In this document: positions 1-64,000 of the stretch, piece after piece
Numbering within the stretch: the first letter of the stretch is position 1
Layout of the letters: the number at the start of each line of letters is the position of its first letter
From: Sycon ciliatum
Lineage: Eukaryota > Porifera > Calcarea > Leucosolenida > Sycettidae
Length of the DNA: 64,000 nt
NCBI RefSeq assembly: GCF_964019385.1
Contig: NC_088643.1
Location: 48,102,693-48,166,692, forward strand
Direction of reading: 5' to 3'
The notes under the pieces: generated by a model
Told to the model about the DNA's origin: nothing
The model's database searches: none
What the model saw: only the letters and a program-made list of their open reading frames with translations
Translations under genes and position numbers: made by a program

Positions 1-2019
1 TGGACTGGTTCTACTGCTGGCACGAACATTCCTTTGTTGATATGGGGCAGGGCAAGGTGCTCTGGAATGTGCATGTAATAGGTTATCCTGTTTGTGTTTA
101 TGTATGTACATTTGCTGGATGTTCCCAATATAGAACAATTTGTTTTGTTGACTGTTACAACCCTCAGGATGTTGAGATGTGAAGACTACATGAAAAAAAG
201 ACAGGTTGATGGATAGAGAGAGAGAGGGGGGGGGGGGGGGGGGTATACATGTGTCATGTACATGTACATGTATATGCGTGTACTGGTATTCATACTCATC
301 CTAACAAAGATAGTATTAAAGGTGATATGTTTGCAACAGAAATTGGCTAGGTCAATCACTGTGCAATACGTTGAGCAGGGTTTTGATGAATCAATGGGTT
401 GATTTACATTGTATGTGTATTGAGATGTCATGTACATGTATGGTGGTGATGTTTCCAAATCAACCCTGGGAAATACGGGGGAGAAGGCAACAACACCGTA
501 CATAATTTGCCAGCATGTTGCATAGTTGTAACACCAGTGTTGTGGCAATACAGTGATAAGTAGTATATATAATTTTAATTCAATCCAGGTAGGGCATCTG
601 GGGAACAATGTGATTGTGATGCAATTTAAAACTCCCGTTGCCCAAGCCACTGCATTACGCCTCTCGTGACGACTGCATAGAAACTGCTAGCATTGTCCAT
701 GATACGCAAAAGGCAATGTCTGCTGCGTGTACATGAATACTAGCATTGTCTTCATGAGCGTACTGCTCAGTGCTCTTCTCTTCAGCATGTTGCACACATG
801 TCACACATGTTGTCTTACCTCTCAATGCATCATTATTGACCCAATGTGCTTTTTTGTGTGCAACAGAATGGCCTTTCCACAAGCAACACTTGCATGAATA
901 TGCCAGTTCAAGAAGGTTGGTCTCATACAGCCAGACAGGACGGTTTCACTGATGTGGACGCTGTGGACACACAGGTACAGGTAAGGACTTGCTGGAGAAC
1001 AGATTTTTGCAATGTTTTAGTCTCATGATGGCTACATGTACAAGCAATTGTGGTGACAACACAATATTACAGTGCGTATCGGTTTTAATGTGGTCGTGTA
1101 AAATAATATACTTCCTCCGCGTCATCGAAATTGTCGCAGTTTGACTAGTGACTTGTCACTTGTTACTGACAACTCCATAAGCTAAACCATCAGAAAAATA
1201 TTACACAGTATGATAGTCTGAAGTCTAGAGTAACGTTCCAGGACAGTTGGACTGAGAGTTTCACGCAGACATGAAGGCCTCGTCGTCGCTGGTGTCAATG
1301 GATGAAAAATATCGTTCCGCAAAATTTCCAGGAATGTTGTAAGTTGGTCGCGCCTCATCTCAAACGCTTTGACTTTCTCCACAGGACAATAGCTGCTATG
1401 TTTGTCGTCTGCTAGCTCTGGATGATTTCTACATCACCACCATCGAAATAAGAATGCACAATCATTGCGAGGTCGGTTGATTACCGTCGGCGGAATCACC
1501 TCGATCTTGAAACGAACTTTTTTTAGCCGCATTCATTTAACTGTGTGGTCACTGCTCATGCAGGTCAGTCTACTATCACGCCGAGCGCGCACCCTTTTTC
1601 AGCATCACTGGCACGGTACCTGCGCGTGCATCACTAGCATTGTACGTAGCTACATGTATAGAGTCTACACGGCTCTTGCAGGTGCACGTACTGAGTGCCT
1701 CAGCATTCTTTGCATGAATGCAAGAGCGACACTTTTTCCGCTCTTGGATGCATTTAGTTTGCTGACCCCTCAATGTTTCTCCAATCGCTGCCCCTTGTTC
1801 CACGAAGTCATTTTCACCCCACCTCGGGTAAAACAGTGATGAGTTTTTGAGTGAATGGCTATAAAAAGCACGAGAAATGTGCAGGCTGCAACGCCTGACT
1901 GATCTCAGCGAGTCGAAGGTACCATCGCAGCGACATCAGCGAAGAAATTGTGTCTAGTTCAAAAATCTTCCAATAACAGAAAATAGAACTTTGCCATCAC
2001 CCTATACTGATGACTATCG
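1..2019. other. Gene-poor stretch
   Basis: I see no reading frame here with convincing protein character. The stretch holds a purine-rich tract followed by a G run at about 216-243, several ACATGTACATGT palindromes (for example about 255-275), and A/T-rich unique sequence. The open frames of 60-154 codons show no recognisable domain and no acceptor or donor signals that link them. Confidence 0.6.
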
Positions 2020-2027
2020 CCTATGTC

Positions 2028-3481
2028 TAGGGTCCAGCGGATAATGCTCCGAAAATGTTCGTATAATGCTAACCATAATGCTCCAAAAACTGCCTTAAAA
2101 CGCTGATTATAATGCTTCAGCAAGGGATATAATGCTCTTGGTTTGGGACAAAATGGAAGAAAGTCTGCACATTGTCAAACTTCCAGGAAATTATGCTTAT
2201 CGTGGATCTGCCTCTGAAGCTGGCACATTATCTCCAACGAGCTCCACCACTTCTTAGCACTATGAATCATGATCACTTCTCCATTGGCTGCTCTCCATTC
2301 CAACTTTGATGCAGGGTTGTGGCAGAATAGTCGGTGTATCAAATCTTCCCCTAATTATCCATGTAGTGAGAGATGAAATCATTTTTGCAGGTAGTCATTC
2401 ATTGTTGGGATGAAGTTTATCCTGGCCAATAGTATTCCTGCCTGCAGACAAGCTGTCACTGCTTCCACTCTGCAAATAGTGTCTTCATCTGAAACACCAG
2501 ACGGGAGGCCAGCTCCTGAGAGCCGATCTCTGATCGACATCATTTGCGGAAATCCTGAAAACACGTGGTCAGAAGTTATTTTGCCATTCTACATCTTTTG
2601 CTTGTGCTCTCATATTCTCCTCGAGATGGTGTGTAGAGGTATTGTTTGCCTCTTCCCAAGTTCTGATAGCTTTTGACTGTAGGCCTGGCATTACAACCGT
2701 CGACCATAACTAACTGTACGTGCTTCATCAGGAAAGTAAGACACGCGCTGCTGAGCGCTCCAATCGACTTGGTACGGAGTCCATGAGTAATTCTAGTTCT
2801 TTTCCAGGCTCTTACATGTAGGTCCTGAGCTGGACTCGGCAAAGGCAGTTGTTTTGGAGCAAGCTCTTTCTCTCTATAGACGCTCCTTTATCCTGGTCCA
2901 AATTTATCAAGGCATCAATGTCTACTTCAGCATCCCTAGAGATGCTATCGCCAGAGCCTATGGCACAACGAGAAAACTCTTCTTCGTTCACTTTGCGTAT
3001 GTCTCCTCCATTGCTCTCCATTATTCTAAAAGAAACCTCATACCGGTAAATCATTTCTCCGGATTTGTGTAACTGCCTCGGTTGGCCATGCTTCATAAAT
3101 GGCTTGTAGCCCTGACCACATCGCTACATAACCAGATAACGTGTTTTATGTAGCAATGACTGATTATGTGGCCAAGTAAATGTACACGACATAGCATTAG
3201 TGCTAAAGGTGTTACGTGTCTACACAATCACAAAGTCATGTGCCCGTAGACCTGCAATGCATAAGGTCTGGTTGCACCTCATGATCATGATTGTAGCCGA
3301 TTGTGGCCAAAAACCTAGGATTTGCCGATGTTATCCACTATGAAACTCGTTATGCCGCTCAAACCTCACACAATGCTCGTTTCGTTCCTTTCTAATGCTC
3401 CATAATGCTCTGATGCTCGGGTAGTCTTATAATGCCGAATATAATGCCGAATATAATGCCGGCATTATCCGCTGGACCCTA
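2028..3481. mobile_element. Non-autonomous hAT-like DNA transposon
   Basis: The terminal inverted repeat reads TAGGGTCCAGCGGATAATG at the left end and is mirrored as CATTATCCGCTGGACCCTA at the right end. Immediately outside both ends is the same 8-bp word CCTATGTC (2020-2027 and 3482-3489), a perfect target-site duplication. Eight-base duplications with TA-starting inverted repeats are typical of the hAT superfamily. Subterminal zones are dense in the word ATAATGC on both sides (2040-2135 and 3350-3475), as expected for transposase-binding repeats. No intact transposase is present: internal frames reach only about 94 codons and match no family I know, so this is an internally deleted or cargo-carrying derivative. 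A 203-bp relative with the same GCGGATAATGC core lies at 21574-21776. Some internal frames look faintly protein-like and could be captured host sequence, but I cannot name them. Confidence 0.88.
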
Positions 3482-3489
3482 CCTATGTC

Positions 3490-4883
3490 CGATTCCTTAC
3501 CTGTGGTACAACTGCTGGTGACTAAATCCCCCGTTTTATATCAAAAGTCAAACTGCGACAATTTCGATGACGCGGAGGAAGTACTGCCTACAAGAATGAA
3601 CTCTCATATTTTCACAATCATAACATGGGCTTCAACTTTCAAGTGAACATGTATTCTTACCAGCAATATTATCGTATAATAGAACATTATCGGCCCTAAG
3701 AATGGACTTTGGGCAGCAAATATGCCACATTAGTGTAAAGTGTATACTCGTCTGTAGTAATAACATCTGCCTGGTGCAGCTCTGAACCGATTTGCATCAC
3801 ATTGTAGTACTGAAAGTGTATCCATTGAGGTCATAACTAATGTTGCACAGCCACATGGTGAGTCTATGGGACTACGGACAGCCGTATGCATGGTAGCACT
3901 ACGTTGCATGTACGATGACTTTCCTGCCTCTGCGCACATGCATTATGATACGTCACACGTGATCGTGGGTAAGAAATAACGGAAATAAGAATCAAAACTC
4001 TTTTTTCAAACACCCACACTATAACCGATACATGTACGTACTGTACTAATACTTATAGGCATTTAGAATTGGATACTGCAAGTCTGCAAGGGTGGTTACA
4101 GTACACTCATGAAGCATTGGCACCCAAACTCATTCAGCGGTGCACCCAATTTAACGGAAGTGGAGCTTCTAGCCCTTCAAGACAGACCTCTCGGAGTCTC
4201 GGTACATTGTACACGTCTATAGTGATTTCAGGTGTTGCCGGTTGGTTGTGACTAGCTCATTTCTCTCAGATGTGGGTTGGTGAAAAAACCAACAAATCAT
4301 GCCACCTGCATGTACTTACAAAGCCCGCGTGGAAGTGGAAATCCAACAAACTATTTCCCAAAGCTAGAGTTGCGCTCCACTAACTGAAGTATGCATACCC
4401 TAGCTCTTCCGTTTTCATGCAACTTCTGAGTGGATGCATAGGAATACTGTAAGAATCAGGGAGTCGTAAAGGCCCGGGAGAGGACACGGGCACACATTCC
4501 CAGAAACATCTTCGACTCGTGCTTGCCGGGGAATGGAGTGTTGTTGCGGGGTGAACGGCAAAGGTTGCCTGCTATTCTTTATGATCGTCAAAACGCATCA
4601 AAACGCATCATAGGTCAATATTACGTAATCATTCCATGATTCATGACATTGCCCGGATTCTGTTAAAAAAAGTCACTGTGTTTCCTGTCTATATGGTGGC
4701 AGCTAGGTGAGCGCTAGATAATCTTGATACATTTGTCGCCTTTCTTCTCGCACTTTAGGAAACGGAGGGCTGAGTCTCAAGGTCGGCCTGAAAAAAGGTC
4801 TCTGTGAGTTTAACCGAAGCCTCCACAAGTGTAGAAAAGGTAAATAATCTAACAGAAGTGCGCACACAAACATGCACGCGCAT

Positions 4884-4885
<2 letters not shown>
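3490..4885. other. Unassigned intergenic sequence
   Basis: No convincing coding exon or repeat is visible. The sequence after the hAT element is unique-looking and contains only short frames. Confidence 0.5.

Positions 4886-4952
<67 letters not shown>
4886..4952. repeat. (CA)n microsatellite
   Basis: About 33 uninterrupted CA dinucleotides, preceded by CA-rich imperfect sequence. The CA-run peptides on both strands are artefacts of this array. Confidence 0.97.
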
Positions 4953-4954
<2 letters not shown>

Positions 4955-4959
4955 GAATT

Positions 4960-5588
4960 TCTACCGGAGAAGAAAATCTAAATTCTGTTTAGATTTTCTT
5001 CTCCGGTTTCATTTTCCGGCTTGTTTCTCCTTCCTCATGCAGAAGCAACAAAGAGTTCAGCCATCAGCAGGCCAAGAAGAAAACACTTGCTAAACTCTGA
5101 TTGGCTGAGGGTGGTCGAGGTCAAGAGCAGGATAGGCTATAAAAGTAATCATTCCAGGAGGGAATGGTGGTCGGGGTTTGGGATGGCCAGGATTTTAGAT
5201 TTTCTTCTCCGGTAGAATTTTACAGCTTGTTTCTCCTTCTTCTTCTTCTTGGCCTGCTGATGGCTGAACAGCCATCAGCAGGCGAAGAAGAAAAAACCAG
5301 CCATCTGAGCAGGCGAAGAAGAAAACACTGCTGAACTCTGATTGGCTGAAGGCGGCTGACCAGTCATTTCAGGTGTGAAGTTCAGAGCCAGGATAGGCTA
5401 CAAAAGTAATCATTCCAGGAGGGGATGGTGGTCGGGGTTTGGGATGGCCAGGATTTTAGATTTTCTTCTGTGGTAGAATTTTCCAGCTTGTTTCTCCTTC
5501 CTCATGCAGTTCAGTTATTAGCTAATACTATAGAATTTTCTTTGCCTTTTCGCTGGCTTGCTGTTGGTGGCTGTCCTTCCTCCTGCAG

Positions 5589-5636
<48 letters not shown>

Positions 5637-5935
5637 TCACACACACACGCGCACACGCGCACACACACACACACACACACACGCACATGGAGACAAGTCA
5701 TGCACTGTGAATCTCCGGTACAGACACTGCACATGTACATACTCCGCACCTAGCCTATCCCGGCTCTAAACTTCACACCTGAAATGACTGGTCAACCGCC
5801 CTCAGCCAATCAGAGTTCAGCAAGTGGTTTCTTCTTGGCTTGCTGATGGCTGAACTCTTTGTTGCTTCTGCATGAGGAAGGAGAAACAAGCCGGAAAATT
5901 CTACTAGAGAAGAAAATCGAAAATGCTCTCATTAG
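4960..5935. repeat. Inverted-repeat element with AGAAGAAAATC ends
   Basis: The left part (about 4985-5150) and right part (about 5745-5930) are inverted copies. Shared blocks include GGCTTGTTTCTCCTTCCTCA, the word run around AGTTCAGCCATCAGCA, and CTGATTGGCTGA near 5096, mirrored as TCAGCCAATCAGAG near 5803. Extra direct copies of the left end occur at about 5165-5280 and 5400-5530, so this is a nested or repeatedly duplicated MITE-like unit rather than one clean insertion. No transposase is seen. Target duplication and exact ends could not be fixed by eye. Confidence 0.6.
5590..5690. repeat. CA-type microsatellite, copy 1
   Basis: CA array with scattered CGCA interruptions, inside duplication copy 1. 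Confidence 0.95.
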
Positions 5936-6665
5936 AATTCTAAAAGTGCACTCACACTATACAAGCAACACATCATGATAGGCATGCGGCCCATGACTGC
6001 ATGCATGCACATGGTATAACTTGTTACATGCGGCCTTACAAGATACGGTTTGTTATAAACAAAATCTGTTCGCTACAAAGATGAACGTGGTGCATGAGTT
6101 TGTGATGCGAGTGGTGTGTGTGGTGGAGGTGCTGCTGCTGCTACCACAGCAACAATGTATCCGTGTGCTTCTTTTTCTTCAGCTACTCTGGATACAACGA
6201 CCTGTACGACCAAACGACCTGTATGACTGGAAAGACCTTTACCACGCCATCTGCCACTACAGGTCCCACTAGTTCTGCTGCTGCTGCTACAACAGCAACT
6301 CTGACAAATTCTGCAACCTCACTGTCAGCATCACCATTTGACCTCAACAGCATTGAAAAGCGTTGTATTGCAAGAAGTGACCACTGAATAACTGCAGAGA
6401 AGGGTAGATCACTGGCTTACTACAGAACGGATTCATCATTAAATTTTCATCCCACAGGCATTGTTGATCTGAGTCCTGACCACCGGCTTGTTTCTCCTTC
6501 CTCATGCAGTTCAGCCATTAGCTAATACTATTAGATTTTCTTCTGTGGTAGAATTTTCCGGCTTGTTTCTCCTTCCTCATGCAGTTCAGCCATTAGCTAA
6601 TACTATAGAATTTTCTTTGCCTTCTCGCTGGCTTGCTGTTGGTGGCTGTCCTTCCTCCTGCAGAA

Positions 6666-6678
6666 ACACACACACACA

Positions 6679-6753
<75 letters not shown>

Positions 6754-6780
6754 CATGCACAACATGCACAACATGCACAT
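6666..6780. repeat. CA/CGCA microsatellite with ACATGCACA triplet
   Basis: Counterpart of the array in duplication copy 1. It has been converted to a CGCA tetranucleotide run flanked by CA, followed by three near-copies of a 9-bp ACATGCACA word. Confidence 0.95.
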
Positions 6781-7549
6781 GGAGACAAGTCATGCACTGT
6801 GAATCTCCGGTACAGACACTGCACATGTACATACTCCGCACCTAGCCTATCCCGGCTCTAAACTTCACACCTGAAATGACTGGTCAACCGCCCTCAGCCA
6901 ATCAGAGTTCAGCAAGTGGTTTCTTCTTGGCTTGCTGATGGCTGAACTCTTTGTTGCTTCTGCATGAGGAAGGAGAAACAAGCCGGAAAATTCTACTAGA
7001 GAAGAAAATCGAAAATGCTCTCATTAGAATTCTAAAAGTGCACTCACACTATACAAGCAACACATCATGATAGGCATGCGGCCCATGACTGCATGCATGC
7101 ACATGGTATAACTTGTTACATGCGGCCTTACAAGATACGGTTTGTTATAAACAAAATCTGTTCGCTACAAAGATGAACGTGGTGCATGAGTTTGTGATGC
7201 GAGTGGTGTGTGTGGTGGAGGTGCTGCTGCTGCTACCACAGCAACAATGTATCCGTGTGCTTCTTTTTCTTCAGCTACTCTGGATACAACGACCTGTACG
7301 ACCAAACGACCTGTATGACTGGAAAGACCTTTACCACGCCATCTGCCACTACAGGTCCCACTAGTTCTGCTGCTGCTGCTACAACAGCAACTCTGACAAA
7401 TTCTGCAACCTCACTGTCAGCATCACCATTTGACCTCAACAGCATTGAAAAGCGTTGTATTGCAAGAAGTGACCACTGAATAACTGCAGAGAAGGGTAGA
7501 TCACTGGCTTACTACAGAACGGATTCATCCTTAAATTTTCATCCCACAG

Positions 7550-7677
7550 GCATTGTTGATCTGAGTCCTGACCTAACATATACTGTCCGGGTTCTTGGGA
7601 CCACAGCGGACATCAACCCTGCCTCAGCATCCAGCCCACTACTTTCTCGTAGACTCGTCGGAGAACATAACAGTTAA
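7550..7677 (+). CDS. Putative last exon, fibronectin type III-like
   Basis: A good splice acceptor (pyrimidine-rich TTTCATCCCACAG) ends at 7549. After it, one phase reads IVDLSPDLTYTVRVLG followed by TTADINPASASSPLLSRR and stops at 7675-7677. The pattern L-x-P-x-x-x-Y-x-V-R-V and the following Ser/Pro-rich turn match the F and G strands of a fibronectin type III domain, a common extracellular adhesion or receptor module. Only the C-terminal third of a domain is visible. The upstream exon was not identified with confidence: a frame just upstream (7288-7466) is Thr/Ser/Ala-rich but lacks a clear donor. The same acceptor and first 24 exon bases also occur at 6457-6480 in duplication copy 1, where the exon is cut short. 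It could be the end of a real receptor gene or a pseudogene left by the duplication. Confidence 0.45.
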
Positions 7678-8162
7678 AACAAACTAATGTTGAACGTGGA
7701 GAATGCACGATTTTGCAAGGGCTGTCTTTATGAAAGTATTAAGATTCAAGAATGGATCAAGGCAAGAGTGGACGGAGGATGTTTTAAGGGGAAGAATGAT
7801 GACTTGGAGGCAATGTTTGAGCAACCATGGGTGCCCAACAGGTGTGCACGCACAACTGTATGTCCGATGTTTGTTGCCAGCAAGGGTGATATTTATTAAT
7901 TTCATTTACTGTAAAACCAGAAAATCTAACGAGTCACAAAGTCTAACGTTTTAAAGGCCAATTTTCTTCGTTATTTGAAGAAACATTATCACGAACCCGC
8001 TTTCAGATGTCTGTGTGAAGAGGCGCATACAGATAGGTAGCCAGGTAGCCATCATTAAACGTTCTGCACGTTATCATGCAAAAATTACAAAACGTTGAAC
8101 TTTTTGGTCGTTTAACTTTCTTGTTTTCCAGTATATAATATGCATATGTGTGTCCTGTGCAG

Positions 8163-8660
8163 CAATGGACAACTCCCTGCGCAATGCACAGTCGAAATCT
8201 AACAGGAGGTCACAAAGTGAACCAGACATCCACGCGCCATTTTTTCATCTTTCTCTAGAGCAATTGATCACTATTTTACGGAACGAGGTCAGTAAGAGCA
8301 GAACCTCCCAGAAATACACTGAATGGCTCCAGGCAGCAAAACAAAGAATGGCAGTGCCAAAGTACAGTGCCGAGTATGCCGAGCTGTTTACCAAGCTAGA
8401 AAAGGGTATGGATGAGATCAAATCAAGAGCCCAGCACCCAAGTAGCAAGTGATCATTCTTCAAGGCAGAGTTCGGCAGTATCGAGGCCCTTCAACACCAC
8501 ATTTATAACACTCACATCAATATGGAAGAGTCATATTCACAACGCCTGTCGCCTTACAAGTGCCGTTGGGAGTCCTGCAATCACACAGAGTTCCAGAATA
8601 GAATGGCATTCAAAACACACATTGGACGGCACACAGGCAAACCAGAGGATGAATACTTCT
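8163..8660 (+). pseudogene. C2H2 zinc-finger coding segment interrupted by TGA
   Basis: After a plausible acceptor (TGTCCTGTGCAG ending at 8162), an open frame starts at ATG 8165 and runs 96 codons. It is rich in charged residues and helical-looking, and ends at TGA 8450-8452. The same frame then continues past the stop, including a finger with Cys at 8561 and 8576 and His at 8618 and 8630 (spacing C-x4-C-x13-H-x3-H, with the linker HTGKP). Just upstream, the sequence SIEALQHHIYNTH looks like the His half of a preceding finger. Counting back by the usual C2H2 spacing, the TGA sits where that finger's first Cys should be, and a Phe codon (TTC) sits at its second Cys. The simplest reading is a decayed zinc-finger gene. 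Alternatives are two exons with unseen boundaries, or that the first segment is a separate small protein. The family cannot be named. Confidence 0.42.
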
Positions 8661-8839
8661 CATTGCTGCACCATACTATACATATACATGTACTAGTATA
8701 CTACTTTCATTATCTGAGCTACCATCTGCACGCGCATTACCTTGCAACAAATGCCTACCTGCTGTGGTGTAATTTCACAGCTTGCCTCTTGCTGACTTCT
8801 GACACACTGCTTCATCACACTTGACATACTTTGACTTTT

Positions 8840-9245
8840 CTGCGGCTCGGCGCCACGCCATCGGGGCTAGTCGTCGCTCTACACCTGTTTCCTATCACCC
8901 TGTCTCCCTGCTTCGCACCTGACTCATACTCACAGCCATAGCTTGCTACTGCCAAGCGCCCTGCCATCGGTGCAGGTGGCGAATTTACGCCTAGCGCCCG
9001 ATCTGTATTATCCCGCCTCCCTGCCTTGCGCTCGACTCGTACTGTGCTACGGTCCAACGCAACACCATCAATGCAGGCCAGCTTTACACCTGGCTTTTTT
9101 GGGGGTTTTCCCGCCTCCCCGTTAGCAGAATAGATCGCGCGCTTCGGGCGGAACAGGCACATATTTAAACCGCCCGTTTGCAGCCTTAGGGACATCATTG
9201 ACTACCTGAAGAAGGCCATTGGCCGAAACGTTGTATATAATGGAA
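8840..9245 (+). mobile_element. Penelope-like terminal fragment with degraded hammerhead motif
   Basis: GC-rich sequence with no reading frame ends in CTGAAGA (9206-9212), a GGCC-ATT-GGCC hairpin, and GAAAC (9225-9229) followed by GTTGTA. This order is the hammerhead-like motif often found in the terminal repeats of Penelope-like elements. One extra base precedes the hairpin, and the flanking bases do not pair into a good stem I, so it is probably inactive. The P-element-like transposase relic begins directly after it, suggesting nested insertion. Confidence 0.45.
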
Positions 9246-9249
9246 TGGT

Positions 9250-10600
9250 TCGGAAATTTGCAGAGTATTGTGGAATGGGTGAGTTCACCCAATTGTATCT
9301 ACTACGAAACTGCAGGAAGCCTCCAAACTTCTTCTCTGCTGCTTGAAGATCAAGCAAAAGCATTAACATCACCTGAGCAAATGAAGTGGCATCCTGTTGT
9401 TCTGAGACGGTGCTTGCAGCAGTTTTCTAGATCCAAAAGTGGTTACGAGACAACTTGTGAGGAGCAGTGGTTTTCTAAAGCTGCCGCCGGGCACAGAGTC
9501 CTGATGTTTTATTGCAACTACCAGCATCCAGAGACTGGCTGGCAAGATCAATGCCTCATGGAAATGCAAACCGTCTACAAAGACTGATTTGTTAAATCGA
9601 ATCGTGGAGGACCTGACCGTAGCCATTTTGGAGTGTTAGCGTTTGATGAGATGACAATTAAAGAGACCTTAATCAGGGATAGTAAGTCCAATGAGCTCAT
9701 TGGCTTTGTTGACCTGGCCGAAGATCAAGACGACAGCTTGTGTACAAAGCCCGAGGACTCGCTTGAAACACACGTGCTGCAATTTCACTGGAAGTCCCTA
9801 TTTGTCCCTGTCACCTCTCCTTGTTCCTTGTTCTTACTTATTCTCCAAGTCTCTCGGAGGACACCAAATCAATCGGATCATCTCGAGAGGAGTGTCAAAA
9901 CTGCACGATTTCAGATTTATTGTCATTGGTACTATATGTGACGACGCAGCACCTGACCGCAAATTCGTGCGTGAACATTCCACGAGCACCCTTGATGTGG
10001 GCCGTACCCCATTCGGCAATTGGCCTCTCTTTATGTTCACCGACCGAGAAACACTTTGCCGAAGAGTGAATGAACATGGCCGGGGCTACTCAAGAACCCT
10101 GACAATTGGTGTTCAAAGTCAGACCTGGAGCCAAGTGGAAGACGTTGTACACAGGAAGTGGCCCAGACTGCTCCGATTCACCCTACTTAGGAAGGAGCAT
10201 GTGAACTTGGACTCGTTTACTTCGTTTGCAGTACAATGATGCAGACTTGCCTATGGCATATTCAATGCCCGTGTCAAAATGGAAATGGCGGACAGCGTTC
10301 CCACCTCTGACAACTGTAGCAATGCGATACTACTTGCAGAGGGTGAGGGCACTTATAGAGGACCTTGGATCAAGATAGAACATGTAGGACCGTTGAGATG
10401 CCTTGCTAGGAGCATTCCTAAACACAGTCCGTTGGTTCACTGAATGGAGGTCATCATGCACGAAAAACCTGGAGTTTGTTTCACGGCAAGTGCACAAGGA
10501 CATGCAAATGACGAACAATGCGCTGTGCTTTTCTCTCCACTTCAGCAAAATTCTCCGGGAAAGGTGCAAGGGACAAGGCCACACCGGACCCAAATGATTG
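9250..10600 (+). pseudogene. P-element/THAP9-like transposase relic
   Basis: Ordered fragments of a P-superfamily DNA transposase appear in shifting frames. At about 9375-9585, WHPVVLRRCL and a Tyr/Gly-rich segment match the region before the catalytic core. At 9630-9800, GVLAFDEMTIKE and LIGFVDLAED match the first catalytic Asp region with its typical (F)DEM...GFVD signature. At 9935-10235, DDAAPDRKFVREH, WPLFMFTDRETL and LLRKEHVNLDSF follow in the family's usual order. Stops and frame changes occur near 9600, 9805-9930 and 10237, so no functional protein can be made. The N-terminal THAP zinc-binding domain was not found. Terminal inverted repeats were not recognised. P-like transposases cut and paste DNA in the nucleus; this is a dead copy. 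The assignment rests on remembered family motifs and should be confirmed by profile search. Confidence 0.7.
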
Positions 10601-12083
10601 AAAGTGAGCAAGTATATTAGTCCTGGGCACTGCTTCATGTTCCAGCTCCCGTCTCGCCGCGACTATGCACCGCCCAACATAATACTTGTGCTGGTGAGTT
10701 CAGGTATATTGACTTGAGAAGATGCATACGACGCCCCTACAAGGTCGTCACTTGAACTTCCAATATTGCACTTCTTGAAAGCTTGATTGTTCAAGAAGTC
10801 TATCAGATTGGCAAAAACAGCTGAAGTTACTAGATATCTTATACTTCACCTCCAATCCGCAACACACGAACAGTCCTTGGCTACACCACGTACAGTGATT
10901 GTTCCAATTTTTTTACCCAGGAGGTCATCATCAGGGATCCCGATATCTACTCCGATATCTTCAGAGTAACTATATCGCAAATCCAGAGGAAACACGCATC
11001 CTCAAACACTCACACTTGTGCACGTGCACACGTACCCACCCTCCCACCCACACCATACTGGCCAACCCAGCCAAAGCCATTCCCTTACACACACATGCCC
11101 AGTTTCCCTCAGTGTACTCTCATTTCCCTTCTCGTAGTTTTTCTGTTTTTGCCAATTTTACCCAGTTTTCTCTCTTTTTTGGCTCGCAGTCCATTTTTTT
11201 CATTTTATGTCTTCCTTTTTTTTGTTGTTTAAAAAGACAGCTCTTGGCGACGTCCTATGTTTTTAACTTAAAAGCATGCTAATGCCGCTTCACTTCGTCG
11301 ACTCCTCCAACACCAACAAAGAATTGGTGTGTATGTGTGCTGCACTGGTCAAAATTCGCATTTCAAGCTCCACAAAAAAGTTGGTTTTGAACAATCGTGG
11401 TTTTGTGCCATTTCCCTTAGTTCTTCAAAAAAAATTCCCGGTGTGCCAGTACTTGCCCTAGTTTTCGGTATAATACCGGGAAAACCGGTATGGTTGGCAA
11501 GTATGCCACACATACACATACACACATGCACACACGCGCACACACACACACACACTCACATGTTCCTACCTTGTTGTGAAACATCCTCTTGATCATCGCA
11601 CGATAATCCAGTTCGTGATTTCTGACGCTCCAATCGCTTTCAGTTTCACTCAAACTATAACGTCCATTATTTCTTGTCTGTGCAAACGTTATTGAGCAGC
11701 TTGTCCCGACATGCATAGTACAGGGGGGGGGGGGGGAATGACTACTGTGAGTCGACAAATTTTGGCCCATTCAAATTTCGGCTGCAACACATGTTCGGCC
11801 TGTACTGCTGCTGCCTGTATACACTGTCACGCTGAACCTTGCAAAACAAAATTTCTTCCGCAACAATTTTTCGGCCAAATATGATCAGGCCGAAAATAGC
11901 CGAAAATAAATATGTGCCGAATATTTTGTTGACTCACAGTAGCTTCTTTCTTGCTATTAGTCACGGCTCTGTCATTTCAGTTGCTGCTGTTATCTTGTGC
12001 GTTTTCTTTGTTCTAACTGCATTCCACTGTACTTGTCTTCATTCACATCTACTTGTGCACTTATTGATTTCTGTATTTTTGTA
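10600..12083. other. Non-coding stretch with simple repeats
   Basis: No convincing gene. The stretch holds pyrimidine-rich runs at 11100-11240, a CA-type array at about 11518-11557, a G run at 11726-11737, and a short palindromic CGGTATAATACCG near 11466-11478. Confidence 0.5.
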
Positions 12084-12085
12084 TA

Positions 12086-12286
12086 CTGTAGAACGGGTAA
12101 TTTTAGCGACGTAAAACCCTAGCGAATTTAGCGATCGACTCATTTTCGCTAAAAGTTTCAAGTCGCTAATCCGTTGAGACATAGTAGTGCACTGGTGATC
12201 CGTGAGTAAAATCGCTGCAAATCGCTAAAATAAAACGTCGCTAACCGGTTGACAATGGGAAAAAGCTAAAATTACCCGTTGTACAG
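12086..12286. mobile_element. MITE with TA target site (mariner-like)
   Basis: The left end CTGTAGAACGGGTAATTTTAG is mirrored at the right end as CTAAAATTACCCGTTGTACAG with one mismatch, and TA flanks both sides. The interior is made of repeated TCGCTAA/TTAGCGA words in both orientations. It is about 200 bp long and non-coding. TA target sites and short inverted repeats fit Tc1/mariner-type miniature elements. Confidence 0.75.
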
Positions 12287-12318
12287 TACTTCAGGTGTCT
12301 GTAAAATGCCGTGCCTAC

Positions 12319-12578
12319 TGTACCATTAGTGCTGATTCAGCTGTACCATTAAGTACTGGTTCAGCTGTACCATTAGTGCTGGTTCAGCTGTATCATTAAG
12401 TGCTGGTTCAGCTGTACCATTAAGTGCTGGTTCAGCTGTACCAGCAAGTGCTGGTTCAGCTGTACCATTAAGTGCTGGTTCAGTGCTGGTTCAGCTGTAC
12501 CATTAAGTGCTGGTTCAGCTGTACCATTAAGTGCTGGTTCAGCTGTACCATTAAGTGCTGATTCAGCTATACCATTTG
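12319..12578. repeat. 24-bp minisatellite
   Basis: About eleven imperfect tandem copies of a 24-bp unit containing CAGCTGTACCATTAAGTGCT. Some copies lose two bases (TTAGTG) or are truncated (12481-12490). Confidence 0.93.
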
Positions 12579-13415
12579 CATTGCATTGATAACCGCACTG
12601 CTTGGAATTACCCTATGGATACTTTACTTTCATGGTTGACATGCACACATGTCCCAGTGCACACGTCAGAATTGGCTTTAGTTCCTCTCTCCTTTGTTCC
12701 CTTTACACCACTATCCCATGGCTATACCCTTCTTGTGCTTTTGTTCATAGGGTTTTGACGTTAGCACAAGACATGTCTGTCCTTTTCGGTCGGTACAATG
12801 TTAGGCTATCGCACTCTCCGGGACACACCATGCCTAGTAGCTTTCTTGCATTGGCTATTATTATGTGCCATGAAGTGGAGACGATAAATAAAATAAATAA
12901 AAAGTTCGTTTGTGTCTGGACTGGGAACTTGAGTCTGAGTGATCTCGACAGGCCATTTGTGTTCACATACGTTTGCGAGGGAAGTATGTTTTGTTTACTG
13001 ACCTGATACGACTCGACACATCTCCGATGAAGCCTCAGCAACTTGTCCCAGGATGTTCTGCCACGCCTGGTAAATATCATTGGAAATCAAAAAAAATCAA
13101 AAGTGTTATCATAAGACAGTTAGATCATTCCTGCCACATCTAAATGTTTGTTCACATAAGCCAAAACAGTGCCGGGAAGCACCTGCGGTGGGCCAGCTCC
13201 CCGGTCAGCCCCGGTGCCGAAGAGAATCACAAGCATACACTCGAGTACTGCTGTGCAGTTGAGTGCCTATATTCCGCACCCCTTGGGGCACGAGGTTGTG
13301 TCCAGGGTGTTCGGGTGAGGAGTCTGTTCGGATACGGGAGCGGGCACACATCAATCTAAACCATGCACATTCCATCATGTGTGCAGGAATGGACTCGGAT
13401 GGAGAGCCAAGGATT

Positions 13416-13742
13416 AATTTATAGAAAAGAAAAATTGAACAAGGAACTACAAGTTACGCTATAATGTCCACTGACACCACCAGTTACTAAACAATCAGCT
13501 CATGCGATAACATTGCACAGCACTGACCGACGGTACTGATGTTCTACAACTAACTGGCTAACAGCTCTAGCACATCTTGGATGCGCACTCCAACAGCCTT
13601 CCAACTTGAAAGGTTCAGTCAGTACCGCCGGTCCCTGTCGTGCAATGCTATCGCATGAGCTGATTGTTTAGTAACTGGTGGTGTTAGTGGACATTATAGC
13701 ATAACTTGTAGTTCCTTGTTCCATTTTTCTTTTGTATAAATT
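13416..13742. mobile_element. MITE with long inverted arms, family A copy 1
   Basis: The arms of about 110 bp read AAGGAACTACAAGTTACGCT...GCGATAACATTGCA on the left, and their reverse complement lies at about 13650-13742. The outer ends are AATTTATA followed by A/G-rich sequence, mirrored exactly. The unpaired centre is short. A diverged second copy is at 32178-32507. Neither copy has coding capacity. Confidence 0.8.
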
Positions 13743-13884
13743 CCCTCATGTTTTCATCATTTCTCATACTCTTCAGCAGTACTACAGGAATTTGATGCAC
13801 TCCAGCTCCTCAAAATTACATCCTGGGGACAAAATCGGACACCAACCTGTTACAATAAATCCTGTGCACCATTTTCAATGTTGC

Positions 13885-14441
13885 TTTGGGCGGGTAAAAT
13901 CAATAAAAAACTCCTCTTCGTCCCTTCAATTCAATGCAAACAGCCAATTTGGATAATCGAGTGGTCGGATGGTGGACGTGCGGATAATCGGCATTCTTCT
14001 GTAGTACCAAATCTACTATGGAGTACTATAGCATTTCCACAAATGCTACGACAGGATTGCAAATTGGAGCTTGACTTCTATGTTTCTTCAGAAGTTCACG
14101 AGACAGTAAAGGTCTTTCGGTGATGGCCACCCTCTACTGCAGATCATGAAACTACACCATTTATTGCTATCTACAGTCCCTTTTATTATTATCATTATCA
14201 TTACAGTCATAAAACGTTGATTAGCTTTTGGCCATAAATGGGTCAAATATTTCACAATTTTGTTTGTAATCTCCCATAGAATGCTTTTCCAGTTATGTTT
14301 CCGAAGTCTATTTCTCCAAAAAGAAGGTGAAGAGTATAGGATTTTGGCCAAGCTTCAAGTTGCCTTAAATGCACTGAATTGGGAAGACCATGAAAATCCA
14401 GGCCGTTTCACTCCATTAGCAAAAGTAAATTGTGCGGTTTG
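13885..14441 (+). CDS. Two possible exons of an unidentified gene
   Basis: A frame ending near 14121 contains LLWSTIAFPQMLRQDCKLEL and DFYVSSEVHETVKVFR, with a possible donor at 14122 (CG|GTGATG). A second frame from about 14314 to 14441 reads LFLQKEGEEYRILAKLQVAL and ends with NPGRFTPLAKVNCAV before a stop. A GT-AG join is possible in frame, but it uses a mediocre acceptor. The composition is protein-like, but I recognise no domain. It lies just before a Penelope-like reverse transcriptase, so it could equally be an older host exon invaded by that element. Low confidence. Confidence 0.22.
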
Positions 14442-14454
14442 AACCCCAGTTCTT

Positions 14455-15776
14455 CGACGTTATATTTATGCACGATCTCGAACGGTCACTGCTGCGGTCT
14501 GCGCCCGGTGCTCCTGTATTGTTCAAAAGATACATCGATGACATCATCATGCTATGGGTATTAGGAGCGACGCTGCTGTTGTTTTATTCAACACTTCAAC
14601 GATGGTAGCCCAATGATCAAATTTGCCCACCAGTCCACCGAAGAAACATGCTCGATTGACTTCAGAGACACCACAATCCATGTGTCAACGACTGGAGCCA
14701 TTTCATACGAGCTCTTCCACAAACCATGTCATGGCGGCTTGGTGTCTGACTACAAATCCGCCGTTCCATACCAACAAAAGATCTCAATTGCCTCGTCCGA
14801 ATTCCTCCGAGCTGCTTGACTCTCATTGGATAATGCAACGTGCCTGATGAGTGAAAAGAAAGTCATCGACGTGCTGAAATTCAATAATTTCCCCCAATCA
14901 GTGATTGACAAAGCCTGGGGTCGAGCTGGACAACCGACAGGATCGAAAAAGGACTTTCGCACAACACTCAAGCTTCCATTCAAAACAGACCACATCCACA
15001 AGAAGGTACAATTATTATCTATGAACAAGAGGGTTAAGATGCACCATTATGTTTCCCCTTTTTTGCTACAAAAGGGTGAAGTTCACTATCTGTTAGCCAT
15101 TCTACATTATCAACCTTCACTGACGAGATCCTGATGATCGAAACAGCTGCTGTCTGAAGGAGCAGAGTACCAACTGAAGTGTCGTTTTGCTGATGGTGTG
15201 CTGTGGCAACGTGTTGAGGTCCGCTGGAGAGCGCAGCGGTGTGGTGTGGTGGTTGATAAGAATTATTATCTAATTAGCAAAAATCAGCTGAATACCCACT
15301 TGGGCCACATCATCTACAAGAATGCTCGGCTCGGCTCACGGGTTTGCAGGTCTGCCTTGGAGAAGCGCCTGTGCCGCAAGTTTGTTGATCCAGAGCAGCC
15401 AAGGAGAAGGGGTAGAGCGAAAGCAGCTTGCATGGCCTGTACAGCAGGTACAACAGGCTGCGCCCACCGGGACGTAATGTACCACCTGGAGTGCCGATGT
15501 GGTAATGACTATGTCGGAGAAACTGGATGAACCGTGGCGACAAGGTCAAAGGAAAACAATGATAGCGCATGCAACGAGGTCCGAGGAAAGGTGCTGGATG
15601 AGCATTACCGGATCTTTCACGCTGATGAGCCATTGTCATTGGGGGAGACCGGATTTGCCAATGTCTGTGTGCTTGGGACAAAGCCAGGCAGGGCAAGGAG
15701 AAGGATTTGGGAGGCCATCAAGATCTGGGACATGAAGCCTAACATGAACACCAGCACTGGCTGGGATCTCCTGTGA
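14455..15776 (+). pseudogene. Penelope-like retroelement, RT and GIY-YIG endonuclease, decayed
   Basis: The catalytic palm box of a reverse transcriptase is visible as FKRYIDDIIMLW (YIDD at 14531-14542), followed after a frame change near 14590 by HFNDGSPMIKFAHQ and the thumb-side segment ending in SSEFLRAA. A second frame change leads to 14826-15130, where KKDFRTTLKLPF marks the region after the RT. From about 15150 one frame continues through LGHIIYKNARLGSR, LCRKFVDPEQPRRRGR and a Cys-rich linker into the endonuclease motif YHLECRCGNDYVGETG (15480-15527). It ends with EAIKIWDMKPNMNTSTGW and a stop at 15774-15776. RT followed by GIY-YIG is diagnostic of Penelope-like elements, which copy RNA into a nicked chromosomal site. 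At 15528-15530 a TGA replaces the Arg codon usual after GETG, most simply a CpG transition. The N-terminal part is missing. Confidence 0.85.
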
Positions 15777-16007
15777 ATAACGGTTGTCTAGCTTGTTATT
15801 GGAGTGATAGCTATCCGTGTGAAACCTTAGCACCCACAAATTGTGCATATGACCACCCTAGTCTTTCACATTATGTGAGGACTGTCACCACTATTGTAAT
15901 CATGTGGCATGTGTCGTTTTTCGCTTAGAGTTTTTTCCCCGCTGTATTCCACGCCAACCTAGCCAGCTTATTGTTTTAAAGCCTGCCTTGCTTCCTTGCC
16001 CACTTCA

Positions 16008-16040
16008 CCCCAAAGATGGTCAGAGTGACCGAAATGTTGA
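16008..16040 (+). ncRNA. Degenerate hammerhead-like motif downstream of the Penelope relic
   Basis: GATG, a perfect GTCA-GAG-TGAC hairpin, then CGAAATG. The order resembles a hammerhead core with the first core bases mutated (AAAGATG instead of CTGATGA). It lies 230 bp after the Penelope-like coding relic on the same strand, where a terminal repeat would be expected. It is unlikely to self-cleave. Confidence 0.4.
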
Positions 16041-16494
16041 GAAAGAACCGTTCAACTGTGTCAAGTAGCAGTGCATCCGAGTGTTGGCCAGTGTTGCCAC
16101 AATACGAGTTGAAATACAGTTTGCAAATACTTGATGCGGAGACAATTTTAAAAATAGCAATAAAGAGAACAAATACGGCTGTCAAAGACACAAGAACGAA
16201 GTCATGAAATTTTTCCAAAATCGATTTTCACATCACATTCCTCAGTGGAATGTCGTGACTGAAGAATATCCATGCTGAACAATGGTTAAAGAATGATGAA
16301 GAAAGGCGAGACAATAGAAGTTAAGTGAGAACTGAGTGACAAGGGGGTGAAATACTAATAGTAACGCTAGAACTGTGCAGTGAGACAAACAATCATGCTG
16401 TGAACATATGAAAACAATCTTAACGGAACTACTTGTTTCTTCTGTTTACAAAGATCAGGCTTGTACAAACGGATACAAACAGCCTCAAGCACTT

Positions 16495-16995
16495 TCACCT
16501 GACTAGCATACCGTGTACGACACACAACAGAAAAACTAAATCATCATAAACCTGCAGACACTTAGGGCGAGACAACAAATGAAGAAACACAGCAGACATC
16601 TTACGATCACAATCCCCATCCAATTCTTCCTCTCCACCAACTGCAACCTCATCCTCCGTCTCATCTCCCAACTCATCTTCAGTATCATCTTCTGTGCCAT
16701 CCTCCTCATCAATGTCGATCACTCCCAGACTCGCTTCATGTTGTTTAGACTCTGTTAGTTGACTCCTCCTTTGATCTTGATGGTAAGTTGTTACTGTTGT
16801 TGTTGAATCTTGTATTCCCAGTGTCTTCGCCGGTGCTTGACATCCAGTGCTGTAATAATTCATTGAATAATTAACCGGCGTTGATCGTCTAGGTCTTTGA
16901 ATGTTGATTGTATTGTTTTCTTTGTTGTATTCCGTTCCGTTTGGCCTTCTTTCTCCTTGTCGATGTTCAGTGCTTGCCTCAAACATTTTCGCATG
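16495..16995 (-). CDS. Acidic hypothetical protein segment, left arm
   Basis: This is the minus-strand frame in the left arm of the inverted duplication, read from the TEHRQGERRPNGTEYNKEN region to MLVR and a TGA stop at 16495-16497. The middle is Thr/Gln-rich, then strongly acidic (DIDEEDGTEDDTEDELGDE), then a hydrophobic end (KMSAVFLHLL, LVFLLCVVHGMLVR). The stop overlaps a reasonable splice donor (TCAG|GTGAAAG), so this may be an internal exon rather than a C-terminus. The open frame extends further upstream to an ATG at 17088, but that part leaves the duplicated region. No domain is recognised. It is paired with the right-arm copy, which keeps the same frame. Confidence 0.4.
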   Translation of the reverse strand, partial: HAKMFEASTEHRQGERRPNGTEYNKENNTINIQRPRRSTPVNYSMNYYSTGCQAPAKTLGIQDSTTTVTTYHQDQRRSQLTESKQHEASLGVIDIDEEDGTEDDTEDELGDETEDEVAVGGEEELDGDCDRKMSAVFLHLLSRPKCLQVYDDLVFLLCVVHGMLVR

Positions 16996-17205
16996 TGCCA
17001 CCGACGCCACAGACTCAGCCCCAGCACTCCCGATGACGGATGCAGGTGGCAAGAGCGCACACCACAACAGCATCGAGCTCAAGGCCAAAGTGAACGCTGC
17101 GATGAGGTGATGCCCTCATCGCCGTTGCCTCCCCGGAACCGCCACCTGCATCCGTCATCGGCAGTGTTGGGACCGAGTCTGTGGCGTCGGTGGCTGGCAC
17201 ATGCG

Positions 17206-17694
17206 AATATGGATGAGGCAGGTACTGAACATCGACAAGGAGAAAGAAGGCCAAAGGGAACGGAATACAACAAAGAAAGCAACACAATCAACATTCAAAG
17301 ACCTAGACAATCAACGGCTAATTATTCAATGAATTATTACAGTACTGGATGTCAAGCACCGGCGAAGACACTGGGAATACAAGATTCAACAACAACAGTA
17401 ACAACTTACCATCAAGATCAAAGGAGGAGTCAAATAACAGAGTCTAAACATGAAGCGAGTCTGGGAGTGATCGACGTTGATGACGAGAATGGCACAGAAG
17501 ATGATACTGAAGATGAGTTGGGAGATGAGACGGAGGATGAGGTTGCAGTTGGTGGAGAGGAAGAATCGGATGGGGTTTGTGATCGTAAGATGTCTGCTGT
17601 GTTTCTTCATTTGTTGTCTCACCCTAAGTGTCTGCAGGTTTATGACGATTTAGTTTTTCTGTTGTGCGTCGTACACGGTATGCTAGTCAGGTGA
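17206..17694 (+). CDS. Acidic hypothetical protein segment, right arm
   Basis: This is the plus-strand counterpart of the left-arm frame, with about a dozen amino-acid differences and two in-frame single-codon indels over about 160 codons. The order of Gln/Thr-rich, acidic (DVDDENGTEDDTEDELGDE) and hydrophobic segments is the same, with the same possible donor after MLVR. A longer open frame starting at 16897 runs antisense through the left arm and is an artefact of the palindrome. I do not recognise the protein. Whether either arm belongs to an expressed gene is unknown. Confidence 0.4.
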   Translation, partial: NMDEAGTEHRQGERRPKGTEYNKESNTINIQRPRQSTANYSMNYYSTGCQAPAKTLGIQDSTTTVTTYHQDQRRSQITESKHEASLGVIDVDDENGTEDDTEDELGDETEDEVAVGGEEESDGVCDRKMSAVFLHLLSHPKCLQVYDDLVFLLCVVHGMLVR

Positions 17695-18004
17695 AAGTGC
17701 TCGAGGCTGTTTGTATCCGTTTGTAAAAAGCCTGATCTTTGTAAGCAGAAGAAACATGTAGTTGCGTTTTTATGATAGATTGTTTTCATGCATGTGTAGG
17801 TTGAACTACTAGGTTCACAGCAGGATTGTCTCATTGCACAGTTCCAGCGTTACTATTAGTGTCTCACCCCCTTTGCACTCAATTCTCACTTCACTTCTAT
17901 TGTCTCACCTTTCTTCATTCTATTTTAGACATTCCACTGATAAAGTGACATGAAAATCGATTTTAGAAAACATACGTGACTCCCATTCTCGGTCTTGTGT
18001 GGCG

Positions 18005-19047
18005 ATGACAGCAGAATTAATTCCCTTTATTGCTATTTTGAAATCCAGTTTCGTTGAATTAAAAGGAAGAGACTACATTCGGACAGCTCCAACAGAAGCA
18101 AAATTATTTGAGCAGTTCTGCAGAGCAGGATACCAGGCGATAGCCTTAAAGGGGAAGTATACCCTAAAATCAAATTTTCACCAGTTGTAGTCTTCGGGGT
18201 GCTGAGTCGAATGGTCTTGGTCCGAGGAAGCTGAGACGCTCCCTTCCTACTTGAATCCCAATCGAACTCGCGCACTTCCACCGAAACTGGGTGACTGCGC
18301 CCTACTAGATGGGGATTTGTATGCAAAATGTCACTAAAAGCGCCATTTCGTTCTTATAAAAGCACGGATGACCGCGATTGGCCCATATGTTGTAGTCTTT
18401 TGGACGCTGAGTCGACTGGTTTTGGTCCGAAAAGGCTGCGATGCAGTGTTCCTCCTTTATTCCCAATCGAACATGGTTGAACAAGCGGTCACGTGCTCCT
18501 GCGTACACCAGTCACCTGGTCACCGTGCCTGCAGGGTACAACTTACTAGCCTGTTTGACCTTTTTTGGGTGCAGTCCTGTCACTCGAGTTGAACCTTGGT
18601 GTGAAAGTTGTCGCCTGCTGACGCGGTGACCAGGTGATTTGGGCAACAAGGACCACGTGACTGCTTCTTCAACCATGTTCGATTGGGAATAAAGGAGGAA
18701 CGCTGCATCGCAGCCTTTTCGGACCAAAACCAGTCGACTCAGCGTCCAAAAGACTACAACATATGGGCCAATCGCGGTCATCCGTGCTTTTATAAGAACG
18801 AAATGGCGCTTTTAGTGAAATTTTGCATACAAATCCCCATCTAGTAGGGCGCAGTCACCCAGTTTCGGTGGAAGTGCGCGAGTTCGATTGGGATTCAAGT
18901 AGGAAGGGAGCGTCGCAGCTTCCTCGGACCAAGACCATTCGACTCAGCACCCCGAAGACTACAACTGGTGAAAATTTGATTTTAGGGTATACTTCCCCTT
19001 TAACAACAACAAAAAACGGAGATCACTGCCAAGTTATACTAAGATGA
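18005..19047 (+). pseudogene. Small reading frame split by a fold-back insertion
   Basis: An ATG at 18005 opens a frame with SSFVELKGRDYIRTAPTEAK and LFEQFCRAGYQAIA, which runs into a TTAA-flanked fold-back element at 18146. Past the element, at 19004, the same frame would resume with TTTKNGDHCQVILR and stop at 19045-19047. The uninterrupted frame would thus have been about 60 codons, possibly an exon of a longer gene. With the element present, translation enters it and stops soon after. No domain is recognised. It lies immediately after the right arm of the inverted duplication and about 65 bp before the 19113-19496 frame, all on the plus strand. Confidence 0.3.
18146..19003. mobile_element. 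Fold-back element with TTAA ends, copy 1
   Basis: Its 858 bp is almost entirely inverted repeat. The ends read TTAA-AGGGGAAGTATACCC and the mirror image ...ACTTCCCCT-TTAA, so TTAA is present at both borders, the target signature of piggyBac-type elements. The arms run about 400 bp each towards a centre near 18570, and include GTCGACTGGTTTTGGTCCG mirrored as CGGACCAAAACCAGTCGAC. There is no transposase. Frames such as those starting MTAIGPYVVVFW and MHTNPHLVGRSHP occur once per arm and are by-products of the repeat. Confidence 0.9.
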
Positions 19048-19112
19048 AGAACAAGAAAATGACGACATTCGCTGTTAGGTATTGGCACACTTCGAAGAAT
19101 TATGGAGTGTAG

Positions 19113-19496
19113 GCTAATCCTTTTTCCCTTTTTTATATTCTGCGGAAAGCACTCGACGAATGCAACACTCGTGATAGTCACATCGCTCGCTTACCTTCAA
19201 AATTCATAGGCCAGGGCTTGTGGAAAATGGCAGAGGATTTTCTAAGGCCGGTCGAGAAGAAGAGTGCGACTTACACGTATGTGTATGACACTGAGCTGCC
19301 AAAAGAACAAGACACAGATAATACACATGCATGGTCATTGCTGTTCAAACGCAACGAAGCGGACCAGGACTGCTTACCCGCTCTGCTCACGGGCATTGGA
19401 CATATCTACAACTATAAACAATATACTGAGTACGGGGCACTTCATCTTGTCGACCGTTTCGCCTTTCCTCTCTTCCAGCCGCAATGCTCGAACTAA
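19113..19496 (+). CDS. Hypothetical protein or exon, 127 codons
   Basis: A stop at 19110-19112 is followed by 127 open codons to TAA 19494-19496. The residue mix is that of a soluble globular protein: LRKALDECNTRDSHIARLPS, FIGQGLWKMAEDFLRPVEKK, YVYDTELPKEQDTDNTHAWS, then LLTGIGHIYNYKQYTEYGAL and a hydrophobic end FAFPLFQPQCSN. A pyrimidine-rich tract at 19120-19141, followed by CTGCGGAAAG, could be a splice acceptor around 19151. The first in-frame ATG is at 19224, so either that is the start or this is a terminal exon. I do not recognise a family. It lies between two fold-back elements and could belong to the same gene as the split frame at 18005. Confidence 0.38.
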   Translation, partial: ANPFSLFYILRKALDECNTRDSHIARLPSKFIGQGLWKMAEDFLRPVEKKSATYTYVYDTELPKEQDTDNTHAWSLLFKRNEADQDCLPALLTGIGHIYNYKQYTEYGALHLVDRFAFPLFQPQCSN

Positions 19497-19499
19497 CTT

Positions 19500-20283
19500 T
19501 CCGGATACATGCGATACTCTGGAGAAACTTACGGAAGAGAGACCCGGAAAGCCAACTTGCTTCTTGATTGAAAACTTCTTCTCTGAGCTGCTTTCTTCTC
19601 CACCTGCAAAAGATTCCAAAACTACTACTCGTAGACTACAATAGTCATGTGATACTACTACTACTGTAGTAGACTCTACATTCACTAATGTCCTAGCTCT
19701 ACGAAGCGGCTGGGTGCTGTAAGCTGTGGAGCTACTGTAGACCTGGTAGACCCTGGAAAGAAACGGAGCGAACTTGTGTCACGTCTTTGGCGCTAGACGA
19801 CCTCTAGCTCTGGCACTAGATCGCACCTGTTGGCTGTTGCTCGTGGAGGCTACATAATTGTAGACCCAGAAATGAGGCGAGTGAGGGCCAGAGTCAGACA
19901 GAGAGAGGCGTCACAAGTAGGCACCTTTCCAATATCCACCTTTCGATGTAACCTACTTCTGTAGATCTACTCGCTTTGCAAATTTGCATGAGAATATTCG
20001 AGATGGAGATATTCTGGATTTTGGGGTCGTCGGTAGCGGATGTTCAGTCTGGAATGCCGTTATGGACCTTATCCTGCTGTACTGTACACCTGGTACACTG
20101 CGGCAAGTAATAGTTGGAGGCGTTGTGCTATGTTCATTCCTCCATGTTTTATTTTTTAAATTTGTTTTCTTATCATTGTGAACTACTTGTGTCGCAGGCT
20201 CCCCGGCTCCGTGGATTGAGCACTGTCGCAAGTCAACGGCAACTCTGCTTTGTGGTGTCTACTCCTGCCAATGGTAGATTATA
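19500..20283. other. Unassigned sequence between fold-back elements
   Basis: No clear gene. A frame at 19984-20181 (MHENIRDGDILDFGVVG, then hydrophobic residues) is the only weakly protein-like stretch, and no splice sites support it. Confidence 0.4.
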
Positions 20284-21141
20284 TTAAAGGGGAAGTTAAG
20301 GCAAAAATCAAAATTTCACCAGTTGTAGTCTTTGGGGTGCTGAGTCGAATGGTCTTGGTCCGAGAAAGCTGAGACGCTCCCTTCCTACTTGAATCCCAAT
20401 CGAACTCGCGCACTTCCACCGAAACTGGGTGACTGCGCCCTACTAGATGGGGATTTGTATGCAAAATGTCACTAAAAGCGCCATTTCGTTCTTATAAAAG
20501 CACGGATGACCGCGATTGGCCCATATGTTGTAGTCTTTTGGTCGCTGAGTCGACTGGTTTTGGTCCGAAAAGGCTGCGATGCAGCGTTCGCCCCTAATTC
20601 CCAATCGAACATGGTTGAACAAGCGGTCACGTGCTCCTGCGTACACCAGTCACCTGGTCACCGTGCCTGCAGGGTACAACTTACAGCCTGTTTTGACCTT
20701 TTTTGGGTGCAGTCCTGTCACTCGAGTTGAACCTTGGTGTGAAAGTTGTCGCCTGCTGGCGTGGTGACCAGGTGATTTTGGCACCCAGGAGCACGTGACC
20801 GCTTCTTCAACCATGTTCGATTGGGAATAAAGGAGGAACGCTGCATCGCAGCCTTTTCGGACCAAAACCAGTCGACTCAGCGTCCAAAAGACTACAACAT
20901 ATGGGCCAATCGCGGTCATCCGTGCTTTTATAAGAACGAAATGGCGCTTTTAGTGACATTTTGCATACAAATCCCCATCTAGTAGGGCGCAGTCACCCAG
21001 TTTCGGTGGAAGTGCGCGAGTTCGATTGGGATTCAAGTAGGAAGGGAGCGTCTCAGCTTTCTCGGACCAAGACCATTCGACTCAGCACCCCGAAGACTAC
21101 AACTGGTGAAATTTTGATTTTTGCCTTAACTTCCCCTTTAA
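20284..21141. mobile_element. Fold-back element with TTAA ends, copy 2
   Basis: Also 858 bp, with the same architecture as the copy at 18146: TTAA-AGGGGAAGTTAAGG at the left and CCTTAACTTCCCCT-TTAA at the right. The subterminal bases differ from copy 1 (TTAAGGCAAAAATC against TATACCCTAAAATC) but do so symmetrically at both ends. The identical length and high identity indicate recent activity of a family mobilised in trans. Confidence 0.9.
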
Positions 21142-21473
21142 CCGTCGCTATTGCCTTGCACGCAATAGACACGTGAAGACAGTTACCTACATGTAAGTAA
21201 TGGGATATGACTGGCTCTATTGCCGTGAAACTCGGAGAAACAAAGTTTCCCGACAGTGGGAACCTTTGTCGCAGTCTCCTCCTCTCCGTGTGTTGAGCAC
21301 TCTCCCAAACCCGAAATGATTGTTCACATCTTAGGTTTCTCAGATTTCTAGTATTAATGGTTTGAGGACTCCATACACATGTACAGCTCTCCATGAATGA
21401 TAAGCTGATGGTGAAGGTGAGGGGAGGCTAAACAATGCCCCCCCCCCCCCCCTCATTCTCATCATCATTTCTG

Positions 21474-21510
21474 AAGTGATGAAGACCAGTATGGGTGAAA
21501 CGTTAAAAAA
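21474..21510 (+). ncRNA. Degenerate hammerhead-like motif
   Basis: GTGATGA, then ACC-AGTAT-GGGT, then GAAACGTT (21495-21502). One conserved core base is changed (G for the first C), and stem II has unpaired extra bases. It resembles Penelope terminal-repeat debris; activity is unlikely. Confidence 0.35.
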
Positions 21511-21573
21511 ACATTCTTCAGTATCAAGTCTTGCTCCTTCTGATCGATCGGCTATTTTGTATCTACTGCTGAG

Positions 21574-21776
21574 TAGGCCTTAGCGGATAATGCCGGCAGA
21601 AAAATTGGCAGAATTCGGTACTTTTTCTGGTAAGTTTCATGCATGTTTGGTATGTGGATAAAGAAATGGAGCAGAATTCGAGGAATTGCCCGCCATAAGG
21701 TTTGTATGGTTCTGCCAATTTCACTGCTTTTCGAGCAGAATCTACCACCTTTTCGAGCATTATCCGCCAATGCCTA
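21574..21776. mobile_element. hAT-like MITE, 203 bp
   Basis: The inverted ends read TAGGCCTTAGCGGATAATGC on the left and the mirror of TAGGCATTGGCGGATAATGC on the right. The flanks CTGCTGAG and CTGCTGAA form an 8-bp duplication with one mismatch. The TIR core GCGGATAATGC is shared with the 1.45-kb element at 2028-3481, so both were probably moved by the same transposase. Confidence 0.85.
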
Positions 21777-21911
21777 CTGCTGAACGTGATTGATTCTGTA
21801 GCTGGACCTTTGCTAGTTTGTCATCGTTCCGAGCATCAAGTCCTTGCTTGATTTGAGTTACCTTTCTGTTTGTCTGCGTCTATTTTTCCTCTCTATCAGA
21901 CTGCGACCCAC

Positions 21912-22000
21912 GGGAACTCGTGGCCTGGCACGAGGGAATACAATCATGGATGCAGCGAGTTGGATTTTCGGGCTTTGATCACTACTTGGTGGTTTTTCCG
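21912..22000 (+). repeat. Dispersed repeat fragment shared with 41190-41260
   Basis: ATGGATGCAGCGAG followed by GATTTTCGGGCTTTGATCACT here corresponds to ATGGATGCAGTGAA followed by GATTTTCGGTCTTTGACCACT near 41209. It reads openly in one frame (WHEGIQSWMQRVGFSGFDHY), but the second copy lies inside a hAT element, so I treat it as repeat DNA. Confidence 0.4.
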
Positions 22001-22199
22001 ATCTACTCACCTCCCACCGCATGCAGGCGCTGTACCTACGCGGATTGTTCCTGGAGGGTGGTGGCTAGGCGTTCCCCAAATCGGCCGACCAAAGCACTGG
22101 TGGCGTTCCTGCGGACGCGGAAAACTCAGTCTGTGTCACAAGTTTCACGCGAACCGCGATGTTTTTCGCAGACTCTTGTCCTATTATCCCCCCCCCCCC

Positions 22200-25100
22200 C
22201 CTCTCCGATGTATGTCGTACATGTACTAGTATGCACTCCATGGATCCAGTTGCAGAGTGGAGACATCGTCACCACCGGCCTGCATCAGACCAGTCACCTG
22301 GCATTATGGATTATAACGTTAGCCTATGAATCCGTTGATCCCCGAGAAAGATTATAGCCTATAAACAGGGACTCTTCCTCCTACTGGCCCAAGTAAGAAT
22401 CACCTGGGCAAGCCTGGACTGGTCTGCAGTACAATGACGAAGAGGAGAATCACGCTGTGCCAGTTCACCCATCATTCAGTCTTTCTTTAAACATTTTATC
22501 AGCCTAAATATCGCCATTCACAATATCCCTTCTGATCCTTAAAATTGTAATTTGCAGAGAGCCTTGAAGAACGACAACTGTATGTCATGTACATGTAAGG
22601 CCCTTGATACGGCACACGAGCATTATAGACAACTAGTACATAATAGTGTCGAAGGGTACATTGTGCTGGTATTCCTGATACTACTACTGCTAGTACATTG
22701 TAACAACAACGTGGTGATGAAGGGTATGACCTAGGACAGATTCCTCGCTGAGTCCCGCGAAATGTTAGGTGTCGTGTCTGCTCGGTTGCAGACTTCTCAA
22801 CATCACAAGTGTCCACTTGGCGACCTCACGACACCCACCGTCAAATCCACTGCTGCTATTTATACAAGGCGGAATTGAGCGCGTGCTTTGTTTTTGTCGA
22901 ACCATTGAGTGCTTCATCAGTCTGAAGGGACAAGTACTTGACTGCTAATTGCCGCACAATGGACAGATTAGTCCTGGGGTGCATGGGCCAAATTTGTCAC
23001 AGTGATTTCCTTGCCGAGCTCGATCCTGTTTGGCTTACAGGTCTATGGCCACAGGCACGTAGATCTGTTTGGGTTTGAATGATATTTGAACAGGATGAAC
23101 GGCAGCTGGTCGCCTCTTTACTCTTTAGCCGCTCTTGCACTCACAAGCATAGCGCCACTCTATTCTTAAACGTGCGAACACACTCTTGGCCTGAAGTGCT
23201 TGAGGTTCAAGAGAGCGATGAAGTGTCGACCCACGATGGCTACACACGACGTACACTCCTGGCGAAGTGCTACGGTGTACTGCAAAGCCACTTGGATCCT
23301 CCAATGTCGCTCCTTTAACTGCGTGGGATACGACTTCTCTTCTCAAAGTCGAATCCCGCACAGTTGGCGTCAGGGAACGTGCGCACACGAGAGGTGATTG
23401 CGAAAAGCTGACCAGAAGATGGCTCCGTGATACTGATCACCAAGAACCCTTACGCTGGTAGTACTAGTAGTAGTAAGTGTTGTTAGTAGAACCAGCAACA
23501 AGACAATGCACATGTCTGCTCAGTGTCTTAACTCTAGACTAGAATGACTTCTACTCGTAGGCAATGCTGCAGTACTTTAGCGTTCAGCTTCTGCCTACTC
23601 ATCAGAAGTCGACAAGAGCTTGGGTGCGAGGGATCAGCTACCGGGTAGCTAATCCCTCGCAAAGTGTGCGACTTTCCGCATGGCACTCTCCACTTCCTGT
23701 CCCACAACTTATCACCAAACGGAATATTGACACCACACAGTCACTATACTGATTTCCGTCCTCTTGCGAGATACATGTACGTTTTGTGTGGCTACGTCTC
23801 CGAGACCAGTGTCCGGATGATCCCCATGCACAGACTCCATCCACTCTAGTTGCCCTTGGTTCCGTGCACAGTGGCTTGTCTGCCGTCTCTGGTAGACTCG
23901 TCACCCTCTTGCCCTCCCCGTTATCTTTGCACTGTAGATCTACTGTAGGACTGTGCACAAGCCACAAGTGTATATCCGGATAGAAAACCCCCATCTACTG
24001 TTCACACAATGGCATGTACTTGTACAATGCACATGGTGCGGCCTTGGTGGTTCCGACAGGACGAGGTTGGGCAGGGGTCAACCCTACCAATTATTAGAAA
24101 CGAATCAAAATACTTGTACATTATCATGCAGGATGCACTGCTGTGGAATCGACAAGAACAGAGTGCACTCGAGGTGCTGTTTCTTGCTGCTTTAAACTAA
24201 TGCATTCAGCAAATTCCGTCGTGCTGGAGTTAAGCCAGTCATGTACCTGCATCGCAGTCCCCGGCATTGGTGCAAGAACGAACCTCTTTTGTGCCTCATA
24301 CACATGTGCGTGCCGCCAGACAGTGCTCTTTGCCACGCCTAGGTAGTTGCCTTCTCCGAATAGAAACACGAAATATTTTTAAACCGTTTGGCAACTGCAT
24401 CAGCATAAAGTGGTGTACACTTTCGTATTTCATTGCAGCGGTCTTGCGTCAAATGTCCCTACGAGTTGCTGTTAAGAGGATGCCATGTGATCTGTACGGA
24501 CCCTCCCTCAGCTCAATGCCTTGTAGGACGAGCGAAATCAGATCACACAGCAGGTGCACAGGGGAAAAATGCCACCGGCACAATTGGCTCAAGTATACAC
24601 TGTAGTGTAGGCGAAATGGGATTGGAAGGGTTGCTATCCAGAGGAGAGCATAGGCTGTTTGTCCGCGACCTTCCACATTTACCTGATGACCAATGAGGAT
24701 CGAGTCCAGTGAAAAGAATGCCGAATGATCACAAACAACAGATCAACCACCAGTTTACTGCGCGTGTATTTACCATGATTTACTGGCTGGTTGGTCCCTT
24801 GCAGAGGTATTACCTGATTACTGCTCTTACTCGGTACTTGTTCGCATGTACATGTACCTGCATGTAGAATACAATGCATGCAGTTATAATGCACAACACG
24901 CATACTTCTTGTACATCAGCATCAACTCAGGCAAAGACTGTACTGATATGATTCTGAAGGCTAGAAGGCTTTTCCTGAGGCAAAGACTAGCACAAAATCA
25001 TGTAGTACGTTTTACTAAAGACTACAGCACTAGTAGTAGTAGTACTGCAATGTCAAGTAAATCACTACCGTCGTACCGACGCAAACGGAAGTGCAGTACA

Positions 25101-26339
25101 TGCGTCACCATCCTAAGCACCACTGGCACTGAGCAGGTTTCAGCCAGGGTGGTGGACAAACACCAATAGTACTGGCAATAGCAATGGCTTTCCGAAAGTG
25201 TGTAGCTACTAGCTTACTACATACTACATACAGTTACTAGTAGACACTTTACACGACGGCTGAGGACTACCCACTACCAACAATATGCAATCTTAGACTT
25301 GCATGCACTTATGCATATTCCCCATTGGACCGAATACCACCCGCAAACTACATGACTGTATTAGGCATTTTCATGTTGTCAGTAAACTTAGCATACGAGC
25401 TTCTATGGATGCTTTCCCAGTGACCGTCACACTGCACAAGAGAGAGAGTAGCACATGTACATGTACATTTCGTCTCCGTTCTCGAGAAAACTCACGATGC
25501 TTCTCCCTATGGTTTTTGCAAAAATTTGGGTGTGTGCTCTTCTCTACCCACTTTGTTTTTAGGCTGAGCAGATGCTCTGTTTTTACTGCCCTCGACACTG
25601 TAATCTCAGTCCCAGGGAATTCGCGGCACTTAGACCGACCGGCGATAGTACAGCTAGTTGCAAACTGCTAGGACTGTACACATCCATTGCGAACACACTC
25701 TACATGACTGTATATTCACCCTGCCTATGGTCCACGGTCCACGGTCCACGGTGCATGCAGTCATGTGCATGTGCATGTACATGTACGTACTATAATCGTG
25801 AGCAACGGTTTCACGTTCATGGCTAATCAAAATAACATACACACTGCGATGATGCACTGACCCGGGCCATCTACATGATTGTGTACATGTGAGTCTGTCA
25901 GAAGAGCTCCACACCATCCATCCCCAGGCGAGCAGCGGAGATTACCCTTCCTTCCTAGCGGTTTGCCCATTCCGTTGCGGTTTTAGATAGCCGAACACCT
26001 GTAAACCAATGCTACATTCTTCACACAGTTTGTAGAAAACATTCTACCGTATATTAATTAAAGAACCTAATGCGGACTTCACGTTTTTCCTTGCACTTCG
26101 TCTTTGCAGCTCTCACGCGCAGTCAGCTGAAAGCAGTCAACTGTAAACTACACCCAATATAGGCTAATGCAGCAGAACACACGTATACATGTACTTTTAC
26201 ATACGTTCCTATGACCATTGCTGCCAATAAGCGTAGGAATCTCACTGCTAAATTCTTTGAAATCGTCCACGTACACAAACCATGCAGCAAACCCTGAAGC
26301 AAACAGCTTCCGTGGCATCTACATGTACATACATATTGT
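22200..26339. other. Gene-poor, ACATGT-rich sequence
   Basis: No convincing exon. The stretch holds many ACATGTACATGT-type palindromes, TAGTAG runs, a C run at 22190-22201, and a triple GGTCCAC repeat at about 25731-25751. Open frames up to 118 codons occur on both strands without domains. Confidence 0.5.
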
Positions 26340-26341
26340 TA

Positions 26342-26522
26342 CCGTATTTTCCGGAGTATAGTGCGCACTTTAGATGTGCTATTTTAGGCCCTAAATCGCA
26401 GGTGCGCACTATGCTCCGAATGTGAAATGCATGTACTTCATTGAAGATTGATGTGCGAAACCCCAATGAAGATTGGGGGTGCGCGTTATACAAAGGTGCG
26501 CACTATACTCCGAAAAATACGG
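26342..26522. mobile_element. MITE with TA target site and 25-30-bp inverted repeats
   Basis: CCGTATTTTCCGGAGTATAG is mirrored as CTATACTCCGAAAAATACGG, with TA on both sides. An internal partial repeat GTGCGCACTATGCTCCG lies at about 26402. Non-coding. This end sequence closely resembles a common animal Tc1/mariner-type miniature element. Confidence 0.8.
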
Positions 26523-27544
26523 TAGATTGTTTATCTAATACTAGTTTTGAACTACATGTAGTATTGGGTTATAATTATAATATGTACATACATGTACATG
26601 TATACATGTATGTACAATCATGTACATTGCATGATTGTGTAGCACTAGCAACCACACACGAAAAAGAAGTGAGAAATCTGAAGCACAAACGCCAAGGTGA
26701 AGCTGCTGCTACATGTAAGTATGTTTGTGCAGGGGGTGGCGAAGCATTCAGACAATCCCAGGATATCGGCCTGACAATTACCACCCCTAACGGCCTAAGT
26801 GAATCGCCGCATCTGTATAGAGTGCGAGGGATGCGGCAGTCCACAAAGCCCTTAGCATTCAGATCTACTCTTGCCAGTGTTGGCACCTTGATGTCGAACT
26901 ATTTTAGCAGATATGAAAAGCAACGGTTGCTGGATTGTCTAACAGTTATGGATGCACAAGTGCTGGATCCGCTGTATATCCGCTGTGTCTATCAACTAAT
27001 ACATTTTCTGTGCTGTAACGCCACAAACGGTACTATTAAATACTAAGTAACAACTAGCCGCTTCTTGCATTGGGACTGTAAGCAGTAGTCACCTATGATC
27101 GGTAGGGTTGATCGAGAAGGCACTCGGCCGACCGACCGATCGCAACCAGTATGGCATCCTGAAGGATAATCATGTGTGTATTGTGTACATGTACATATTA
27201 AATATAATTATACATGTACAGTGCAACCACAACTACAGGGTGGTCACTTCTACAGTACTTGTCAGTAGTATTCGAGCTCGCAGTCAGGGCCTGACAGAGG
27301 GTACAACACCCGACAACAAACGGTCGCGACTACAATCATAGTCATTGTACATGTACATTGTACATTGTATATTTGTGATACCCAATGCCCACTGACTGGG
27401 CAAGGCTGCATCTGGGCATTTTCTCCCTGCCACCACTCATCAGGCATCTTTCGCCCAGGTCGGAATAACGTTAGCGCTGTGGCAGCAGTGCCCATCCGAC
27501 CCAACACTGTTGGGTGATTTCAGAAATACAGACTAATAATTGTC

Positions 27545-27610
27545 ATGGCTGCATTGTGGAGCAGACCGCAACTCAAGCGACTCGTCGGCAGTGTTCCTGT
27601 CATCTTGGAC
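27545..27610 (+). CDS. Possible first coding exon
   Basis: An ATG at 27545 is followed by 22 codons (MAALWSRPQLKRLVGSVPVI...) and a consensus donor GAC|GTGAGC at 27611. The short basic-hydrophobic start could be a mitochondrial or membrane leader. No downstream exon was identified, so this remains a guess. Confidence 0.18.
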
Positions 27611-27619
27611 GTGAGCGAT

Positions 27620-29187
27620 TGTTCCGCCGACGGAGCACGAACGGAATTTTGTAGCCGCCTCTCTCTGATCAGGCACTAGCTAGCCGCCCCTAGCCTAGGC
27701 AAACGTGCCGACGCTCAGTCTGACAGATAAGAGCGACTCACTCTCTCACACTCAAGTCTCCTGTTACAGCAAGCCACAGAGCCATACACACTTTCAGTAT
27801 TGCTGTACACGCTCGGCGTCTTGGTCGCTATCAGAAGGACCTGTGCACATCCTCCCATTGGATTCTTATCATTGCGAGTTTACGTTTTAATGATGGACCA
27901 TCGGCACAGGGATGTAGGGCGGAACATACAATGACTATGTACACTGTAGATGCTTCACTTCGGACTCAGGTTTCAATCAGAGCTGAATTATGCATTATTT
28001 ATGGATAGTGGGCGATGTCCAGGCCTGCTCGCGAGCCCATCGTGCACATGCACAGGCGAGAATGAAAGTAATGCGGCCGTCATATCACCGGTACACCATG
28101 GTACACTGACTGTGTCTGTGTCAGCGTCACTGCGTCAATGCGTCATCAGGGCTATCGCATAGCTAATCTCACATTCACAATCACATCGGTCCAGTGCATA
28201 ATTTGTCAATGATTATGACTGTATTGTTACGTGGTCCCCAGTGCAGCTAGCAAGTAGCATTGCATTCAGTGCCAGTGGTCTTGCAATGCATGCTTCTCCT
28301 ATTAGTATTACTACAGTGACTGAGTCAGTGAGTGTAGTGAGACGTCGCGCCGGTATCCGGCAGTCGGAACTCTGCCAAGTAGTAGATCTACCAGGACAGG
28401 TACGGGTACAGAGCTAGACTTGAGGCATTCATTCGCTTTTGCTTCTCCAGCCTTGCATCCGGGTAGCAGGCTAGCACACAGTACACTAGTTCTACATGTA
28501 CGATTAGCTTCGGAGGTTACTTTTCATCTCTAACTCGTAGATCTACTTGCAACTAACCTATTACTTGCAAGTGCTGCAATGACTTGCTAGACACACAACA
28601 TGAACATGACGCATGTACATGTATGCACTAGTGCTTGAAGCCGACCTACACTACAGGTACAGTCATGTTCATGTACAATAATATTGTGCTACGCTCGAAG
28701 TTAAGGTTTACGGGCCTGATGGTCAAGTCAGTGCATGCACATTCGTGCCTTGTAGGGTGGAGGCTATTCAGTAAAGAGTAAGAGTCAGAGCTTACTGAAA
28801 TGTCACCATTGCGTACGAGCACACGCAACTGAACCACCGAGCAGAATGTCCAACACAGGTACACCATAAATCCCCATAATACAAGTAGTTATACCTGCAC
28901 GTATAAAAGTAACGTTAGTGACTTTCAACGCACATCGTATAGTTGGCTGCGACCAAGCGGAGGCAAGTAACGTACATGTAATGATGTAGATAGTCGGGTT
29001 GCTAGAAAGCACGTACATGTGTGCTACGGGACCAGTATTACACTTGCGCCTTCCCCAGCTTGTTACCTTTACTAAAGTACTTGACTAACTCTACACAAAA
29101 CTGCCGGCAAACATTGGTGTGCGGGGGACACCTTTGCCCCTGGCCATCATCCAATGATTATGTACTGTGTACATGGTTACACCTGCA

Positions 29188-29270
<83 letters not shown>

Positions 29271-31980
29271 CTAGCAGAACTGGTCGCGGTATCTGATTGT
29301 CAATAGGAAATCACTTGACCGCAACACAACCACTTCATCGGCGGAAACCAACGCCGCTACTCGACTCTACAGTAGAGACTCAACAGTCAAAAGCAACAAG
29401 GACGGTAATCTCAGCTTTGTCTCCAGCTAGTCCCGTAGTGGAGAGCTATGCGTTGGCCTAGGGCAACGGAGCAAAAGATTCATGTACGGTAATCCAAAAA
29501 GTAGAGAAGTAAGTAATGATATACTTTGTTGGTTCACCCACCCTACCACATTCCCAGCCTAGCCACCCCTAGCCCCTAAACTATAGCCGCCAAGGCCCTG
29601 AAGTAACTAGTTAGTTACTAAGGCCTCCTCTTACTGTCTTAGAAGTAAGAGCGTCTGCTACTTCACCATCCGCACAACTAAGTAGTTGTTACTTACAATC
29701 ATGCAAGGTTCAGCTGGTGACATGCACTACCCCCGTCCTACTTGCACCTACAATGTAGTCCTTGCATAAGCTGCAGCATGGCAGCATAACCATGATGACT
29801 CAGCGCCTCCACAAAAGGATCGCCGGGCTAAGACGCACCACGTGGTGGCAGTAATCACCGCGCGGTTGCGCGCACTGCTGGCAGCATAATAGCATATGCA
29901 TACCACAGCATGCCGCCGTATCATTGGCATTGCTGTGCAGCGCAGGGCTTCCGCTGTTAGCCGACCATGTCGAAGCGCCTGCTTGCAGCTTGGCCTGGCC
30001 CTGGCCTGCCGTATACGTAGTCTGTAGGCCCTGGCCTGGGTCCACCTGACTCCTGAGCCCCAGGCTAGGACTAGGACTAGGTCTAGACTAGGACTCAGGT
30101 CAGGAGTCAGTACTCAGTCAGTGTCAGTAGGAGCTTCACTGACCATGCCAGTGACTGGTGACCACCACTGCTGCGCTGACGTGCTGACTGCTCATAGATC
30201 TACGTCTGGTATCTCGACTACATGTAGACGTCGGTTAAACGGACATGATGGCTGATATGGCCATGGCCTGTACGGCTGTAGTGTAGGCACGGTACGTACC
30301 AAAGATGTCCATACATTTTGAATGATTCACAAACTCAGTGCATTGTACATCCAGTGCATACAACAGTTACTGTAGTACTGACTCTGATAACACCGACCGA
30401 GCGGTTACATTCCTGATTTGATCACGTGCACTGTCGCGTGATTATTGCATTGGAAATCAGCGTACACGTGCGGGTTGGTGAGACATCCGGTTCGTTCACG
30501 TGATCCTACTGGCACTGACAGGCTGCACCGTAGGCTGTAGGCTTGTACTAGTTGTAGCACGACTGAGTTTTCCGACTTGCCTAAAGACAAAAACTTAAAG
30601 TTAAAGTAAAAAGTATGAACTAGCTCAGTGATCATCATGAATACTAGTTGTAGTAGGCGAGATCGTAACCACATGCCCATGATGACAAGTATGAGTATGA
30701 CAAGTATGACAAGTATGACTAGTATGAGTATGAGTATGAGCACAGTCATGCAAAACTGCCAAAAGGTGAAGTAAGTAAATTTTATAAAAGCGACCACTAC
30801 AAAGTACAATGACGTGTAGACTTGTAGTCATCATGGTTTGTTCAGAGACCCACAGTCATAATCATTACATCAGTCATCAGTGAATAATGGCAAGAAGGCA
30901 TATTATGATATTCAGCGAAAGGAGAAAGGAAAATCGAAGTAAGAGAGCTAGAGGAGTTCAACCAGTATTGGCAGTAATGCTAGTAGTACCACCGTCACTA
31001 CGGTTACGTCATTGAACATGACATGATGTACATGTACATGTACATGTACGTTTCACTCACCTTCCCCTCGTTGTTTGGTCCATGAAGTTCATAGTGAACC
31101 TTCCGAGATGGAAAGCTTTTGGTTTGCGCATTAGAGATGTACATGTATTCGAACAAAATGTACACGCGCATACTGTACAATCATACATTTATATGGAAGT
31201 ACTGAAACCTTCATAAACTCTATGAACATGACTGTAGTGTACACGTACTGTATTCCATCCACGGTCGACGGCAAAAAGCCAGGTGACGCTGACCCAGGCG
31301 GAGCTGATGTACACCATGAGGTTTTTGAGGCTACGTTTACCCAAGGAGCGAAGCACGTACATGTACATGTACATGTACATTGTATTCAGAAACTGAGTCC
31401 ACCTGGCTGTCAGACTCTACAACTCTACATTGTACATAGAAATTGTCTCCTGGCAGATTCATGTATTATAAACAAGTAACAGTTTGTAGTATGCTCTTAA
31501 AAAAATCCAGAATTTTGCATCCAATCACGGTAGCTGGGATGGGAACATGCACCATATTTTACAATGTACGAGCGCACGAGGTACATGTACTGTACATGTA
31601 TGGCTGAGTAAGAAAAAAAAGTTTACCGGATTCGCGGCCGCATCACCTGACGTGTTTAGTAACACATCAATCAATCAAGCAAAGATACAAGGCATACTTG
31701 GCCTTGTTGTCGAGAATTGGCAGAGCCTTCCTCATGAAGCCAAGACGTTGGTGATCACGGTTAAATGCATTCGCATCGGCGGGCCACTACTTCGCCCATA
31801 TATCCTCGGCTGAGTTACCGAAGTAAAACTAGCCTACTTCCTGGTGGTGACAGTCAATTTTTTTCTTCAGACTTTTCCCTTTTCCATTCTCTCAACTAGT
31901 GAATATTTTATACTTATTTAGAGCTCCCCGCGCATTACTACTATTAGCTTGTGCGTGAAGTGTGTGGGTACAGTGATGGC
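27620..31980. other. Gene-poor, palindrome-rich sequence
   Basis: No supported gene. Contents include a (CA)n array at 29190-29269, a degenerate 10-bp ATGACAAGT-type tandem at 30678-30742, CTAGGACTAGG-type tandem words at 30064-30095, and ACATGTACATGT runs at 31026-31050 and 31357-31380. Confidence 0.5.
29190..29269. repeat. (CA)n microsatellite
   Basis: About 39 uninterrupted CA dinucleotides. Confidence 0.97.
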
Positions 31981-31981
31981 C

Positions 31982-32140
31982 GCGTCCCACCACTGCACCA
32001 GCCTATGGCCTATGTAGTTTCACAGCAAGCGTGAGTTTCGAAGTCAGAAGAAAGTAAGTGTTGAACGGTCTCTGCTTGGATGACAGCTACACCATAGGCA
32101 TAGCTCAGTGCCGACAGTGGTTAGACTTAGAGCATGGCTG
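31982..32140 (+). repeat. Direct repeat, copy 1
   Basis: A block of 159 bp starting GCGTCCCACCACTGCACCAG and ending GAGCATGGCTG recurs almost unchanged at 32673-32831. The pair brackets a family-A MITE. Confidence 0.93.
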
Positions 32141-32177
32141 GCCTCAAGCGAAGATCCCGGGTGGAGAGTCAGCGATT

Positions 32178-32507
32178 AATTTATAAGAAGAAAAGAGGAC
32201 TATATTTTAAAAGAGCTGCAAGTTAGTTTAAAATACGCTATAATATGCACTAAGACCATCAGTTACTTTTAAACTTACTTTACAATCACCATGATAGCAT
32301 TGCACGACACTGACCAACGCCACGGTACTGACGTTCTAGAGCCCATTGCCAGATAGGTGTAGAACGTCAGTACCATTGATCAGTGTCGTGCAATGTTATC
32401 GGATGAGACTCAGAGCTGATTGTAAAGTAACTGATGGTGTTAGTGGTCCTGGATATTATAGCGTAACTTCTTGTAACTCTTTGGTCCTCTTTTCTTCTTA
32501 CAAAATG
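32178..32507. mobile_element. MITE with long inverted arms, family A copy 2
   Basis: The outer ends TAAGAAGAAAAGAGG are mirrored as CCTCTTTTCTTCTTA. Subterminal words (ACGCTATAAT, GATAGCATTGCACGACACTG, TACTGACGTTCTA) match the copy at 13416-13742 and are themselves inverted about the centre near 32345. Non-coding. Confidence 0.8.
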
Positions 32508-32672
32508 AAACTACAGTCTACCAATTATTAACATGCCTCGGTAAATCGGTGCTTTAGAGCACGGGTCTCTGCACCAGAGGTCAAATAACTGGAAAACTTG
32601 ATGTGGATGCCAGTCCTCAAACGTACGATTGAAATCGAGAGAATTATCCTTTCTACCCAGCGTGTTTGGTAA

Positions 32673-32831
32673 GCGTCCCACCACTGCACCAGCCTATGGC
32701 CTATGTAGTTTCACAGCAAGCGTGAGTTTCGAAGTCTGAAGAAAGTAAGTGTTGAACGGTCTCTGCTTGGATGACAGCTACACCATAGGCATAGCTCAGT
32801 GCCGACAGTGGTTAGACTTAGAGCATGGCTG
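32673..32831 (+). repeat. Direct repeat, copy 2
   Basis: Second copy of the 159-bp block at 31982, differing by about one base (GAAGTCTGAAG against GAAGTCAGAAG). Confidence 0.93.
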
Positions 32832-33193
32832 TTTCAGCGCCCATGCAGCCTCCACACTACTAGCACTCAGAGTCTTTGACCAGTACACACCGCGGCAGGC
32901 TACACACAGATCACAATTTTAAAATGTTAAAGTCTTCTTCCTCCAAGACTCGCAATACTGGGAAGATCAATCCAGAATTTCACATTGATAACAATATCAA
33001 AAGGCAAGGAAGCTGTCTCTCCTTGTGTGGTGTTAAGTCAGAATGAATATCACTGAGTACAATTGGAGCTTTGAGCACCAGTGTAAGTACCGGCTCAACA
33101 TCATAATCTTAAAACTATGAACAACATAGAATAATACAGAAACCTTCAAAGGGTTGCTCAAACGTTTCTCGGTGTTTAAATTCCAGTTATAAA

Positions 33194-34999
33194 TCATTCA
33201 AATGATACAGGAAACACGCCTGTTTCTGCCATTTCCGCGAGGTGGATTAGTTCCTCTGCACCTGGCACAAGATCTCGGATTGGAGCCCACATGGAGGAAG
33301 TATGTCTGGACTCGTAGTAGACAGGAGACCTGAACTGGAGCGGTCTATTCGAGTCGCAAGAGTACTCTTCCGCTGATACGGCCGTTGAGGGAGACAGCGG
33401 TGGCGTTTCTGTGTTTTCGGCTACGTAGGGAGGATGTGCGCAGTGCAAGTCTTCACTCAATGGTTTCTGGAGGTCGTCATTAGGTGTTAGAGCTGCAGTG
33501 CAATTCTGCTGGTGCTTGTCGACTGTTTCGTTGCCATCCTGTCCGTTGTCTGCGATATGCTGGGCTAGCTTTTCACGCAACAGTGCAGTATCATCTGACG
33601 TCAATGATGTTGTTTCAGAGTCGGACGGCAATGACTCTGGTGTGTTGAAGTCCCTCGCAATATCCAGGTCATCGCCTGGCAAGGCTTGTGGTTGCTGCAC
33701 TGTGTAACTGGATACACTGCTGGATGTCTTGCCCGGTGGCTTGCTGGATGCACTGCGAGCAGATTGAGAGCAGACAGTCGCGGCTGCTGCATTGCGTTGG
33801 GGTAAGCTTGGCTGAAGAATACAGCGGCGTTTCAAATCGGGTATCAACGGCTCCTGGTGAACGTTTGGTCTTGCTCGTCCGGCTGGTTTCTTGCTACCTG
33901 ATCTCCTTGCTGTGTCTCTTGATCTAGAGTGTGCCACAGGCTTCTTAGAGACAAGCTCAACCATTGGCTCAAGCTTGACTGGCTTCTTCTTAGGCCGGTA
34001 CTTGTAATCAGGGTACTTCGCCTGATGTTCAATCTTCTCTCTTTTAGCCATATCGTAAAAGGGCTTCTTCTCGTCTTCCGTCTTTGACTTCCACACCCGT
34101 CCCAAGTCCTTGCTTATCTCGGCGTTGTGCAGTTTGGGGTTTTTGGCCATCCTCTCTTTCCGCTCCAAGGATGACCAAACCATAAACGCATTCTTTGGTC
34201 GCTTGACGTGCTCGGCTGCTGCACCTTTGATCTTTCGCCTGCGTTCCCCTGGAGCATGCAACTGCTGTAGCTGGTGTTGCTGCTGCTGCTTCGCTTGTTG
34301 GACACTGATACATGTAGACGATTTCATTATTCTGGACATTGGTGTGAAGTTGGTGGTGCTCTGCGTGCTGGCGGCTGGTGCTGCCAGTCTTGAGTTTCGG
34401 GTCTTCTTCTTTACAACTGTTCCTGGCCTGGGGTAGGAATCATCGGATTCGGTACCGCTGCTGGTGCTGCTTTCGCTGCTAAGATCGCCAGTGGTGACGC
34501 TGCTGTCGCTGCTTTGGCCACTGCTTTTGACGCTGCTATTGCCGTCGCTGCTTTGGCCACTGCTTTTGATGCTGCTATTGCTGTCGCTGCTTTGACCACT
34601 GCTTTTGACGCTGCTATTGCTGTTGCTCACAATAACGTTACTGCTGTTGTCCTGGCTACTTCTCCTGCTGCGGGCCCGGAGTCTGAGATGATAGTCGCTA
34701 AGCGGAAGTTGACTAGCAGCAGTGTCGGATTCAAGTTGACTAGGCCTAGGGATGTCGGATTCTGAATCTGAGGATTCCGTGTCGCTGCTATCACTGCTAC
34801 TGCTTCCAGACGAACTAGATGAACTAGATGAGCTACTGCCAGAAGAACGGCTGCCATATGAACTTCTGCCGGATGAGCTGCTGCCATACGGACTGCTGCT
34901 AGTGGAGGATTCCGTATCTGTCCTCTTCCTCTTACGTGCATAAGATTCCAGAATGCACAGGCAAGAAAAACTTAGGGAATCCGAGCCGTCACTCATCAT
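33194..34999 (-). CDS. Sox-family HMG-box transcription factor
   Basis: An intronless 601-residue frame. The start is the first of two ATGs; an in-frame TGA lies 15 bases upstream, so the N-terminus is complete unless spliced. Residues 20-26 carry a basic ARKRKR signal. Residues 31-180 are Ser-rich and acidic, with three 13-residue repeats ([13 protein letters not shown] type) at 128-166. A Gln run lies at 238-246. The HMG box spans about 264-338 with the Sox signature RPKNAFMVW, then [14 protein letters not shown] and [11 protein letters not shown]. The box bends DNA by minor-groove binding at ACAAAG-like sites in the nucleus, and the intercalating Phe-Met pair is retained. The usual RPMNAFMVW Met is Lys here. 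HNAEIS and [10 protein letters not shown] recall SoxC, but the branch is too long to assign by eye. The C-terminal 260 residues are Ser/Pro-rich and end in an acidic-hydrophobic segment ([20 protein letters not shown]), a possible activation domain. Confidence 0.93.
34502..34618 (-). repeat. In-frame 39-bp minisatellite in the Sox gene
   Basis: Three tandem 39-bp units encode [13 protein letters not shown]-like peptides (residues 128-166). Because the unit is 13 codons, copy-number change would keep the frame. Confidence 0.85.
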
Positions 35000-37900
35000 G
35001 ACGATAGAAATTCAACGGAGCTGAAAGACTAGTTGCAATACTGAACTTCTGAAGACAGCAGATTCGATCTCTCCCAACCAGACACGATACTAAAATGTCC
35101 TCCTATCGCCACCTGAAGCCACAATAATGAATGAAGTGCCACGCGGTGCACCTAATTTATCCTATCCGTATGTATGCGTCCACGCACTACCACACCGTAC
35201 TCCGAGTAGAGGCTAGAACCAGTCACACGCGATGACAGCAGTCAGCAGGCCTGCATCATGCGGAGCGCTGATCACGTATGCCTTCGACTTACTTGACAGC
35301 GGATGAGGCTGCGCTAGTGTTGGCGTTCTGGCTGTGACAGTGAGTAGAAATGCGGGGGAGAAGTGAGTGTTGGTTCACCACTGCACTGTGACTGGATCCC
35401 TCAGTTCGCTCAGCTGGATCAAAGAGAGAGAGAGATCTTTTCACACTCCACGTCGCGTTCGCAGAACGTGCCAGCCGTCAGTCCTTTGTTACAGGTTGCT
35501 GTAGAATAGACTGGAGTCTAGGACTATGACTGGGGGATGTTGCATGAAAGCTAAGACTAAGACTCCAACAGCGTAGCAGATCTACCCAGTGGAGAAATCA
35601 CAACGCGAGGCCCTAGCTTTGCTATGGAGTGGCGGTTTAGTCGGCGAAGCTAAAGCTGGTCCAGTTCCTCAGGAGCAGGGGGATTATGTATCATGTAGAC
35701 GTCAAACTACGACTATTATACAGGGTGAATACGTGAAGCGCAGGCAGGGCCTGGTGCGCGTGTGCCTCGAAGTCAAAGCTGACACACTGTATCCCTAGCC
35801 ACTGTCATCCACCGTGAATCCCGCTTATCTGTGTACGGTTGCCGTAATGTTGCCACTGCCCTGGAGTAATCGCATTGGTATGAAGCGCAGAGAATACTCG
35901 TAAGACAGCAACCAGAATACTGATCTACCAATGCGCGCAACCAACCAACTAACTAACTTCTCCCTCTGCGAAAATGTGAGCTTCCGCGATGGAGCGGCAG
36001 CTACTAGTACTAGTAGTAGTAGTGGTAGAGAGGAAAGTCACTTTACTACTAGTCATGTAGTCATGTAGATGTAGAGGGGACTTTAGAATCCAGCCAGCCT
36101 AGTTTGAAGCTTGATGCAGAGCCAGGCAGGTCCTGTGTGCACGTTTGCAGTTCCAATTGCAGTCCAAATACCGTCGAGTCAGCCCCGGCACGCGGTGCCT
36201 CTCTCCGACTCCAGTCGAACGTCTACGTCTCGCCGATCAACTCAACACTGACCAATCTCGGCAAGCAGTGCAGTCCCGTGCGCTGTGCAGCGGCCTAGGC
36301 TGCCACGCGGTGCGCTGCGTACGAGCTGTGCCTGTGGTGTCCATCATGTGCATGTGGCCCGATCGAAGCCGTGTAGATCTATGCACGCCGTACATGTACA
36401 TGTACGAACGGTACGTGTGTGTGGCGACAAAAGAAAAGGCCCGGGGAAACACGAAAACAAAACATGCACCAAATACAAGCGCAGCCTGGCCGTGTGGCCG
36501 GTGGCGGTGGTGGTTAGGTGGTATGCTATGTTATGCCGTTATGTAGATGTAGTCTAGATGACTTCGTATTTCTACTGCTCAGATGCTGCTACAATCATCA
36601 GTACATGACTGAATGTTCTACTTCTAGTACACAAAATTACATGGATGTCAGGCTGTCAGCGGAACGGAGATGTCCCCGCTCGATCTGACGATTGGAGACA
36701 GGGCAAAGGCGGAGCAGTATGTAGGGGAGGACTACGAGTGCGAGTGCGACAGCTGTATACTAAACTGTGTAAGATCAAGTAAGTAGTACTAGTAATCAAT
36801 ATTTCCACGTGGCACATTTTTGTGCCATGCTCACGTCATAAATGCATGCATGACGCGTGACGAAGATTTTTCACCGTGCTGTCACGTGACTGAACTCCCT
36901 ACTACTAGTAGTGTAGTAGTTGGAAAGCAACTCGGTGAACGTGCTTCGCTTCATGGCCACCGTGCGAGCAGCTCAGATGAGTTAGCCTGCAATGCAATGG
37001 AAGATACTCTCGATCTCCAATTATATCTATAATTACTGTAATAGCCTGCATAGACTGTAACATTTGAAGACATGCCACGTCTTCTGCCAAGTAATTATCA
37101 TTGGGCACCCTGCTGTCTGTGTCGCAGGACTACGCAGACTAACATGATGACGGAGAAGAAGATGGCAGGAACAATTTCTTGCAAGGCTTCCTATTGTATA
37201 CATGTACTAGAACATACTCGCTGGTCTAAACCCACAGTCCACACCCGGTGAATATCATGGAGCCCCACGCAGACGGAGAGCTCCCTGCCTGGTGCTGCGG
37301 CCTACATGACATCGTAAATTATAAAGCGTCTTGTACGGACAAAATCAAGTTGTAGTATGACGTGCGCGCGTGTATAGTACTGGTGCTCTACGAACGTGTA
37401 CCATGGTGTAGAGGGTACAATAATAAGTAAAGGAGTAGTAGTTTGTTAATGTTAGTTGACTGATCCTGCCTCAGTGCCTGCTGCGGATTTATCTGCTTGG
37501 TGACGTTGGAATATGTATGTGACTTGGTGGTTCATACTATCATCTTGAACGTCATTGGTAAAGACATAAGTAGTCATGTATGACCTGGTTCGCTTGTACT
37601 TCTAAGTTCTAGTAAGTACAATACTCAATAGTTACATGCACTATCTGCACACCTACATGTACATGTACGTACACTCCTCTACTGGAAACTGTCCAGGATG
37701 CTAGGATGATTTGCGCGTTAGAAATTTCTACAGTGGTCAATGCTGCTTACATAATCATTACAATTATTTACAGTTATGTACAGTGTACAGTGTATGTAGT
37801 GGACACTTTCGCGTCCACCGCCCACCGGTCAGATCTACAATACAAATGCAGGACATACAGTCATACAATAATGATGTGTGTGTCACGTCATGGAATGGTA

Positions 37901-40900
37901 GTGAGTGCGATTTAACGTTTGCGAATGTGTCACGCGGGGGAATACGCGTATAGCACGTAATAATTATCATTTTCATTAACAATCAGAGCTGTGCCTAAGT
38001 ATTAGTTGAGCGGACTTTTTCCTCTAGGCTCGCATGGATCTGAATCAATGGATCTACGGGCGATTGCAATCACCTTTCAATTGGGTTCGGCGGGCAAAGC
38101 TGTGGACAGCCGCCCTTGATTACAGGACTTAGTGGTTTATGGAGTCCATTTCCACACATCTGCGGGGCAGCGGATAGTGAGCACAACTGCCCATATACAT
38201 ACTCCTCCACTTCATTCTACGAAGCTTGAATGCAGCACTAGCAGGCACTGCACTGGGCTCTAGTCTAGGCTAGCGTAGGGTCCATTCAACGAGTTACGTA
38301 GCTGGAGATGATTCGCAACAGCTGGACACAGCGGATCACGCACTCTCATACTCGGAGTCATACTGCCAGGCCCATACTATACTCTAGACTATAGCCTAGG
38401 CCATACTGGCCCATACTGGCCCATAGACATTATTAGGTACTAATGTACATTAGCAGTCGCACGTCAGTGCGACAAGTCAACGAGACAGGAGACCGAATAA
38501 CTATCAACACAGCTAAACCTTCTCTACCCAAGACCATGCAGCTTGGGCTCAGTTGTCACAGTACATGTTACTAGTATTAGTAGACCTACATGTACTATGT
38601 AGTACTACGTGTAAGGCAGTCTGCAGTGTACATCAACACAAGCAAGATTAGAGTCAAGAGTGCCTCTAACGCCAACGGCGTGGCAAACTCACAGTACGTA
38701 ACAGTCTTTCATCGCTATAGTAGCTTAGCAATACTAGTACTATTACTAGTATTGAGTATTGTGCGTAGCCTGAGCTGTCTTCCCAGGCCACATACCACAT
38801 GCAGGACGGAAACGTGGACAAGCCAAAGACGAGTGGGCAAAGCCCGGCCTCGGCTCAAGCTGTGAAACAGTCATTGCACTGTCCGGCCTGGGACGCGTAT
38901 CGGCAGAAAGCGGAACGCAGTTGCAGTGATGCGTGTTGGAGCAGCTTCTTATCGACACTGCCATCACGATACATGGCTGTAGACAGTGGCTGTAGACATG
39001 TACGTGACTGTCCTACAGATACACTGTCACTGCAGTGAACATGGCATCACCTGCAAAGGGTTTTACTCGGGGAACACTGCTGCACGGTTGATATTCCGCA
39101 GAACAGTCCCGTTTTATCCACAATCCAGCTTGCGGAGGTCTGCGGGCCGGGTAACACGCTTCCCAGATATCACAGACTGAAAGAGAGGGCGATTACAGCC
39201 ACACATCTGTAACGCACGCTCCACTGCACTGGTGGTGGTGACCGGCCCCGAGTGACGGGTCCATTGGGAACGCGGCTTCCCTTGGCCAATGACACCGCGC
39301 AGCCGACCCCAAAGCCCCGACTGTCCTCCACACAAGACCGCTACCGTGATTGAACCCTCATGCAATGCGCAGAGCCACTGATCCAGACCAGACTACTGTC
39401 AGTACTGACGTACAACGGTACAGTCATGTAGATCTACACACACACACACACACACACATACGTGGGGATAGACATGTACGCAGTGGTAGTGTAGACTGTT
39501 CACGGGGCAGTCTGTGTGTCCGCTTGCCAGAATTATGGCAGAAATAATGGACGAACACTTCGTCTGCAACTAAACTACTTGGCTAAAGTAATTTTATCAA
39601 TTGCTCTGCGGCAATACAGGAATCGGCGTAACACTAGTAACAGTACGATCGACAATGTGGACGTCTATACTTGTCTAACAATGACCAATCTGTACAGACA
39701 TCAGTACAGTCATACACATGCTGAAAGATCATCCATGCACTTTGCGAACGTTCGAAACTCCAGGTTAGTTGACATCTCACACGACACACGCAGGTCCGTA
39801 GTCATTTATACCCCTGGTAGTCCTTTCCTCCATGGCATGATCGGTCTGTGAAAGTGGCAATGCAAATCCTCATGGATATGCCTTATATGTACATGTATGT
39901 GCGCTGCAAGTGTTCTGTAAACGTGCAAATCTACACTTCGCCTATCAGTATCGCGGTTCGACCTGTTGGGTGGGGGAACGACTTGTTCTCTTGCAACCGC
40001 AAGGCAATGTACAATAGTCTACATTGTACTTGTGATCGCACCAGCTGCGCACCGTCGCTGTGGCTCTGAACGTATCATGCATCAGGCAAGATCACAAGCA
40101 CATAACGTTGGTGGTACGAACTCCCTACTGTACTACTACTGATCCTGTGCAGATGTGCAAGTCAATATCGTCAAGTGCATGACACTGTAGTATTCTTGGG
40201 CGAAGAATCTGGAAATACTCTTCACAGGAAATACCCTCAGCTGTGCACGTGCACGATAATGATAATTATAACTGTGACAACGGGTACTAGTCGGATTCGG
40301 TGTGCCCAGGGTTTTAGAAGTCTCAGATATCCCTCTTCTACCAGCAATATACGAACTTTCGGAATGAGGAACGAGTGCGGGAATCCAAGTTTGCAGTTAT
40401 CACGCGAAACCCGGATAGGTAGTGGGTCACTGACACTGGGTTTCACGAACGGGGTCGAGACGGGCCAGAGTGGATCCGACGTGACTAAATCCTACAGCCT
40501 GCGTGTACATGCATCACTGCCAATCTTCACTAGAAACCAGGCAGTTGTTACTATACTACATAATGTAGTATCTTACTACGCAGCCGCTGGCTTGTGTCCG
40601 TTTGCCGTGTCATGATCTTGACTAAAACAGTAAAAGCGGATACTTACCGGTAATAATCCATAGGAAACATTAATTTTCGCGTGAGTGGTGTTGAGACAGC
40701 TGAGTCTACAAGACTACACCGCACGCTTCCGCCTAACCCTTGTTTCCTACCACTGCCAGGCCAGGTTACACGCGTGCACGCTGCACACCATCCAGCGCAG
40801 CCTGCACGCGCACGCGAGGGATACGGGAGCTGTCATCTGGTCTCCTAGTGTTGTGTGATCGTGTGCACACAAGTACAAGGCTGCACGCGATCGCCAAAGG

Positions 40901-40920
40901 AGTAGATCCGGGACCGGGAT
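35000..40920. other. Region upstream of the Sox gene, no gene seen
   Basis: Unique-looking sequence with GA and TAGTAG runs, ACATGT palindromes and a short CA array at 39439-39458. Any promoter or enhancer of the Sox gene would lie here, but I could not pin down a TATA box or start site. Confidence 0.5.
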
Positions 40921-40928
40921 GTATTTTA

Positions 40929-41514
40929 TAGTGTTGAAACGAATAATCGAATAATCGAATAATTTAGAATATTCGTGGGGTGAACGAATAATCGAATAGT
41001 CGTAGGAATTATCAGAAATCGAAAAAAAAAAAAAAAAAAAAAACCGATCTATGCTCAGTGCTGACCCTACTGATATTTGCACTGCGTAGATCTGCTCGTA
41101 GTATTTCTTCTCAATCACTTCTCCTCCAAGGTTTAATCTCCTATCGGTATCTAGTAATACATGTACATGTACATGTACTTCTGTTCTTTCCATACGAGGG
41201 AAACATGGATGCAGTGAATGTGATTTTCGGTCTTTGACCACTTTCGACCAAGACCCTATGCAGAGCTGGATCAAGCGTTGCACACTCTGGGGGGTTATGT
41301 ACTCTTGGCGGTACAGGTTAACCGGTTTTGCACCCCCACATAACAAAATCCGATAATCAGCAAAAAAATATTTAAAAAACTACTTAAAAAGTGCTGAAAA
41401 AGTGTTGAAAAATGCCATCATGCGTATGATAGAATATAGATTATTCGTTCGATGGAGGGCGAAATTATTCGATAGATTATTCGTTCGAAGAATCCGTGTT
41501 CGGTTTAAACACTA
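40929..41514. mobile_element. Non-autonomous hAT-like element, 586 bp
   Basis: The ends TAGTGTTGAAACGAA and the mirror of TAGTGTTTAAACCGAA are bordered by a perfect 8-bp duplication GTATTTTA (40921-40928 and 41515-41522). Subterminal regions are packed with CGAATAATCGAATAA words on the left and their inverse on the right, typical of hAT binding repeats. The interior holds an A run at 41022-41043 and fragments also found near 21930 and 52900. There is no transposase. Confidence 0.9.
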
Positions 41515-41522
41515 GTATTTTA

Positions 41523-44500
41523 GCAACGATGGTCACGTGAGCGGAGTGTTGTGCACGCGTACATGTAACATGCAACAGGGTGTGAAACCATGAAACAGTG
41601 CCGATCAGCTGATCAGGACGAACCGTAAGCACAGACGACCCGACGGGCTTGTGAACGCGACAAGTGTTGGATACCCCGTCACAGAGGTGTGACCGTATTC
41701 ACATTCTCGTCGGATTCTTGCACCCACAAACTACATGATTCATTGATTGTACTGTACGGTAGCGCACTCCCATACACAGACCAACGCCTGTCGTTCCATG
41801 TCCTGTGCGACTGAAAAATGACCAAAAGAAATCATTTTCTTTCCTCAGATCTACGTGTAGGCCCTGAAGGCGAAAGGAACTACAGCAAGCAGCAGAATTT
41901 CACCAGTTGGGTTTCTCTTCAGTCTAAACAAAAGAAGTCTAAAGACAAAGGCATTCTCGTCGATCCGAGTGCGACAAGACCGTGGATTGTGTGACTGCCC
42001 GTGTCTGTATTCCTGTCCATATTACAACTACCAAAGGCCTATGTTAGTATGTTAGTATGTACATTGTACATGTACATGTAGCTGGCGTCTGGATCGAGCG
42101 AGACGCACAGCTACACAGACATGCAGCAGCTGCCGGCATGCCAGCTGTAGACTGTAGTGCAGTGCCAGTGCCAGTGGACAGTCACAGAGAAAACATTCCT
42201 CACACTCACAGTGCAGATCTACTAGTGTATTCACTGTATTGGTATCCAATGTACAATGTACAATGTACATCTGTACTAATACTGTACTAATAGCATTAGC
42301 ACAACGGCACGGCAGTGATCGATGTACTGAGTGCAGCTAGCTAGTGCCAGCACCAGCACAGGTCAACCACTGTGGCACTGACACTCGCACTGGAAACAAC
42401 ATTCAACAATACAAGACATGATGGGCCAAAGTCGACAACGCCCACGTGGTGAACACAGAACAGTGAACACAGAACAGTGAAGCTTTCCAGTTCCACTGGT
42501 CCAGACGTGCTTGCTTCTAGTATCCTGAAGCTATGGCTGGCACATTTCGAAAAGTGCAGTAATTTTTATTTTCCTGTGTGCACTCAATACACGACATCGC
42601 CACAAATAGGAAACGAATCAGACATACATGTACATGTACATAATTATATTGTACGGTGTATCCATTGTATGTGTTTGCTCGTGCTTGACTCCACATACAT
42701 GTACAATCACGGGACGCGCTGTGCTACATGCATAATACACGACACTGCAGTGCCTCATGATCTCAGGGGGCACACATGTACATGTACATGTCGACATGTA
42801 GGTACATGATTGTACTAGTCGACTGGATCATGGAAGACGGATTCCGGAGTTTCGGCCTTCCTAAATCCTGTTTAAGTCCACAGTGGAAATGGTACATCCG
42901 GAATCGAGGCAGTACCACAGGAAAATGTACACTGACATCATCTACATGTACATGTACGTGTACATGACTGTACATGTACATGTACATGTACATGTACTCG
43001 TGCATGTGAAACTCACGACAAGCCAAAATTAATGTACCTTTTAGTTTAACTTGCAGCGTCTCCAACGCATACATTGTATAATAGCAGCAGGCACCGCGAG
43101 TGTTTAGTATAATGTACAGTCATGTACATGTACATTGTGCATATCCGCTGTAGCCTGTAGTGGGATTGTTGTGGTCTTTGACTTTGGTATTGTGGGAGAC
43201 TATCACTGACTGTCTATCAGAATCTAGTGTAGGAGATACTGTACAATGACATTATGTAGCCTTGTACATGTAGGTCCAGCAATGCATCTGGAACCTGTTC
43301 AGTTGTCACCCACCTCTCTACACCAGTCCAGGTTCCGTATTGTGCGTCCCTTATGATGGTTTCCAGGTGAATTCGCATCGTGTCTGTTCGCCACACATAT
43401 CGGTTATACATGTACTTATTGTACTAGTTATTATAGCACACATCATAATTGTTATGTGCATGTGCATGTACACGCTCTCCACTGTCAATGGGTATTGAAT
43501 GTCCGCAGTATTAGTCGATGTGAAACTGCAATGTGCGGATACCGGATGTCGTGAGTGCGCTGGTGCCTTGCCCATGCCATGCCCATGCCATGGCAAACAG
43601 TAAGAACACGGGACTGTCACTTACTTGGAACTAACTGTTAGTTACTTGGTGAAGCCAAGGGTGTTTGCACAGCTCAGGGCATCAACGAACATCTCAAGAC
43701 GTACACCTTGTACATGGTGTACACGGTGTACCATGGTGTACATGATTGTGCAGCCTGAACGCAGTCGAAACGCTGGTACCTGTGCTAACTGCTAACTGCT
43801 ATGCATCCTCCCGAGAACGGGACATTCATAATTATATCAGTACATGTACATGTACATGACAATCATGGTATAGCCAGGGTATGACTAGCACGGGTCTCAT
43901 CATGCCCCGGCGTTGACCAAGGGCATGGTACCCGTTGAAGCCGGTTTTGCATTTCTTCCTCTTCGTCTCCTTCTCCAGAGTCCAGAACCCTTCTGTCAAC
44001 ATTCCGGTGGGCAAGTCATGTTATTCCCATTGTAGCAGTTTTTTTTTAATGGGCTGGCGGTACAGCTGTACATGTAATCCACGCTGCGCCACTCTCAACG
44101 CCTCAGCTCATGCTCAGTGCATGCATGCAGTCGATCGAGTCACACTATACTCGACTCCGCGATCCGATCTCAGTCTCGTCTGGACACAGAGACACGTGTG
44201 TTTCACGTGCATACAGACATGTACAATCATGTAATATGTATGCATGGACCATCACGGCATGAGCTTGGACTTAGCAAGCATTACAGCAGTAGAGCAGCAT
44301 ATTGTGTCAAGTAGAGCACCAGTGGCGTGCACCGTCCATTGCCAGTACATGGAATTGTATTACTAGCAGTACGGGCGTGTGAGTGGGGTCCTTCGGTAAC
44401 GTCAACCTGCAGCAAGAGAGAAGTCTTGGCAAACAGCACGCCGTGCTTGTACCACAGAAGATCCACTTGCGTTGTACAAGTTACATTATTTCACTGCCAG

Positions 44501-47500
44501 TGCAGAAGAGAAGGTAGAAGTGATTGTCCTTGACATTGTCTCCTAGTGCCAACCCACCATGCCTATTTGCATTGATTGCTACTACAGAACCTCTTAGAAA
44601 ACGAGATTTCAGAGACAGTCGGAATGTACAAAACCCTCGGGCAGAACCATAAAAGTCCACTTTACTCACCATACCTCATTGTCGGGCTGGCATAATGGAT
44701 TCGATTGGAAAACGGGGGAAACTATGTTACTTCACACACTTTCCGCCTGTCACTACCCTGTTCTCGACTCTCTAGTACGTATATGAGAAACTGGATCATC
44801 AAACTCGGATACGAACCTCTCGTTCAGTGTAAGATCCAGCCTTATATAACAGAACAGGGACTGCATCAACAATGCGAACATGTGTAGTGTGTAAGTTATG
44901 ACTCCCCGGACGTGCGTCTTTAAAAGAAGGGTGCCCTCCAACCGCTGTAGTGTACTCGGTATATTGTATTTGTAGGTCTACAGCCAGTCAGGCGAGATAA
45001 GAAGGCCAGGCTAGCAACGAATACTAGAACCGGCACTGCAAGAACTCACTGTACCTGTATTAGTGCTTGGTGGACTGGCCTTCACTCTACATCATGTACA
45101 TGTATAGTGTATTAGTTGGGCCATAACGTTAGAAGTTAGAACATGCACTTCAGTGAAGACAGAGGGAAACACCTGTCGCCACTTTCTTGCCAATCATCAC
45201 AAATGCTCAAGTTATTATGGCACATAATTGACAGTAAGGATACCGAACTACACGCACATCGCGCAAAGAAACTGTGTACGAAGTCGTTCACTGGAAAATG
45301 TCGCGACCAGGTGCATTGCCCGAACTCTCCCTGGTCCCTTCAACGAGTACGTTTTACAGGCAAAAGGGTTGAAGTGCAGCAACAAGCAATCACTCAAATC
45401 ATGATACTGCCCTGCTGCCACGTGGCAAAGATGGACGCACACCTTGCCGTGCGACATCATTAGTCAGTTTCTGGAAAGCAGCCGGTGTCGGTGCACGTCG
45501 ACATATTTTCGACCAGTAGCGTTCTGCAGTTCTGGTAAGTGGTAGCACAGACTTCACGTTAGCAGTCACAGTCCAGTGGGACCAGTGGCAGTGCACCACC
45601 TACATCTGTACACTCGAATGTACATGCACATGTACTAGAACACGTTCAAACCACAATGTACATTGTATTTTAGCATTCGCATGTACAATGTAACGGTCAC
45701 ATGATTGTACATGTACATGTAGATCTACCGTCTTCGAGCCCCTATAGTAGGCTATACCATAGCAGTAGCGCCGTGTGTTGTCCACAGGACATGTGTATTT
45801 GTGATTGTAGTACTAGTATTATACAATCATGTACGTACCCTTTTGCTATCAGGGGAGCCGCAGTCCACAGTAAGTAGCTGGTGACATGTTTACTGACGCG
45901 AAAGGGGAATGAAATACGGAACATGATAATGAATACTTAGTACATGTAGCTGGTGTCCCTTGCATTAGTTTATACAGTGTGCAGTCATGTAGCACAGACA
46001 CAGTCATGTCAGTTGTCCATGCTGCTATCAATCTTCATCAACAATGATTACGTACCTGTACAATACATGTGCAACATGTGCAATCGTTCATGATTATGCA
46101 ATGATAGACCTAGCCCAAGGTTAAAGCCTTCTTGCTTAATCTTGGAGCGTATAATACAATTGACACAAGGTCAGGGAGAGATGGTGGCAAGGTCTGATAC
46201 AGTCAGGAAGTGTACAGTTGCATAGGACATGACCTGGCAGATATCATGCTGCAGCTACGTAAACGTTGATATGACTGTGGCTCACCAATGCCAATGCCAA
46301 TGACAATGTCATGTGGATCAAAAATCTCACACTTCGGAAGACACTGCATGCTGCTGTCAACACCTCGTGGATCACGAGGATCAGGTAATCACTATCATTC
46401 TGCAACACATGACACTCTGCTCTTTGTACAGACTACAGTACAGAGCATCCTAGATCCTAGCAGCTTCCATCAGGAACTGGTTGGCGGCATGTTCCGTGAC
46501 CTGCCCATCGTGGCGCTGTCAACAGCTGTATCGGACCAGTGCCTCTAAAACGTGTAATGACAGACTGGCAGGGACAGACCAGCCTAGTGTGGAGCATGGC
46601 ACATGGCATCGCAGCTGGTGACATGCCGACAAAGCACTACTACACAAGCTACGGTGTCTAGACGTGTCACGACGCATCGTCCAACAGATCTACCTGTGCC
46701 GAGCAGTGCCTGCTACGACCGGGACCCTGTACCCATCACCAACCCCCACGACCCCAATACAGGACAGACCACCACATCATACAAGACAGGGCAGATTAGA
46801 ATCATGTCTGCACTGTAAACACGTCGTTTCAATGCTTGCCTTCAGGCACCAGCACACCAACACACCAGAACCAAGTATTGGACACTACACTTTACATTGT
46901 CCGGAAAAATGGAATGCGCCACTCAACATCTGCAGGCAATTTGCGCTGAAGGGCAAAGGAGCCGAAACTACCACGAACCAACTCAACCTGGTGCGGGCAC
47001 GTCAAACGACACCACTGCCACTGGCACCAGCAACTCCTGCACATGCTACAGACAACTTCAGGCCCACTCAAGCAGCGGTGTCCGGTGAAGATGGTGTGAC
47101 CAACACGACTCAGCATGAAGTGAATCATTCCAGCACTTGTAGCTGACCACACCTTTCCGCAAGTCTCCTGCACTCATGCAGACGGACAGAGTCAGTATCC
47201 GTACGCACCTCAGCTGCTAGTCTACGATGCAGAACACCTGTATGGCTGGCTAATGAGTTGCTGGCAACGACAAACTTTCCTTCGATGTGATGAAGTATTA
47301 TTTAAATGGCACAGTGCACTGCCCCCTAGTGGGCCAGGAATCCAGACGTCCGCAGTCTATTTCGATACAGTGCGGTCCCAGCATGAACACAGGCCTGCAC
47401 TGTAGTAAGCACATCTGTAAGTTAGTTGCTTGTGAGCTGCTCTTGGTCCAGTCTGGACCGCCTGAAACGCACTACTGACTGCCGTGGACAAACACTGTTG

Positions 47501-49470
47501 TCGAGTGTTCCGTACGGTACGTCACTACATGAAGACCAACATGCGGGCCGTCCTGTCGACAGTTCAATTTCATGGTCAGTAGAGTACACGTAACATATCC
47601 ATAGGTGACTGTAGAAGTCAAAACTTAGTAAAGTTAGTGTACATTATACACACGTGCTGTAAACGAGGGCATTGGCATTTTGTGTCCAGGTGATTCCAGA
47701 GGGAAGTCCTGCCAATTGCTGCGTCAGCGGGGGAGTTCCGTCCATTCAAACCACCCCGAGTAACTATTAGACAAGCCCCATTTACACCCAGTAATAAATT
47801 GCCAATGCGCGCATATCAACCCCCCAATGAAACCCTCTTGAAGTCAAGACACCTGAATAGGAATGATCAGGAAAGAGAGCACTGAGGCTGAGCTGAGGCA
47901 GAGCATGCTAGCAGGCACAGCTCCAGCTGTAGTCCCACACAGACTTGCACTGTGTCAGGTCACACTTCACTCACTCTCCACACAGTCTGGAGCAGCACTG
48001 ACTGACACAACCCCGTACCCACACTTCTCCAGTCACAGTTGACAGTCACAGATAACTGGTTAACCGGTTGTACGTCAACGTCTCAACGAGGGAGATGTGT
48101 TGCCCAGTGGTAGATGAAGAGATCTCTGGAAGCATCTGCTCTGTGACGCTCACTACACAGACTGCAGACTGTGCTACATCATGCTCATAGAGCAGCTCCT
48201 ACCCCTATGCTATTATCATGATTATAATGCTAACATGTTGTTGTTTATAGTAATACTTCAAAGAAGTAGGCTGAATCACTGAACAAGTAACATAAACTCT
48301 GCATGCTGTAGTCTGCACTCTGCAGTGTTGCAAGGACACTGAGAACAGCATTGCGTGCATCGACGCTTGTGCTGCCCGCTACAAGTACAACACACTACTG
48401 ATACATGTAGCAGTACAATCATAGTCATTGTACGTCGCTTGATCACTATTGCATGTCACTGCATGTCACCATCGTATTGCTACTCTGCAGTCAACTATTA
48501 CACTAACTCGCTGCTTCCTTCATTCTCCAGACAAGTACAGACAAGTACTGGTATGCATCATCATCATCCAGCACGCAGCAGTACTAACATGATAACAGCA
48601 CACTGTACAGCAACCAGCGCTTAGTCAATGCTTGTCAAACATGAAGATGACACTCCGTGTCAAGGAACGACCCGAACACAATTCACAACCAGACAGCCAA
48701 CGCGTTTCGTCTGACGCCGCAGTTCACCGTCCCATTGGGACGCCTACGCGCACAGGCGAATGGCATCCTTGGTGTCAATCAAATCACGGCCTTCGCCAAG
48801 GCTTTCAAGCCGACAAATGACGCCGAAAACAACACGGCAAGTTTCCACGTCGCCTGGTAAGGTCGAAGTAAGTTAGAGTTCCATACCGCTTCCAAGACGG
48901 TACTAGACAATGCTTCTGTGATAATATCAATTATGACTGTTATAAGGGCTCCAGGAGCATGTAAGACGACATGATAGACATACAATGATACATGCAACCC
49001 TACAGGACAATGTGAGAATGTGTCAACAACCTGAATCCCTTGTAAAGTAAACACAGAACGTACTACACAGGAGACACGGGATGGGACGGGGGCTTGCTGG
49101 CGACATGATGCCCCCACTGAATTGAACGCTGCAACTCTGAAGAAAGTGTCAGGGCGCAGTCAGTGTTACATAGACATAGTGTTACGCACTGAATACAGTG
49201 TCATGTAAGAAAAGCAGCCATGACATTTTACTACTGTTCGCCAGGATCCACTGGCTCCCTGATTGGGAGGATACTTCAAAAAGCAAGAGTCTTCTCCTCC
49301 AAGCTCCTCCCAGCCACTGCTAATTGCCAGCAGAACTTGTTCACACGACACACCACGATGTATCAACAACTGCTAATGCCTCCCACAAGAAATTACCAAT
49401 GCTTTGTATTCACGATTCAAAGTACAATACCATACGGTCACAGGCATGGAGTGAGTGGAAAATGGAAGGG
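41523..49470. other. Gene-poor, ACATGT-rich sequence
   Basis: No supported gene. Long alternating runs of TACATGTACATG occur at about 42610-42640, 42770-42790, 42945-42997 and 43840-43858. Frames up to 160 codons (46664-47146) lack domains and splice support. Confidence 0.5.
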
Positions 49471-50190
<720 letters not shown>

Positions 50191-50229
50191 GAGCGAGAGA
50201 ACTAGTAGAACCTACACACTCACATGCAT

Positions 50230-51970
50230 ACCCCTTCTGTCCCTCCTCCCCCCCCCCCCCACACACACACGCACCAACCCGCCATTGCCCATGACCTCCG
50301 TGACTGGAAGAGCCCATGTTTGCGCGTGGGCGCGTGGGGGGGGGGGGGGTGATGGGACCACTAAATAAAATAAAATATTGATGTATCATAATGCAAGTAT
50401 GAGCCCTATATTGCATGCATTATCTGTGACTCTCGCATTATCAGAACATTTCTCTTATTCGAATCTCTTCTGAATGGCATATGCACCTAAGGGTTCAAAT
50501 AATCAATTGTCTCTATAACATAGCTCTTCTGCTCCCATGACAATCATTACGTGCATTAAAGGTCTACATGCGACACTGCTGTAACGGAATCTCAGCCATT
50601 CCGTTCCCCGGGACGCAGGACACAAAGGACAAGACTAGTTTGGTTTACATAATAATTATTGACAATACGGAAATGGAGACAACCCTCAAAGGGACGAACA
50701 AGAACACTGACAAAAGGACTCTCGACTACAAAATCGCGCATGCTCATATCACACATGCACGCGACTAGACGAGACAGTTTGGGGAATGCCATCACACAGG
50801 AAAACAACACATCATTTTACAACACTGCATGCTGAAGAACAATTGTCCAAAACATGTTTGGCTATGCCTGTCTTAGAATGTTAAAGCACGCATTCAATCT
50901 CTGTTTTCCAGTGCATCCGCCAAACTGCAAATAGTGAACTGCACACACTCACGGTTACACGCATGCAGGCACGCACACAATCTATACATACCAATATTAT
51001 CTAATTGAAGTGCAAATATACTACAGACTTCACTGTACTACAGACTTCACGGTTTCGAAATGGCGCCACTGTACTGCGCAGGGGCGTCACACACGGTACG
51101 GCTTTTCGACCAGGATCATCCGCCCCGAACGCTTAAACTTGTCCTGTTGGCCGAAAAACCCGATCTTTTTCCACGAGGGACACCCCGGACCCCCTCCCGT
51201 CATACCACTCCACACTGCCCTGTGATGCCCCTGCTTCGGACCGTAGTGTTAGCATCAACTGCTAAGCAGAATAGTAGCCTATTTATAAAGAATGTAACAT
51301 CTACCAATCATCACTCATTCTATTGTTCACCAAACATTATCATACCCAGAGGGGGGGGACCACTTTGTGTCTGCGCACACAAGTGGAATCACATCCAAAA
51401 ATTCAGTTATAAATTTGTTATACCACTAATCCACCAGATGTGCTCCACCCACGACAGCCAACTTATCGGTAAAGACATGTCTACTGCTAAGGAAGTTAGT
51501 TGCTCCCCATCCTGGAGCTCACGCTTTTATTATTGGATAGAGTAGGACATTTTAAAAATGAGCCAGAAAACAAACAAAGCTTGTCAAAATCCGACCTGCC
51601 GTTCGGGAGACACGGTTGCTTGAAGTAACCTTGTTGGCACTCTTGCTGGAAACAGTTTTGATGCAGGTCAGTGGCACAAAACTGGGAAATTCAACCACCA
51701 ATCCAAAAGATCTGACATTTATTTTTCCTCATGAGTCCGCCAAAATGTTATTGAAAATTAGTCAATTACCCATAGGTTGCTCCCACTAGCCGCCGGCAAT
51801 TGTTTTCCTGATCCATCCAACAAGGATGCGGCTGTAATGGGCGTTTTGGCACCGGTGCGGTTGTGGATCTTATCCCTCATCCCCAAGGTTAGGTGCTGTG
51901 TCTGCCACTGATTTTACCGGGTGTTAGCGGGTGTTAGCGGCCGTTACCGGGTGTTAGCGGCCGTTATAAG
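50230..51970. other. Unassigned sequence with homopolymer runs
   Basis: Contains a C run at 50250-50260, a G run at 50335-50349, and a small tandem GGGTGTTAGCGG/CCGTTACC block at 51918-51967. A CTGAAGAACAATTGTCCAAAA word at 50832 resembles a mutated hammerhead core. Confidence 0.45.
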
Positions 51971-51976
51971 TTCCCT

Positions 51977-52654
51977 TTGGGAACGGACACGATAATTTAC
52001 TCTCTTTTTCAAACCCACCATATTAAAATCAGGCCCATCGCAAACACCCTAGCAACGCGTACAATTTCAGTCGAAACGGATGCAAAAGACTCAATCCTTC
52101 ACAGGCTGAAGCTAGTTGAACTACAGGCTCTACGAAGACACAACGTAATCACCAGGGGAGATTGCAGTTATCTATCCCATGCACTGCAGATTTGAGTGCC
52201 CGTGTAGATGAAGCATCCAGGAAAAAAACCTCCGTACTCAACTGTGACGGCATCCACACTCGGGCATGTACTTCAAGTAAGATTGTGCAAGTGAGTGTGA
52301 AAGCGTAAACTTGGATGTAAAGTCAACAAAAAATGTTAATACTCTGGCCCTACATTGCCCATATTATGTGGGTGGCTATATACATGACTGTACTCCGTAC
52401 ACTACCTGATTGTTCTGCAATTTTACCAATTCTCAGAGACACATTTCTGTGCAGATTCTCAGCTTCAACTAGAATGCAGATGGGACAGGAGATATGTTCT
52501 TGACCAATGTGTCTGCACAAAGGCTTTCTCCATTCTCCGCATACAGCGACCAGAGGCTTATCAGGACATCGCCGATGTGGTAGCCCAGCAAAACTACGTG
52601 CGTGAGTGTGTGTGCATCACGCAAAATTACGCATCTATGAGCGGCATCAAGAGT
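51977..52654 (+). CDS. Candidate exons of an unidentified gene
   Basis: Two protein-like frames lie close together on the plus strand. The first (51977-52195) reads IIYSLFQTHHIKIRPIANTL and ILHRLKLVELQALRRHNVIT before a stop. The second begins after a strong acceptor (CACATTTCTGTGCAG ending at 52455) and reads LECRWDRRYVLDQCVCTKAF, SILRIQRPEAYQDIADVVAQ and QNYVRECVC up to a stop at 52654. Possible donors exist (GTGAGTG at 52291; GTGCGTGAG at 52598). No domain is recognised and the exon chain is not established. The second frame overlaps an inverted repeat that starts about 52640. Confidence 0.27.
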
Positions 52655-52937
52655 ACATAACCCCCAAGAGTGTGCAACTGCCTGCACAACCTCTATGCTG
52701 TGCTGCGACGGCAGAACTTCACTTCACGTGACATGGTTCAAAAGGTTATGCCGGCGAACAGTGCAAAGTGACCACAAGAGACTTGTACCCAAAGCTGGGT
52801 TGCGTACAACCCTGTATTTATCATGCACAGAGTGCAAATGATGTGTACGGGTTCATCACGTGATGTGAAGTTCTGCCGTCGCAGACCCCATAGCTGGAGT
52901 TGCACACTCTTGGGGGTTATGTACTCTTGGCGGCATC
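52640..52937. repeat. Inverted repeat with arms of about 90 bp
   Basis: Left-arm blocks AAGAGTACATAACCCCCAAG and CGACGGCAGAACTTCAC are mirrored at about 52860-52937. A further copy of the outer block lies at about 41276-41318 in the hAT element. The conserved block reads EYITPKSVQ in one frame in all copies, so it may derive from an old coding element. Confidence 0.65.
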
Positions 52938-53451
52938 CACAGAACCTGCTGGGAGAGTACATGTGTACTCGAGTCTCATCCTGAGCACGTTTGTTCAAAC
53001 GAAGTGGACATTCAATCAAGAAGGCAGAGGACATAAGAGCCTGATTGGAGTTTCTCGTGGCATAGGATGGCCACACAGAGACACTTTGCGATTTTCTGAA
53101 TATAAAATACCGTACGTACGATGCAGAGTTCAGTTTGTGCGATATCAAAATTGTTCGTGATCTACCACATCGAGCAAAACGGGATCCTACTCACAAGCTT
53201 ACCGACGGTTAGGCTACCGACATGCCTGGACAAATGATCCCTGGCTTCACCAGACGCCAGAAGTCGGAAACCATGTCCTTTGCCGCGACGTCCATATCCA
53301 AAAAGAACTCCATCTTCGTCAAAAAGGCTTGAAATACTCCATATTCAACCGAGCTTGTCCGTCTCACGCTTTCTCAGATCGTTGTCGCAGTTGCAGGGCA
53401 GATCGCCGCCACTACTTCAACAGGGTTTCGCTTCAAAGCATGCCTGGAACA

Positions 53452-53507
53452 AGCCATATCGAGGTTGCAAGCTACCCCTAGCCATATCGAGGTTGCAAGC
53501 TACCCCT
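53452..53507 (+). repeat. Perfect 28-bp tandem duplication
   Basis: AGCCATATCGAGGTTGCAAG...CCCCT occurs twice head-to-tail. As 28 is not divisible by three, it breaks the weak coding-like frame around it (VLCRDVHIQKELHLRQKGLK ... CRSCRADRRHYFNRVS, 53274-53450). Confidence 0.9.
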
Positions 53508-54265
53508 CTCAGCAAGAAATTCGAAATTTCCATAGTGGAAGGCATACTACGAAGAGAATTTCAAAATGTTTGGTTGTCCGCGCGATCATTCAAACCTACA
53601 ACATTCAAACTTTACAGGAGGGTTCTGAACTACTTTATTTTCTAGGCAAGTACATGCAGTACCACAGGGTTTGATGTCATAGCTGACACACAAATTCACA
53701 CACACAACACATTCGTGTGCACAGATACTAAATTAGTGGACAGTCGTCATCTTCTTCCCGCTGGTCTCAAATGTACTATGGCGCGCTATTTCGCCTGACG
53801 TGTGTGCGTGAGTAGGTGTGTGTGCATGTGTACGTGTGTGCATGGGTCAGGCCTGGGATATCTCAGTATCAGGATAACCACCCTAAAGTGAACACTCAGG
53901 ACCTGCGGTCAGCCCAAGATTCACCCAAAGGCTCCACAGTGAAAGTAATGGTCAGGTCATAGATAAACTTACTTCAACCAGTTACAACATAGCCTCGATT
54001 TTCATTTCCAAAACACGGAATATGTTTCCTGGTTGCAAAAGTCCAGTTCTTTCTTTGAGAATTTTGAGATACCTAAAAGCAAATCTTGTCAAGGCCTCGA
54101 TAAATAATTGTTCCATGCCAGAACTTGGAATGAAACACTGTCATCACCTAACCATTCTTAAAAGTTCAGACTCTGTTCAAGGCAGTATCAATTTTGCTGC
54201 TTGCAATTTTTCTGATACTTACTCAGGCTTCTCAGCAGTACTTGCTTGTACATAGTCAGCATCTG

Positions 54266-54528
54266 CTATCGACTAGGCCGCACGTCCGCATCAGACGGGC
54301 AATAATCACTCCAGGACGCAATAACATGTGCATTATCTCCGTCATAATCATCACCGACATCGTCAGTGGTCCCTGCGGAAGACCGTCGTCCACGTGTGCT
54401 ACTGGCGATCGGCAGGATGGGTGCACGTGTGGGTTTGATCATGCCCAGGTCTTCAAACGACTCAGCCATGTCCACAATGGACTCGCCGAGTGGCATGAAA
54501 TCCATGCCGAACACAGCTGCTGCCTGAA
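54266..54528 (-). CDS. Putative terminal coding exon, unidentified gene
   Basis: On the minus strand, a textbook acceptor (GTGTTCCTCTGCTTTCAG) precedes an open frame of 86 codons ending in a stop at 54266-54268. It reads AAAVFGMDFMPLGESIVDMA, ESFEDLGMIKPTRAPILPIA, then an acidic and Ser-rich tail (DDVGDDYDGDNAHVIAS). The acceptor, sustained frame and plausible composition support a real last exon. The upstream exon should lie at higher coordinates; a weak candidate is the minus-strand frame at about 54640-54745. I do not recognise the protein. Confidence 0.4.
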
Positions 54529-54599
54529 AGCAGAGGAACACCGCACGGAAATGAAATCCTCGTGACTTGACCTTCTAGATCTCTGATATTGTGCTACCC

Positions 54600-54622
54600 C
54601 CTCCCCCCCCCCCCCCCCCCCA
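54600..54622. repeat. C homopolymer tract
   Basis: A C run interrupted by a single T near its start. Confidence 0.95.
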
Positions 54623-54754
54623 CGGGTGTACAGCTACCGTATCTACAGACCTGGCGGAACCAGTCCGGTTGGTCAGGCCATTGACAGACCAATTTTCTGG
54701 CCACCAACGTGCTGCTGAGGAGGTCATGTGTCTACCCTCCATATCATACACAAA

Positions 54755-54845
54755 GGCTATGGTATGGCTATGGTATGGCTATGGTATGGCTATGGTATGG
54801 CTATGGTATGGCTATGGTATGGCTATGGTATGGCTATGGTATGGC
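54755..54845. repeat. 11-bp tandem repeat
   Basis: About eight perfect copies of CTATGGTATGG. Confidence 0.96.
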
Positions 54846-55149
54846 CGGACCAATCAAAATCTGCTTCCACCGTTCCTGATCTACCAGTCAGTACCACAGT
54901 CCATACACCTGGTGCTATTACCCCCACCGCCACCTCTCTCTCAAGATACAAACATGGAGTTGCATTTTTTCTGCTTGCAAGTATGTAGATGAATGGTTAT
55001 GCAAGCACAATCATGACTCTAAGAGGTGGCTGCTACTCCTCTGTGGGTGATCAAGAAAAGAAGTCGCCACCTGAACAAGCAAGTACAAAAAAGTACTGCC
55101 ATGATATTACGTTTTCCAATCCAAACACACAACATGGTCTTTCTGCTGT

Positions 55150-55205
55150 GGATGTCACTTCAGGTTCAGCAACGTTTCGGGTGTGGCCCATCATCAGTTT
55201 TACTG
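55150..55205 (-). ncRNA. Hammerhead-like motif, probably Penelope terminal debris
   Basis: On the minus strand: CTGATGA (55197-55191), T, GGG-CCACA-CCC, GAAA (55178-55175), CGTTGC. The core words are intact, but one extra base precedes stem II, and stems I and III are not convincing. Confidence 0.4.
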
Positions 55206-55984
55206 TTTCACCCAGATTTTTTCCACTGGTCCACGCGGGAAAATTTGGTGAACGTGAATTGACATCTGCTGCAGAGAGACCGGGCTCGCGTTTCTAGATT
55301 GAAGAAGAGTAAAGTGTAAATGGCTGCAATGCAGTTCGAAAATCCTTAGAAAAGCCAATGCTATTGCCCAAGCAACTATTGCGACTACATCAAATTGATG
55401 AAGCGGCGTAACGCTGTTGCTGCCGCAATACCGCAGTCCGACACTTTGTGGACACGACGGTTGCTCCAGCTCAGTAACTGGTTAAAGTAGTAGCAAGTGT
55501 GCATGTACATTTGCCACTGCTCTATGCCTTACACTACGCATCGCTGCCGCATACGCATACGATCACTACGGTATTGACCGTACCACTATTTGCCCCAAGT
55601 ACCCCGTGAATCAAAAATGCACTGATTTGGGCTCTAAATTTCCAAAATTTCCGGCACAGCCATCCTTTCCCCACGAGCAACTCAGATGACTAAAATGCCT
55701 TCTAACGCCCCTGACTACGCATCGCTGAGACCATGAGGGTCCCCTTCTCATTAGCCAGTAAAGGATATAGTTATCTGTGTTATCTCTCCCCCTCCCTCCC
55801 CCCTCCTCTCTCCCTCTCTCCACCTCTACCTCTCTACCTCTATCTCAGTCTCCCTCTCTCCCCCTCTCCCCCATCGGCAATGCAGTCACTTGCCATCCAA
55901 GACCCATTCAGAAAAGGGTTGTGGAGGTTGCTGTAAGCTATCTTACTGGGTATGCATGCATCTGACACAATCATCATCTCAATG

Positions 55985-56545
55985 TACACAGGGCAAACAT
56001 ACGCGGACTGACTGGACATCTCTCAAGGCTGCTCTTGCTGAGGCATACAGCCCTCTGCACGATCAAGAACAAGCTCGTCTAAAGCTTCTTTTAGCACAGC
56101 GTATTGGGCATGCTGGATGATTATGTGATGAACTTTTCCAGAGCGTTGCTGTTCACCATTGGCTTAGCACGTCCACTGAAGCAAGACGTGCTACAGCAAC
56201 ATCCAGCTATACTTGTGGGTGCCATTCAGGCAGCACGCACTGCAGAGCAAATTGGCCTTGTCGAAGCTAGAATCAGTTACCAGTAGATTTCCTAGTAACA
56301 TTGAACGGAGGCTAAGGTCTAGCAGACTGCAACATGAACAGTTCACCCGCTTGGTACAGGAAAGGCGCTGCTGCAACTGCCGGAAACCCGATCCCCAGAG
56401 ATTGCCACTCGGTCCAGCAGGGAAGCGCTTGATGCCAGTGAGAAAGGGGTGTGTGCACACTGGCGCACGCGAGTTGCCCACGGCTTCACATGTTCCCACA
56501 GTTCACATTGCCTGCACCACCCTATGCCAGAGAGTAAACAATTTC
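55985..56545 (+). pseudogene. Ty3/gypsy-type gag relic
   Basis: The frame 55985-56118 reads DWTSLKAALAEAYSPLHDQE and ARLKLLLAQRIG. After a frameshift it continues at 56104-56283 with LDDYVMNFSRALLFTIGLAR and PAILVGAIQAARTAEQ. The order W-x2-L...Q...Y...F...GL...A...A-x2-E is the retrotransposon gag (capsid) pattern. A second shift leads to RRCCNCRKP near 56367, the start of a Cys-rich zinc knuckle whose later ligands are lost. No protease, RT or LTR follows: the next sequence is a truncated fold-back element. Capsid proteins package element RNA in the cytoplasm; this copy is defective. Confidence 0.6.
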
Positions 56546-56551
56546 GTAAAG

Positions 56552-57535
56552 CAAATGTTGTAGTCTTTTGGACACTAAGTCGACTGGTTTTGGTCCGAGA
56601 AGGCTGAGACGCAGCGTTCGGCCCATATTCCAAATTGAATATGCAAGGCCGTCACAGCTGGGGCGGCTGAGGCCGCCCCACTTTTTCGGCGTTTTTTTTT
56701 TTTTTTTTTTTTTTTTTGGAGCACACTCCATCATCGCAGCTCAGCCCAAACGTGGCAAATAATGAAGAATCCGCAATCCGTGTCCCCGATCGTGGTTTAT
56801 TGCACAATCAAAACAGTCTTTCATTGCACTCAGAACACACTGAAATGGCACCAAATGCCTGGAAATGCTTGCAAATTGGCTTCAATTTTTGAAATTTTTT
56901 GCCGTGGGAAGATAATGAAGAACCCATGTCCCCAATCGTAGCGTCTTCTTGGTTTGTTGCAGAATCAAAAAGTCTTTCATTGTAGTTACACTGAAATGGC
57001 ACTAAATGCCCGGAAATGCTTGCAATTGGCTTCAATTTTTGAAAAATTTCCCGGGGGAGGACCCCCGCACCCCCTTTCCACGGCCGCCCCACCTCCAAAG
57101 TCAGTGCGACGGGCCTGATATGGTTGAATAAGCGGTCACACACTCATGCGTACACCAGTCACCTAGTCACCGTGCCTGCAGGCTACAACATTACTTTCAC
57201 ACCAAGGCTCAACTCAAGTGACAGGAACGCACCCAAACAGGCTGTAAGTTCTGCCCTGCAGGCACGGTGACCAGGTGATTGGTGTACACATGAGCACATG
57301 ACCACTTATTCAACCATGTTCAATTGGGAATAAGGGGCGAACGCTGCATCGCAGCCTTCTCGGACTAAAACCAGTCGACTCAGCGTCCAAAAGACTACAA
57401 CATATGGGCCAAACGCGGTCATCCGTGCTTTTATAAGAACGAAATGGCGCGTTTAGTGACATTTGGCATACAAATCCCCATCTAGTAGGGCGCAGTCCCC
57501 CAGTTTCAGTGGAAGTGGCGAGTTCGATTGGGGGT
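56552..57535. mobile_element. Truncated fold-back element, copy 3, with nested insertion
   Basis: The left arm starts inside the fold-back consensus (GTTGTAGTCTTTTGGACAC...), lacking about 240 bp including the TTAA end. The right arm continues to GAGTTCGATTGGG (about 57530) and then diverges, again without the terminal TTAA. It is more diverged than the copies at 18146 and 20284. It is interrupted at 56644-57117. Confidence 0.82.
56644..57117. mobile_element. Element nested in fold-back copy 3
   Basis: The fold-back sequence is interrupted between ATATG (56639-56643) and a second ATATG (57118-57122). The insert has imperfect inverted ends (CAAGGCCGTCACA against CAGGCCCGTCGCA) and subterminal GGGGCGGC/GCCGCCCC blocks. 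Inside are a T run at 56690-56717 and two tandem copies of about 150 bp containing TTGGCTTCAATTTTTGAAA. Non-coding. It resembles a hAT-type MITE, although only 5 bp of duplication is evident. Confidence 0.65.
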
Positions 57536-57562
57536 ACTCGCCTTACAGTACTGTCGGGCGTC

Positions 57563-57662
57563 GAAGAACAGACCGCCGAAGAACAGACCGCCGAAGAACA
57601 GACCGCCGAAGAACAGACCGCCGAAGAACAGACCGTCGAAGAACAGACCGCCGAAGAACGGC
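57563..57662. repeat. 15-bp tandem repeat
   Basis: Seven near-perfect copies of CGAAGAACAGACCGC, keeping a reading frame (RRRTD repeats) that has no other support. Confidence 0.95.
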
Positions 57663-57920
57663 CAGGCTATAATTTAACCAATATTTAAGAACGGTGTCGC
57701 CTGGATATTTTGCAGATAAGAACGGAAATCGTAATGTACTTTATAATGTACACTCAGACGTATAACTCTGCATACATGTACATGTAAGACTATACCATCG
57801 AATAAGAACGAAGCTGCTGTGTTCGCTAAAAATAAGAACGGCCTAGGCTAGAACCCTGACCCCCCCCCCCCCCCTCCAGTTCTTCGGCGCCCAACAGTAC
57901 TTATACTCGTACACGGTACG

Positions 57921-58086
57921 GAATACATGACTGCAGATGAACACTGCACCACTGTACCGAATACATGACTGCAGAGGAACACTGCACCACTGTACCGAAT
58001 ACATGACTGCAGATGAACACTGCACCACTGTACCGAATACATGACTGCAGAGAAACAGAGGAACACTGCACCACTGACACTGTACC
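57921..58086. repeat. 38-bp tandem repeat
   Basis: Four copies of a 38-bp unit starting GAATACATGACTGCAG. Units alternate GATGAAC and GAGGAAC, and the last carries a small internal duplication. Confidence 0.94.
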
Positions 58087-58507
58087 TTGTCCACACTGTA
58101 ATAACAGGGCACGTCGACAAACGGGTACGCCAGCCTCAATTCCGGGTAGATGAGACGCATTGGGCTGCACACCCACCGGGGAAGGCCTATCGTCGGTACC
58201 CAGTAGCCTGCATATTGTCAACATACATGAACATACACAAACATATGCACATGCACACACGAACATATTCACATGCATACACATACACATGCATACAAGC
58301 AAGCATGAACACACAGATGTTCGACTTGGACAACAATGGCATCATATTGCAAGGACAGATTCAATATAGATATGTTTGGACCCACATGAGGAAAATCAGT
58401 TTGACACAATCAGAGTTTAAAGATACATTTTGAAGTCGCTGTTGCCATTCATGTCAACTTTCAAGTGGGGAGGGGGGGGGGGTGGCAGAGTATGCAAACC
58501 AAGTCAT

Positions 58508-58640
58508 TTGTGATGTACACAGGACGCATGCAACTCTCTAGCTCTCTTCACGCCATGGTTCTACGAGTTGTCATAGATACTACTAACGCCATGGATTATA
58601 TCGCCATGTTGCTGTGCGTCGTATACAGATGAAAACGCCT
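58508..58640 (+). pseudogene. Fragment paralogous to the 62.1-kb coding segment
   Basis: The frame TGRMQLSSSLHAMVLRVVID here matches TGGMHLSGSLHTMALRVVID at 62078-62137. Here it stops at TGA about 58630 after MLLCVVYR. Similarity at the DNA level continues weakly to about 58690. No domain is recognised; it is probably a duplicated, broken exon. Confidence 0.4.
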
Positions 58641-58699
58641 CAAGTAGTAACTTTCAAAAAGGGGCAATCCGGCTTCATTTTCGGTGCCGAGTTTTCGGT

Positions 58700-60540
58700 G
58701 CCAAGACAAAGGTAGGTGAAAGAGAAGACCCCTCGAACAAGAACGAGTCTCCAGAAGCCCTATGACAGAATGAAGGATTAGCTTGCCAGTGGAATACATC
58801 AGTGGGCATACATTTCACATACTTTTTGGAGAATTGTTTCAATCGAAGAGGACGCTGTTTGCTATATTCTCCCAACGTCGTGAGCGATTCCGTCTTCTAT
58901 ACCCTTCCAGGTACCCTGAAGGTCCTCCCGAGGAGAATTTATCTCCAGCAAAGCGTAGTTGATCCGCTAAATTTGTCTCGAGACGTATTCACCCAGTGCT
59001 GATGATGTAGAATGTTGAATCTGTGATACTTGTTGACGATGGAGAGAGAGGTTGATAGCCGCTGTCGCAGGGAGAGGGAAGCCGCTAGGAATAACAACGG
59101 GGAGCTTGTTAGCATTACATGAGCACGCAGACTTCGAAGCAGCTTGACGGAATCGGGGAGTACTGACTATTTGTCTCACTCTTTTAGTGAATTTTATGAC
59201 CAGAAAGTATCTCAATCAAGATGCCTCCTACAATATGTGTAGTACAGGTGATTTCTGAAATTGACGATATGGAGACCGACCAGTGGACCTACCAACAACG
59301 TGTACCTGCAGAAAATTCACCCAAGCTTGCTGCTATCCTCTTCCGTGGCTGTTTTTCAGTAACGATTTGCTCGCTTCTGCATAGCAGCAAGAAGGTGCGC
59401 TATGGAATTCAACGCCACATTCTTCGCCCAGCTGTGGATGAAGCATGGTCAAATCATGGCAGTACATATACTTGGAACAGATTAGAAATCGAAGTTCATT
59501 GTTGATGGGAAGTGTGACAGCCCCAGTGACCGAGTCAAGTATTGTTATGTACTTTTGTCGTGGCGCAAATTGCAGAAGAAACTGAGATTGTCTTGGAATT
59601 ATGCACATGGATAGTACCAGAAATAATGGTAGTATGGACCATTGTGGACTGGGACAGCTCACGGAGAATACTGCAGCAGCTCAAATATCTCTAGGCAGTT
59701 GTAAATAGCCCTGTTCTGGCTGTTAGCTCCGGCCTACAGCGCCCACAGCTTCTGCTTCCACAGAGACTTCAAATTTATATTTCCCCCGCTACTTCTGGTA
59801 GTTTGAGCACTCTCAGTGCTAGTCATGGCCAGCAATCGAGGACATCTGAGAGTTGTAATTTTTGTACTCCTCCGAGGTGTGATTTTTGGCGTGCTGGGCC
59901 TTGCACAAGGAAGCCATCTGCAAAAAAACTACAGAAAATGGTTGTTGTTTGATCCTTTGGTGTAATCTTTGTTTCCAGTCGAAGCTAGTTGCTGTTTGGA
60001 GCAGAAACGCTGAAATTGACTATTTTCTGCATGTACTCATACATGTACTCATGTACTCAGGCATGCAGTCTCACTCGTATTTTAGCTCTTTTTCTGGAAT
60101 GGATGCTGCTCTGCGCCCCTTGGTGAACATTTCCTGCGCTCGTGGAGCAGCTGAAAAGGACCACTGGTATGTCTGGTTCCTGGTTTGAAAGTGGAGAGTC
60201 GACTTTTGTGCCTTGAAAAAGGAGTAGAGAGCGATAAAGGTACGTCTGTGGCTTATTTTTGAGTGCTCCTCGTACATTTTTGATCGTGATAGAAATTCTC
60301 AGACCAAAGTCAGACCAAAGTCAGCGCGATGATGGCCGTACAGTTTTCTTGTGGATTTTTTAGTTGTTTCATCTCGTATCTATGTCAGTATCGTGATGGT
60401 GAAGTGGAGAGGGTGATTTTCTTCCTCTAGGCTTCGTTCGGCCGACTTTGCTTCGTCCTCGTTGAAAAGTGATCCTGAAAAAAAGGTCGATTCGCAAAAT
60501 TATGTTGATTTTGAATGTACGTGATGACATGCGATTGCTG
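58700..60540. other. Unassigned sequence
   Basis: No confident gene. A frame at 59221-59505 (MPPTICVVQVISEIDDMETD...) is the most protein-like. The block CTACTTCTGGTAGTTTGAGC at about 59789 recurs at about 60755, next to the hammerhead dimer. Confidence 0.4.
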
Positions 60541-60611
60541 GCTATGACATCGAGTTGTTCTAATGTCTGTGGTTCTCGTAGCCATGGCTGACAGTTCAAT
60601 CCTATTTTAAG

Positions 60612-60672
60612 CTCGGAGTTGCACTGATGAGGCCTCATTGGCCGAAACAGTCTGGCTGTCTGCATCATTGAG
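60612..60672 (+). ncRNA. Type I hammerhead ribozyme, copy 1
   Basis: The core CTGATGA (60624-60630) is followed by stem II GGCC-TCATT-GGCC (60631-60643) and GAAA (60644-60647). Stem III is ACAG-TCTGG-CTGT (60647-60659), with C60660 as the cleavage-site base. Stem I pairs TGCA 60620-60623 with TGCA 60661-60664. After an internal loop of 5 bases on each side it continues with CTC 60612-60614 against GAG 60670-60672. All invariant core bases and the G-C closing pair of stem II are present, so self-cleavage after 60660 is predicted. Confidence 0.85.
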
Positions 60673-60855
60673 TATTTCGCTCCTCGATTTCGATCTTGTA
60701 GAGCACTCTCAATAGGACGCACTTGCGCTGGTTAGCCGCTTTTATGCTTTTCCCGCTACTTCTGGTAGTTTGAGCACTCTCAGCGCTAGTACATCGAGCT
60801 GTCCTAATGTCTGTGGTTCTCGTAGCCATGGCTGACAGTTTGATCCTATTTTAAG

Positions 60856-60916
60856 CTCGGAGTTGCACTGATGAGGCCTCATTGGCCGAAACAGTCTGGC
60901 TGTCTGCATCATTGAG
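60856..60916 (+). ncRNA. Type I hammerhead ribozyme, copy 2
   Basis: Same sequence and fold as copy 1, shifted by 244 bp: CTGATGA 60868-60874, stem II 60875-60887, GAAA 60888-60891, stem III to 60903, predicted cleavage after C60904. Two cleavages would release a 244-nt unit. Confidence 0.85.
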
Positions 60917-61089
60917 TATTTCCAATATAAATAAGTATAGGGGAAGAGTGTGTTGCTCCCTACATGGGAGCTCGCGGTTTTCCTGCCGACTTGAATTCTC
61001 ACTTGACTGACTCACGACTGCCATCCAGAGCACACGCGAAGTCCATCGAACCGTCCACTCGGCAAACCTGCAAGAAAGCACCACTCCCT

Positions 61090-61136
61090 GCTCAATACAC
61101 AGTGTTTCGGGGAATTCACCCCTCATCTTGAGCTTG
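61090..61136 (-). ncRNA. Hammerhead copy broken by a two-base core deletion
   Basis: Minus-strand mirror of the 61355-61400 ribozyme. Stem II (GGGG-CCCC), GAAA and the stem I strands are kept, but the core reads GATGA directly after CTCAA, lacking the CT of CTGATGA. The two missing bases include an invariant core C, so activity should be lost. Confidence 0.7.
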
Positions 61137-61354
61137 AGTAGGCTGAGGAAGATTGTGCCTGAAGAGCACCACTTATAATTATAGTGCTCTCCAGGCACAA
61201 ACATCACCAGGGATACAAACTTACAGAGACACCTGTGTTTGTCGCGCTGGAAACGGAGCATCTCTGTAAGTTTGTCCCTGGTGATGTTTGTGCCTGGAGA
61301 GCACTATAATTATAAGTGGTGCTCTTCAGGCACAATCTTCTTCAGCCTACTCAA

Positions 61355-61400
61355 GCTCAACTGATGAGGGGTGAGTTCCCCGAAACACTGTGTATTGAGC
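61355..61400 (+). ncRNA. Type I hammerhead ribozyme, second family
   Basis: CTGATGA (61361-61367), stem II GGGG-TGAGTT-CCCC (61368-61381), GAAA (61382-61385), stem III ACA-CTG-TGT closing at 61393, cleavage base A61394. Stem I is a perfect 6-bp helix, GCTCAA 61355-61360 with TTGAGC 61395-61400. All core positions fit the consensus. The short 3-bp stem III matches what is reported for Penelope-associated hammerheads. Confidence 0.85.
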
Positions 61401-61828
61401 AGGGAGTGGTGCTTTCTTGCAGGTTTGCCGAGTGGACGGTTCGATGGACTTCTCGTGTGCTCTGTATGGCAGTCGTGAGTCAGTCAAGTGAGAATTCAAG
61501 TCGGCAGGAAAACCGCGAGCTCCCATGTAGGGAGCAACACACTCTTCCCCTACTACCGCCGCCGAAGTCGCACCAACCTCTTCTTCACATAAATAATTAT
61601 AAACCAAAATTTATTCGCATCGATCTCCAGACCACCCATCATTGATTTTCTCATTTGATGCAATGAGGTTATGCCACATTCGTCAGTTACGGATGTTATA
61701 GGTGAGCCTTGCAAACCAGTGGTGTGTCACACACACACACACACCCCTTGACTAGCAATAGTCGATTTGCACCACAGGCAAGTGCATAGCGCAAAACACA
61801 CCAGGGCAGGTCAAACTGCAGAAGACAT

Positions 61829-62332
61829 GTGCCAGAGATGAATTTTACTGGCAATTCTGGGCAGTCGACAACAGTGGTAGCAATGATACAGCAGCCAGGT
61901 CCGGTACCAGCAGAAGAGGAGGCAGTGCTGTTGGTGCCCAGGGAATCGATGAGGCATGATCATCAGTGTGCGTCTTTAGGCATTTCCATTTTTCTTTTTC
62001 TCATACTTTTTTTGGCTTTGTTTGCCTACCTTTTTCCTTTTTGGTAGAATCAGTATCGCATAGTGCAATGGGGAGAGTGCCAGACAGGAGGCATGCATCT
62101 CTCTGGCTCTCTTCACACCATGGCTCTACGAGTTGTCATAGACAATACAAGGAACGACACTATTGCCATGGAGATGCTTTTGCAGTGTTCTGAACGTGCT
62201 TCAAGTGATAATTTTGTATGTACTTCCTCCGGAAACAAAACATTCGTGACTTTTTCACATGACTTTTCAAGGGGTTACTGCGCTCAACATAAGTGTTCTA
62301 TTGGAAAGGAAACACTTCGACACGTTCAATGA
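61829..62332 (+). CDS. Candidate small membrane protein with an in-frame TAG
   Basis: From an ATG at 61829 or 61841 the frame encodes a short Pro/Glu-rich segment, then a strongly hydrophobic helix (LGISIFLFLILFLALFAYLF), and meets TAG at 62045-62047. The same frame continues without further stops for 94 codons: TGGMHLSGSLHTMALRVVID, a Cys/Ser segment CTSSGNKTFVTFSHDFS, and GYCAQHKC, ending at 62332. The layout would suit a single-pass membrane protein with a Cys-bearing outer domain. Paralogous pieces occur at 58508-58640 (plus) and 63150-63262 (minus). Either the stop is a disabling mutation, or an intron removes it; I saw no convincing GT-AG pair. No family is assigned. Confidence 0.3.
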
Positions 62333-62499
62333 ACACATGTACAAGATCGATCGATGGGAATAGAGTCTCAGTCTGAGGGCGTTATCGCTCGATTCATCAG
62401 CCCTGGAACGAAACAAAGTGGCAGGTCAATTGCCCCGTTCTCACATGTCACAAAGCAGCGTCTCGGCGTCCCTGATCGCCTTGGCTGATACTAGTATAT

Positions 62500-63131
62500 A
62501 AGTTACACCGGTGCCTTCCCTAGCCTCCAGTTGGAGACAGCGATGGCGCTGCTACTCATTATCCCCTCCGCTCTTGAGGACGCCCAGGAACGACGCATAC
62601 AACCAAAGCCAAACATTTTCCATTTCTCCGTGGGGTTTTCGTCCCATAACTTCACGACTGCTGCAAGAAGATATCGCCTGTTCTCCTTTGCAACCAAGGA
62701 GACATCGGAGTGGAGGCTGCTGAAAAAGGCGAGATCATCCCCGTTGAGGAATGGGCTCCGTGGTGGCTGAACAACGACTTCGATTTGAACTTTTCGTCTT
62801 GCTCTGCTGCCGCGGCGAAGTGACGGGTGTCACATCTTTGCGTTTTGGAGTTTTGACATCTTGCCGACCTGTTCGCACTATGGCTGGTGTTTTTGGGGAT
62901 GATGCAGATTTCAAAACATTAGCTGCTATCCCTTCGACTCTCTTCTTGCTCCTCGGTGCCATTGTCCTGCTCATTCTCATTCTGAACCAAAAACTGGCAA
63001 CGACGAGCAGTGAGCGCAGTGCTTTGCCTGGCAATGTACCTGGTGGACAAAAATGCAAAACATTTTGGCTTCGCTTGGTTTACAGCATGACGCCCTTGCC
63101 TTACGAAGACTGCCGGCTTTCCAAAATGTGA
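62500..63131 (+). other. Overlapping protein-like frames, unassigned
   Basis: Three frames look partly coding. MALLLIIPSALEDAQERRIQ starts at 62543. GDIGVEAAEKGEIIPVEEWA followed by PWWLNNDFDLNF lies at about 62699-62790. From 62880, MAGVFGDDADFKTLAAIPST is followed by a transmembrane-like FLLLGAIVLLILIL. They overlap or shift phase and cannot all be real. I cannot choose among them. Confidence 0.25.
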
Positions 63132-63149
63132 AACATGGCTTCCTACGGT

Positions 63150-63262
63150 TACGCAATGTCATCTGTTGTTGTTTCAGGCCGACAGAGCCACAGAGAGAGC
63201 GACAGAATAGCAGAGAATATTAGTGAAAAAGTCACGAAGCTTTTGTTTCCGGAGGAAGTATG
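63150..63262 (-). pseudogene. Inverted paralogous fragment of the 62.1-kb segment
   Basis: About 40 bp at 63216-63257 is nearly the reverse complement of 62214-62253. The minus-strand frame reads HTSSGNKSFVTFS, matching CTSSGNKTFVTFS at 62218-62256. The rest diverges. Confidence 0.45.
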
Positions 63263-63754
63263 CTCAGCTGGTCGGGATGCTGTTTTGGTTCTCAGCGTTC
63301 ACGCTTGCTTCCTTTGGGTTGTACCTCCTCATTTCCTGATATACACATTGCTGTTGTTGTGGGGTTCTTCTCAGTTGTGTCTGACACTTTTTGTGGGTGC
63401 CAGTGTCTCAACGCGCCTAAATTGGAGAAAAAACAGCAACTTTTCGATTATAAGACCATGACCTTATATGCGCGAGATTACGGTACAATGCCGACGAGAT
63501 ATAGGAAGCTTCCATCGGGACAATAAGATCTTGTTATAGCTTTGGGAGTTGGATGTTCAGTAAATAATTGGAAATCACCGCTGAGGGTACGCTTTCACAG
63601 ACCCTTGACTGCATGTTCTGTGCATGCCGCTATAAACAGGGGTAATACGTTTTAAAGATTGGCTGCATTTGTACTCCGAGTGGCAGAAAGTTGCGACTTC
63701 GGCACAAGTATCTCAAGACGACTGTTCTGACAATCGAAGATCGCACTTTCTATC

Positions 63755-63880
63755 GACTGACGAACACTTGACTAACTCACAACTGCCCTCTGAAACACAT
63801 GAGAGGCACGTCGAACTTTTCACTTGGCAAACCTAAAAGAAAGCACTTCTCCCTGCTCAACATGCAGAGCTTGAAGTGCA
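63755..63880 (-). repeat. Diverged half-copy of the hammerhead-bearing inverted repeat
   Basis: CACTTGACTAACTCACAACTG ... CACTTGGCAAACCTAAAAGA ... TCCCTGCTCAACATGCAG parallels 61007-61100 of the left arm. The segment where the hammerhead core should lie is not recognisable. Confidence 0.55.
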
Positions 63881-64000
63881 CTAGCAGTGTGAGGGACTTC
63901 AAATTTAATATAACAAAAAATGCAATTTGTAGCTGACTAGCCAAAGCCCAGCAAGACTATACAATTGGCTACAGGCACGTGCGTGCTGTGAAGTCAATGA

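Follow-up and report, generated by a model that had tools for sequence, protein, structure and literature searches.

A Tandem Hammerhead Repeat of the Sponge Sycon ciliatum as a Probable Non-LTR Retrozyme Whose 3' End Is Fixed at the Base of Its Ribozyme

Introduction

Two hammerhead ribozymes (HHRs) stand head to tail at positions 60612-60916 of a 64,000-nt stretch of the genome of the calcareous sponge Sycon ciliatum (contig NC_088643.1, positions 48,102,693-48,166,692; below, the window), and they raise two questions: what kind of element carries them, and which machinery copied it there. The initial annotation of the locus had favored a non-autonomous ribozyme element over the end of a Penelope element. 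The reverse transcriptase (RT) that moves animal retrozymes has been left open between LINEs and Penelope elements, with the latter as a strong candidate (PMC7229834; published work is cited here for the sections of each paper that were drawn upon). A genome holding 13,601 hammerhead core patterns makes this RT question answerable by counting the ends, target-site duplications (TSDs), and orientations of elements of both kinds.

Results and Discussion

The Hammerhead Pair

On the plus strand of the window, two identical 61-nt type I hammerhead sequences (60612-60672 and 60856-60916) are spaced by exactly 244 nt, as part of a direct repeat (60541-60678 and 60785-60922) of 96% identity. A hammerhead evaluation of the sequence places the same core in both copies (CUGAUGA, stem II GGCC/GGCC, GAA, and U before C17), together with a 4-bp stem III (ACAG/CUGU, loop UCUGG) and a stem I in which UGCA/UGCA and CUC/GAG flank a symmetric 5x5 internal loop (GGAGU/UCAUU). 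Direct reading thus bears out what had been claimed of the pair, i.e., complete cores, a short stem III, a symmetric loop in stem I, and a 244-bp head-to-tail spacing. Cleavage is predicted after C60660 and C60904, and the interval between the two sites (60661-60904; GC 0.488) is the predicted 244-nt self-cleaved RNA, with predicted 5'-hydroxyl and cyclic-phosphate ends, or its predicted circle.

Neither copy in the window is matched at the Rfam gathering score (Hammerhead_3 gives 15.8 and 16.2 bits for small cut-outs and, when 6 kb is searched, 19 and 22 bits; cut-off 48.5), and the minimum-energy fold of the sequence is not a hammerhead (-17.5 vs. -12.9 kcal/mol for the hammerhead)—results that would also fit hammerhead-like strings that arose by chance and are inactive. 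The initial annotation had staked its reading on covariance scores above threshold, and with Rfam the scores fall below it. The folding energy is no better than that of shuffled sequences (z -0.81) and lends the hammerhead no support. Chance, however, sits poorly with the frequency of the motif: a rule-based scan of the window finds four plus-strand HHRs and one doubtful minus-strand match, the same scan finds none in 60 dinucleotide shuffles of the window, and genome-wide the core pattern occurs 13,601 times vs. 60 times for the reversed pattern. We count the Rfam outcome as a false negative because a window-independent covariance model (R2)—built from nine HHR families elsewhere in the genome, all from the same pairing-demanding scan, with no HHR of the window included—scores each of the two at 46.9 bits (E 5e-14, R2's E-values being rough). 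A chance origin is extremely improbable on this evidence, and we regard the HHR pair at 60612-60916 as confirmed at the level of sequence. Over 13 aligned HHRs, 95.5% of cells are paired and 12 of 14 pairs show double changes; this count was set aside as proof, since the scan itself demands pairing and the alignment includes the window's own HHRs.

The Element in the Window and Its Neighbors

The ribozyme dimer proved to be only the 3' part of a longer element, so that the interval first assigned to it captured the two HHRs and fell short of the whole. The element, a copy of a family that we call E1, spans 59785-60916 on the plus strand and comprises a 5' part at 59785-59823 (a 5'-truncated unit; 59774-59823 aligns to the unit at 90%) and a main part at 60547-60916 that runs to the foot of stem I in the second HHR, for a total of 409 nt, or 1.68 units, once a nested insertion is excluded. 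That insertion (59824-60546, 723 bp) lies where E1 stops at 59823 and restarts at 60547, the uninterrupted unit junction at 60785-60798 serving for comparison. It has terminal inverted repeats of ~15 bp with one mismatch (ends CATGGCCAGCAATCG / reverse complement CATAGCCAGCAATCG), and no clear target duplication was seen at 59824-60546. The heptamer TATTTCC flanks the E1 copy at 59778-59784 and, identically, at 60917-60923; as a target duplication this pair is suggestive only, because 7 bp are few and overlap with the element's own TTTTCCC, and the exact 5' end of the copy depends on how the duplication is read.

E1 is non-coding (GC 0.488): stop-free stretches reach at most 39 codons in the sense direction and 77 in the antisense direction, and no LTR-like ends are seen. 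That no coding region adjoins the pair, as the initial annotation held, also stands: between 51,546 and 64,000 there is no listed frame of at least 150 aa, and with it no adjoining frame for RT and GIY-YIG endonuclease. Elsewhere in the window, an HMG-box frame of 601 aa (33194-34999, minus strand) gives the best Pfam match among four frames scanned (74.8 bits), and a long GA/CT simple repeat (49324-50416) opens spurious Arg-Glu and Ser-Leu frames.

Two further HHR families are present in the window: E3, at 15112-15162 on the plus strand (R2 44.1 bits), a copy of which also occurs in locus L015, and E2, which neighbors E1. The E2 insertion is a palindrome (60938-61589) in which two copies of a Penelope-type HHR family, both truncated at the 5' end, stand head to head, with arms at 60938-61213 and 61275-61552; its inverted repeats (190 and 86 nt) are 98-99% identical. 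It is flanked by a 10-bp target duplication with one mismatch, TAAATAA[G/T]TA (TAAATAAGTA at 60928-60937 and TAAATAATTA at 61590-61599). The right arm holds a minimal type I hammerhead (61353-61402, plus strand; R2 42.9 bits; Rfam RF00163 20.3 bits, cut-off 34) and the left arm a degenerate one that has lost the CU of CUGAUGA (61088-61135, minus strand; R2 31.7 bits). A 37-nt tail (61553-61589) is found on the right copy only; with at most four differences it recurs in all of the 16 small fetches, a set selected for protein matches extending to the tail, and six tail-less E2 ends occur in nine larger loci. The ATG inside CUGAUGA of the minimal HHR opens a frame that runs into this tail. No RT and endonuclease ORF is present in the window's E2, and among 150 matches listed of 9645 candidates the longest open frame has 280 aa. 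Tandem E2 units lie mostly 477-480 bp apart. By analogy, the anatomy of E2 is that described for Penelope pseudo-LTRs in the cited sections of two papers (PMC3846280, PMC11167929).

The E1 Family Across the Genome

The 41-nt E1 ribozyme pattern has 67 exact matches dispersed over the genome (538 Mb, 313 contigs), and the unit length across the family is 240-245 bp. Sixty E1 loci were fetched, half of them with a 361-nt query, which favors long copies; dropping 28 that repeated a 3' junction already counted (up to 3 differences allowed) left 32 distinct 3' junctions. In 30 of these 32 the 3' end lies no more than 4 nt from one point, after ...CATTGAG and before TA, at the foot of stem I; the exceptions are L005 (7 nt off) and L069 (42 nt off). 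This fixed end falls 12 nt past the predicted cleavage site (in the window, 60916 vs. 60904). The 5' ends vary, with no departure from a uniform spread over the unit found among 31 ends (p 0.094), and copy lengths run from 0.30 to 2.82 units and exceed one unit in 25 of 32.

Exact TSDs of at least 10 bp flank 12 of the 32 junctions (0.4% in a permuted-flank null), and exact TSDs of at least 6 bp, which run from 6 to 15 bp, flank 17 (null 8.4%), several of the TSDs being ambiguous in that they fall in simple repeats. At the other 15 of 32 junctions no exact TSD of at least 6 bp is present; age may be one cause, the copies differing by ~5%. E1 targets are TA-rich: of 19 hand-chosen sites 17 were scored, and at 11 of these 17 the duplication begins with TA. 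L018, L019, and L029 are probably one old insertion, though counted as three, and without L019 and L029 the fixed end holds in 28 of 30 junctions, TSDs of at least 10 bp in 11 of 30, and TSDs of at least 6 bp in 16 of 30. A single junction was counted for L003 together with L056, L062, and L079, whose flanks are GATA repeats; of the latter three, L056 and L062 are located elsewhere than L003 and are probably separate insertions.

Other families appear in the same loci. Judged by eye, the copies of E4 and E5, two HHR families that resemble E1, seem to end at ..TTGAG. In L004, L064, and L074, E1 stands tail to tail with an E4 or E5 copy across a short TA-rich stretch, an arrangement best explained by repeated insertion at one target.

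Divergence among the genomic copies is not significantly lower in the HHR than over the remainder of E1 (2.7 vs. 3.5%, p 0.054; 19 insertions from the 361-nt query). A pooled comparison that had suggested otherwise (1.5 vs. 3.4%, 32 insertions) was rejected as biased, many of its loci having been found by an HHR query.

Identity of E1

Target-primed reverse transcription, the mode of insertion of non-LTR elements, characteristically leaves copies with a constant 3' end, 5' truncations of differing extent, and duplicated target sites. As E1 shows all three, together with dispersed copies, a type I HHR, and copies longer than one unit, we consider it very probably an animal-type non-LTR retrozyme, for which target-primed reverse transcription is the proposed means of movement. 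The initial suggestion that the pair belongs to a non-autonomous ribozyme element, and not to the end of a Penelope element, is supported by the dispersal (67 HHRs), the non-coding 240-245-bp unit, and the target duplications.

Could E1 instead be ordinary satellite DNA, spread by unequal exchange and extrachromosomal DNA circles, with the HHR a relic? Two observations speak for this. An array with a period of ~1.76 kb at C10:29.30-29.44 Mb carries an old E1 insertion in its repeats (L018, L020, L021, L023, L026, L027, and L030), with L019 and L029 appearing to be kin of the array copy L018, and one locus pair, L010 and L073, shares both flanks and 5' end and differs by exactly one unit (1.54 vs. 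0.54 units). Because these two share flanks, some E1 length variation may arise by recombination after insertion. The array reads as satellite amplification of one retrozyme copy, however, and the family at large is made of dispersed copies, some shorter than a unit and with TSDs, whose fixed 3' and varying 5' ends are not products of unequal exchange. Satellite spread is thus a very unlikely account of E1, and we return to the retrozyme reading.

Template and Proposed Mechanism

We propose that read-through transcripts of tandem E1 copies would self-cleave at each HHR, and that the resulting 244-nt RNA would be ligated to a circle or, alternatively, an uncut multimer would persist. A non-LTR reverse transcriptase from another element—LINE-like rather than Penelope-like—would then nick TA-rich DNA, and the freed ...ATA 3' end of the target would pair with UAU just after HHR stem I, a pairing that needs a template continuing past the E1 end. 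From the foot of stem I, between ...CAUUGAG and UAU, copying would proceed upstream through the HHR, at times for more than two laps, to a stop point that varies. Since copying would start at the foot of stem I, each long-enough new copy would end 3' in a complete ribozyme. The steps of transcription, cleavage, and ligation are drawn by analogy from animal retrozymes as described in PMC7229834. The E1 data give an exact predicted start site for biochemistry.

The position of the fixed end constrains the template. A self-cleaved linear monomer would end at the cleavage site (60904) and is ruled out as template by a 3' end that lies 12 nt beyond it (60916). We infer that the template is either a ligated circle or an uncut multimer, both of which are compatible with E1 DNA copies that cross the cleavage site. 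The two are not separated by the divergence among units, because that within one insertion (4.9%) is about that between insertions (5.3%; 32 insertions).

The choice matters for the ribozyme, which would have no role in transposition if uncleaved read-through multimers were the template. Such a model agrees with the lack of any circle signal in within-insertion divergence, and in vitro HHR mutants left insertion by an Anolis Penelope element unaffected (per the cited part of PMC11167929). The points against it are weak: in each of three species tested, circular RNAs of animal retrozymes are abundant (PMC7229834, as cited), and none of the 32 E1 junctions examined has a locus above 2.82 units that could yield long multimers. 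We regard a purely uncut template as possible but doubtful; the retrozyme reading of E1 accommodates either template.

Orientation of Copies and the Helper Enzyme

Penelope elements form head-to-head inverted pairs. We counted orientations by family, joining HHR neighbors no more than 1 kb apart into clusters and using exact patterns, so that decayed copies are missed in all families alike. Head-to-head junctions occur in 16 of 59 E2 clusters (first 100 of 2791 places) and in 10 of 68 clusters of the 352-bp family E7 (first 100 of 752 places), with no tail-to-tail junction in either sample. Among E1 clusters (all 67 places) inverted pairs within 1 kb number 0 of 58, eight of which have at least two HHRs, and none of the 60 fetched E1 loci carries E1 HHRs on both strands. 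E4, counted after E1, E2, and E7 as a check of expected E1-like behavior, likewise has no inverted pair within 1 kb in 88 clusters (first 100 of 182 places). The minimal-HHR families thus differ from the canonical ones (E2 + E7, 26 of 127 clusters; E1 + E4, 0 of 146; p 5e-10), also when only clusters of at least two HHRs are compared (26 of 45 vs. 0 of 15; p 4e-5), both p values being optimistic because clusters are partly non-independent, some stemming from segmental duplication.

Two loci illustrate larger arrangements. At C1:1570545-1573115, three reverse and six forward E7 units, exactly 352 bp apart, stand head to head, and similar multimers occur elsewhere. At C1:35703396-35724696 (35.70-35.72 Mb), nine exact E1 ribozymes lie within 21 kb at spacings of 1.3 to 8.3 kb, five forward and then, 8.3 kb on, four reverse, a change of strand that the 1-kb rule omits.

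As no head-to-head E1 or E4 copies occur in the 146 clusters, unlike in the Penelope-type families, the counts point to a LINE-like helper for E1 rather than a Penelope-like one. RVT_1 matches that could supply the enzyme are many in the genome (150 scored of 21,675 candidates). The genome also holds two frames of ~600 aa (L050 and L051) whose GIY-YIG domain passes the Pfam cut-off; in one of the two, RVT_1 also matches weakly (27.4 bits against a cut-off of 29.6). We take these to be Penelope elements from the pairing of GIY-YIG with RVT_1 and from their motifs. In L051 with L082 (C1:2905800-2910903), CTGATGATGGCAATTTGCCGAAACG lies ~330 nt beyond the GIY-YIG frame and resembles the minimal hammerhead core of the Penelope kind.

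Such Penelope-like elements, whose RT starts internally and which carry HHRs of their own, might themselves mobilize E1. Besides the presence of GIY-YIG frames, one with a weak RVT_1 match, this idea can draw on published work: in the sections cited, the Anolis Penelope RT starts internally and favors AT-rich DNA (PMC11167929), as E1 favors TA-rich targets, and Penelope is named a strong candidate helper of animal retrozymes (PMC7229834). The orientation counts speak against it (E2 16 of 59 and E7 10 of 68 clusters head to head vs. 0 of 146 for E1 + E4, at the places counted), and, with the possible exception of L069, a second 3' end like that left by a tail is not seen in E1. Sequence similarity to a Penelope element was also sought and the idea dropped: when the window at 59-64 kb was compared with one Penelope locus, nothing significant emerged (best E 0.69). 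We hold a Penelope helper to be unlikely, and favor a LINE-like enzyme for E1.

The contrast between families can be taken one step further, to two classes of HHR element copied in one genome by two different machines; we put this forward tentatively, as plausible if somewhat short of probable. Were it true, the canonical E1 and E4 would use the ribozyme fold as an RT start mark, with one-strand insertion by a LINE-type enzyme, and for the minimal E2 and E7 a Penelope-type enzyme would extend both cut strands at once, each going several laps around an RNA, to give palindromic multimers.

Comparison With Known Systems

Elements of the E1 kind, i.e., metazoan non-LTR retrozymes, are already in print (Cervera and de la Pena, 2020; PMC7229834), with reported units of 170-400 nt, or 220-240 nt in corals. 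E1 resembles them in its canonical type I HHR, unit size (244 bp in tandem), dimers to multimers, non-coding sequence, GC below 50%, no LTR-like ends, TSDs longer than 4 bp, and the presence of Penelope elements in the same genome, and differs in a helper that looks LINE-like rather than Penelope-like. The cited sections of that paper describe neither a 3' end fixed at the foot of stem I nor a lack of inverted copies. LINE-type duplications on HHR repeats are not new either, because 15-bp LINE-like TSDs are mentioned for Nematostella HHR repeats (PMC4918200), which E1 resembles in its long TSDs; no account of fixed 3' ends for those repeats was found in the cited part of that paper. Plant LTR retrozymes share with E1 a non-coding unit bounded by tandem HHRs, but have a type III HHR, a length of ~700 bp, LTR, PBS, and PPT, and a 4-bp TSD, where E1 has a type I HHR and longer TSDs (PMC4918200). 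A fixed 3' end at the ribozyme and the contrast of two classes were not found in the portions of the open-licence PubMed Central literature covered, which is no proof of novelty. The 13,601 core patterns of this genome exceed the >6000 HHR motifs reported for Acropora millepora (PMC7229834, as cited), under search rules that differ.

E2, on the other hand, sides with the Penelope elements of the sections cited (PMC3846280, PMC11167929), sharing with them head-to-head copies, a short TSD (10 bp with one mismatch), an optional 30-40-nt tail on one arm, and a minimal HHR whose CUGAUGA holds the ATG of a frame into the tail, and differing in the lack of an RT and endonuclease ORF. E1 has none of these shared traits, nor an adjoining RT and GIY-YIG frame, when set against Penelope elements with pseudo-LTR, tail, and HHR. 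Extension from both DNA strands, as would be required of the enzyme proposed here for E2 and E7, has been reported for Penelope (PMC11167929, as cited).
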